From NCBI GenBank assembly GCA_025353485.1, contig JANXQO010000054.1, positions 1 through 40,317 of the forward strand: a DNA stretch of 40,317 bases, written 5' to 3'. Below the pieces are notes generated by a model that searched no databases, was not told the origin of the DNA, and was given only the letters and a program-made list of their open reading frames with translations. Shown here piece after piece: positions 1 to 40,317 of this stretch. The DNA comes from Chitinophagales bacterium. GTDB lineage: Bacteria; Bacteroidota; Bacteroidia; Chitinophagales; Chitinophagaceae. The first letter of the stretch is position 1. The number at the start of each line of letters is the position of its first letter. The position numbers and the translations under genes are program-made.

Positions 1-1
1 A

Positions 2-382
2 CGGAAAATACTTACAGGACTCAATCCAATGACGACAGACAAAGTGGTTGCAGAATTAACCTTTGATTTTTGGACTGCTTTTTTCAATAAGCAATATGCC
101 AAAGATTGTTGGAAGCCTTTAATGTATGCCTTTCCAATGCTGGCCACACCAAACAAACGCAGGGACAAAATTTCTTACAAACTCAATCACATTCGCAAAT
201 TCAGAAACCGCATTTTTCATTACGAACCTATTTGCAATGACCTTACTGCGTTGGCGACAAACCACAATAACATTTTAGAAATACTCAACTGGATAAATGC
301 AGACATCGTTAACTGGACAAAACAAATTGACCGCTTCGACAACTTATACAAACAAGCAGTTGCTCTCCGTACAGCGACCTGA
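2..382 (+). CDS. Abi-family HEPN protein, C-terminal part (5' end outside window)
   Basis: The reading frame is open from the first bases of the window, before the ATG at 29, so this is probably the 3' part of a longer gene and not a 117-residue protein. It carries the HEPN signature R-N-x-x-x-H (RNRIFH, residues 59-64 counted from the ATG at 29), followed by YEPI. The segment AELTFDFWTAFF just upstream is typical of Abi-like (Abi_2, AbiD/F type) abortive-infection proteins. HEPN proteins with this motif are usually metal-independent RNases; antiphage activity here is inferred from the family only. The gene ends at a TGA, and a structured non-coding block begins within 20 bases of it. The missing N-terminus cannot be judged. 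Confidence 0.72.
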   Translation, partial: RKILTGLNPMTTDKVVAELTFDFWTAFFNKQYAKDCWKPLMYAFPMLATPNKRRDKISYKLNHIRKFRNRIFHYEPICNDLTALATNHNNILEILNWINADIVNWTKQIDRFDNLYKQAVALRTAT

Positions 383-397
383 CCCACCGCACCAAGT

Positions 398-458
398 CAG
401 GCACATTTGCAAGGCACACAAAGCCAACACACAGAAGCCAACCTTGCAAAAGAGCCTG
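398..458. other. Strong hairpin just after the Abi gene
   Basis: CAGGC (398-402) pairs with GCCTG (454-458) and TTTGCAAGG (406-414) pairs with CCTTGCAAA (442-450). The two stems are separated by a symmetric 3/3 internal loop and close a 27-base loop. There is no T-tract, so this is not a classical terminator. It could be a structured RNA trailer or a recombination-type hairpin. Confidence 0.55.
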
Positions 459-539
459 CCTTGTGCCGACGCTTCCGGGACACTCCCTAAGTAATAGCAA
501 CAGTCATTCGGTGGACATACCCTGACGAAGGGCTACCTA

Positions 540-629
540 CAACATGGGTATTGCCAAAATGCAGGCTGACGGAAGCCGTGTTTCAACTTTTTATTCATTG
601 TGCATCTGCATATCCAGCTTGACGTTATC
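540..629. repeat. Dispersed spacer repeat, copy A
   Basis: Blocks shared with the spacer at 2809-2886 occur in the same order: GGCTGAC (564-570), TTCAACTTTT (582-591), then a GTGC/TGCA-rich stretch ending near TTGACGTTA. A separate block, ACAACATGGG (540-549), recurs at 3411-3420. Identity is patchy, so the copies are diverged members of one family. Confidence 0.45.
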
Positions 630-794
630 TATTTAGCTATAAAATATATCATCATCTTTTTTATCTTTACTCAGCATCAGTTAGCCGGGGCGGACGGAAT
701 TCTATTCCCTGCACTTCGGCAATACCTGTCCGTTAGCCGCAACCTTATAGCGACAGTACAAGCCTTTAACTTACCATAAAAAACAGAAAAGATT

Positions 795-1382
795 TTGAAT
801 TTTATCGCAATTGATTTTGAGACGGCAAACAATTTTAGGAGTAGTATCTGCTCAATGGGAGTTGCTATTGTTGAAAACGGCAAACTTGTGAACAGTGAAC
901 ACTTTTTAATTAAGCCGACCCCAAATCATTACGACAGCTTTAATACATTCCTTCATGGCATTGACGATACACAAACAAAAAATAAAAAAGCTTTCAAGCA
1001 ACAATGGAAAGAATTACAAAAGTATTTTCACAACCAAACAATAGTAGCTCACAACGCTTCTTTTGATTGTAGTGTTCTACGATTTACTCTTGATAGTTCC
1101 AAGCTTTTCTACCCTGACTTAGACTATCACTGCACTTACAGGCTTTCACAAGAGTTACTTCCGTTAAGAAGTTTCCGCTTGGACGATGTTTCAAGACATT
1201 TCAAAATAGAACTTAAACATCACAATGCTGAAAGCGATGCTAAAGCATCAGCTTTAATTGCATTACGCATGTGTGAGAAATACAAAGCAAATTCACTTGA
1301 GGAACTTTCAACAGCCATAGGCTTTAAGGTTGGAAAGATTTTCAGAGAAACAAATTCTTACAGACCATTTTTTAAAAGATAA
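795..1382 (+). CDS. DEDDh 3'-5' exonuclease (DnaQ/RNase T-like)
   Basis: This 195-residue protein has the motifs of a DEDDh exonuclease: D7-F-E9 in the first motif, D91 in AHNASFD (Exo II), and H143-N-A-E-S-D148 matching the HxAxxD Exo III motif. Enzymes of this type remove nucleotides from 3' ends with two metal ions; whether this one acts on DNA or RNA cannot be told. The start is TTG: an in-frame stop at 777-779 leaves no upstream ATG, and the family begins almost at once with the xIDFET strand. Its stop is followed by the xseA ATG with a single base between, so translation of the two is probably coupled. A nuclease operon with exonuclease VII suggests shared DNA processing (inference). 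Confidence 0.85.
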   Translation: MNFIAIDFETANNFRSSICSMGVAIVENGKLVNSEHFLIKPTPNHYDSFNTFLHGIDDTQTKNKKAFKQQWKELQKYFHNQTIVAHNASFDCSVLRFTLDSSKLFYPDLDYHCTYRLSQELLPLRSFRLDDVSRHFKIELKHHNAESDAKASALIALRMCEKYKANSLEELSTAIGFKVGKIFRETNSYRPFFKR

Positions 1383-1383
1383 A

Positions 1384-2541
1384 ATGCAGGACATTATTAA
1401 ACTTTCACAGCTTGTTGAACAAATTCAAGAGACCATTCAAACACAGTTTGATAATGAAGTGTTTTGGATTTCAGCAAGGATAATGGATGTAAAAAAGTAT
1501 GAAACAAACAGACGATGCTATCTAAAGTTAGAAGAATATGAAAACGGAATAAAGACAACAGAGATAAGAGCTGTTTTTTGGGCAAATTACTATCACGAAA
1601 TTGAGAAATTTGAAAAAGTAATCAAACAACCTTTCAAAGACGGAACAGAAATAATTTGCAAAGTCAAAGTTAGATTTCACAAGGTTTACGGACTTAACCT
1701 TGATGTGATGCAAATAGACGTGGCTCACACTTTAGGAATTCTTGAACTTGAACGACAACAGACACTTGAAAAGCTATTAAAAGAAAACCCAAAAACAATT
1801 CAGCTTTTTGATGGAGTTTATAAAACATACAACAACCGTTTACAACTTCCGCTTGTTATTGAAAACATTGCTTTGATAACAGCACCGAACTCTGACGGAC
1901 AAAGAGATTTTCAGCAAGAGATAAAAAGAAACAAACACGACTACACATTCTCAGTTACCGAATTTCTCACGACTATTCAAGGCGACACGGCACATAAACT
2001 TATTTTGGAGCAACTCAACCTAATTGAAAAAAATAAACAGAGATTTGACGTTGTTGCTATTGTTCGTGGCGGTGGTTCGCAAACAGACTTCAAACCGTTT
2101 GACGATTACGAACTCTCAAAGTGTGTTGCAAATTTCTCAATTCCAATTTTTACAGGTATTGGACACGACAGAAACCAAAGCACCGTTGATTTAATGGCAA
2201 GAGAACAAAAGACACCAACCAAAGTCGCTTCGCTCTTTATTGAACATAACTTTGAGTTTGAAAATTCACTCATTGACTTAAAAACAAGATTAGCCGATGC
2301 AGTAAAGGAAGGGCTTGAGAACGCAAAAGATGAATTAGGCCACGCCAAACGCATTGTCAAACTATCGAGTCCTCAAGCAATCCTCAACAGAGGTTTTGCA
2401 ATTATTATGAGCAACAATAAAATTGTAGTTGACCCGAAGACAATTAAAGAAAATTCTCAACTCCAAACTTTATTAAAGGATGAAACAATTTATAGTACTG
2501 TAACTAAAAAGACAAAAAATGAAAACCGACTTAACATATAG
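1384..2541 (+). CDS. xseA: Exonuclease VII large subunit
   Basis: This is the catalytic subunit of exonuclease VII, which cuts single-stranded DNA into short oligonucleotides. The N-terminus contains the OB-fold segment (FWISARIMDV), and the catalytic region has VRGGGSQTDF near residue 228 and TGIGHDRNQ near residue 257, followed by the KTPTKVA segment. At 385 residues it is slightly shorter than the E. coli enzyme, as expected for Bacteroidota versions. I chose the ATG at 1384 because it lies one base after the exonuclease stop and directly precedes the conserved KLSQL segment. An in-frame upstream start at 1330 would add 18 residues encoded inside the exonuclease gene. The end overlaps xseB by 23 bases. 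Whether this is the only XseA of the genome or an accessory copy cannot be seen here. Confidence 0.9.
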   Translation: MQDIIKLSQLVEQIQETIQTQFDNEVFWISARIMDVKKYETNRRCYLKLEEYENGIKTTEIRAVFWANYYHEIEKFEKVIKQPFKDGTEIICKVKVRFHKVYGLNLDVMQIDVAHTLGILELERQQTLEKLLKENPKTIQLFDGVYKTYNNRLQLPLVIENIALITAPNSDGQRDFQQEIKRNKHDYTFSVTEFLTTIQGDTAHKLILEQLNLIEKNKQRFDVVAIVRGGGSQTDFKPFDDYELSKCVANFSIPIFTGIGHDRNQSTVDLMAREQKTPTKVASLFIEHNFEFENSLIDLKTRLADAVKEGLENAKDELGHAKRIVKLSSPQAILNRGFAIIMSNNKIVVDPKTIKENSQLQTLLKDETIYSTVTKKTKNENRLNI

Positions 2542-2740
2542 TGATGCTTATTCAAAACTTGAAGAACTTGTAGAGCAACTTGAAGAAGGCAATATTCCTC
2601 TTGATAAACTTTCACTAAAAGTGAAACAGGCAAACGAATTAATATCAATTTGTGAAAACAAGCTGCGTAACATCCAAACAGAAGTTAACGAAACAATCAA
2701 GGCGGTAACTAAACGACAGAAAAAGAAAGGCAGCGGCTAA
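2519..2740 (+). CDS. xseB: Exonuclease VII small subunit
   Basis: This 73-residue protein is helical and charged. It has the XseB pattern: a first helix YSDAYSKLEELVEQLEEG, the turn NIPLDKL, and a second helix ending LISICENKLR. Several copies of XseB bind each XseA and control its activity. The ATG lies inside the end of xseA (23-base overlap), which implies coupled translation. The C-terminus is basic (KRQKKK). The stop codon TAA sits directly at the beginning of the next structured spacer. Confidence 0.9.
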   Translation: MKTDLTYSDAYSKLEELVEQLEEGNIPLDKLSLKVKQANELISICENKLRNIQTEVNETIKAVTKRQKKKGSG

Positions 2741-2909
2741 CAGCGAGGTTTTGCGTCAGGGGGGCGACGAATAAATCCTCATCTTAGTGCTACTATCAGC
2801 GGCATACCGGGCTGACCGAACATATATGAGCGACAGAATATATTTTCAACTTTTGTGCTTTTTCGTTGTGTGCAAGCCGACATGACACCTAAAAAAATTA
2901 AGACAGACA
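2741..2909. repeat. Dispersed spacer repeat, copy B
   Basis: This spacer begins at the xseB stop and ends before the lipoprotein ATG. It contains GGGCTGAC (2808-2815), TTCAACTTTT (2845-2854) and a TTGTGTGCAAGC run ending in CGACATGAC (2878-2886). The first two blocks match copy A at 564-591 in order and orientation. CGACATGAC recurs at the end of the following gene (3390-3398). No open reading frame of note is present. Confidence 0.5.
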
Positions 2910-3401
2910 ATGCAAAGATTTTTAAATGCCTTCTTTTGCACTTTATTTTTCTGCGGACTTTTATCTTGCAATTCGACAAAAAATATATTTGGTGTTTATA
3001 AATCAAATTTTGGAGTTGGCGGCTTTTTCGGAACAACTGTTAGACTATATTCGGACTCAAGTTTTACTTTTAGAATGAGTGGTGATTTAGCTTATGACAC
3101 AGCCGCAGGACATTTTCAGATTTCTAAAAATTCCATCATTTTAATTTATAAGCCTTTGACGATTGACACTTCTTCGGAATATCAAACAATGAAAGAATCA
3201 TTTTCAATTCATGAGGCAATAACAGGCAATCATAATCTTCGTGAACCAACTAAGTATTTGGTAGGATATAATAAACTTTTTTTGACAGACAAAAATGGTT
3301 TCAAAGTAAAACGACAATGGGGTTATTCAAAGCACAGAAAATATATTTTGTTTGGAAAACATTGGTACATGAAAAGATATTTTTTGAGGCGACATGACTG
3401 A
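2910..3401 (+). CDS. Putative lipoprotein of unknown function
   Basis: This 163-residue protein is not recognised. The N-terminus is a lipoprotein signal: hydrophobic segment LNAFFCTLFFCGLL followed by LLSC, with Cys at position 20, and then a Ser/Asn-rich linker. The mature part has short beta-prone stretches and a basic, aromatic C-terminus (KRYFLRRHD). The gene sits alone between structured spacers and shares no operon. Its last codons and stop overlap a second copy of CGACATGAC, the 9-mer that also lies 24 bases before its start. The pattern of one gene between related spacers suggests an acquired cassette. Confidence 0.7.
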   Translation: MQRFLNAFFCTLFFCGLLSCNSTKNIFGVYKSNFGVGGFFGTTVRLYSDSSFTFRMSGDLAYDTAAGHFQISKNSIILIYKPLTIDTSSEYQTMKESFSIHEAITGNHNLREPTKYLVGYNKLFLTDKNGFKVKRQWGYSKHRKYILFGKHWYMKRYFLRRHD

Positions 3402-3548
3402 AGCCTGCACACAACATGGGACCACTATTGCACAACCTTAATTATAAAAAACTATTTGTAGTTTCTCATTACAGGCATTTAGAAGCTTTTGTGGCGGGGC
3501 TATTTTTTATTTTTTACAAAGCATAGCGATTGTCTTAAAATAAGTTAC
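3402..3548. other. Spacer with partial copy of the repeat family
   Basis: ACAACATGGG at 3411-3420 matches 540-549 of copy A, and both are followed by a TATTGC stretch. The rest is AT-rich and shows no gene. It marks the right edge of the accessory region before the DUF6970 gene. Confidence 0.35.
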
Positions 3549-3896
3549 TTACTTATTTTCCCAAACTACTTTTTTATTTGTTGCATTGGCAAAAAAGTCT
3601 GAAATTTTTCCATCTCCTTTACCGGTTATCCCTCCATCCGGCGCACCCAAATAATCGCAATCGCTATTGTATACCGGGTTGAATTGATCGCAGCACCCGG
3701 TGGTTATATAAAAAACTGCTGTGCCTTTATATGTGTATTGTGTAACTGATTGCGGTGGATTTACTTTTGTATCCGTTTTCATTCCTTCAATCTTTGTTAC
3801 CAAACAGGGTGGCATTCCGCTTATTCCCTGCTTTTTATTTCCCGCACAAGACATCAATAAAAAAATTGCACAGCTTATTACAATTCTGTTTCTCAT
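3549..3896 (-). CDS. DUF6970-type lipoprotein
   Basis: This 115-residue protein has an N-terminal lipoprotein signal (IFLLMSC, Cys at 17). The rest fits the DUF6970 family: CLVTKIEG, a VTQYTYKGTAVFYITTGCCDQFNPVYNSDCDY region, and PDGGITGKGDGKISDF. The paired cysteines of TGCC and the later SDCDY are family features and may form disulfides or bind metal. Function is unknown. It is convergent with the lipoprotein gene at 2910 and divergent from obg, so it is probably transcribed alone. It is the first gene after the accessory region on the left. Confidence 0.75.
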   Translation of the reverse strand: MRNRIVISCAIFLLMSCAGNKKQGISGMPPCLVTKIEGMKTDTKVNPPQSVTQYTYKGTAVFYITTGCCDQFNPVYNSDCDYLGAPDGGITGKGDGKISDFFANATNKKVVWENK

Positions 3897-3962
3897 TTTA
3901 TAAAACTTTAATTATTACCTACAAAAACAATTCCTAAAAAAACTTTGCTGACCTTTACCACA

Positions 3963-4964
3963 ATGGAAAGAACAAATTTTGTAGACCAGATAAAAATTTT
4001 TTGTCATAGTGGCCATGGTGGCGCTGGCAGTAAACATTTTATGCGCAACAAATTAACTGCGTATGGCGGCCCCGATGGTGGAGATGGTGGCAGAGGGGCT
4101 CATATTATTTTACGGGGTAATAAAAATTTGTGGACATTATTACACTTACGGTATTATAAAAATGTATTGGCAGATGATGGCGAAAACGGAAGTAAAAATA
4201 ATTGTACCGGAAAAGATGGAAAGGATATAATTATAGAAGTGCCGCTGGGTACCATTGCGAAAAAGGAAGAATCAGGAATACAGGAAGCAGAGATACTGGA
4301 AGATGGCCAGGAAATAATCTGGTTAAAAGGTGGACGGGGAGGGTTGGGAAATTCAAATTTTGCAACGCCAACCAACCAGGCTCCTGAACATTCGCAACCC
4401 GGTGAGCCGGGGGAAGAAGGTTATAAAATATTGGAGCTGAAAGTATTGGCAGACGTGGGTTTAGTGGGATTCCCCAACGCCGGTAAATCAACGTTACTTT
4501 CTGTAGTAACTGCAGCCAAACCAAAAATTGCTGACTATGCTTTTACAACATTGATCCCTCAGCTTGGTATGGTAGAATACAGGGATGATAAAAGTTTTTG
4601 TATAGCTGACCTTCCCGGAATTATTGAAGGAGCTGCAGAAGGAAAAGGTTTAGGGCACCGGTTTTTGCGGCATATAGAACGTAATTCGGTTTTACTTTTT
4701 TTAATACCAGCAGACAGTAATGACCATAAAAAAGAATTTGAAATTTTGCTGAATGAACTGGAGCAATATAATCCTGAGTTATTAGACAAAAAATTTATTA
4801 TTGCCATAAGCAAAAGCGATATGCTTGATACCGAATTAAAAGATGCGATTGAAAAAGAACTTCCTGAAAATATTCCGCATTTATTTATCTCATCAATTGC
4901 CAATAAAGGTTTGGTTGAATTAAAAGATATGTTGTGGAAAGCTTTAAACAACGAAAAAGAATAA
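3963..4964 (+). CDS. obg: GTPase Obg/CgtA
   Basis: Obg is a ribosome-associated GTPase that acts in 50S subunit maturation and in stress and growth control. The N-terminal glycine-rich Obg fold is clear ([32 protein letters not shown]). The G domain has the P-loop GFPNAGKST (169-177), DLPG (216-219) and SKSD (283-286), a variant of the usual NKxD. At 333 residues it lacks the extra C-terminal domain of some Obg proteins. I chose the ATG at 3963; a TTG 18 bases upstream would add MLTFTT, which does not fit the family start. It is followed after 9 bases by a small secreted-protein gene and then the lipid-kinase gene, probably one operon. Confidence 0.93.
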
Positions 4965-4973
4965 AAGAAATTT

Positions 4974-5411
4974 ATGCATAACAGGGTTCCCTTATTAGTA
5001 TTATTTACATTACTATTTTCTGTAAAGTTGTTTGCACAAAAAGATGTTGTAACACTTATCATAAAGGGAAAAAAAGTTGGTGAACAAAATATATCGGAAA
5101 GCCCATCTGCTATAAGCGTAAATAAAATGAAGTATAAAAAGATTTCTGATCTTACTGTGATAATAAAACAAAGTACAGTTAACAAGGTTTATAAGAGAAC
5201 TTTACAAATTACGGATGAAAATGAAAGCATGTTATTTTCGGTTAACGAACAAAGATCGAAAGTTGGGTTGTACAAAATAAATCTTACCAAAATACGGCAT
5301 CAACTTTTACAACAGGATATCATCAAAGTTTATCTGGCAGAAGATCCTGCAAATGATATGATGAAATTGCCTTCGAAAAGAAACTTATTAGCAGAGTTAC
5401 ATTTAAGGTAA
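4974..5411 (+). CDS. Small secreted protein of unknown function
   Basis: This 145-residue protein has a cleavable signal peptide: RVPLLVLFTLLFSVKLFA with an AQ cleavage site near residue 22. The mature part is basic and beta-rich, with no recognised motif. It lies 9 bases after obg and 3 bases before the lipid-kinase gene, so it is almost certainly co-transcribed with both. I do not recognise a family. A periplasmic or surface location is inferred from the signal peptide. Confidence 0.7.
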   Translation: MHNRVPLLVLFTLLFSVKLFAQKDVVTLIIKGKKVGEQNISESPSAISVNKMKYKKISDLTVIIKQSTVNKVYKRTLQITDENESMLFSVNEQRSKVGLYKINLTKIRHQLLQQDIIKVYLAEDPANDMMKLPSKRNLLAELHLR

Positions 5412-5414
5412 TAC

Positions 5415-6311
5415 ATGAACCGCAAGATCCTCTATTTTATCAATCCTGTTTCCGGGCCCAAACGTACAAATCTATTGCCGGAGGTACTGATGGGGAAAAC
5501 ACTTGCTCAAAATATATTTTGCGAAATTTTATTTACAGCGGCTGATGGCGAATATCCTTTTCTTGCAGATAAAATAAAAAACGAAGGGTTTACAGATGTG
5601 GTTGTTTGCGGCGGCGATGGAACAGTTAATCAAATTACTTCTTCACTGCTTGGTATAGATATAAACATAGGAATTATCCCTATTGGCTCTGGTAATGGTT
5701 TAGCCCTGGCGGCAAAAATTCCGCGAAATATTAAGAAAGCATTGAAGGTAATATTTACAGGTAATTCAACATTTATTGACGCATTTTTTATTAATGAAAA
5801 ATTTAGCTGTATGCTTTGCGGTGTAGGGTTTGATGCACAGGTTGCACATGATTTTGCACAGAAGCCCAAACGGGGACTTGCGACGTATATAAAACAATCA
5901 GTAAAAAATTTTATAAAAGCAGAGCCATACCGGTTTGATATAACGCTTGAAGGAAAAACATTTTCCACCGATGCCTATTTTATAAGTGTTGCCAACAGTA
6001 ACCAGTTCGGAAATAATTTTACCATTGCTCCCAAAGCAAGCCTGCAGGATGGTTTGCTGGATATTATTGTTGCAAAAAAAATGAGTAAAGTAAGAATGAT
6101 ATGGGCCATACTAAAACAAATACGATCAGGCGAAGTGGGAACACAGGAAGAAAATTTTCATAAAAAGGAAGTGCTTTATTTTCAAACTGATAAATTAATT
6201 ATTCATAATCATCAGTTAGCGCCTTTGCATATTGATGGTGATCCTGCACAGACTTCTAAAAAATTTAAGATAGAAATTCTGCCAAAGGCATTTAAACTTA
6301 TTATGCCATAG
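5415..6311 (+). CDS. Diacylglycerol kinase-like lipid kinase (YegS/DgkB type)
   Basis: This 298-residue protein has the diacylglycerol-kinase catalytic fold. The nucleotide-binding motif GGDGT is at residues 66-70, followed by GIIPIGSGNGLA and the C-terminal LHIDGDPAQ segment. Such enzymes phosphorylate diacylglycerol or related lipids at the inner face of the membrane; some relatives act on sphingoid or other lipids. The substrate cannot be told from sequence. Length and motif order are normal for the family. The gene follows the secreted-protein gene by 3 bases and ends convergently with rodA, 50 bases away, with no clear terminator hairpin between them. Confidence 0.85.
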   Translation: MNRKILYFINPVSGPKRTNLLPEVLMGKTLAQNIFCEILFTAADGEYPFLADKIKNEGFTDVVVCGGDGTVNQITSSLLGIDINIGIIPIGSGNGLALAAKIPRNIKKALKVIFTGNSTFIDAFFINEKFSCMLCGVGFDAQVAHDFAQKPKRGLATYIKQSVKNFIKAEPYRFDITLEGKTFSTDAYFISVANSNQFGNNFTIAPKASLQDGLLDIIVAKKMSKVRMIWAILKQIRSGEVGTQEENFHKKEVLYFQTDKLIIHNHQLAPLHIDGDPAQTSKKFKIEILPKAFKLIMP

Positions 6312-6361
6312 AAATTGTTATAGGTAATGTAGAATTCAATCATTAACCCTGATTCAGACAA

Positions 6362-7717
6362 TTATCTTAACACCATCTGCCGGTCAGCATCTAATCTTAC
6401 TAAAATAAAAATAAGAACAGTAAATGTCAGCAAAGATGATCCGCCATAACTAAGCAGCGGTAATGTTATCCCGATAACAGGTGCCAGCCCGATCGTCATG
6501 CAAATATTAATTGTGACGTGAAAAAAGATAATACCTGCAACGCTGTATGCATACACTCTGCTGAAAGTGCTTCGCTGCCGTTCGGCGATAAAAACAATTC
6601 TTAATAAAAACAAAAGATAAAGCAGCACAACTAATGCGCTTCCCCAAAAACCAAAATTTTCTCCCACGGAAGTAAAAATAAAATCAGTGTGTTGTTCAGG
6701 TACAAAATCGCCCTGGGTTTGGGTTCCCTTTAAAAAACCTTTACCCCAAAATCCGCCGGAACCTATAGCAATTTTTGATTGCTTTACATTGTAATCTGAT
6801 TTTTCTTTCTTTTTCTTTTTAGTAGAAAGCGCTCCTTTTTGCTGATCTAATTCTACTGCAGCCACTTTACTTTCCGGAACATAATCAACTCCAAAAGTGT
6901 TCATTATTCTTTCAACCTGGTAGGGATGAAGAACATGGTTAAAAACATAGGGAACCGCAAAACGCTGAATGCTTACGCATAAGATCCAGATGCCCATAAC
7001 TATTAATAGAAGAGATTTATTACGCATTACTATTCTCCTCATAAAATACAAAACTGCACCGGCAATAAGTGTTAGAATTATTGCCAGTGTATTTTTTTCA
7101 ATGAGGATGGTGGCAACAAATAATACTGCCAAAGAGAAACCTATTATCAGGTATATTGGCGGCAGGCCTTCACGATACATTGGAAATAAAAATGCAAAAT
7201 ATACAAGCGCCAAACCGGTTTCGTTTTGCAGTAAAGAAAACCCAATCGGTATCAATGCAAACAATGCTGCAATGATCTGCGACTTTGTTTTATCAAAATC
7301 TGTTTCTGACCGGGAAAGATATTTTGCGAGAGCAAGTGCAGTAAAAACCTTACACGTTTCTACCGGTTGAAGATTAAAGAACCCCAGCGGTATCCAGGAT
7401 TTAGAACCATTGATCTCTCTGCCAACAACAAATGTTGCCATCATTAAAAGCAAACCAAATGCATAGCTGAGATTGGCTGTAGCCGTAAAAAGTTTGCTAT
7501 CTGTAAGCAGTAAAAAAGTTGCTGCAACTATAGAAATACCAATGAATAAAAGTTGTTTTGAATAATTTTTTTTTAGTCCGATTATACTCTGTAAAATATT
7601 TTCCTGGCTGCGGTGTTCTACTGAAAAAATGCAAAGGAAACCAATGGTAATAAAAATGATGTATAGCCATACAATTATCCAGTCTACCCCTTTTGATATT
7701 ACAGCTTCGTTGTGCAT
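6362..7717 (-). CDS. rodA: Peptidoglycan glycosyltransferase RodA
   Basis: This is the SEDS-family polymerase that works with PBP2 in side-wall elongation. It has many hydrophobic segments, the NETGLALVYFAF region, and the C-terminal VIGITLPLLSYGGSSLLT signature of RodA/FtsW. At 451 residues it is longer than E. coli RodA. The extra length is a charged insert around residues 285-310 (LSTKKKKKEKSDYN), probably a loop between membrane segments. It lies 22 bases after the PBP2 gene and is the last gene of the minus-strand elongation operon. Pairing with PBP2 in the same operon favours RodA over FtsW. Confidence 0.9.
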   Translation of the reverse strand: MHNEAVISKGVDWIIVWLYIIFITIGFLCIFSVEHRSQENILQSIIGLKKNYSKQLLFIGISIVAATFLLLTDSKLFTATANLSYAFGLLLMMATFVVGREINGSKSWIPLGFFNLQPVETCKVFTALALAKYLSRSETDFDKTKSQIIAALFALIPIGFSLLQNETGLALVYFAFLFPMYREGLPPIYLIIGFSLAVLFVATILIEKNTLAIILTLIAGAVLYFMRRIVMRNKSLLLIVMGIWILCVSIQRFAVPYVFNHVLHPYQVERIMNTFGVDYVPESKVAAVELDQQKGALSTKKKKKEKSDYNVKQSKIAIGSGGFWGKGFLKGTQTQGDFVPEQHTDFIFTSVGENFGFWGSALVVLLYLLFLLRIVFIAERQRSTFSRVYAYSVAGIIFFHVTINICMTIGLAPVIGITLPLLSYGGSSLLTFTVLIFILVRLDADRQMVLR

Positions 7718-7739
7718 TAATTTTTTATGAAAAGTAATT

Positions 7740-9857
7740 TTAGTGTAAAGAATCTTTTACAGGTTTCTTTTGTTCATCAGGTAATATACCTTCCCTGTTT
7801 GATTTGTTTTCAGGAATATCTTTCTTCTTTTGATCTTCTTTTTGTTTAGCTTTTTTTAATTTTTCCAGTGCTTCCTGATCGTCCTGTTCATCCATACCCA
7901 TTGTATCTTTTATAATTTTTATATATCCCTTTGCAAGAAGATAGGAAGTATCTTTTAAATGAAGTAAAGAATCACGATAGCGCAACTCCCTGTAAATTCT
8001 TGCCGGCATTAAATTTAATTTTGAAATTTCTTCAACCTTTGCTTTCCTGTCTGGCTCAGTAATAGAATCTTTTAAATATTGTTCTATCATAAAGCCGGCA
8101 ATTGGTGCAGCTGAACTTGCGCCAAAGCCTGCGTTTTCACAAATAACCGCGATAGCAATTTTAGGATTATCTCTTGGTGCAAATGCTGCAAAAAACGCAT
8201 GATCTTTTTGTTTTACTCCGCGGTAAGAATTTTCTACTGTACCTGTTTTACCACATACCACAATCCCCGGAACTTTTGCAGCGCTTCCTGTACCGGTTTC
8301 CATTACACCCTGCATACCATCATGTACAGCTTCAAAAACACTGTCAGGAATATCTACGGCTGTATGTTTTTCATTAAATTTTGTAAGCATACCAAATGTA
8401 TCGCCACCTTCAATTGAATCTATCAGGTGAGGAATTTTATACCATCCTTTATTTGCGAGATATGCCATTTCATTTGCCACCTGCAATGGAGTTACATTCA
8501 CTTCGCCCTGGCCTATGCTCACTGAGCGAAAATTACAATAATTCCATTTTCCTGTTCCATACACTTTATTAAAATAAGCGGGTGTTGGAATATTCCCTCT
8601 TTTTTCTGAAGGAAGATCAATTCCCAATTTATGTCCAAGCCCGAACGCATACATATAATTGTCCCATACGGCTAAACTGCTGTCTACTGAAGGATACTGT
8701 TGATTATTTATTACCCTTTGCATTACGGTAGCAAAATAAGTATTGTCAGAAACGGTGATGGCGCTTCGCAAATTGAATACACCACGATCTAAACATTTCA
8801 TAGGCTTGCCGCTGCCGCATCCATAAAAAGCTCCGGAACAGGCAACCCTGAAATCAGTTGTGATCACGCCTTCCTGCAATCCTATTAATGCCTGCAGCGT
8901 TTTAAAAGTAGATCCCGGAGAGTAAGTAGAGTTTACGGTACGGTTCATCAATGGTAATCTTGGATCGAGTAAAAGCTCTGCAAAATGTTTTTTCCTTTCT
9001 GAGCCGGTTAAAAGCTTAGGTTTAAAAGTAGGCGTGCTTACCATTGCTAAAATGCCGCCGGTTTTTGGATCAATGGCAACTATTGCACCTACTTTATTAT
9101 CCATTAATTTTTCTCCCAACATCTGCAATTGAATATCCAGCGCCATGTGCATGTTCTGCCCTGCAATAGCCGCTGTATCATACCTGCCATTTTCTAACCT
9201 GTCTGTTAGCCGGTTCTTATTATCTCTTTTCCAAAATTCAATTCCGCGTTCTCCCATCAAAACTTTTTCATAACTGTGTTCAAGCCCTGTCCAGCCTGTA
9301 TAATCGCCGATCTGGTAACCTTCACCGGCATGCTTTTTTAGAAATGGAGAATCTACTTCTGATAAATAACCTAAAATATTTCCTGCGGCATCATAGGGAT
9401 AATCTCTTACAGGCCGTTCCTGCAAATAAAAAGCAGGAACAAATTTGTACATGCTTTCATTAAGTTTTGCAATTTTTTCTTCCGGTAAAAGCGCTTCAAA
9501 TACAGAGGGGCGGTAACTTTTATTTTTGATAATAGCTGTAATAATTCTTTTTCTAAATTCAGCAGTATCAATGTTGAGTATTCTGCAAAGCGCAAAAGTA
9601 TCTACGCCTTTTAATTTTCCGGGAGTTACCATCAGGTCGTAAATAATTGTGTTTTGTAAGATGGCTTTGCCTTTGCGGTCAAATAAAATTCCCCTGTCGG
9701 GATAAAGTACTTTTCTAAATTTCCCCTGCTCATCAGCCATTATAGAATATTTTTTATTTATTATCTGCAGGTTGAATAATCGAAAAATAATTATTAAACT
9801 CATTATAATAAAAATAAGACTGATTACATTTTTGCGGGACTGATTAAAAACAGACAC
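7740..9857 (-). CDS. mrdA: Penicillin-binding protein 2 (elongation transpeptidase)
   Basis: This is the class B transpeptidase of the elongasome. One N-terminal membrane segment (residues 11-30) is followed by the PBP dimerisation domain (RGILFDRKGK, RDYPYD). The transpeptidase domain has SxxK as S316-T-F-K319, SxN as S370-D-N372, and KTG at 537-539. The C-terminus after about residue 655 is a charged Lys/Glu/Asp tail not needed for catalysis. At 705 residues it is long for PBP2 because of that tail. The start is GTG at 9857; the first in-frame ATG lies inside the membrane helix, so GTG is preferred. It lies between mreD (59 bases upstream) and rodA. Confidence 0.93.
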   Translation of the reverse strand: MSVFNQSRKNVISLIFIIMSLIIIFRLFNLQIINKKYSIMADEQGKFRKVLYPDRGILFDRKGKAILQNTIIYDLMVTPGKLKGVDTFALCRILNIDTAEFRKRIITAIIKNKSYRPSVFEALLPEEKIAKLNESMYKFVPAFYLQERPVRDYPYDAAGNILGYLSEVDSPFLKKHAGEGYQIGDYTGWTGLEHSYEKVLMGERGIEFWKRDNKNRLTDRLENGRYDTAAIAGQNMHMALDIQLQMLGEKLMDNKVGAIVAIDPKTGGILAMVSTPTFKPKLLTGSERKKHFAELLLDPRLPLMNRTVNSTYSPGSTFKTLQALIGLQEGVITTDFRVACSGAFYGCGSGKPMKCLDRGVFNLRSAITVSDNTYFATVMQRVINNQQYPSVDSSLAVWDNYMYAFGLGHKLGIDLPSEKRGNIPTPAYFNKVYGTGKWNYCNFRSVSIGQGEVNVTPLQVANEMAYLANKGWYKIPHLIDSIEGGDTFGMLTKFNEKHTAVDIPDSVFEAVHDGMQGVMETGTGSAAKVPGIVVCGKTGTVENSYRGVKQKDHAFFAAFAPRDNPKIAIAVICENAGFGASSAAPIAGFMIEQYLKDSITEPDRKAKVEEISKLNLMPARIYRELRYRDSLLHLKDTSYLLAKGYIKIIKDTMGMDEQDDQEALEKLKKAKQKEDQKKKDIPENKSNREGILPDEQKKPVKDSLH

Positions 9858-9916
9858 TTATTGGTGATTTTACGGGAGTATAAAGAGAGAACGGAATAAT
9901 TGTAAAAATAATATCT

Positions 9917-10450
9917 CTATGCTGTATTTGTTCTAAATTTTTGTTTGCGTACAAATAATAATTCTGTAATTAAAATTAAGAACAATGATATAGCGACAGA
10001 GAACAATGTTTTTCCGATAAAATATAATACTCCCGCAAACTGTAATGCTTCTAACAAAAAAAGAAAAGCATGATGAATAAAGGTTAACACAGAAACGTAT
10101 ACGAAATAAGATGCAAAGCCCATACTTTTAATGGAAGGCTCTTCATAGTTGGCTTCTACGCCTTCCTGGGTTATTAAAATGTTTATCAAAAACGGGCGGA
10201 GATAGGCGATTAAAACACAAGAGGCAGCATGCAGGCCGGGTGTTTTAGTAAAATAATCCAATGCAAGGCCAATGGCCAAAGCCTGTAGCATCAACGTTCT
10301 TCTTCCTGTTTTAAATGGCAGCCAAAGAATGAATAAAAAATACAGGTAAGGGTTGATAAGATGATGCAGTGGTGGCACCTGGTTAAGCACAAATACCTGT
10401 ACCAAAATAAAAAGAATAAATCTTATTATATTTTTTACCAGGTTACTCAT
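9917..10450 (-). CDS. mreD: Rod shape-determining protein MreD
   Basis: This 177-residue protein is almost wholly hydrophobic, with five or six predicted membrane segments and a short basic C-terminus. MreD sequences are poorly conserved, so the call rests on size, topology and position: it overlaps the end of mreC by 8 bases and precedes the PBP2 gene. MreD is the inner-membrane partner of MreC in the elongasome. The motif RPFLINI and the early hydrophobic segment FILFILVQVFVLNQ fit Bacteroidota versions. Confidence 0.85.
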   Translation of the reverse strand: MSNLVKNIIRFILFILVQVFVLNQVPPLHHLINPYLYFLFILWLPFKTGRRTLMLQALAIGLALDYFTKTPGLHAASCVLIAYLRPFLINILITQEGVEANYEEPSIKSMGFASYFVYVSVLTFIHHAFLFLLEALQFAGVLYFIGKTLFSVAISLFLILITELLFVRKQKFRTNTA

Positions 10451-11300
10451 TTGTTTTTTTTACTCTTTTTAATAATTCCCCTGGCTCTTCCTTTTGAAGG
10501 TTATTAATTATGTACACAAACTCCACATTATAAAAATTAGCTGCTGTTTTTACTTTAAGTGTATACAGATTTGTGCTTTTGTCTGCAACAATTTCATCAA
10601 TAGTTCCAATGAGCAATCCATACGGGAACTTGTCAGAAAAGCCACTGGTGATAACAGAATCACCTTTAGTTACTTTTGCACTCTTTCCTATATCTTTTAA
10701 TAAAACTATATTAGGTTTTTTGCCATCCCAAACTATATTTCCTGTCTCACCGCTTTTTTTAAGCTTTGCACTTATATTACTTTGGCGGTGAAGTAAACTC
10801 ATTACCACTGCATAATTATTGCTGATATCTATCACGGTTCCTACAACTGCATTGTTTACATCTATCACTCCAAGGTCTTTTTGTAATCCCTGTAAAATGC
10901 CCCTGTGCAGTTGAATATAATTATTTGGAAGACTAACAGAATTGCCGATTACTTTTGCATGCAGGTATTGATACTTCCTGTATTTTTCCGTTGAATCAAT
11001 TCTTATTGTATCCAGAGCAATTTTGGTGGTGGTATCAGGCATTTCAAAATCCTGTTTTAATTTATTGTACAGCATTTCATTCGCCTTAACCAAAGAATCA
11101 TTTGTTCTTTTTAATTGAAAATAATATTCTACCCTATTGTATTGTTTGTAAACTTTTCCGCTAACCTCATTGGCAATATTCATAAATACGGCATTGTGAA
11201 AACGGTTGTAATTAAAAACCATAAAAAGACAAAAACCCTGTAATACTAAAAAGAGAAGAAAATTAAAATATCTGCGGATGAATAAAAAGATGTTACGCAT
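10443..11300 (-). CDS. mreC: Rod shape-determining protein MreC
   Basis: MreC links cytoplasmic MreB filaments to periplasmic PBP2. It has one N-terminal membrane segment (about residues 9-27), a coiled-coil stretch ending near residue 80, and the beta-rich MreC core (GNSVSLPNNYIQLHRG, VVGTVIDISNNYAVVMSLLHRQSN, SGFSDKFPYGLLIG). I chose the ATG at 11300. An in-frame ATG at 11312 lies inside a GC-rich palindromic repeat and would add MEGA, encoded by the repeat. The protein is 285 residues. The 3' end overlaps mreD by 8 bases. In many relatives mreC follows mreB directly; here a lipoprotein gene and two repeats lie between them. Confidence 0.92.
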   Translation of the reverse strand: MRNIFLFIRRYFNFLLFLVLQGFCLFMVFNYNRFHNAVFMNIANEVSGKVYKQYNRVEYYFQLKRTNDSLVKANEMLYNKLKQDFEMPDTTTKIALDTIRIDSTEKYRKYQYLHAKVIGNSVSLPNNYIQLHRGILQGLQKDLGVIDVNNAVVGTVIDISNNYAVVMSLLHRQSNISAKLKKSGETGNIVWDGKKPNIVLLKDIGKSAKVTKGDSVITSGFSDKFPYGLLIGTIDEIVADKSTNLYTLKVKTAANFYNVEFVYIINNLQKEEPGELLKRVKKTNE

Positions 11301-11331
11301 GGCCCCCTCCATCTCCCCCGGTGGGGGAGGG
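11301..11331. repeat. GC-rich palindromic repeat, copy 1
   Basis: A GGCCCCCTCC arm is followed by CTCCCCC (313-319 of the 11 kb block) pairing with GGGGGAG over three bases (GGT). It directly abuts the mreC start codon. Related copies are at 11780-11810 (inverted), 27953-27982 (inverted) and, diverged, at 12928-12954. Confidence 0.75.
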
Positions 11332-11388
11332 TTTAGAAAGTTTATTAGAAATATACATTCATTAAATTATTCAGAGATTAATTTTTTG

Positions 11389-11721
11389 TTATTTCATTTT
11401 GTAAAAAATTCTTGGGCCATTTTCATTAGTAAACCTCAACTCATTTCCTTTATCGTTTAATGACATTGTATCGTTTGCCGAAGAAATTAAAGTTTTAGTA
11501 TCAGGGTTATATTTGAATACGTAATCCTTTAATCGCATGCGTAAAAGCTTAGCTACGTAAGTACCGTTGTCACTACTATGAATTATAACAAAGGTTGTAT
11601 CGTTGCTATTTTCCTCCGTATTATAATATCCAAGAAATTTATCGCTATTAGATTGGTTACAACTGACAAATAACAGGGTTATTATCATTATGCACAACGT
11701 CACTAAAAATTTACGACTCAT
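11389..11721 (-). CDS. Small lipoprotein inside the mre operon
   Basis: This 110-residue protein has a lipoprotein signal: LVTLCIMIITLLFVSC, Cys at 21. The mature part begins NQSNSDKFLGYYN and is rich in Thr, Asn and Asp; it is predicted to be beta-stranded and resembles small lipocalin-like outer-membrane lipoproteins in style only. No family is recognised. It lies between mreB and mreC on the same strand and is flanked by inverted copies of a GC-rich palindrome (11301-11331 and 11780-11810). A weak -7 box (CAAATAAA on the plus strand, 11726-11733; 7 of 8 matches) lies 4 bases before its ATG, so it may have its own promoter. Confidence 0.72.
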   Translation of the reverse strand: MSRKFLVTLCIMIITLLFVSCNQSNSDKFLGYYNTEENSNDTTFVIIHSSDNGTYVAKLLRMRLKDYVFKYNPDTKTLISSANDTMSLNDKGNELRFTNENGPRIFYKMK

Positions 11722-11779
11722 ACAGCAAATAAATTATAGATTTTTCATATCAGAATAAACGGCATTGTGTGTTAGCAAG

Positions 11780-11810
11780 TCTCCCCTTTCGGGGGGGATT
11801 AGAGGGGGCC
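11780..11810. repeat. GC-rich palindromic repeat, copy 2 (inverted)
   Basis: This is the reverse-complement relative of the element at 11301-11331: a TCCCC/GGGGGA hairpin over TTTC, then AGAGGGGGCC. It ends one base before the mreB stop codon. Together with copy 1 it brackets the lipoprotein gene in inverted orientation. Confidence 0.75.
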
Positions 11811-12836
11811 TTATCTCATTACAAAAGGAAAACGGTCATAATGTTTTAGCGCTATGCCTGTTCCTCTAACTACACTTTTTAAAGGATCGTCAGCAATGTG
11901 TACCGGCAATTTTATTTTAGCCGCTAATCTTTTATCAAGCCCTCTAAGCAAAGCGCCGCCACCGGTTAAATACAAACCTCTGCGGTAAATATCAGAAGCC
12001 AGCTCGGGTGGAGTAGTTTCCAAAGCTTTAAGAATCGCTTCTTCAATTTTAAAAATTGATTTATCAAGTGCTTCGGCAATTTCCTGGTAGCTCACAAATA
12101 TTTGTTTAGGTATCCCGGTTACAAGATCACGCCCATTAACGGGAATGTCGTCAGGCGGATTTTCAAGATCTTTCGTGGCAGAACCTATCTGTATTTTAAT
12201 TTGTTCGGCTGTTCTCTCTCCAATTAATAAACTGTGATACCGGCGCAAAGCCTCCTTAATATCTGCAGTAAATTCATCACCTGCAATACGGATAGATTGA
12301 TCGCAAACAATACCTGCCAATGCGATAACTGTTATACCTGTTGTTCCTCCGCCAATATCAATTATCATATTACCTACAGGCTCTTCCACATCAATACCAA
12401 TACCCAGTGCAGCAGCCATAGGTTCGTGTAATAAATAAACTTCTTTTGCTCCCGCCTGTTCTGCACTGTCTCTTACAGCACGCTTTTCTACTTCTGTAAT
12501 ACTACTGGGTATACAGATCATCATACGCCAGCTTGGAGGAAACAAAGGTTTTTTTGGGTAGATCATTTTGATCATTGCCCGTATCATCAGTTCGGCAGCA
12601 TTAAAATCTGCTATCACTCCATCTTTTAAAGGGCGAACTGTTCGAATGCTTTCATGAGTCTTCTCATGCATCATCAATGCTTTTTTACCTACTGCCAATA
12701 AGTTCTTGGGATTATTGCGGTCCAACGCTACAATAGAGGGCTCGTTTACCACCACTACATCATTATGAATGATAAGGGTGTTTGCGGTTCCCAGGTCTAT
12801 TGCGATTTCCTGCGTAAAAAAATTAAAAAGGCCCAT
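11811..12836 (-). CDS. mreB: Actin-like rod shape-determining protein MreB
   Basis: MreB polymerises under the inner membrane and guides the elongation machinery. The actin fold is clear: IDLGTANTLI (phosphate 1), IDIGGGTTGITVIAL (phosphate 2), LHEPMAAALG (connect 1) and TGGGALLRGLDKRL (adenosine region). Length, 341 residues, is normal. The N-terminus MGLFNFFTQE could be a short membrane-binding amphipathic stretch. It is the first gene of the minus-strand set mreB, lipoprotein, mreC, mreD, PBP2, rodA. The ATG at 12836 fits the family. Confidence 0.95.
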   Translation of the reverse strand: MGLFNFFTQEIAIDLGTANTLIIHNDVVVVNEPSIVALDRNNPKNLLAVGKKALMMHEKTHESIRTVRPLKDGVIADFNAAELMIRAMIKMIYPKKPLFPPSWRMMICIPSSITEVEKRAVRDSAEQAGAKEVYLLHEPMAAALGIGIDVEEPVGNMIIDIGGGTTGITVIALAGIVCDQSIRIAGDEFTADIKEALRRYHSLLIGERTAEQIKIQIGSATKDLENPPDDIPVNGRDLVTGIPKQIFVSYQEIAEALDKSIFKIEEAILKALETTPPELASDIYRRGLYLTGGGALLRGLDKRLAAKIKLPVHIADDPLKSVVRGTGIALKHYDRFPFVMR

Positions 12837-12927
12837 GCTTTGGGGTAAAAATTAAAATGTAAACAATGCCTGCAAAGTTGAATCAAATAATTTGAATTAA
12901 CAATGCCAAACATTTGATAAATAAAAG

Positions 12928-12954
12928 TCCCCTCTATTTGCCCCAACGGGCAAT
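12928..12954. repeat. Diverged GC-rich palindromic repeat, copy 4
   Basis: The CCCCTCTAT arm matches the arms of the copies at 11301, 11780 and 27953. The hairpin is TTGCCC/GGGCAA over CAAC (12938-12953) instead of the usual C-run/G-run. It lies upstream of mreB. Confidence 0.5.
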
Positions 12955-12981
12955 GTCATTTAAGTTAAGAATATGCGATAC

Positions 12982-13043
12982 AAACCAGGAAGGTTTTTTT
13001 CAAGATTTTAAATTGAGAAAGAATTATAAAACCTTCCTGGTTT
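12982..13043. repeat. 16-bp perfect inverted repeat with 30-base loop
   Basis: AAACCAGGAAGGTTTT (12982-12997) is the exact reverse complement of 13028-13043. The loop is AT-rich. The spacer lies between the 5' end of mreB and the 3' end of purD, so it could be a purD terminator or a small mobile or dispersed repeat. There is no clear T-tract on the minus strand. Confidence 0.7.
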
Positions 13044-13109
13044 TACAAAGTTGTTTATAATGCCTTATCTGATGGTCCGGCTGACTACAATAGATTTTTT
13101 AATTGGTGA

Positions 13110-13122
13110 GACCGGGACGGTC
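13110..13122. other. Small hairpin after purD
   Basis: GACCG pairs with CGGTC over GGA. It lies 14 bases past the purD stop on the minus strand. With no T-tract it is only a weak terminator candidate. Confidence 0.3.
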
Positions 13123-13136
13123 AGACCTGATGGGCT

Positions 13137-14447
13137 TTAATCCGCAAATTCATAGCCGATATCATCCCGAAAATACATGCCTTCAAAATAGATCTGCCCT
13201 AAAATATTTTTAGATAATTCAATGGCTTCTCCAATAGTATCCGATAAGGCTGACACTGCCAACACTCTTCCTCCATTGGTAATAATTTCTTCTCCTTCTT
13301 TTTTTGTGCCGGCATGAAAAACCATTATCCCTCCATCTGCTTCAATTGTTTTTACCGATTCAGGATTTTCCAAATACCCAAAATCAATGACTTTACCTTT
13401 TTCATATTCGCCGGGGTAGCCGCCACTTACTGCAACAATTGTTGCTGCGCATCTTTCGTCAATATCAATTTTTTCTTTATTAAGTTCTCCGCTTGAGCAG
13501 CTAATAAATAATTGAACAAGATCATTTTTTAATCTTAATAATACTACTTCACTTTCCGGATCACCCATCCGGCAATTGTATTCAATAACCATAGGTTCAT
13601 CTTCAACTTTTATCAAACCAAAAAAAATAAAACCTTTGTATTCAAGATCTTCTTTTTGTAATCCCTCAATGGTAGGGTGTATAATTTTTTCAACAATCTT
13701 TTGCATAAATGCTTTATGTGCAAATGGCACAGGGCTTACTGCTCCCATGCCACCGGTATTAAGGCCTGTGTCTCCTTCTCCTATCCTCTTATAATCCTTT
13801 GCTTCCGGCAACAAAACAAAATTCTTACCATCCGTTAAAACAAAAACACTTAATTCAATTCCGTTTAAAAATTCTTCTACAACAACTTTTTTTCCGGCAG
13901 CGCCAAATTTTGATTGTTGTATCATCAGCTCAAATTCTGCCATGGCTTCGATATGATTCTGACAAATTAAAACACCCTTGCCTGCCGTTAAACCATCTGC
14001 TTTTAACACAACAGGCAGCGTATGTTCTTTAATATAGTGAAGACCCTCTTCATAATTGATTGCATCAAATTCTTTGTAAGAAGCGGTTGGGATATTATGG
14101 CGCTGCATAAATGCTTTTGCATACGATTTACTGCCTTCCAGTTTTGCGGCATCTTTAGAAGGGCCAATGAGATTTATTTTATTTAATTTTTTATCATTTT
14201 TAAAAAAATCATAAATGCCGTTCACCAATGGATCTTCCGGCCCAACAAAAACCATCTCTATATTTTGTTTGATGCAAACTTTTTTTATTGCATCAAAATC
14301 AGTTAAAGAAATATCAATGTTATCTCCAAATTGGATTGTGCCTGCATTGCCGGGTGCAATAAATAATTTTGTGAGAAGCTTACTCCGGCTGATCTTCCAC
14401 GCAAATGCATGTTCTCTTGCGCCGCTTCCGAGTAGTAGAATATTCAA
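13137..14447 (-). CDS. purD: Phosphoribosylamine--glycine ligase (GARS)
   Basis: PurD joins phosphoribosylamine and glycine using ATP, the second step of purine synthesis. The N-terminus MNILLLGSGAREHAFAWK is the family signature. The ATP-grasp domain follows, with VLKADGLTAGKGV, VEEFLNGIELSVF, GMGAVSPVPFA and YNCRMGDPESEVVL. At 436 residues it is of normal length. The start codon is TTG at 14447, fixed by the conserved N-terminal strand. A TAAATTTG -7 box lies 30 bases upstream on the minus strand. The gene stands alone. Confidence 0.95.
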   Translation of the reverse strand: MNILLLGSGAREHAFAWKISRSKLLTKLFIAPGNAGTIQFGDNIDISLTDFDAIKKVCIKQNIEMVFVGPEDPLVNGIYDFFKNDKKLNKINLIGPSKDAAKLEGSKSYAKAFMQRHNIPTASYKEFDAINYEEGLHYIKEHTLPVVLKADGLTAGKGVLICQNHIEAMAEFELMIQQSKFGAAGKKVVVEEFLNGIELSVFVLTDGKNFVLLPEAKDYKRIGEGDTGLNTGGMGAVSPVPFAHKAFMQKIVEKIIHPTIEGLQKEDLEYKGFIFFGLIKVEDEPMVIEYNCRMGDPESEVVLLRLKNDLVQLFISCSSGELNKEKIDIDERCAATIVAVSGGYPGEYEKGKVIDFGYLENPESVKTIEADGGIMVFHAGTKKEGEEIITNGGRVLAVSALSDTIGEAIELSKNILGQIYFEGMYFRDDIGYEFAD

Positions 14448-14477
14448 AGGAAATTAGTTTAATGGGTTACTGAGATG

Positions 14478-14485
14478 CAAATTTA
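14478..14485 (-). promoter_or_regulatory. Candidate -7 box of purD
   Basis: The minus strand reads TAAATTTG, an exact match to the Bacteroidota -7 consensus TAnnTTTG. It lies 30 bases before the purD start. No good -33 TTG at 19-20 bases was found. Confidence 0.4.
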
Positions 14486-14544
14486 GCTATTCAAATTTTG
14501 TAATTTCTTCCAATTATAATTAAACCGGATATTTTTTAACATCG

Positions 14545-14579
14545 AAATTTTATAATTAGAATTTGGCATTTAGAATTTA
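14545..14579. repeat. Degenerate heptamer repeats (5 units)
   Basis: Units of 7 bases in register include GAATTTG and GAATTTA, with TTAGAATTT repeated exactly 14 bases apart (14556 and 14570). AT-richness makes this one of the weaker arrays. It lies upstream of the first POT transporter. Confidence 0.4.
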
Positions 14580-14632
14580 TCTGTATTTTACAAGTTGAAC
14601 AAAACCACATTACTCAATTAAATTATAAATGT

Positions 14633-16192
14633 ATGAATGTAGATCCGGCAACATCAAATGCTTTGGCAGAAGAACCAAGGAGAAGCCATCCCAAAGGATT
14701 ATATGTTTTGTTCGCTACCGAATTTTGGGAAAGGTTCAGCTACTATGGTATGCGGGCAATTTTTGTTCTTTTTATGACGGATAAATTGCTTTTTGATAAG
14801 GCATACGCATCTAACATTTATGGCAGCTATACAGGCCTTGTTTATTTAACGCCATTAATTGGTGGCTACATGGCAGACAGGTATTGGGGTAACAGAAAAT
14901 CAATTTTTGTTGGTGGAATATTAATGGCTCTCGGACAATTTACTTTATTTGCATGTGCCTCTATGAGCACAGGTTCAGGAGCTGCAACAACCATTCTGTG
15001 GACAGGCCTTGCATTATTAATTTTCGGCAATGGTTTTTTTAAACCGAATATTTCTACAATGGTTGGCCAGTTATATCCTGAAGGAGACAACAGTAAAAAA
15101 GATGCAGCCTATACCATTTTTTATATGGGTATAAATGCCGGTGCATTTTTATCTCCATTGATCTGCGGTTACCTTGGTGAAAAAGTAGATTTTAAATGGG
15201 GCTTTTTTGCAGCAGGTGTTGGTATGATTATAAGCCTTGTAATATTTTATTTTACAAAAGATAAATATGTGGTTTCTCATACAGGAAAACCGTTAGGCAC
15301 ACGTGCAAATAAACTAATGGATACATCTGTTTCTGAAACCGGTAAAACTGGTTTTAGCAGCACACAGCTTATTATTATTATAGCTGCAATAGCCGCCGCA
15401 ATTTCTCTAATATATTTTGTGTTGAAAGTTGATTTCTGGGGATCTTTTATTTATGGAATGACCCTATGTTTACCATTTGCAATTCTTACTGACAGATCAT
15501 TAACCAAAGTGGAAAGACAACGTTTATGGGTCATCGTAATTATCATGCTGTTTGTAATTTTCTTTTGGATGTGTTTTGAGCAGGCAGGAGCATCACTAAC
15601 ATTTTTTGCAAAAGAACAAACAGACCGCCATGTATTTGGATGGGAAATGCCTGCAAGCTATTTCCAAAGTTTCAACCCCATTTTTATAGTTATACTGGCT
15701 CCCATATTTGCTACTCTTTGGAGTAAGCTTGGTAAAAAAGGAATCGAACCTCCGGCGCCAATGAAACAGGCTATGGGACTTGGTTTTCTGGCATTGGGAT
15801 TTTTATTTATTGCTTTTGGAACACCTGCAAATCTTACTCTTCAGGTTAGTATTATCTGGTTAACGGGTTTATATTTTTTACATACAGTTGGTGAACTTTT
15901 TTTAAGCCCTATCGGGTTATCAATGGTAAATAAATTAACGCCGGGAAGATTTACATCATTGATGATGGGCATTTGGTTTATGGCAATTGCTACAGGAAAT
16001 AAATTGGCAGGTACGATGAGTTCCCTATATCCTGATCCCAAAGCAACAGGACCGAAACCTGTTTTTTTAGGGATAACTATTGATAGTTTGCATACTTATT
16101 TTATGATATTTGTTGCGTTTGCAGGTGTGGCAGCAGTGATTCTATTTTTATTATCATTCAAACTTCGTAAGATGATGCATGGAATAAAATAA
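14633..16192 (+). CDS. POT-family proton-coupled peptide transporter 1
   Basis: This 519-residue membrane protein belongs to the POT/PTR branch of the major facilitator superfamily, which imports di- and tripeptides with protons. The family motif ExxERFxYYG is present as EFWERFSYYGMRA near residue 31, and the second signature FYMGINAGAFLSPLICGYLGE is near residue 162. About 12 to 14 membrane helices are visible. It is followed by a hairpin terminator and then a second POT gene in tandem, with a similar N-terminal layout (a short hydrophilic tail, then HPK-LY). The pair is probably an old duplication; amino acid scavenging is the likely role. Confidence 0.9.
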   Translation: MNVDPATSNALAEEPRRSHPKGLYVLFATEFWERFSYYGMRAIFVLFMTDKLLFDKAYASNIYGSYTGLVYLTPLIGGYMADRYWGNRKSIFVGGILMALGQFTLFACASMSTGSGAATTILWTGLALLIFGNGFFKPNISTMVGQLYPEGDNSKKDAAYTIFYMGINAGAFLSPLICGYLGEKVDFKWGFFAAGVGMIISLVIFYFTKDKYVVSHTGKPLGTRANKLMDTSVSETGKTGFSSTQLIIIIAAIAAAISLIYFVLKVDFWGSFIYGMTLCLPFAILTDRSLTKVERQRLWVIVIIMLFVIFFWMCFEQAGASLTFFAKEQTDRHVFGWEMPASYFQSFNPIFIVILAPIFATLWSKLGKKGIEPPAPMKQAMGLGFLALGFLFIAFGTPANLTLQVSIIWLTGLYFLHTVGELFLSPIGLSMVNKLTPGRFTSLMMGIWFMAIATGNKLAGTMSSLYPDPKATGPKPVFLGITIDSLHTYFMIFVAFAGVAAVILFLLSFKLRKMMHGIK

Positions 16193-16210
16193 TATTTCTT
16201 AAATAATTTT

Positions 16211-16240
16211 AAAGGCGATCTTATGGTCGCCTTTTTATTT
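16211..16240 (+). terminator. Rho-independent terminator between the POT genes
   Basis: AAAGGCGA (16211-16218) pairs with TCGCCTTT (16227-16234) over an 8-base loop, followed by TTTATTT. It lies 18 bases after the first POT stop, so the two POT genes are probably transcribed separately. Confidence 0.8.
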
Positions 16241-16263
16241 ATCTTGATAAAATAATTTTTTTT

Positions 16264-17772
16264 ATGAAAGAATTTGATGGCACAACTGCAGAGAATGATC
16301 CCGATAGCTATCGGGAAATAGAAACAAAACATCCAAAGCAATTATACCTCCTCTTTTTTACAGAAATGTGGGAGCGTTTTTCTTTTTACGGGATGAAGGC
16401 TTTATTGCTGGCTTATATGGTAACACAATTAAAGTTTGATGAACCAAAGGGCTATGCAATTCTCGGTTCTTATGCAGCGCTTGTTTACACCATGCCGATG
16501 TTTGGCGGTATGCTGGCAGATAGATTTTTGGGTTATCGTAAATCAATTCTATTCGGCGGAATTTTAATGGTGATTGGTCACCTTACATTGGCTATACCGC
16601 AGAACTGGAGCTTCTTTTATGGTATGGCTTTCATCATTTGCGGTAATGGTTTTTTTAAACCAAACATTTCAAGTTTGGTGGGTACACTTTATAAAAATAA
16701 TGATCCGAGAAAAGACAGCGCCTTTTCTATTTTTTACATGGGAATAAATTTAGGTGCTATGATCGGTGGCGTTTTGTGTGGCTATGTTGGTCAGCGGGTA
16801 AACTGGCATTTTGGTTTTGGATTGGCAGGATTATTTATGATACTTGGCCTGGTTGTTTTTTATATGGGTAAAAAAGGACTTGGAGATAAAGGTCTTCCGC
16901 CACATACGGAATCACTTAATAAAAAAATATTTGCAGGGCTTAGCCGGGAAACTATTATTTACATCTGCACTTTATTGAGCATACCATTTATTGTTTTGCT
17001 TTTTCACGAATATGGAGCAATGGATTATATTATGCTTGGGCTGGGAGTGCTGTCTCTTATTTATATTTTGTACATCGCCTTCAAACTGGAGAGGGAAGCA
17101 AAATTTAAATTGCTGGCCGCCATCGTAATGATCGTTATGTCTATTTTATTCTGGGCATTTTATGAACAAAGCAGCGGCTCTCTAAATTTATTCTCAATAA
17201 GAAATGTTGATATGAATGTTTTTGGAATTGATCTTCCGCCTCTGTCGGTAAATAATTTTCTTCCGCCATTTTGGGTGATTGCATTAAGCCCTGTGTTTGC
17301 CTGGCTTTGGCTTTGGTTAAGCAAGAAGGGTAAAGAACCAAGCACTCCTTTAAAATTTGCTTTGTCGTTTATTTTTTTAGGAGTAGGATTTTATATTTTT
17401 TACCTCGGCTGTAAATTCAGCAGCAACGGGTTAATTTCTTTATTCAGTTTTGCTATGGGATACGTTGCCATTATTTGCGGTGAATTATGTATTTCACCAA
17501 TTGGGTTATCAATGGTAACTAAACTTGCACCCATAAAAATTGTTGGTATGGTGATGGGTATCTGGTTTTTAGCAAGCGCCATTGGTGAGTTTCTTGCAGG
17601 AAAGATCGGATCGTTAATGAGTGTGCCGGAAGCAGTAGTTAATGATGCGGTCAGGTCGCTTCCCTATTATGCGGATATTTTAAACAAGATCGGCTTAGGT
17701 TCAATTGTGCTGGGGGTTTTGTTAGTTTGCCTGGTTCCTTTTTTAAGAAGATGGATGAAGGATATTCATTGA
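16264..17772 (+). CDS. POT-family proton-coupled peptide transporter 2
   Basis: This 502-residue protein is a second POT/PTR transporter. EMWERFSFYGMKA matches the ExxERFxYYG motif near residue 36, and FYMGINLGAMIGGVLCGYVGQ is the second signature. It shares layout and many residues with the gene just upstream. The N-terminal tail is odd: codons for DPDSYRE are the perfect palindrome CCCGATAGCTATCGGG (16300-16315), which looks like a dispersed repeat inserted into the variable tail. The ATG at 16264 is the only start compatible with a full first helix; starting later would lose little of the conserved part. It ends 50 bases before the antitoxin gene. Confidence 0.9.
   Translation: MKEFDGTTAENDPDSYREIETKHPKQLYLLFFTEMWERFSFYGMKALLLAYMVTQLKFDEPKGYAILGSYAALVYTMPMFGGMLADRFLGYRKSILFGGILMVIGHLTLAIPQNWSFFYGMAFIICGNGFFKPNISSLVGTLYKNNDPRKDSAFSIFYMGINLGAMIGGVLCGYVGQRVNWHFGFGLAGLFMILGLVVFYMGKKGLGDKGLPPHTESLNKKIFAGLSRETIIYICTLLSIPFIVLLFHEYGAMDYIMLGLGVLSLIYILYIAFKLEREAKFKLLAAIVMIVMSILFWAFYEQSSGSLNLFSIRNVDMNVFGIDLPPLSVNNFLPPFWVIALSPVFAWLWLWLSKKGKEPSTPLKFALSFIFLGVGFYIFYLGCKFSSNGLISLFSFAMGYVAIICGELCISPIGLSMVTKLAPIKIVGMVMGIWFLASAIGEFLAGKIGSLMSVPEAVVNDAVRSLPYYADILNKIGLGSIVLGVLLVCLVPFLRRWMKDIH
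16300..16315. repeat. Palindrome CCCGATAGCTATCGGG inside a coding region
   Basis: This is a perfect 16-bp palindrome in the 5' end of the second POT gene. From memory, the same palindrome occurs as a dispersed repeat in other Bacteroidota genomes; it is seen only once in this window. Confidence 0.6.
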
Positions 17773-17775
17773 TTT

Positions 17776-17801
17776 GTACGTACGATTTATTTTTATACGT
17801 A
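17776..17801. promoter_or_regulatory. Candidate operator of the toxin-antitoxin pair
   Basis: GTACGTAC (17776-17783) and TACGTA (17796-17801) are two palindromic sites with TACGTA cores 19 bases apart, about two helical turns. They lie 22-47 bases before the antitoxin ATG, where antitoxins usually bind. TAGCTTTA (17800-17807), one base from the -7 consensus, overlaps the second site. Confidence 0.35.
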
Positions 17802-17822
17802 GCTTTATTAAAATTAGAATTT

Positions 17823-18065
17823 ATGAAAACTAAACTCACGTTAAGTATTGATGAAGAAAAAGTAAAAAAGATAAAAAGATATGCTAAGGAAAAAGAAACA
17901 AGCATATCTAATATTGTGGAAGAGCATTTTGAAAAACTTGTAGCCAAATCCCCGGCAAAGAAATTAGATATAAATAAATTACGGGGAATATTGGGAAAGG
18001 CTCCTAAAAATTTCAACTGGAAAAAAGAACGCACTGAATATTTAATTAAGAAATATGGATTATAA
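17823..18065 (+). CDS. Antitoxin of a type II pair (DUF6364-like)
   Basis: This 80-residue protein begins MKTKLTLSIDEEKVKKIKRYAKEKETSISNIVEEHFEKL, the pattern of DUF6364 antitoxins: a beta strand plus two helices of ribbon-helix-helix type that bind operator DNA as dimers. The basic C-terminal half (GKAPKNFNWKKERTEYLIKKYGL) would wrap the toxin. The ATG at 17823 is chosen because the longer frame from 17727 starts inside the POT gene and lacks family similarity. It overlaps the toxin gene by 11 bases, so the two are translated together. Two TACGTA sites upstream may be its operator. Confidence 0.8.
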   Translation: MKTKLTLSIDEEKVKKIKRYAKEKETSISNIVEEHFEKLVAKSPAKKLDINKLRGILGKAPKNFNWKKERTEYLIKKYGL

Positions 18066-18483
18066 ATTATTTCTTGATGCCGATGTGATCCTTGATGTTG
18101 TTTTGCATAGAGAGGAATTTTATGATAATAGTTTTTATTTATTTAAACTGTTAGATGAAGAAGTTCTTTCATTATACACTTCTACTTCTATTATTATGAA
18201 TGTGCAGTATATAAGCAATAAATTTATTGGTAAAACAAAAGCAATTGAAGGAATAAGTTATTTACTTAATTTCCTGAATATTATAGATTGTAATAAGAAA
18301 ACGCTTCTCAGGGCCTATACTACTAAATGCAGAGATATTGAAGATACAGTTCAATATTTTACAGCCATAAGCAATGAAATTATAACACACTACATAACCA
18401 GAAATATAATAGATTACAGGGATATCGAAGAAAATGATTTGCCGGTTTTTACTCCCTCGCAATTCTTAAAGTCAATAAAATAA
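18055..18483 (+). CDS. PIN-domain toxin (VapC-like ribonuclease)
   Basis: This 142-residue protein has a PIN domain. The first acidic motif is FLDADVILD (D8, D10, D14), the middle one is RDIEDTVQYFTA with E96 and D97, and the third region is ITRNIIDYRD with D120, ending in FTPSQFL. PIN toxins cut RNA with bound Mg or Mn ions; targets include tRNAs in known VapC cases. The acidic residues needed look intact, so it is probably active (inference). It is coupled to the antitoxin by an 11-base overlap and ends 16 bases from the convergent serS. Confidence 0.82.
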   Translation: MDYKLFLDADVILDVVLHREEFYDNSFYLFKLLDEEVLSLYTSTSIIMNVQYISNKFIGKTKAIEGISYLLNFLNIIDCNKKTLLRAYTTKCRDIEDTVQYFTAISNEIITHYITRNIIDYRDIEENDLPVFTPSQFLKSIK

Positions 18484-18499
18484 CTGTAAAAATTTCATG

Positions 18500-19771
18500 T
18501 TAATTGATCTTACTATCTCCAAAATATTTATGCAGTGCCTCCGGCAGCTTGATATTATTTTCTGTTTGATTATTTTCTAAAAGAGCTGCAACAATTCTTG
18601 GCAGTGCAAGTGAAGAACCATTTAATGAATGCACCAATTCCATTTTACCATCAGCATTTTTAAAACGGATATTCATCCTGTTGGTTTGAAAACTTTCAAA
18701 GTTGCTGACAGAGCTAACTTCCAGCCATTTTTGCTGTGCAGCGCTGTACACTTCAAAATCATAAGTGAGTGCGGAAGTGAAGCCCATATCTCCGCTACAT
18801 AATTTTAAAATGCGGTAAGGCAGTTGCAATGATTGTAAAAGTTTTTCAACATGGCTAACCATCTCTTCTAAAATGTCATAACTTTTTTCGGGCTGCACCA
18901 ATTGAATGACCTCAACTTTATCAAACTGGTGAACACGATTCAATCCCCGTACATCTTTTCCATAGCTTCCTGCTTCTCTTCTAAAGCAAGGGGTGTATGC
19001 TGTCATCTTAATTGGCAGATCATTTTTTTTTACAATCTCATCGCGGTAAATATTGGTGACAGGAACTTCAGCAGTTGGTATCATGTAATATTCATCTGCA
19101 GGCATATAATACATTTGGCCTTCTTTATCCGGCAACTGGCCGGTGCCGTATGCACTTGCAGCATTCACCATAAACGGTGGTAAATATTCTGTATAACCTG
19201 CATCAGTATTATAATCCAAAAAATATTGGATTAATGCTCTTTGTAATTTTGCGCCTTTGTTTTTATAGACAGGAAAGCCGCTGCCCGTAAGCTTATTACC
19301 TAATTCAAAATTGATGAGATCATATTTTTTCGCAAGGTCCCAATGGGGAACAGCACCGGGAAATAGTTCTGGTTTATTTCCTCCTTCTCTTACAACAACA
19401 TTTTCTTCAGGTGTTTTTCCTTCGGGTACAGATGTGTGCGGAAGGTTGGGTAATTTGATGATCTCATCATGCAATGTCGTTTCTATTTCAGCAAGCTTTG
19501 CATTTATTGGTTGCAATGAAATTTTTAATGTTGCAACATCTTCCTTTCTTTTTTCGGCTTCTACTTTTTCCCCCTTCGCCATCAATTGCCCAATCTCTTT
19601 TGAGGCAGCATTAATTTTTGATTGCGTTTCATCAAACTCAAATTGTAATTTTTTTCTTTCATCATCCAATGAAACAATGGTATCAACAAGATCCAATTCT
19701 TTAAAATTTCTTATCGCTAATCTTTCTTTTACCAACGCAGTATTATTGCGGATAAATGCAACCTGTAACAT
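18500..19771 (-). CDS. serS: Seryl-tRNA synthetase
   Basis: SerRS loads serine on tRNA-Ser. The first ~110 residues form the tRNA-binding helical arm (coiled coil, RKKLQFEFDETQSKINAASKEIGQL). The class II core follows: TAEVPVTNIYRDEI, the motif 2 region PCFRREAGSYGKDVRGLNRVHQFDKVE, and motif 3 NGSSLALPRIVAALLENNQ. Length is 423 residues, as expected. The ATG at 19771 begins MLQVAFIRNN, the usual SerRS start. It is 42 bases downstream of the GNAT gene on the same strand and could be co-transcribed with it. Confidence 0.96.
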   Translation of the reverse strand: MLQVAFIRNNTALVKERLAIRNFKELDLVDTIVSLDDERKKLQFEFDETQSKINAASKEIGQLMAKGEKVEAEKRKEDVATLKISLQPINAKLAEIETTLHDEIIKLPNLPHTSVPEGKTPEENVVVREGGNKPELFPGAVPHWDLAKKYDLINFELGNKLTGSGFPVYKNKGAKLQRALIQYFLDYNTDAGYTEYLPPFMVNAASAYGTGQLPDKEGQMYYMPADEYYMIPTAEVPVTNIYRDEIVKKNDLPIKMTAYTPCFRREAGSYGKDVRGLNRVHQFDKVEVIQLVQPEKSYDILEEMVSHVEKLLQSLQLPYRILKLCSGDMGFTSALTYDFEVYSAAQQKWLEVSSVSNFESFQTNRMNIRFKNADGKMELVHSLNGSSLALPRIVAALLENNQTENNIKLPEALHKYFGDSKIN

Positions 19772-19813
19772 TCTGTATAATTTGATTTGCTGCGAAAATA
19801 CTTCTATTTGTTT

Positions 19814-20248
19814 TTATTTCTGCGGAGGAGAAAATGCCATCCATCTTTCAGGGGTTGCAAATGGAACAAAACCAAATTGGGCATACAATAAATGTGCATC
19901 TCTTGTTGCCAGTATTATCCTGCGCAAACCCTGAAGGTCAGGATGAGCAAGAATTATTTTTACCAACCATTTTCCCAACCCTTTGCCGCGGTAACTCTCA
20001 TCAATAAAAACATCAGCGAGGTAAGCGAAAGTTGCAGTGTCAGTAACCATTCTTGCATAACCGATTTGCTTATCCTTATCATAAACGCCAAAACAAAGTG
20101 AGCCTTGCATTGCTTTCTTTACTGTTTTCATAGGCACTCCCGGAGACCAATAAGAGTTTGATAAAAAGGCATGAACATACTCAATATCAATTTTTCTTTT
20201 ATCGGTGGAGATGATAAAATTATTTTCTGTAACTGTGTACTCCATCAT
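19814..20248 (-). CDS. GNAT-family N-acetyltransferase
   Basis: This 144-residue protein has the GNAT fold. The acetyl-CoA-binding motif A is LADVFIDESYRGKGLGKWLV (the Q/RxxGxG/A form as R-G-K-G-L-G). Later come RRIILATRDAHLLYAQFGFVPF, typical of the C-terminal strand and helix, and SYWSPGVPMKTV near the N-terminus. The last feature is common in a group of small GNATs annotated generally without a known substrate. It lies 42 bases upstream of serS on the same strand. It is divergent from the plus-strand gene at 20293, with 44 bases between the starts holding both promoters. Confidence 0.85.
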   Translation of the reverse strand: MMEYTVTENNFIISTDKRKIDIEYVHAFLSNSYWSPGVPMKTVKKAMQGSLCFGVYDKDKQIGYARMVTDTATFAYLADVFIDESYRGKGLGKWLVKIILAHPDLQGLRRIILATRDAHLLYAQFGFVPFATPERWMAFSPPQK

Positions 20249-20280
20249 ATCTATTTTAAAACAAAGATGCTAAATACAAT

Positions 20281-20288
20281 TAATTTTG
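20281..20288 (+). promoter_or_regulatory. -7 box 4 bases before the gene at 20293
   Basis: TAATTTTG matches TAnnTTTG exactly. The ATG at 20293 follows after 4 bases, so transcription would start at or next to the start codon. No -33 TTG is seen at the usual distance. Confidence 0.5.
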
Positions 20289-20292
20289 AAGT

Positions 20293-20643
20293 ATGCAAAG
20301 TGCAAAAGATGACCTGCAATCAAGATGGTGGAAGCTGGAAGAAAAGCTAATAGAAAAGTTTGGCAAAAAGCCAGACATGGAGGCTATTCTTTTTTTAATA
20401 GGCTTGCAGGAGCTGGGAAATATTGGCAAAAAATTCAGCAAAGAACAAAAGCAGGACCTGATGCATATAGCCGTGTGCACATTATTATCGCAAAGTGGTT
20501 ATTATAAAATGGAAGGGCATGATGATGATGGCTGGCCGCACTTTTTGCAGCTTAAAGAATTACCCGTTTACAATATGATAGAGCAGGAAAATTTTTTAAA
20601 AGATCATGTGCTGCTCTATTTTGAAGCCAATGAACTGATCTGA
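20293..20643 (+). CDS. Conserved-looking hypothetical protein
   Basis: This 116-residue protein is probably soluble: no signal peptide and no membrane segment. It begins with a helical, charged N-terminus (LQSRWWKLEEKLIEKFG) and has a central hydrophobic helix (MEAILFLIGLQELGNIG), then an acidic stretch GHDDDGWPHF. I do not recognise a family with known function. The gene lies 11 bases before the cyclophilin gene, so the two are likely co-transcribed. An exact -7 box 4 bases before its ATG suggests a leaderless transcript. Confidence 0.75.
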   Translation: MQSAKDDLQSRWWKLEEKLIEKFGKKPDMEAILFLIGLQELGNIGKKFSKEQKQDLMHIAVCTLLSQSGYYKMEGHDDDGWPHFLQLKELPVYNMIEQENFLKDHVLLYFEANELI

Positions 20644-20654
20644 TAAAAATTGAT

Positions 20655-21341
20655 ATGTTTAATAAATTTTCCATTTTATTATTGCTGGCATTTTTAATTG
20701 CATGTTCTTCAACCCGCAATTCAGCAACTTCAAAAATTCCGGGAGCAAGAGTAAAACTCACTACTGATTCCGGAATTGTTGTTCTACGTCTTTATAACCA
20801 AACACCTTTGCATCGTGATAATTTTATTAAATTGATTAAGCAACATTATTTTGACAGTTTGCTTTTTCACCGGGTGATAAAAAATTTTATGATACAGGGC
20901 GGTGATCCTGCAAGTAAAAATGCAAAGCCCGGAATATTGCTCGGAAATGGTGGGCCATCATACACAATTCCCGCAGAGTTTGATACAAGCCTGTTTCATA
21001 AAAAAGGCGTACTTGCGGCAGCCAGAAATGGCGATAATGAAAATCCTAAAAAAGCCAGTAGTGGCAGCCAGTTCTATATTGTGCAGGGTAAAAAATTTAC
21101 AGATGCAGGATTGGATTCGGTAGAAACATTTCGTTTGAAAGGAAGAAAAATCCCTTTATCGCATAGAGAAGTTTATAAAACTATTGGCGGCACACCACAC
21201 CTTGATATGAACTATACCGTTTTTGGCGAAGTGGAAAGTGGGTTGGAAGTTGTTGATAAAATTGCAAGTGCATCCCGGGATAGTAATAACCGTCCTCTGA
21301 ATGACATAAGAATGAAGATGAAAATTCTGAGAAAGAAGTAA
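20655..21341 (+). CDS. Cyclophilin-type peptidyl-prolyl isomerase lipoprotein
   Basis: This 228-residue enzyme has a lipoprotein signal (LLLLAFLIAC, Cys at 17), then a cyclophilin domain. The catalytic-site motif FHRVIKNFMIQGGDP is present, as are SGSQFYIVQG and TVFGEVESGLEVVD. It should catalyse cis-trans isomerisation of prolyl bonds in the periplasm or at the outer membrane. The Arg of FHRV, key to catalysis in cyclophilins, is kept. A KGRKIPLSHREVY insert before the last strand is common in Bacteroidota homologues. It follows the hypothetical gene by 11 bases. Its stop is directly followed by heptamer repeats and a hairpin. Confidence 0.9.
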   Translation: MFNKFSILLLLAFLIACSSTRNSATSKIPGARVKLTTDSGIVVLRLYNQTPLHRDNFIKLIKQHYFDSLLFHRVIKNFMIQGGDPASKNAKPGILLGNGGPSYTIPAEFDTSLFHKKGVLAAARNGDNENPKKASSGSQFYIVQGKKFTDAGLDSVETFRLKGRKIPLSHREVYKTIGGTPHLDMNYTVFGEVESGLEVVDKIASASRDSNNRPLNDIRMKMKILRKK

Positions 21342-21369
21342 GCTACAAGACTCAAGCTGCAAGAAAGAA
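21342..21369. repeat. Heptamer repeats (4 units) after the cyclophilin gene
   Basis: Units in exact register start on the first base after the stop codon; the first and third are GCTACAA and GCTGCAA, with GACTCAA between them. The array runs into the hairpin at 21372-21409. Confidence 0.5.
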
Positions 21370-21371
21370 AA

Positions 21372-21409
21372 AATCAGGAAATAAGAAATTCTTATTTTGC
21401 AGCCTGATT
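21372..21409. other. Two-part hairpin upstream of gcvH
   Basis: AATCAGG (21372-21378) pairs with CCTGATT (21403-21409) and AAATAAGAA (21379-21387) pairs with TTCTTATTT (21389-21397), with a 5-base bulge on the right. It may end the upstream transcript, though no T-tract follows it. Confidence 0.5.
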
Positions 21410-21445
21410 CTAAATTATCATTTTAAAATTCTCAATAAAAAAAAT

Positions 21446-21823
21446 ATGACCTTCCCCGAAAACTTACGATATACAAAAGATCATGAATGGCTAAAATTAG
21501 ATGGCGATGTTGCCACCATTGGTGTTACCGATTTTGCACAAAGCGAACTGGGCGATATTGTGTATGTCGAAATAGAAACAAAAGGAAAAGCACTAACCGC
21601 TGAAACTGTGTTTGGCACTGTAGAAGCGGTTAAAACAGTAAGCGATCTTTTTCTCCCTGTTTCCGGAACTATCACTGAAATTAATCCTGCGCTGGAAGCA
21701 CAGCCCGAGCTGGTAAATACTGATCCTTATGGAGAAGGCTGGATGATTAAGATGACTGTTGATAATCCGGGAGATGTAGAAAAATTAATGGATGCAGCAG
21801 CATATCAAAAATTAGTTGGTTAA
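21446..21823 (+). CDS. gcvH: Glycine cleavage system H protein
   Basis: GcvH carries the lipoyl arm that shuttles the aminomethyl group between the P, T and L proteins in glycine breakdown. The lipoylated lysine is K63 in GTVEAVKTVSDLF. The N-terminus LRYTKDHEWLK and the middle IGVTDFAQSELGDIVYVE are family hallmarks. At 125 residues it is of normal length. The other gcv genes are not in this window. It is followed by heptamer-like repeats and then a VanZ-like gene 76 bases away. Confidence 0.96.
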   Translation: MTFPENLRYTKDHEWLKLDGDVATIGVTDFAQSELGDIVYVEIETKGKALTAETVFGTVEAVKTVSDLFLPVSGTITEINPALEAQPELVNTDPYGEGWMIKMTVDNPGDVEKLMDAAAYQKLVG

Positions 21824-21824
21824 T

Positions 21825-21858
21825 TAGTTTGTAATTTTAGATTGTAGTTTGTGGTTTT
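21825..21858. repeat. Heptamer-like repeats after gcvH
   Basis: TAGTTTG occurs at 21825 and 21845, with TAATTTT and TGGTTTT as neighbours, in steps of 7 apart from one 6-base unit. It starts one base after the gcvH stop codon. Confidence 0.35.
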
Positions 21859-21899
21859 TTTGACACAACCTCATTGAAATAAATAATTACAGAAAGAGA

Positions 21900-22289
21900 A
21901 TGAAAATATCTTTTAAAACATTTATACCAGGCATTGCCTGGTTTTTTGTTGTGCTGGTTCTTATTTGTCTTCCCGGAAAAGACATCCCCAAAATAGGCTG
22001 GTTAACAACTATAAATTTTGACAAGGCAGTACATGTTGGCATTTTTGGATTACTTGCCATTTTATTTTGTTGGCCATTTTACAATTCATCTTTTAGTAAC
22101 AAGGAGCGTCTGCAATATTTTATCCGTATCGCAATTGCTACAAGTATTTGGGGCTTGACAACTGAGTTCATTCAAAAATTTTTTATTCCCGGCCGCAGTT
22201 TCGATCTGCTGGATTGGGCAGCCGATAGCATTGGTGCCTTGATTGCGTTTTGGTTTTGCAGAAGGAAGTTTATCAAACCTAAATCATAA
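21900..22289 (+). CDS. VanZ-like membrane protein
   Basis: This 129-residue membrane protein has four hydrophobic segments and the VanZ-family pattern: LPGKDIPKIGW near residue 25, a FDKAVHVGIFGLLAILF segment, TEFIQKFFIPGRSFDLLDWAADSIGALIAF near the C-terminus. VanZ is linked to teicoplanin resistance in enterococci, but most homologues have no known role and the link should not be carried over. The family is common as single genes in Bacteroidota. It follows gcvH by 76 bases and precedes DUF4290, with a heptamer array and a promoter between. Confidence 0.82.
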   Translation: MKISFKTFIPGIAWFFVVLVLICLPGKDIPKIGWLTTINFDKAVHVGIFGLLAILFCWPFYNSSFSNKERLQYFIRIAIATSIWGLTTEFIQKFFIPGRSFDLLDWAADSIGALIAFWFCRRKFIKPKS

Positions 22290-22297
22290 AACAATAA

Positions 22298-22332
22298 ACA
22301 TCGTACATCCCACTTCTTACATCGCACATCCT
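22298..22332. repeat. ACATCNN heptamer array (5 units)
   Basis: Five units in exact register: four have the form ACATCNN (for example ACATCGT and ACATCGC) and one is ACTTCTT. The array lies between the VanZ-like stop and the promoter of the DUF4290 gene. The same word family occurs at 28534-28568. Confidence 0.7.
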
Positions 22333-22336
22333 AATG

Positions 22337-22368
22337 CTTGTTTGCTACACATTTAATCAATACATTTG
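22337..22368 (+). promoter_or_regulatory. Promoter of the DUF4290 gene
   Basis: The -7 box TACATTTG (22361-22368) is an exact match. A possible -33 box, CTTG at 22337-22340, is 20 bases upstream. The ATG at 22374 is 5 bases after the -7 box. Confidence 0.55.
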
Positions 22369-22373
22369 CCTTT

Positions 22374-23078
22374 ATGAAGAGTGTTGAAAATATGGAGTAT
22401 AATACCACCCGCAATCATTTGGTGATACGGGAATATGGCCGCCATATACAAAAAATGGTGGAATACCTGCTTGCTTTGGAAGACAGGGAGAAGCGTCAAA
22501 AAAATGCTTATGCCTTAATTGAACTGATGGGTTTTTTAAATCCGCATTTGAAAAATGTTGAAGATTTCCGTCATAAACTTTGGGATCACCTGTTTTTAAT
22601 AAGCGATTTTAAATTAGATGTTGAAAGCCCTTATCCCATACCAACAAGAGAATCTTTAAAAGCGAGGCCCGAGGCTTTACCTTATCCCAAAAGATATCCC
22701 AAGTACAATCACCTGGGAAAAAATATTGAGATCGTAATTGATAAAGCATTGCAGGAAGAAGATGCTGAAAAGCGCCAGGGGTTTGCAAATGCTATTGCAT
22801 ATTACATGAAGCTTACTTTCAGCAACTGGCATAAGGAGTTGGTTCATGATGATAATATTCAAACCGAATTAGCATCTATTACAAAGGGAGAACTGGAATT
22901 TAATAATCGTCCGTTTGTAAAGCACAGGGTTGATACCCGTGGTGACAGGGATGATTATGCAAGCGGCGGCGGTAAGTACCGCAAAAATTTTGGGCCAAGA
23001 AATAATAACAGGAATAACCAGGGAAGGGATAACAGGAATAATAACAACAGAAATAATAATTTTAAAAAAAGATATTAA
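22374..23078 (+). CDS. DUF4290 family protein
   Basis: The N-terminal part fits the DUF4290 family, a Bacteroidota protein of unknown function: MEYNTTRNHLVIREYGRHIQKMVEYLLALEDREKRQKNAY, then FRHKLWDHLFLISDFKLDVESPYP and YMKLTFSNWHKE. It has no signal peptide and is probably cytoplasmic and helical. The last ~35 residues are low-complexity Asn/Arg/Gly, ending NFKKRY, like RNA-binding disordered tails. The start is uncertain: ATG 22374 (234 residues) is 5 bases after the -7 box and would be leaderless; ATG 22392 gives the common family start MEYNTTR. A terminator hairpin follows the gene. Confidence 0.82.
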   Translation: MKSVENMEYNTTRNHLVIREYGRHIQKMVEYLLALEDREKRQKNAYALIELMGFLNPHLKNVEDFRHKLWDHLFLISDFKLDVESPYPIPTRESLKARPEALPYPKRYPKYNHLGKNIEIVIDKALQEEDAEKRQGFANAIAYYMKLTFSNWHKELVHDDNIQTELASITKGELEFNNRPFVKHRVDTRGDRDDYASGGGKYRKNFGPRNNNRNNQGRDNRNNNNRNNNFKKRY

Positions 23079-23101
23079 ACCAGGCAACTGATATAAGTAA
23101 T

Positions 23102-23140
23102 ACCCTGGCATACGAAAAGTAATGCCGGGGTTTTTTATTT
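23102..23140 (+). terminator. Rho-independent terminator after the DUF4290 gene
   Basis: A 10-bp stem (23102-23111 with 23122-23131, one G-T pair) over a 10-base loop is followed by TTTTTATTT. Its T-tract overlaps the -7 box of murA. Confidence 0.8.
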
Positions 23141-23143
23141 TTG
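23136..23143 (+). promoter_or_regulatory. Candidate -7 box of murA
   Basis: TATTTTTG matches TAnnTTTG and lies 18 bases before the murA ATG. It is inside the T-tract of the upstream terminator. Confidence 0.4.
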
Positions 23144-23161
23144 ACAGGTAAAATTTTCTGA

Positions 23162-24469
23162 ATGAGTTCATTTGAAGTAACAGGTGGTAAAAAATTAAGT
23201 GGTGAGATAACACCGCAGGGCTCAAAGAATGAGGCGCTGCAGGTGATCTCCGCAGTTTTGCTCACTTCTCAAAAAGTTACTATCAATAACATCCCTGATA
23301 TTTTAGATGTTAATCTGCAGATAGAATTATTGGAGGAACTTGGTGTAAAAACAGAAAGAATAAACCGGCACACCTGCATTTTTCAGGCAGATAATATAGA
23401 TCCGGAATATTTGCATAGTGATGCTTATCACAAAAAAAGCGGCCGCTTGCGGGGAAGCGTAATGCTTGCCGGGCCTATGTTGGCAAGATTTAAAAATGCA
23501 TTTATTCCAAAACCCGGTGGAGATAAAATTGGACGGAGAAGATTGGATACTCATATAAATGGTTTTGAAAAGCTTGGTGCCAAAATTTTATACGATAGCG
23601 AAGATTCTTTTTTTCATTTACAAACTGATGAATTAAAAGGCACTTATATATTACTTGATGAACCCAGTGTAACAGGCACCGCTAACCTGCTGATGGCCGC
23701 TGTAATGGCAAACGGAATTACAACACTTTATAATGCAGCCTGCGAGCCTTACATACAACAGCTTTGTAAAATGCTTATCAGCATGGGAGCAAAAATAAGT
23801 GGAGTTGCAGGCAATATGCTTTCAGTAGAAGGTGTTGATAAATTAGGTGGAACAACGCATACAATTTTGCCGGACATGATTGAAGTGGGTTCTTTTATCG
23901 GCCTGGCAGCAATGACGCAAAGTGATATTGTAATTAAGAATGCCGGCATAAAACATTTGGGAATAATTCCTGAAAAATTTCAGCAGCTTGGTATAAAGAT
24001 GAATATTAAAGGAGATGACATTCATATTCCTGCGCAATTTTCTTACGCGATACAAACTTTTTTAGATGGTTCTATCCTTACCATTTATGATCACCCATGG
24101 CCGGGCCTTACGCCTGATCTTTTAAGTATTATTTTAGTGGTTGCCACACAGGCAAAAGGGAGTATTTTAATTCATCAAAAAATGTTTGAAAGCAGGTTGT
24201 TTTTTGTAGATAAAATAATTGAGATGGGGGCCCGTATTGTTTTGTGTGATCCGCACCGGGCCGTTGTTGTAGGGTTGGAAAGAATGCACCCTTTAAGAGG
24301 AATTGCAATGAGTAGCCCGGATATAAGGGCAGGGGTGGCTTTGCTTATTGCTGCATTAAGCGCTGAAGGAAAAAGTACAATTCAAAATATTGAACAGATA
24401 GACAGGGGTTATGAAAATATTGATGTAAGATTAAATAATTTAGGAGCGGAGATTAGGAGAGTAAATTAA
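23162..24469 (+). CDS. murA: UDP-GlcNAc 1-carboxyvinyltransferase (Asp-type MurA)
   Basis: MurA transfers enolpyruvate from PEP to UDP-GlcNAc, the first committed step of peptidoglycan synthesis. The 435-residue protein begins with FEVTGGKKLSGEITPQGSKNEAL (UDP-GlcNAc site, K22 and N23) and ends with the usual RGYENIDVRLNNLGAEI. The loop that holds the PEP-binding cysteine in E. coli (Cys115) reads PGGDKIGRRR here, with Asp121 in its place. Asp at this position is known to make MurA insensitive to fosfomycin, as in Mycobacterium and Chlamydia. Overall length and domain layout are normal. A terminator lies just upstream, so it is likely transcribed from its own promoter. Confidence 0.94.
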   Translation: MSSFEVTGGKKLSGEITPQGSKNEALQVISAVLLTSQKVTINNIPDILDVNLQIELLEELGVKTERINRHTCIFQADNIDPEYLHSDAYHKKSGRLRGSVMLAGPMLARFKNAFIPKPGGDKIGRRRLDTHINGFEKLGAKILYDSEDSFFHLQTDELKGTYILLDEPSVTGTANLLMAAVMANGITTLYNAACEPYIQQLCKMLISMGAKISGVAGNMLSVEGVDKLGGTTHTILPDMIEVGSFIGLAAMTQSDIVIKNAGIKHLGIIPEKFQQLGIKMNIKGDDIHIPAQFSYAIQTFLDGSILTIYDHPWPGLTPDLLSIILVVATQAKGSILIHQKMFESRLFFVDKIIEMGARIVLCDPHRAVVVGLERMHPLRGIAMSSPDIRAGVALLIAALSAEGKSTIQNIEQIDRGYENIDVRLNNLGAEIRRVN

Positions 24470-24474
24470 GTATA

Positions 24475-24516
24475 TAGAGTAGATAAAGTAATGAGTGATA
24501 AGTGATGAGTAATTAG
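24475..24516. repeat. TRATRAG-type heptamer array (6 units)
   Basis: Six units in exact 7-base register, four of them of the form T-R-A-T-x-A-G (for example TAATGAG and TGATAAG). The array begins 5 bases after the murA stop and fills most of the spacer before gmk. Confidence 0.7.
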
Positions 24517-24566
24517 CATGCGCATATTTTTTGTTTCCTATTAATCCCATAAATCCTGGTTCAGAT

Positions 24567-25142
24567 ATGAAGAAAGAATATCAAAAGATGATTGTGATAA
24601 CTGCCCCGTCCGGTGCAGGTAAAACATCTATTACCCGTCATCTGATGAAAGTATTTCCCCAACTTGCATTTTCAATTTCTGCGGCTACAAGAGAACCGAG
24701 ATCGAATGAAAAAAACGGAACAGATTATTATTTTATTTCAGTTGAAGAATTTCAAAAAAAAATTTTAAATGAAGAATTTGTAGAATGGGAAATGGTATAT
24801 GAAGGAAAATATTATGGCACCTTAAAATCAGAATTAAAACGAATGTGGAAACAGGAGCTGATACCAGTGCTTGATATTGATGTGCAGGGCACCATTCATG
24901 TGCAAAAAGAATACCCGGTTAACTCTCTTTTTATTTTCATTAAGCCTCCATCAATTGAAGAACTTCAACGGCGGCTTGAGAGCCGTGGCTCTGAAAACAA
25001 AGAATCATTACATGCACGAATCAGCAAAGCTGCTTACGAACTTTCATTCGTTAATCAATTCCGCCACGTTATTGAAAACAAAGATTTTGAAACTGCCTGC
25101 CATGAAGCAGAGCGAATCGTAAAAGATTTCATCAATAATTAA
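24567..25142 (+). CDS. gmk: Guanylate kinase
   Basis: Gmk makes GDP from GMP and ATP. The P-loop APSGAGKTS is at residues 13-21. The GMP-binding region SAATREPRSNEKNGTDYYF follows, then FVEWEMVYEGKYYGTLKSEL and VLDIDVQGTIHVQ, and the lid SRGSENKESLHARISKA. At 191 residues it is of normal size. I chose the ATG at 24567; a TTG at 24531 would add 12 residues (MFPINPINPGSD) not found in the family. It sits between murA and the CNNM-type protein gene on the same strand. Confidence 0.95.
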   Translation: MKKEYQKMIVITAPSGAGKTSITRHLMKVFPQLAFSISAATREPRSNEKNGTDYYFISVEEFQKKILNEEFVEWEMVYEGKYYGTLKSELKRMWKQELIPVLDIDVQGTIHVQKEYPVNSLFIFIKPPSIEELQRRLESRGSENKESLHARISKAAYELSFVNQFRHVIENKDFETACHEAERIVKDFINN

Positions 25143-25162
25143 TATCCCATCTTTCATTTATA

Positions 25163-25170
25163 TACTTTTG
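25163..25170 (+). promoter_or_regulatory. -7 box 4 bases before the CNNM-type gene
   Basis: TACTTTTG matches TAnnTTTG exactly and precedes the ATG at 25175 by 4 bases, predicting a leaderless transcript. Confidence 0.5.
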
Positions 25171-25174
25171 TTAC

Positions 25175-26437
25175 ATGGATTGGACGGCTGCTATAGCGAT
25201 TGTAATTTCTCTTATCTTAATTGGTTTTTTTGCAGGCGTTGAAATAGCTTTTGTTTCTGTAAGTAAATTATCTGTAGAACTTAAAAAAAAGCAGGGCACT
25301 TATGTTGGCAGAATATGGGCATCCTACATGGAAAAACCTGCAAGGTTTATAGGTACTACGCTGATCGCTCTTAATATTTTAGTTGTTGTATATGGTTTGC
25401 TGTGGAGCGATATACTGTTTAGTTTTTGGAAATTCTGGGGCGTTAACAATGCCTACATAAGGCTGGCTGCAGAAACCTTTTTATCAACTTTTATTTTGCT
25501 TTTTTTTGAGTTTATATTCAAAGCTTTTTTTCGTGCAAAAGGCGATGCCATTATTGGCAGCAGCATAATTACTTTTATTGTCCAGTTTTTCTATTCAGTC
25601 TTTGCATGGGTAGCTTCTATTTTTGTTGACATTGCAGAGTGGATACTTAAATATATTTTCAATATAAAGATCCATGCAAGAAAAGAAGTGTTTACCAAAA
25701 TTGATCTGGAACACTTTATTCAGCAGAGCAAGGATGGTGATACGGATGATAATGTTGAATTAAATAATGAGTTATTCGAAAACGTTTTATCTCTTTCAGA
25801 AATTAAAATAAGAACCTGTTTAATTCCCCGGAAAGAAATTGAAGCCATTGACATTGATGCATCTCTTGATAAAGTAAAAGAGCGTTTTATTGACACTAAA
25901 CTTTCAAAGCTTGTTGTTTACGACGATAATATTGATAACATACAGGGATATATTCACCAGTTGGATCTGTTTAAAAATCCTGAAGGCCTGCGATCAATAT
26001 TGTTACCCATACCAACCATACCTGAAAGTATGAATGCAACCGATCTTATAAATAAATTCAGCAAAGAAAGAAAAAGTATTGCCTGGGTGGTTGATGAATT
26101 TGGAGGTACTGCCGGTATTGTAACTATGGAGGATTTGCTGGAAGAAATTTTTGGAGAAATTAAAGATGAATACGATACAGAGGAATTTGTGGAAAAACAA
26201 ATCTCGGCTGATGAATATATTTTTAGCGGCCGGCTGGAGGTGGATTATATTGCTGATAAGTATAAACTTGATTTCAGGAATAATGAAGAAACCGGAACAT
26301 TGTCAGGTTATATTATTAGCCAGCATGAAAGAATTCCAAAACAAAAAGACAGGATAATAATTGATGATTACGAATTTGATATTTTAAATGTTAGCGAAAC
26401 AAGAATTGAAACAGTAAAGATGAAAGTTTTAAGATAA
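25175..26437 (+). CDS. CNNM/CorC-type membrane protein (GldE-like)
   Basis: This 420-residue protein has a DUF21 (CNNM) membrane domain in the first ~170 residues (IGFFAGVEIAFVSVSKLSVEL is the family start). A pair of CBS domains follows (LIPRKEIEAIDIDASLDKVKERF and VVDEFGGTAGIVTMEDLLEEIFGEI), then a C-terminal CorC/HlyC domain (FSGRLEVDYIADKY). CNNM proteins transport or sense Mg2+ and other divalent ions. In gliding Bacteroidota the homologue GldE has this same layout, so GldE is a good alternative name; gldC lies only 1.1 kb downstream. The -7 box 4 bases before the ATG suggests a leaderless mRNA. Confidence 0.85.
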   Translation: MDWTAAIAIVISLILIGFFAGVEIAFVSVSKLSVELKKKQGTYVGRIWASYMEKPARFIGTTLIALNILVVVYGLLWSDILFSFWKFWGVNNAYIRLAAETFLSTFILLFFEFIFKAFFRAKGDAIIGSSIITFIVQFFYSVFAWVASIFVDIAEWILKYIFNIKIHARKEVFTKIDLEHFIQQSKDGDTDDNVELNNELFENVLSLSEIKIRTCLIPRKEIEAIDIDASLDKVKERFIDTKLSKLVVYDDNIDNIQGYIHQLDLFKNPEGLRSILLPIPTIPESMNATDLINKFSKERKSIAWVVDEFGGTAGIVTMEDLLEEIFGEIKDEYDTEEFVEKQISADEYIFSGRLEVDYIADKYKLDFRNNEETGTLSGYIISQHERIPKQKDRIIIDDYEFDILNVSETRIETVKMKVLR

Positions 26438-26438
26438 T

Positions 26439-26494
26439 CAATAAGTCAATGGTCATTAGTCAATATGTAAGTGAACCAATGACCCAATGACTAA
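26439..26494. repeat. GTCAATG-type heptamer repeats
   Basis: GTCAATG, then GTCATTA, then a further unit lie in exact register at 26445-26465, followed by CCAATGAC twice with a period of 8 (26476-26491). The repeats fill most of the spacer after the CNNM-type gene. Confidence 0.5.
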
Positions 26495-26499
26495 ATAGA

Positions 26500-27522
26500 A
26501 TGGTAACAATAGTTGATATAAGAGGGGAGGAAGTGTATCAACATTTTATTTATGAAACTTTCAAAAGAATAACAGCGCAATATCCTGCGCATTCATTCAT
26601 TTTTATTTTTGCCAAACCTTACCCTCCTTCTTTTATTTTTTCAGAAAATGTAATTGCGGTAGTTATTAAACCTCAGAAAATTGCATTGTTAAATGATCTT
26701 ACAATTTCTTCTCTCTTAAAAAAACATAAAGCAGATGTGTTTGTAACTGCAAAATCATTATCACAAACAAAAGTTCCTCAATGTTTAATTGCCGTTGATA
26801 AAGTCACATCAAAATCTTTAAACAAAGCCCAGGTAATTGTAACTGCTTCAGAATTTTCTAAAAAAGAAATTATTGAAAAGTATAAAATTGATGAAAATAT
26901 AATTAATGTTGTTTACAAAGGTGTTGACGAAAATTTTAAGCCAATACTATTTGAAGAAAAGGAAAAAATAAAACACCAATACGCAGGTGGCAACGAATAT
27001 TTTTTAGTTGCAGGAGCTATTCCATCAGAAAATAATTTTATTATTTTACTTAAAGCATTTTCTGTTTTTAAAAAAATGCAGAAGAGTAATATGCAATTAT
27101 TGATCGCAGCAAATGTAGAAGTAGCCGGACAGTCTTTAGAGAAACTTCAATTGTTTAAGTTTAAAAGCGATGTGAAATTATTAGAGAAGATGACTGAGAA
27201 AAAGTTTGTTGCAATTATGGGGGCATCTTATGCATTTGTTTATCCATTTGCGCAGGACTATTCTTATGCATTGCAGGCAATGAAATGTGACATACCGGTT
27301 ATTATAAACAGCACCGGCGCTTTAACTGAGATATGCAGTGATGCAGCATTATATGCAAATCCGGATGCATATAAAGACATTGCTGATAAAATGATGCTGA
27401 TATTTAAAGATGAAAAATTAAGACAGCAATTAGTTGAGAAAGGAAGAGAGCAGGTAAAAAAATATAGCTGGGATAAAACGGTAAATTCGCTTTGGAAGAG
27501 TATTGAGAAAGCTTGCAGGTAA
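26500..27522 (+). CDS. Family 4-type glycosyltransferase
   Basis: This 340-residue protein has the two-domain GT-B fold of family 4 glycosyltransferases. NVVYKGVDENFKP and EYFLVAGAIPSENNFIILLKAFSVF mark the start of the C-terminal nucleotide-sugar domain, and PVIINSTGALTEICSDAALYANP is the typical late region. The donor-site acidic motif usually reads E-x7-E; here the region PFAQDYSYALQAMKCDIPVI has no clear first Glu, so the motif is degenerate. Donor and acceptor are unknown. It lies 16 bases before gldC, but a promoter-like sequence is found at its end. Confidence 0.78.
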   Translation: MVTIVDIRGEEVYQHFIYETFKRITAQYPAHSFIFIFAKPYPPSFIFSENVIAVVIKPQKIALLNDLTISSLLKKHKADVFVTAKSLSQTKVPQCLIAVDKVTSKSLNKAQVIVTASEFSKKEIIEKYKIDENIINVVYKGVDENFKPILFEEKEKIKHQYAGGNEYFLVAGAIPSENNFIILLKAFSVFKKMQKSNMQLLIAANVEVAGQSLEKLQLFKFKSDVKLLEKMTEKKFVAIMGASYAFVYPFAQDYSYALQAMKCDIPVIINSTGALTEICSDAALYANPDAYKDIADKMMLIFKDEKLRQQLVEKGREQVKKYSWDKTVNSLWKSIEKACR

Positions 27523-27532
27523 TATATCTTTG
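27503..27532 (+). promoter_or_regulatory. Promoter of gldC
   Basis: A -33 TTG (27503-27505) and a -7 box TATCTTTG (27525-27532) are separated by the usual 19 bases. The ATG at 27539 is 6 bases after the -7 box. This is the most complete promoter match in the window. Confidence 0.6.
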
Positions 27533-27538
27533 CATCTT

Positions 27539-27880
27539 ATGAATCAATCTTCAATAAAAATAGACGTACTTCTCGATCCCAATAAAGTTCCGCAGCAAAT
27601 AAGCTGGATTGCAACTGACAGCAGTTCTGATATGGCACAAAAAGCAAAAGCAATGTGCATTGCTTTTTGGGATGGCGCAGATAAAACCGCTTTACGCATA
27701 GACCTGTGGACAAAAGATATGATGGTAGATGAGATGGCAGATTTTTTTTACCAGATGTTTTCAACCATGGCTGACACTTATCGCAGGGCTACAAAGCAGG
27801 ATGAACTTAGTGATGATATAAAAAAATTTGCAAAAGACTTTTATAAAAAATTTAGAGAAACTCAGACGAAGGCGCAGTAG
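27539..27880 (+). CDS. gldC: Gliding motility-associated protein GldC
   Basis: This 113-residue protein matches the GldC pattern: KIDVLLDPNKVPQQISWIATDS, then KAKAMCIAFWDGADKTALRIDLWTKDMMVDEMADFFYQMF and DTYRRATKQDE. GldC helps gliding in Flavobacterium, possibly by supporting GldB, and the family is also common in non-gliding Bacteroidota; its biochemical role is unclear. It is cytoplasmic with no signal peptide. I chose the ATG at 27539 because an earlier start at 27503 would lie inside the glycosyltransferase gene and before the promoter. Confidence 0.85.
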   Translation: MNQSSIKIDVLLDPNKVPQQISWIATDSSSDMAQKAKAMCIAFWDGADKTALRIDLWTKDMMVDEMADFFYQMFSTMADTYRRATKQDELSDDIKKFAKDFYKKFRETQTKAQ

Positions 27881-27952
27881 TAAAAGGCAGAGGCAAAAAA
27901 AGAAGTATTTAAAAATGTTCAACAAAAACAATCTCCATATTCTTCTCCATTT

Positions 27953-27982
27953 CCTCCCCCGTCGGGGGAGATAGAGGGGGCT
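27953..27982. repeat. GC-rich palindromic repeat, copy 3 (inverted)
   Basis: A CTCCCCC/GGGGGAG hairpin over GTC with an AGAGGGGGCT right arm. It is the same family and orientation as the element at 11780-11810 and lies 13 bases before the YqeY-like gene. Confidence 0.75.
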
Positions 27983-27995
27983 AAAAAATATTTTT

Positions 27996-28454
27996 ATGGC
28001 ATTAGAAGAAAAAATAATGACAGACCTTAAAGCCGCCATGCTGGCTAAGGATGAAAAATCTTTGCGATCATTAAGGGCTATTAAAGCAGCGATTATAATC
28101 GCCAAAACTGCAGAAGGCGCAGGAGGTATTTTAAAAGAAGAAGATGAAATTAAATTACTTCAAAAGTTAGTTAAGCAAAGAAAAGATTCGTTGGAGATCT
28201 TTGAAAAACAAAACCGCGAAGATCTTGCGCAAAAAGAAAGAGAAGAAATTGAAGTGATAGAAAAATTCCTTCCCAAACAAATAAGCGCTGATGAATTAAA
28301 AATTATTATTGAAGCAATTATAAATGAAACCGGCGCAACCTCTCCCGCTGATATGGGAAAGGTTATGGGTGCTGCCAATAAACAATTAGCGGGCAAAGCA
28401 GATGGCAAAACAATTGCTGCAACGGTTAAGGAATTATTAACTCATGTTCCATAA
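27996..28454 (+). CDS. GatB/YqeY-domain protein
   Basis: This 152-residue protein is the stand-alone YqeY type: LEEKIMTDLKAAMLAKDEKSLRSLRAIKAAI, then EIKLLQKLVKQRKDSLEIFEKQNREDLAQKEREEIEVIEKFLPKQIS and TSPADMGKVMGAANKQLAGKADG. This domain is shared with the C-terminal tRNA-binding end of GatB in the amidotransferase, so a link to tRNA is likely, but the role of free YqeY proteins is not established. It has no signal peptide. It is preceded by a GC-rich palindrome and followed by the long heptamer array. Confidence 0.88.
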   Translation: MALEEKIMTDLKAAMLAKDEKSLRSLRAIKAAIIIAKTAEGAGGILKEEDEIKLLQKLVKQRKDSLEIFEKQNREDLAQKEREEIEVIEKFLPKQISADELKIIIEAIINETGATSPADMGKVMGAANKQLAGKADGKTIAATVKELLTHVP

Positions 28455-28456
28455 AG

Positions 28457-28568
28457 CCAATAGGCAATGGGCAAGGGCCAACAGGTAATGGGCAATAGCA
28501 AATTAAGTCATTGGTCACAGTCATTAAATACTTTTAACATCATACATCTAACATCACACATCGAACAT
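28457..28568. repeat. Heptamer array filling the spacer (16 units)
   Basis: The whole spacer between the YqeY-like stop and the CvpA-like start keeps a 7-base register. Three word types follow each other: CCAATAG/GCAATGG types at 28457-28498, AGTCATT/GTCATTA types near 28506-28526, and CATACAT/CTAACAT types at 28534-28568. The last unit overlaps the CvpA-like ATG. Confidence 0.75.
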
Positions 28569-29103
28569 GATCATCGATATCGCCTTTGTTCTTGTAATAA
28601 TACTTGCCATATTTAAAGGCATAAGTAAAGGCCTGATATTGGGTATTTTTTCACTGCTTGCTTTTATCATCGGGCTTGCTGCAGCGTTAAAATTATCTGT
28701 GGTTGTTGCTGCATATTTAAAAGATAGTGCAGGCTCTTTTATCAAATGGCTTCCCCTTATTTCTTTTATGCTGGTTTTTATCGCAGTTATATTTTTAGTT
28801 GGTCTTTTGGCAAGGCTAATAAAAAAAACAATACAGTTTGCCATGCTTGGCTGGCTGGATAGTTTGGGAGGAATGGTTTTATATGTTGCTATCTACGCAA
28901 TCATCTTTAGTGTTTTTTTATTTTTTGCAAATAATCTTTTTCTTATTCAGCCGACAACCATTCATGATTCTAAAATTTATCCATATGTTGCGCCCTGGGG
29001 CCCCAAAGTGATGGATAATCTTGGAAAGATAATCCCGGTATTTAAAGATATGTTTACACAGTTACAGGATTTCTTTGGTAACCTGGCTAAAAAATCTGCA
29101 TGA
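28567..29103 (+). CDS. CvpA family membrane protein
   Basis: This 178-residue protein has four hydrophobic segments at about residues 1-15, 21-45, 64-85 and 105-125. It starts MIIDIAFVLVIILAIFKGISKGLILGIFSLLAFIIGL, the CvpA-family pattern. CvpA is needed for colicin V production in E. coli and affects envelope stress tolerance elsewhere; the exact role is not known. The C-terminal part (about residues 145-178) is soluble and contains several aromatic residues. The ATG is formed by the last heptamer of the spacer plus the next G. It lies between the YqeY-like gene and the hydrolase gene. Confidence 0.85.
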   Translation: MIIDIAFVLVIILAIFKGISKGLILGIFSLLAFIIGLAAALKLSVVVAAYLKDSAGSFIKWLPLISFMLVFIAVIFLVGLLARLIKKTIQFAMLGWLDSLGGMVLYVAIYAIIFSVFLFFANNLFLIQPTTIHDSKIYPYVAPWGPKVMDNLGKIIPVFKDMFTQLQDFFGNLAKKSA

Positions 29104-29191
29104 TAAAATATATCATCTTATTTATTTCCATACTATTTTGCGTAGAAACAATTATTTTTAGGACAATAAATTATTTCTCCCGAATAAAAAG

Positions 29192-29971
29192 ATGAGTTAC
29201 GAAATAAAAAAATACGGCAAATTAAAATATATAGAAGAAGGAGAAGGTGAACCTCTTGTGCTGCTGCATGGCCTGTTTGGAGCGTTAAGTAATTTCAAAG
29301 ACCTTATAGAGCATTTCAGGCGTACCAACAAAGTAATAGTGCCAATGCTTCCTTTGTTTGAGCTTGATTTGTTGCATACATCAGTTGGGGGCCTGCATAA
29401 ATTTGTACATAAGTTTATTGAAACCAGAGAATATACCAACATTCATTTGCTGGGAAATTCGCTGGGAGGGCATGTAGCCCTGATTTATACATTAAAACAT
29501 CCTGAAAAAATAAAATCACTAATACTCACCGGAAGCTCCGGGTTGTTTGAGAATGGAATGGGGGATAGTTATCCCAAGCGGGGCGATAAAGAATACATCC
29601 GTAAAAAAACACAACTTACTTTTTATGATCCGGCAATGGCCACTGAAGAATTGGTGAATGAATGTTTTGAAATAACCAATAACAGGATTAAAGTAATAAA
29701 GATAATTGCGCTGGCTAAATCAGCTATAAGAAATAATTTAGGTGAGGAATTAAACCAGATAAAACAGCCCACCTGTTTGATATGGGGAAATAATGATACC
29801 ATCACACCTCCCTTTGTTGCAAAAGAGTTTAATAAATTAATACCCAACAGCGAATTGCATTTTATTGATAAATGTGGTCATGCTCCCATGATGGAGGTTC
29901 CGGGTGAGTTTAACAGGGTACTTGATGGGTTTTTGGCAAAATTAAAATCCCCTGTTGCAACAGTTCTTTAA
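29192..29971 (+). CDS. Alpha/beta-fold hydrolase
   Basis: This 259-residue protein has the alpha/beta hydrolase fold. The nucleophile elbow is GNSLGG with S90, the acid is D202 in WGNNDTITPP, and the histidine is H230 in DKCGHAPMMEVP. The oxyanion-loop sequence VLLHGLFGALSNF is at residues 23-35. A complete triad predicts an active esterase, lipase or similar enzyme; the substrate cannot be told from sequence. There is no signal peptide, so it is probably cytoplasmic. It stands between the CvpA-like and CBS genes on the same strand. Confidence 0.87.
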   Translation: MSYEIKKYGKLKYIEEGEGEPLVLLHGLFGALSNFKDLIEHFRRTNKVIVPMLPLFELDLLHTSVGGLHKFVHKFIETREYTNIHLLGNSLGGHVALIYTLKHPEKIKSLILTGSSGLFENGMGDSYPKRGDKEYIRKKTQLTFYDPAMATEELVNECFEITNNRIKVIKIIALAKSAIRNNLGEELNQIKQPTCLIWGNNDTITPPFVAKEFNKLIPNSELHFIDKCGHAPMMEVPGEFNRVLDGFLAKLKSPVATVL

Positions 29972-30036
29972 ATTTTATTGTCTTTCTATAAAACAAACCC
30001 TTATTAATATCGTTTTAAAAGTAAAGATCAATTAGT

Positions 30037-30699
30037 ATGTTAGCGATAGAATTATGTAATAATATTCTCCCCCGGCTACAATTGGAAGATACGGTTGGCA
30101 AGGCATTACAATTAATAAATGATTTTAAAGTATCTCATCTCCCCGTAGTATCAGATGATAAATATATGGGATTGATAAGCGAAGCTGACCTGTTAAATGC
30201 TGATAACAGGAAGATGCATATCCATTTACTCCGGGATGTATTTATTAATATTTCCATAAAAGAAAATGAGCATTTTTTGAAGGCGGTGAATATCAGCAAT
30301 CAATATCAAACATCGGTGGTACCTGTGGTAAGTGACGATAAAGAATTTCTTGGCAGTATTAATGAACAAAATCTTTTAAGAACACTGGGTAACTTTTGTG
30401 GTGCGGAGGAAATTGGGGGCATTATAGTTTTGGAAATGGAAAGAAGCCGGTTCTCCATATCTGAAATAAGCAGGATAGTAGAAAGCAACGGGGCAACCAT
30501 ATTGCATCTTAATACTACTGTTCAGCCCCAAACAGGTTTGCTTTCCGTTACAATACATATAAGTAAAAAGGAACTTTCGGTGATAGTGGCAGCGCTTGAA
30601 AGATATGAGTTTGATGTAACCAGTTACTTTGGTGAGGAAAAATTTGAGAATCAAATTGATAGCAATTACCGTCATTTAATGAATTATCTGGATATTTAA
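30037..30699 (+). CDS. CBS-domain protein
   Basis: This 220-residue cytoplasmic protein has two CBS motifs in the N-terminal half: TVGKALQLINDFKVSHLPVVSDDKYMGLISEADLL and HFLKAVNISNQYQTSVVPVVSDDKEFLGSINEQNLL. CBS pairs bind adenine nucleotides such as AMP or ATP and act as regulatory modules. The C-terminal half (VLEMERSRFSISEISRIVESNGATILHL) resembles an ACT-type regulatory domain. In other Bacteroidota a similar gene precedes nadK; here the small Omp85 gene lies between them. Its target is unknown. Confidence 0.85.
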   Translation: MLAIELCNNILPRLQLEDTVGKALQLINDFKVSHLPVVSDDKYMGLISEADLLNADNRKMHIHLLRDVFINISIKENEHFLKAVNISNQYQTSVVPVVSDDKEFLGSINEQNLLRTLGNFCGAEEIGGIIVLEMERSRFSISEISRIVESNGATILHLNTTVQPQTGLLSVTIHISKKELSVIVAALERYEFDVTSYFGEEKFENQIDSNYRHLMNYLDI

Positions 30700-30789
30700 T
30701 TATCATTCCCTCTCTGTTTAAAATAAATTAAATTTACAGGCACATTTTTTTTGGCATAATCCTGAAATCAAGGTATCAGTATATAAATT

Positions 30790-32256
30790 TTGAAATCATA
30801 CCTTTTAAATATTTTACTTACAATTTTTATAGCGCTGATCTTATTCAGCGTTAGCAATTATACATCAGCACAAACTAATGCAATTGAAAATATAACTTCT
30901 TTAAAAGTAATAAATGCCAGTGATTCTCTCGGCACTCTACAGGTTAGAAATATTTTTATTTCCGGAAATAAAAAAACAAAAGAGTATATAATTCTAAGAG
31001 AGATGGAATTAAAACCCGGAGGTTATATTCTGATTGGTAATTTAATTAATGCGTTGGAAAAAGACCGGCAGCATATTTTTAATACAACTCTATTTTTAGA
31101 TGTTACTGTAGAGCCGGAGATTATAAGCGCCAATGATTTTGATATCAAAATTACAGTAAAAGAGCGCTGGTATATTTTTCCCTTACCTGAATTGCAATTT
31201 GTTGACGGCACACTTAATGAATGGCTCGCAAAATATAAAGGAGATCTAAACAGATTAAATTATGGCGCAAAATTTACTCACTACAATTTAACCGGACGAA
31301 AAGATCAGCTAAGAGTGCATTTGCTTAGCGGGTATACCAGAACAATATCTTTTAATTATAAAGCCCCTTATTCAAATGCTGCATTAACCAATGGTTTTTC
31401 TGTAGGAGGAGGTCACTTTCAAAACAGGGAGATCGTTTATAAAACCAGCTTTGATAATGAAGTGGTTTTTTACAAGAGAAAAAATTTTGTAAGAAACGCC
31501 TGGGAAATTCAATTGGGATATAGTATACGAAGAGGCATTAAAATATCTCATTCATTCAATGTTAATTACACACATGTAAGCATTGATGATTCTATTATTA
31601 CTGCAAAATATAATAAAGCATATTTTAATAAACCCACATCAAAAACAGGTTATATTGATCTTTATTATACGCTCAATTATTCTGATGTAAATAATGTTTT
31701 GTATCCCCTCACAGGTTTTTCGGGCAGCATTGGTTTAGGAAAAAGAGGACTTGGTTTTACAGGGGGAGTAAATTCATTTTCACTTGGTGTGGAGTTTAAT
31801 AAATATTGGCCATTAGGAGGTAAATGGTATGCAAGTACACAAATACAGGGTAATATAAAGTTACCCTTTCGCCAGGCATATATAAATCAGCAGGCTCTTG
31901 GTTATGATAATACATACGTTCGTGGTATGGAGTATAAAATAATTGATGGGGTTGCTTATGGTATATCTAAATTCAATCTTAAAAGAGAAATATTTAATTT
32001 TAGCATCAATACAATTTTTACAAAATCCAAAACACTTAATAAAATTCCTTTCCGTATTTATGCAAAAGCTTTTGCTGATATGGGCTATAGTTATAATACA
32101 GAAAATTTTGTTTCAAGATTAAATAATACATTTTTAGGGAGCGCTGGTGTGGGTTTGGATATCATCACCTTTTACGATCTGCAAATACGCATTGAATACA
32201 GTGTAAACCAGTTAGGGCAAAACAGGTTATTTTTACATAATGACAAAGGATTTTAA
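30790..32256 (+). CDS. Short Omp85-family outer-membrane protein
   Basis: This 488-residue protein has a signal peptide (LNILLTIFIALILFSVSNYTSA, cleavage before QT). After it comes a single POTRA-like domain (VRNIFISGNKKTKEYIILREMELKPG, about residues 52-118). The remaining part forms a predicted 16-stranded barrel with the Omp85 loop motif YVRGMEY. BamA further downstream has the same POTRA style but several POTRA domains. With one POTRA it resembles short Omp85 proteins such as TamA or Toc75-like relatives in style; the client is unknown. The start is TTG at 30790, directly after an in-frame stop; no better start exists. Confidence 0.8.
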   Translation: MKSYLLNILLTIFIALILFSVSNYTSAQTNAIENITSLKVINASDSLGTLQVRNIFISGNKKTKEYIILREMELKPGGYILIGNLINALEKDRQHIFNTTLFLDVTVEPEIISANDFDIKITVKERWYIFPLPELQFVDGTLNEWLAKYKGDLNRLNYGAKFTHYNLTGRKDQLRVHLLSGYTRTISFNYKAPYSNAALTNGFSVGGGHFQNREIVYKTSFDNEVVFYKRKNFVRNAWEIQLGYSIRRGIKISHSFNVNYTHVSIDDSIITAKYNKAYFNKPTSKTGYIDLYYTLNYSDVNNVLYPLTGFSGSIGLGKRGLGFTGGVNSFSLGVEFNKYWPLGGKWYASTQIQGNIKLPFRQAYINQQALGYDNTYVRGMEYKIIDGVAYGISKFNLKREIFNFSINTIFTKSKTLNKIPFRIYAKAFADMGYSYNTENFVSRLNNTFLGSAGVGLDIITFYDLQIRIEYSVNQLGQNRLFLHNDKGF

Positions 32257-32292
32257 TACTCCATTAAATTACGCCTGCTAAATTATTTTTTA

Positions 32293-33171
32293 ATGCGGAT
32301 AGCTATATACAGCAGGGGTTTGGATGCCGACCAGCAAAATGGAATAAAGCTCTTGCTAAGTGAACTGGCTGCTTATAAAATTGAGCCTGTAATTTTTCAG
32401 GATTTTTTCAACATGTTTTATTCTACCATAAATTTTGGCGATAAATATTCCACCTTTAATAGCGCTGAAGATCTTGTAGATGACATTGATTGCATAATCA
32501 GTTTGGGGGGTGATGGTACTTTATTGGATACAGTAACTTTTGTAAGAGATTCCGGCATTCCGGTTATGGGAATAAATTATGGAAGGCTGGGTTTTTTAGC
32601 AAGCATAGGTAAAGATGAAGTGCATACAGCAGTAGAGGCTTTAGTTAAGAGAAGCTACATGCTTGATAAAAGAACGTTGTTGCACCTTGATGCCAACATG
32701 CCTTTGTTTGATAAAGTGCCCTATGCTTTAAATGAAATAACAATTCACAAAAAAGATACATCACCAATGATAAAAATTCACACCTATCTTAATGGTGAAT
32801 TTTTAAACACCTATTGGGCAGATGGTTTAATTGTAGCAACGCCAACCGGTTCTACAGGTTACTCCTTAAGTTGTAATGGCCCGGTAATTTTTCCGGAATC
32901 AGCAAGTTTTGTCATTACTCCTGTATCGCCGCACAATCTTAATATCAGGCCTATAATTGTGCCAGATGATAATATAATTTCTTTTGAAATAGAAGGAAGA
33001 ACAGACGGGTTTCTTTGTACATTGGATAGCCGCCGGGAAATTGTAGATAAAGATGTTCAGCTTGCCGTAAAAAAAGAGTCTTTTGGTATCAATCTTATCA
33101 GGCTTAATGAGAATAATTTTTTGCAAACGCTGCGAAATAAACTTTCGTGGGGGTTGGATAAAAGAAACTGA
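32293..33171 (+). CDS. nadK: NAD kinase
   Basis: NadK makes NADP from NAD and ATP. The GGDGT motif is at residues 72-76 (SLGGDGTLLDT), with ALNEITIHK and TPTGSTGYSLSCNGP as later hallmarks, then VSPHNLNIRPIIVPD. Length is 292 residues, as expected. The N-terminus MRIAIYSRGLD is typical of Bacteroidota enzymes. It lies 36 bases after the Omp85-type gene and may share its transcript. Confidence 0.95.
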   Translation: MRIAIYSRGLDADQQNGIKLLLSELAAYKIEPVIFQDFFNMFYSTINFGDKYSTFNSAEDLVDDIDCIISLGGDGTLLDTVTFVRDSGIPVMGINYGRLGFLASIGKDEVHTAVEALVKRSYMLDKRTLLHLDANMPLFDKVPYALNEITIHKKDTSPMIKIHTYLNGEFLNTYWADGLIVATPTGSTGYSLSCNGPVIFPESASFVITPVSPHNLNIRPIIVPDDNIISFEIEGRTDGFLCTLDSRREIVDKDVQLAVKKESFGINLIRLNENNFLQTLRNKLSWGLDKRN

Positions 33172-33211
33172 TGGTTACGTTTGTACTATTATATTGTATA
33201 CAAAAGGTAAA

Positions 33212-33267
33212 CGTGAAAGATGAATCGTGAAATGCTCACGTTTTACTTCTTCGGTTTCACGATTAAT
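33212..33267. repeat. Inverted heptamer array (8 units)
   Basis: Units of 7 bases in exact register start with CGTGAAA (33212 and again 33226) and end with GTTTCAC and GATTAAT. AATCGTGAAA (33223-33232) is the exact reverse complement of 33255-33264, so the second half mirrors the first. It lies between nadK and the PorG-like gene. Confidence 0.7.
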
Positions 33268-33321
33268 TTTAACTTTCTTTATTTTAATAAAAACTTATCT
33301 TTTTCGTTTATTTTGCACTCA

Positions 33322-34167
33322 ATGAAAAACAAATTACCCATATTAGTTGCGATACTTTTATTTTTAAGTATTAGTAATGCCAATGCCCAATACTCAGATG
33401 TGCAGGAAGGACAATTTGGTTTTACACTTGGTGCAGCACATTATTTTGGTGATCTAAATACCAGGGCTGCAATTAACCGCCCTAAAATTGCTGTAGGTGG
33501 TTTTTTTAGAAAACAGTTTGGTAATTATACAGGGTTGCGAATTTCAGCTCACTATCTTCAATTAGGATATAGTGATATTTATAGTAAAAATGATTATCAG
33601 AAGAGAAGAAATTTAAGCTTCAACACCAATGTTTGGGAAATTGCATTGCAGGGAGATTTTAATTTTTTTAAATTTATCCCTGATGATCCTGATCATCTTT
33701 TTACACCTTATGTAACGCTGGGAGTTGGAGTTTTTAGTTATGATCCTTATGCTTATTACCAGGGGCAAAAATATTTTCTTCGTCCGTTAAATACCGAAGG
33801 ACAAACTTTTTACCAGAACAGAAAAGCCTATGGTACAATGTCCATTTGCTTTCCCATCGGTATAGGAATTAAATACAGCATCAATCAAAATTTAAATTTT
33901 TCTTTTGAAATTGCCCATCGTTTTACAACTACAGATTATTTAGATGATGTAAGCACAACCTATATCGGGGTAGATAAATTTCCATCTCCTACGGGAGCGC
34001 CTTCTATTGCTTCAATCTTACAGGACCGTTCTTTTCAAACAGGCGAGCCTATTGGCGTGGAAGGTCGCCAGCGGGGATTTAGCAAACAAAAAGATCAATA
34101 CCTGATTGCTGAAGTTGGATTGTCTTTTAATTTAACTTCTTACAAATGCCCCCCTGTAAAACACTGA
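33322..34167 (+). CDS. PorG/DUF6089-like outer-membrane protein
   Basis: This 281-residue protein has a signal peptide (KLPILVAILLFLSISNANA, then QY). The mature part is a predicted 8-stranded barrel matching DUF6089/PorG: FGFTLGAAHYFGDLN, RISAHYLQLGYSD, PYVTLGVGVFSYDPYAYYQG, GIGIKYSINQNLNFSFEIAHRFTTTDYLDDVSTTY. PorG of Porphyromonas is an outer-membrane part of the type IX secretion system. I chose the ATG at 33322: the frame is open from 33220, but the extra 34 residues include the heptamer array and precede a proper signal peptide. A T9SS cargo gene follows. Confidence 0.83.
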   Translation: MKNKLPILVAILLFLSISNANAQYSDVQEGQFGFTLGAAHYFGDLNTRAAINRPKIAVGGFFRKQFGNYTGLRISAHYLQLGYSDIYSKNDYQKRRNLSFNTNVWEIALQGDFNFFKFIPDDPDHLFTPYVTLGVGVFSYDPYAYYQGQKYFLRPLNTEGQTFYQNRKAYGTMSICFPIGIGIKYSINQNLNFSFEIAHRFTTTDYLDDVSTTYIGVDKFPSPTGAPSIASILQDRSFQTGEPIGVEGRQRGFSKQKDQYLIAEVGLSFNLTSYKCPPVKH

Positions 34168-34402
34168 TATTTTATTTCAATTTAGATTTGATTGTTTAAT
34201 AATTTCTATTATTTTTACGCTACCCCACTTAAAGCAATCATTTCCTCATTATCCTTTATTAAGCCTCATCAAGGCATATAGTTATTTCCATCTTCCGCTG
34301 AAAGGTTATTTCATCTGCTATTCTTAAGATCAGGAATAGTTGTGTTTTGATTCCATCATCCATTGAAAGACATAGTTTTCTCAAATCACAAATTTTGAAA
34401 CT
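34168..34402. other. Spacer before the DUF4838-type gene
   Basis: There are 235 bases with no gene. TAGATTTG at 34183-34190 fits the -7 consensus but is 213 bases before the next start. A pair of CATC-rich stretches (near 34290 and 34355) is present but without clear register. Confidence 0.3.
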
Positions 34403-37285
34403 ATGGCTTTGCAATTTGGGCAACGCATTATTTTTTTAATGTTAATATGCTGTGTAACTACGCTGCGTGCCCAAACGATTTACTATCCTTCACAATCTTC
34501 TGACTTACTTAAATTTACCGCTATAGATGTTGCAGGCCTTTTTAGTAAAGCAATACCCAACAGCAGGGTAACTGCCAGGGAATATACTTCAATACCTCAA
34601 TCGGGCTTTGTATTTATTTATGATTCTGCCATGATAAATAGTCAGGCCTGCAAAATTGAATGCAGTGGTGATATTATTAAATTTTCTGCAGCGCAGGATG
34701 TAGGGCTATGCTTTGGGATTTATAATTATTTAAATGAATTAGGGTTTAGATTTTATTTACCGGGATCGCTATGGGAAAAAATACCAATCCTTTCCTCACC
34801 TTATAAACAGGAAAACAAAACGGTTGTACAAAAGTATAAATACAATAATTGGTTTATTAGCGGAGGATATAACAAATGGGTAATGGATCAGGATGCATTT
34901 TTTGGAGATTCATATTTTGGAAACAACGGCCATGAATGGTCCCAATATCAGCGGCGTAATAATATGAATGGAGCCTACAGGTTTACGGGGCATAGAGGAG
35001 ATATTGTAAACACAGAATATCTTTCAACACTCCAGGCAAATCCATGTTACATTGCCTGTAATAATGGGGTAAGAATAGCAACTTCACAATCGGTACCTGA
35101 TATAAATAATAATAATGCAAAAGAATATTGGGCATCAGCAATTTTAAAACAGTATACAATTTATAAAAACAGTATTACCAGCGACCCTGCTTTATATAAA
35201 AATTATTATTACAATTTTAATTATGGTAACGGGTATATTGGTATTGAAGTGCCAGATGGTTCTGCATGGGGCAACTCTACAGATAATTTAGGTTGTGCAG
35301 CAGAAAATTATAATGGTAATCCTTATCCCAATGCCAGTGATCAGCAATTTATATTGGCAAATTTTACTGCATCTAAAATAAATAATTTATTACCTGAAAA
35401 GCATTTTCAATGTTATGCATACTCTGGTCATGCAGATGTTCCTTCCTACGGCATCCCTATCAATAAAAATATTGATGTGCAGGTTGTGGCATCTGCCTTT
35501 CAATCAGAAACGAGCCCCGTTGGATTATTAAGTCGCTGGTATAAAAAATATTCAAATATCTCTGAATATGATTATATGAATATTCCGCAGTGGACAGGCG
35601 AAACGCCAATATTTTCTTTAAACAATTACAAAAATACGTTAGCAAGAATAAAACAAAATAACGGGCAGGGAATTGTAATTGAAGCTTCGCCGGCAAAATT
35701 TGCATCCTTACCGTTTCTTTTTGCAGGCAACCGTTATTTGCAGTATGATATAAATATTGACAGCAGTTTAAATGAATTTACATCTAATTTATTTCCTGCA
35801 AATATAGCAGTGCATATAAAACAATTATTAAATTATTGGGGGGATGATAATGTAATGCTTGGAGGTAAATTTATAAATGATAACAAATATAAAATTCCGC
35901 TGTTTTTACAGGAGTTATATAAAACTGTTACCGCATCACAAAATACAGGCGCAGAAGTTATTGCCAGGCTACAGGAATTTAAAGCATATATTCATTATAT
36001 TATTTTGTATTATGATTTTATAGAGCAAAACAAATCTTACCAAAATAAAACTGAAAAAGCTGCAAACCTTTGTTTGTATTTGGCTAAAATAAATAAGCTG
36101 CAGTTGGTAAACAGTTATTTTTTAATCTATGATATAGTAAATAAATATCCTGATACAAGTGCTTTTTATAAAAGCTATAATACAATTAACGGATCAGCTT
36201 ATAGGAACGGAAACCTGACGTTAATTTCTAATGAACAAATAAATAATAATTTTTCTGAAGATTTAGTTAAATACGCCTCCTCTGTTACTGATTTTAAATT
36301 TGATAATGCAGTTGATATAATTAATAAATTAACTGTTGCCGGCTTAAAACCCATGGATAAAATTAATGTTGGCATAGGCTATACAAATGGATTCAATTAT
36401 CCTAACAGGTGTGAATTTTATTTTTATGCGCCTGCCGCGGGAATGGTAAACATTCATTGCATTCCAACTTTTGAAATGCCGGGATACAGTTATTTAAACT
36501 TTACTGTGGAAGCTGCAGATAAGGGTTTAGTAGTAATTAAAGATGAAACTTTAACACGGGAAAAAATTCTTGAGAATATAAATTTCAATATTCCTTCTGT
36601 AGGTTTATACAAACTATCTGTTGTATCAAAATTTAAATCATCCTGCGATCTTGTTATAACTACAAATGGCAATACATTTTTTAAAGGACCATTTTATGGA
36701 AAAGGGGCAGAGAATTATCACAGTGATAATTTGAAGAGTATGCCAAAATATTTTTATGTTCCTAACATCAGCCAATTGTACTTCAGTATTAATAATGCGT
36801 GTTACACCAATAGCTGTTTAACTCCCGATAAAGTTGAAAGTGCGTTTGGAATAAAAGATAACCATGGCAAAAATCCTGATATAGAAGTTTCTCCTTTTGA
36901 TTCTTCGCTTTATAAAATTTCTGTTCCTTCATCCGATGCAGCAAATTTTTGGCAGGTTACACAAATGAGGGAATACAATTTTTGCTTTGCCAATATTTCG
37001 AATATAGAAATTTATGCAGAACCAAAACCTGAGGCAGCTGTATTACCTTTTTTGCCGGGTGGTACTGTTGTATTTCCAAATCCTTCCAATGGTGTGTTTA
37101 ATTTTAAAAAGAACAATTTTCCTTTAATTTTAAACAGCATAAATATTTATGATCCTCAGGGGAAGAAGATAGCTGAGGCAATAAACACAAGCAGCATTAA
37201 TTTATCTAATCTTCCGGCAGGGATTTATATGTTCTCAGCACAAAAAGAAAATGATATTATAAAAGGGAAGTTAATTAAGAATTAG
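34403..37285 (+). CDS. DUF4838-type secreted protein with T9SS sorting domain
   Basis: This 960-residue protein has a signal peptide (FLMLICCVTTLRA, then QT). The N-terminal part fits the DUF4838 / glycosidase-associated fold (DVGLCFGIYNYLNELGFRFYLPGSLWEKIP). It lacks a clear catalytic domain I can name; DUF4838 proteins are often linked to glycan breakdown. The last 72 residues from VVFPNPSNGVF onward are a type A T9SS C-terminal domain with NLPAGIYMFSAQ, so it should be exported through T9SS and anchored or released at the surface. It lies between the PorG-like gene and uppS, two genes that in relatives are closer together, so it may be an insertion. The repeat element at 37301 lies directly downstream. 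Confidence 0.78.
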   Translation: MALQFGQRIIFLMLICCVTTLRAQTIYYPSQSSDLLKFTAIDVAGLFSKAIPNSRVTAREYTSIPQSGFVFIYDSAMINSQACKIECSGDIIKFSAAQDVGLCFGIYNYLNELGFRFYLPGSLWEKIPILSSPYKQENKTVVQKYKYNNWFISGGYNKWVMDQDAFFGDSYFGNNGHEWSQYQRRNNMNGAYRFTGHRGDIVNTEYLSTLQANPCYIACNNGVRIATSQSVPDINNNNAKEYWASAILKQYTIYKNSITSDPALYKNYYYNFNYGNGYIGIEVPDGSAWGNSTDNLGCAAENYNGNPYPNASDQQFILANFTASKINNLLPEKHFQCYAYSGHADVPSYGIPINKNIDVQVVASAFQSETSPVGLLSRWYKKYSNISEYDYMNIPQWTGETPIFSLNNYKNTLARIKQNNGQGIVIEASPAKFASLPFLFAGNRYLQYDINIDSSLNEFTSNLFPANIAVHIKQLLNYWGDDNVMLGGKFINDNKYKIPLFLQELYKTVTASQNTGAEVIARLQEFKAYIHYIILYYDFIEQNKSYQNKTEKAANLCLYLAKINKLQLVNSYFLIYDIVNKYPDTSAFYKSYNTINGSAYRNGNLTLISNEQINNNFSEDLVKYASSVTDFKFDNAVDIINKLTVAGLKPMDKINVGIGYTNGFNYPNRCEFYFYAPAAGMVNIHCIPTFEMPGYSYLNFTVEAADKGLVVIKDETLTREKILENINFNIPSVGLYKLSVVSKFKSSCDLVITTNGNTFFKGPFYGKGAENYHSDNLKSMPKYFYVPNISQLYFSINNACYTNSCLTPDKVESAFGIKDNHGKNPDIEVSPFDSSLYKISVPSSDAANFWQVTQMREYNFCFANISNIEIYAEPKPEAAVLPFLPGGTVVFPNPSNGVFNFKKNNFPLILNSINIYDPQGKKIAEAINTSSINLSNLPAGIYMFSAQKENDIIKGKLIKN

Positions 37286-37300
37286 CAACGTAATATTTGA

Positions 37301-37404
37301 GTCTGATTTGGGTGGATTAAAAAAAGTAGTAAAAAAATGCCAAAATTTTAAATTCTATCCTTAATCCATTTAATCTTATAATCTACCCAAATCAAGGTTC
37401 AGAC
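37301..37404. repeat. 104-bp dispersed inverted-repeat element
   Basis: The left arm 37305-37319 and the right arm 37379-37393 are 15-base reverse complements with one mismatch (GATTTGGGTGGATTA against TAATCTACCCAAATC). Outer ends GTCT and AGAC also pair across an AAGGTTC insert. From memory, a similar ending AATCAAGGTTCAGAC is common in Bacteroidota spacers. It has no coding capacity. Confidence 0.65.
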
Positions 37405-37412
37405 TATTTTAT

Positions 37413-37420
37413 TACTTTTG
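37413..37420 (+). promoter_or_regulatory. Candidate -7 box of uppS
   Basis: TACTTTTG is an exact TAnnTTTG match 42 bases before the uppS ATG. The predicted transcript start falls at the edge of the palindrome at 37425-37446. No -33 TTG is seen. Confidence 0.4.
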
Positions 37421-37424
37421 TTAT

Positions 37425-37446
37425 AAGTCAGGCAATTGCCTGACTT
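37425..37446. promoter_or_regulatory. 22-bp perfect palindrome in the uppS leader
   Basis: The sequence from 37425 to 37446 is its own reverse complement, centred on CAATTG (37433-37438), with GTCAGG and CCTGAC arms. It starts 4 bases after the -7 box and ends 16 bases before the ATG. It could be an operator or a leader hairpin. Confidence 0.5.
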
Positions 37447-37462
37447 CAATTTTTCCACCATA

Positions 37463-38221
37463 ATGGGTATTGAGGATATAGATATTAAAAAGCTTCCACG
37501 CCACATTGCTATCATTATGGATGGTAACGGAAGATGGGCTAAAGAGAAAGGCCAGGACAGACTTTTCGGACATTTTCATGGAGTGGAAAGTGTTCGCAAT
37601 ATAGTAGAAGGCTGTGCAGAATTAGGCGTTCAATTTCTAACCTTATATGCATTTAGTACCGAGAATTGGGACAGGCCAAAAGATGAGGTAACAGGATTAA
37701 TGGAGTTGCTTATTGATACCATACGGCAGGAAGTAGCCACGCTTAATAAAAATAACATAAGGCTGCATGTGATTGGAAATTTTGAAATGCTGCCTGTTGC
37801 TGCAAAAAAAGAATTGGATGATGCCATAGGTGAAACAAAAAATAATACAGGGCTTAATCTTGTAATGGCCTTAAGTTACAGCAGCAGGTGGGAGTTAACT
37901 GATGCAGTGAAAAAAATTGCTGCTGACGTAAAAAGTAATAAAATAAATATAGAAGATATAACACAGGATACTTTAAAAAAATATTTAACCACAGCAGATT
38001 TTCCCGACCCCGAATTAATGATAAGAACCAGTGGAGAATTCAGAATAAGTAATTTTTTGTTGTATCAATTAGCCTATACAGAATTATATTTTACAGACAC
38101 ATTATGGCCCGATTTCAGAAAGGAAAATTTGTACCAATCCATTATTGATTACCAGCAAAGAGAACGAAGGTTTGGCAAAACCGCAGAACAGATAAAAAAC
38201 AATACAGAACAGGTTTTGTAG
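37463..38221 (+). CDS. uppS: Undecaprenyl diphosphate synthase (isoprenyl transferase)
   Basis: UppS makes the C55 lipid carrier for peptidoglycan and surface glycans by cis-prenyl transfer. The signature IAIIMDGNGRWAKEKGQDRLFGHFHGVE is at the start (catalytic Asp in MDGNGRW). LYAFSTENWDRP and PELMIRTSGEFRISNFLLYQLAYTELYF, with the RxSGExRxSNFLLWQ-type motif, follow. Length is 252 residues. The ATG at 37463 is chosen; a TTG at 37436 would add nine residues encoded by the palindrome. BamA follows 76 bases later, with a short TTGTTAAA/TTTAACAA hairpin (38228-38246) between. Confidence 0.95.
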   Translation: MGIEDIDIKKLPRHIAIIMDGNGRWAKEKGQDRLFGHFHGVESVRNIVEGCAELGVQFLTLYAFSTENWDRPKDEVTGLMELLIDTIRQEVATLNKNNIRLHVIGNFEMLPVAAKKELDDAIGETKNNTGLNLVMALSYSSRWELTDAVKKIAADVKSNKINIEDITQDTLKKYLTTADFPDPELMIRTSGEFRISNFLLYQLAYTELYFTDTLWPDFRKENLYQSIIDYQQRERRFGKTAEQIKNNTEQVL

Positions 38222-38227
38222 GGATTT

Positions 38228-38246
38228 TTGTTAAACTATTTAACAA
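38228..38246. other. Small hairpin between uppS and bamA
   Basis: TTGTTAAA (38228-38235) pairs with TTTAACAA (38239-38246) over CTA. It has no T-tract and is more likely a leader structure or weak attenuator than a terminator. Confidence 0.35.
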
Positions 38247-38297
38247 ATACTTTTAATTATTGCCAGTATCTTGCCGCCCTGATAAAATTGATTTTTA

Positions 38298-40317
38298 ATG
38301 CCCAAAATTTACAGGATTTTTTTCTTCGTTGTCATCGTTTTACTTACCAAAACCACCAGCGCTCAAATCGTAAAAGACACAGTTCCCACATCAGTAAATG
38401 TGGAGCTTGAAAATATTTTTAATTCCAAAACCCCGAAAGAATATATAATTGCCGCTATAAAAGTTTCGGGTACACAATCTTTCGATGCAAATCTTATTGT
38501 GTCAATTTCCGGGCTTGCAGTTGGCGATAAAGTAATGATTCCCGGTGCCGATGCATTTAGTAAAGCAATAAATAATTTATGGAAGCAAAATCTTATATCC
38601 AACGTAGAAGTATATTTTACCAAATTGATAGGAAAAAACCTTTATGTTGAAATTAGTATTACGGAAAGACCGAGGTTATCAAATTTTAAATTTGTTGGCG
38701 TTAAAAAATCTGAGGCTGATGATCTTGTCGCTAAAACAGGGCTTGTAAAAGGCAGAGTAGTTACAGAAAATATGAAGCGCTCTGCGGAGGAAAACATCCG
38801 TAAGTTTTTTGTAGAAAAAGGGTATAGAAATATTGAGGTTCAGGTAGCTGAAAAAAAAGATACCTCTGTCAGTAATTCAGTTCTGTTAACTTTTATGGTT
38901 GATAAGAAAAATAAAGTAAAGATTAATGAGATCGTTTTTGGAGGCAACGATAATGTATCAGATGCGAAGCTTAAAAAGCAAATGAAAGGAACAAAAGAAA
39001 TGAGCCGGTTAACACTAAATCCGGCAAAACTTATAAATCCCTATTCAGATAAAAATAGCAGCCTTTCTTTTAAAAATTATCTAAAAGAGAATGGTTACCT
39101 GTCTCCATCAAAAACCAGGGAACTGGTAGATCCATACTTCCGTTTTAAGTTAGCCTCTGCAAAATTTAATGATAAAAAATATACTGAGGACAAAAATAAG
39201 ATCCTTGATTTTTACAACTCTCAGGGATACAGAGATGCTGTTATTGTTGCTGATACGCAGTATTACAATAATAAAGGGGATATGAATGTTGCAATAAAAT
39301 TGCAGGAGGGGCATAAATATCATTTTGGAAACATTACCTGGAGAGGAAATACAAAATATTCTGATTCATTATTAAGTGTTTTCCTGGGCATTCAAAAAGG
39401 TGAAACCTATAATGTTGAAACGCTTAATAAGAGATTAGGAAAACAGGCTTCTCAGGAAGGTGGAGATATAAGCAGTTTATACATGGATGATGGGTATTTA
39501 TTTTTCAGGATAGATCCGGTTGAAACCGCCGTTTATAACGACACAATTGATCATGAGATACGCATTGTGGAAGGACCACAGGCTACTATTGGAAACGTTG
39601 GAATTTCCGGTAATGATAAAACAAAAGAATATGTAATCCGGCGTGAATTAAGAACAATACCCGGTGAAAAATTCAGCCGTGCTGATATCATTCGTACGCA
39701 AAGAGAATTATCCCAGTTAGGTTTTTTTAATCCTGAAAAAATAAATCCCGGTGTTGTACCAAACGCTGATAACGGAACAGTTGATATAAACTGGGGCCTT
39801 GAAGAAAAATCCTCTGACCAGTTAGAACTATCCGCAGGTTTTGGTGGTGGCATAGGTTTAACCGGAACACTTGGTGTAACGTTCAATAACTTTTCTATAA
39901 ATAATATTTTTAAGAAAACGGCATGGTCTCCACTACCCACAGGTGATGGGCAGAAGCTTAGTTTAAGAGTACAAAGCAATGGCAAAGCCTATCGGTCTTA
40001 TAATTTTTCATTTACTGAACCCTGGTTAGGTGGTAAAAAGAGAAATTCTTTTACAATAAGTTATTACAATACCAAATACGCAAATGCATACGATCCTTTT
40101 ACAGGTCGCTATTCCAATGTATATGCAGATTCATCTTATATAAAAACAACAGGCTTCGGAGTTTCTTTAGGCAAACAATTAAAATGGCCCGATGATTATT
40201 TCTCACTATCAATGGGAATTAACTACACGCGTTATAAGTTAAGTAATTACCTGATTGACCCAACAAATCTGCCAGGATTCGAAAATGGCGTGGTAAACAA
40301 CATCAACTTTAAAGTTG
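38298..40317 (+). CDS. bamA: Outer-membrane assembly protein BamA, N-terminal two thirds (cut by window end)
   Basis: The frame is open for 673 codons from the ATG to the window edge. A signal peptide (FFFVVIVLLTKTTSA, then QI) is followed by several POTRA domains. The last one visible starts IVEGPQATIGNVGISGNDKTKEYVIRRELRTIPGEKF (about residues 418-455) and runs to QLGFFNPEKIN. The barrel then begins with LELSAGFGGG. BamA inserts outer-membrane proteins as the core of the BAM complex. Position after uppS is typical for Bacteroidota. The short Omp85 gene at 30790 has a matching POTRA style. The last part of the barrel is missing because the window ends. Confidence 0.9.
   Translation, partial: MPKIYRIFFFVVIVLLTKTTSAQIVKDTVPTSVNVELENIFNSKTPKEYIIAAIKVSGTQSFDANLIVSISGLAVGDKVMIPGADAFSKAINNLWKQNLISNVEVYFTKLIGKNLYVEISITERPRLSNFKFVGVKKSEADDLVAKTGLVKGRVVTENMKRSAEENIRKFFVEKGYRNIEVQVAEKKDTSVSNSVLLTFMVDKKNKVKINEIVFGGNDNVSDAKLKKQMKGTKEMSRLTLNPAKLINPYSDKNSSLSFKNYLKENGYLSPSKTRELVDPYFRFKLASAKFNDKKYTEDKNKILDFYNSQGYRDAVIVADTQYYNNKGDMNVAIKLQEGHKYHFGNITWRGNTKYSDSLLSVFLGIQKGETYNVETLNKRLGKQASQEGGDISSLYMDDGYLFFRIDPVETAVYNDTIDHEIRIVEGPQATIGNVGISGNDKTKEYVIRRELRTIPGEKFSRADIIRTQRELSQLGFFNPEKINPGVVPNADNGTVDINWGLEEKSSDQLELSAGFGGGIGLTGTLGVTFNNFSINNIFKKTAWSPLPTGDGQKLSLRVQSNGKAYRSYNFSFTEPWLGGKKRNSFTISYYNTKYANAYDPFTGRYSNVYADSSYIKTTGFGVSLGKQLKWPDDYFSLSMGINYTRYKLSNYLIDPTNLPGFENGVVNNINFKV

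Follow-up and report, generated by a model that had tools for sequence, protein, structure and literature searches.

Tandem units of seven bases are found in the spacers of filamentous cyanobacteria (STRR), apparently with words other than those described here. As Mrazek et al. (2007) is cited in PMC4679880 and PMC4692102, heptanucleotides are the commonest unit of long simple sequence repeats (SSRs) in most genomes of one survey, their occurrence is sporadic and polymerase slippage was proposed for them. According to the account in PMC4679880, direct repeats of TAACTGA occur in Beggiatoaceae, Cyanobacteria and five Bacteroidetes, in intergenic positions and often beside start codons; in some of these five, the spacers with TAACTGA also hold direct repeats of other heptamers, and heptamers related to TAACTGA are described as rare as direct repeats in the main genome of that paper. 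The heptamers GGGNATC and GGGGAYT of Xanthomonas and Nostoc, as presented in PMC4692102, are intergenic, some of them in inverted pairs, and vary in length and sequence between close species at the same gene pair. The initial annotation of the present locus knew of no named equivalent in Bacteroidota, a statement contradicted by the TAACTGA repeats reported in some Bacteroidetes (PMC4679880). In the open-access literature, no paper was found on a many-word heptamer vocabulary with word replacement in Chitinophagaceae, and the only account of the unit of seven that was met, a polymerase-footprint proposal, is not a tested explanation.

The spacer under study occupies positions 28455-28566 of the window, i.e., the whole 40,317-nt stretch of DNA analysed, between two genes of the + strand:

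27996 to 28454, + strand: YqeY-like gene, the 5' neighbour (PF09424, E 3.1e-46)
28455 to 28503, no strand: array A, degenerate heptamers of GGCAATG / GCAATAG type (lag-7 segment score 15.4)
28507 to 28526, no strand: array B, with GTCATTG, GTCACA and GTCATTA as its three units, all of GTCA type, read directly from the sequence
28536 to 28568, no strand: array C, heptamers of ACATC type (4.7 copies at period 7 in Tandem Repeats Finder)
28567 to 29103, + strand: CvpA / colicin V production-like gene, the 3' neighbour (PF02674, Colicin_V/CvpA, E 1.6e-23)

The coordinates, the flanking genes and the length of 112 bases (16 x 7) given by the initial annotation agree with the sequence and the Pfam matches, and direct reading confirmed both the three word types and the final block that supplies the AT of the CvpA ATG. 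The nearest named records to the CvpA-like protein are from MAGs (RYN_292, 88% identity; Chersky.15_85, 87%; 65-1, 83%). Over 28457-28568, the lag-7 identity was 0.543 against 0.270 +/- 0.045 in dinucleotide shuffles, and 0.543 was reached by none of 2000 shuffles, whether at lag 7 itself or anywhere in the range of lags 2-29. Identity was likewise high at lag 14 (0.500) and lag 21 (0.462), the remaining lags of 1-20 ranging from 0.20 to 0.29, and this stretch had the top lag-7 score among the 112-base stretches of the window. Taken alone, the regions of array A (28457-28505; 0.619, 0/1000 shuffles) and array C (28534-28568; 0.679, 1/1000 shuffles) retained a high lag-7 identity, while that of array B (28506-28533) was not significant, 164 of 1000 shuffles being as high. 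For array C, Tandem Repeats Finder also reports period 14, from 28535. This array extends into the CvpA ATG, an intergenic position near a start codon like those of TAACTGA repeats. The focal arrays are degenerate, and the long near-perfect copies that characterise heptanucleotide SSRs are absent from the focal spacer. Nothing points to a function of the focal array. A plasmid search with the focal spacer plus its edges gave no match, and Rfam gave no match at gathering score over the whole window. The spacer folds only modestly (z of -2.17 here and -0.71 in the congener G007, the closest relative). A search for GTCATTRGTCATTRGTC with at most 2 mismatches was uninformative because the reversed control equalled it (12 matches each).

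The three word families had been described as following each other in the same register with no slip. The GTCA units of array B begin at 28507, 28514 and 28520, however, in steps of 7 and then 6, and arrays A and B, only 0.155 identical when compared in the shared frame, reach 0.423 when shifted by one base. Between arrays B and C, too, the shared frame has no advantage (0.25, against 0.343 in the best other frame), and arrays A and C peak in frame only barely (0.371 against 0.343). From the 7/6 spacing and the lack of a common phase, it follows that these are three adjacent arrays, each with its own register; the single frame is produced by cutting the sequence into blocks, and the divisibility of 112 by 7 is partly luck, with one chance in seven. 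The mechanism initially proposed, a single special diversification device working in one 7-base frame through the whole spacer, is thus very improbable: it would account for a spacer length divisible by 7 both here (16 x 7) and in G007 (13 x 7; 91 bases, L054), but the orthologous YqeY-CvpA spacers measure 74 bases in G017 (L053) and 81 in G002 (L055), neither the internal step of 6 nor the separate phases of A-B and B-C fitting such a frame.

Array C is recognisable in all three of these relatives as in the genome under study, and the array A word is GTCAATG in G007 and G017 where it is GGCAATG in the window. Alignment of the window with the G007 spacer gave a net difference of 21 bases, plus a one-base gap within array B. 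Because the general layout is kept in four species, the focal copy of array C is probably old and slow. No array was seen by eye in the YqeY-CvpA spacer of the 13 more distant relatives for which it was available in the gene direction (L038, L042-L044, L056-L064).

The search was then extended to about 859 kb of the 3.82-Mb Chitinophagaceae genome (~22%, including the window), in which a rough custom ORF caller delimited 101 kb of spacers. These contained 33 period-7 segments against 1.7 in shuffled spacers, with 21 segments at period 14 (1.3 shuffled) and 5 at period 21, while lags 4-6 and 9-13 yielded 3-6 segments. Coding sequence contained 21 period-7 segments in 566 kb (from a 631-kb sample whose ORF cut-offs differ slightly from those of the enlarged sample used for spacers), several of which fall by eye in probable false ORFs. 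Spacers would tolerate arrays that genes would lose, since a unit of 7 is not divisible by 3. Extrapolation gives roughly 150 period-7 arrays in the whole genome, and the words met include GTCAATG, GTCATTA, ACATCGT, AAACTAC, CACGTTT, GTTATCA, GATTACT and AATTGCC types. A segment scan, together with comparison to relatives, placed three further arrays in the window:

21825 to 21859, no strand: TAGTTTG-type array (reverse complement of the AAACTAC type), from the segment scan
22290 to 22330, no strand: a further ACATCGT-type array, kept in G007 with the same spacer length of 48
24487 to 24518, no strand: AGTAATG/AGTGATA-type array, kept in G007 with the same spacer length of 61

For the first of them, whose spacer is 76 bases long, no array was scored in the orthologous spacers of G007, G017 and G002 (15, 17 and 83 bases).

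The signal was also present in G361, a Chitinophagaceae relative with a 7.3-Mb single contig, of which 10 stretches totalling 200 kb were sampled, 3 of them placed on ACATCGT matches. Its 27 kb of spacers contained 44 period-7 segments against 0.0 in shuffled spacers, with 33 at period 14, 17 at period 21 and only 0-2 at lags 4-6 and 9-13. The whole G361 genome may hold more than 1000 arrays, a figure extrapolated from these 44 segments per 200 kb with 3 of the 10 stretches placed on known matches. Three spacers of this genome (L170 12521-13227, L173 11361-11984 and L177 2971-3759) show by eye tandem repeats of about 110-120 bases, the unit of which itself includes a short heptamer array. The lag-7 excess over shuffled spacers, put forward by the initial annotation as a check, holds in the sampled spacers of both genomes.

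A mechanism working in 7-base steps had also been suggested. The genome-wide preference for steps of 7 agrees with it, but a process bound to 7 alone is not supported, since period-8 segments were enriched too (16 against 1.7 shuffled in the spacers of the genome under study, and 13 in G361). Period-8 arrays overlapped period-7 arrays in 0 of 16 and 1 of 13 cases, respectively, and have words of their own, of AATGTGCG, GTAAGACC and AAAAGTTG types. Examples occur at L170, L172-L174, L177, L016 10450 and L087 1511, some of them being apparently hairpins. As to the units themselves, a constant core with a variable rest was considered and rejected. The first values (69 against 34 and 100 against 46, 0/500) had pointed to phase heterogeneity, a signal that was dropped because one altered unit makes two same-phase mismatches; relative to the array consensus, no excess was left, 912 and 997 of 1000 simulations equalling or exceeding the observation.

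Turnover was assessed in 94 pairs of orthologous spacers (43 with G007, 42 with G017 and 9 with G002, some loci being counted once per relative). Arrays were present in both species in 11 pairs, in one in 15 and in neither in 68. Among the 11 both-array pairs, two length differences were zero, one was -21, one -28 and seven were not multiples of 7. Multiples of 7 were seen in 2 of the 15 one-array pairs and, among the 68 array-free pairs, in 5 cases of zero and 3 others; a smaller run with looser anchors (67 pairs) gave multiples, including zero, in 5/22 array pairs and 3/45 others. Strains had been expected to differ by whole 7-base units; the focal spacer differs from that of G007 by 21 bases, but length differences of orthologous array spacers are not reliably in steps of 7, as 7 of the 11 both-array pairs show. 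The words themselves may be replaced: the near-perfect array at L030 13812 is of GATTACT type in the genome under study and of TTATTTC type in G007 and G017, and the near-perfect array at L018 7529 is of ACATCGT type here and ACTACTC in G017. Unit identity over the 11 pairs in which an array could be taken in both species averaged 0.83 within species and 0.66 between species, a comparison biased towards this outcome because arrays were detected by their internal likeness; the case for concerted turnover is accordingly carried by these two loci. Spacers with an array were not longer than their array-free orthologues (medians of 82 and 98 bases, 15 pairs, p 0.55), and simple insertion of arrays is therefore not shown.

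Exact word searches recovered the same words in other genomes. GTCAATG arrays were found in 21 of 191 family genomes (17 genera; 4 for the reversed-word control), ACATCGT arrays in 10 of 195 (9 genera; control 0) and GTTATCA arrays in 14 of 296 phylum genomes (control 2). Relatives also have near-perfect long arrays, such as the ACATCGT array of G370 (about 17 units) and the GTTATCA array of G048 (about 12). At L154 (near 1500), a GTTATCA array apparently lies within coding sequence, at a likely C-terminal sorting signal, as judged by eye. In G361, about eight ACACCGT units are followed by ACATCGT units, an order that slippage of variant units predicts. The TAACTGA word (as GTTATCA) is also present in the genome under study, at C57:43942, outside the focal spacer. 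Compared with letter-permuted words, the word-to-word distance gave p 0.05 and 0.02 within the genome under study and 0.14 and 0.08 within G361. Between the two, the distance of 27 words to 25 was only moderately under chance (p 0.013 and 0.017), ACATCGT being excluded on the G361 side as G361 had been selected by that word. The arrays are patchily distributed. When one or two stretches were sampled from each of 17 other genomes of the genus, one or more segments turned up in 5 of them; G007 was the richest with 4, and G004, one of the five, is of low complexity. G017 had no segment in these stretches and yet has arrays in others. Among family genomes sampled regardless of word matches (G315, G316, G320, G322, G326, G347, G356, G369, G376, G390 and G404, 10 of the 11 being readable), 4 of the 10 had a segment, and stretches placed on word matches had up to 9 (G460).

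Words common to genera beyond their reversed controls could reflect selection. Arrays would then be cis-regulatory or protein-binding sites, on DNA or RNA, comparable to the proposed translational role of TAACTGA, and array C, which abuts the CvpA start codon and is recognisable also in L053-L055, fits this proposal. So does a mild excess of arrays in tandem spacers of the genome under study, where they occupy 25 of 314 tandem, 3 of 92 divergent and 2 of 58 convergent spacers. However, all three arrangements bear arrays, G361 shows no tandem excess (20/60 tandem, 5/19 divergent and 6/17 convergent), the words differ between orthologous spacers, and the ACATC word was seen by eye in both orientations relative to genes. 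We therefore regard regulatory sites kept by selection as an unlikely explanation, and these observations suggest caution before such spacer sequence is called regulatory.

Some arrays are part of hairpins. An inverted partner arm scoring at least 14 was found for 3 of 23 arrays in the genome under study and 7 of 41 in G361, with 0 in both for the controls (shuffled flanks and arrays of other loci). The hairpin as a general feature of array spacers was rejected: the fold z of array spacers was lower than that of other spacers in the genome under study (-1.92, n=31, and -1.09, n=60, respectively), yet the two hardly differed in G361 (-1.47, n=32, and -1.26, n=45), and hairpins are thus confined to a minority of arrays. 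In the window, one such structure has a lag-7 segment score under the threshold of 10 used for arrays:

26438 to 26499, no strand: spacer hairpin (lag-7 score 8.3), the left arm of GTCAATG/GTCATTA words and the right arm of inverted CAATGAC

Both of its arms have other words in G017. Arms were exchanged between species at six loci picked by eye (L018 13449, L017 15849, L030 1914, L022 13905, window 26438 and window 27881). Own arms paired better than other-word arms at L018 13449 (own against G007 and G017), at window 26438 (own against G017) and at L017 15849 (own and G007 against G017). At the last locus, native energies of -20.9 (own) and -26.4 kcal/mol (G017) weakened to -9.1 and -6.8 upon exchange, whereas exchange between own and G007 arms, which have the word in common, cost little (-20.6 and -32.3). 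No consistent loss was seen at L030 1914 and L022 13905, where the words are alike, and exchange between G007 and G017 at L018 13449 (word in common) gave -28.7 and -26.4 against -44.2 and -23.5 for their native arms. Window 26438 also holds an exception, the G017 left arm with the G002 right arm giving -16.0 against -18.2 and -13.0, i.e., no loss. In a wider count, 16 of 63 pairs of suitable length (from the 94) had z < -1.8 in both species, and the difference was weak: the mean energy was -21.6 for native and -16.3 for arm-swapped folds in 8 array pairs, as compared with -20.1 and -17.7 in 8 others.

Two readings take such hairpins as their starting point. In one, a word of 7 or 8 bases from a limited vocabulary would be copied along the array and between hairpin arms by template switching in Bacteroidota spacers; we regard this as rather unlikely. 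Whole hairpins would then switch word between species with fold and position kept, and the three loci at which own arms paired better fit this reading. In the other, arrays would be decayed or active REP- or MITE-like hairpin elements moved by a Y1 transposase, with the heptamers lying within the arms. The partner arms absent from controls and the orthologous hairpins with different words in both arms are in line with such elements, as is the detection of Y1_Tnp, which matched 11 of the 12 genomes searched and gave 10 matches in the genome under study. Yet the number of Y1_Tnp matches is 0 in G048, which is rich in TAACTGA arrays, and one in G376, where GTCAATG arrays abound; a strong partner arm is absent from most tested arrays, and array-free orthologous spacers are no shorter, which makes mobile hairpins a distinctly unlikely source. 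Apart from the arrays, the window carries a palindromic, probably REP-like element at 27911-27997 (CCTCCCCC...GGGGGAG), for which several sites in G002, G007 and G017 give short matches; in the orthologous spacers of these three relatives, heptamer-type arrays stand in place of the palindrome. The spacer at 37286-37435 also forms a hairpin (TGGGTGGATTA... / ...TAATCTACCCA), part of it (~37361-37412) matches other sites in relatives, and its length is 150 bases here and 60 in G017.

A fixed step and a limited set of words are also what a reverse transcriptase adding repeats from an RNA template would produce, in a telomerase-like manner. Bacterial repeat synthesis of this kind is reported for DRT10, with a 9-nt unit, in the account of PMC12632851, and the array-rich G361 and G376 have RVT_1 matches. 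However, RVT_1 gave 0 matches in the array-bearing G000 (the genome under study), G007, G475, G460 and G048, while G001, G316, G322 and G390 also match (6 of 12 genomes in all), and the many words per genome would need as many templates. With the enzyme missing in array-bearing genomes, this explanation is largely refuted and scarcely credible, though the RVT_1 cut-off could miss a diverged enzyme.

Taken with the presence of arrays in all gene arrangements, the RT and Y1 findings make it simplest to suppose that units are duplicated and turned over by slippage. Period-7 segments are enriched and concentrated in spacers, words recur over loci and genera, orthologous sites carry different words, and some relatives have long perfect arrays. 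In our view, the arrays are probably degenerate tandem repeats of heptanucleotides, mostly functionless, with slippage or unequal exchange behind both their origin and their turnover. A 7-base unit would be duplicated into an array; it would grow, shrink and be homogenised unit by unit through replication slippage or unequal exchange; and point mutation would degenerate it and shift its word. Where an inverted second arm exists, template switching may in addition copy the word from arm to arm. The focal spacer would then be three short, worn, adjacent arrays within a genome-wide population of degenerate period-7 arrays, also present in some other Chitinophagaceae. Several observations stand against slippage as the whole explanation. 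Pure slippage predicts random words, yet ACATCGT, GTCAATG and GTTATCA are common to several genera; only 4 of the 11 both-array length differences are multiples of 7, two of them being zero; and both the separate period-8 population and the mild tandem-spacer excess fit it poorly. Besides, the unit length of 7 follows from nothing computed here. With array-rich genomes beside others with few or none in the sampled stretches, and words common to genera, this patchy family offers a comparative test of slippage, template switching and selection.

This kind of heptamer repeat is already known; what is new is the number of shared words per genome, their species-specific replacement and the few co-changed hairpin arms. 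Like the long heptanucleotide SSRs of prokaryotes as described in the sources above, the arrays consist of 7-base tandem units beyond chance, both at the focal spacer (0/2000 shuffles) and over the genome (33 against 1.7), but they are short, degenerate, built from many words per genome and different in word at orthologous sites. Because the focal arrays are degenerate and perfect ones are found elsewhere in the family, we classify them as a variant and not as plain members of that class. With the TAACTGA repeats, as far as PMC4679880 describes them, they share the heptamer unit, the intergenic location and the proximity to a start codon, and the same word exists elsewhere in the genome; the focal words, of GGCAATG, GTCATTA and ACATC types, are different, and here many words form arrays. 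The heptamers of Xanthomonas and Nostoc appear in PMC4692102 as G-rich, possibly quadruplex-forming and of one word family per genus, whereas those reported here are AT-rich and of many words. Finally, the (GATAGRA)n satellite of Chloroflexus aurantiacus, in the description of PMC6749651, likewise forms dispersed heptamer-built arrays, with one word in one species where the present genomes use many.
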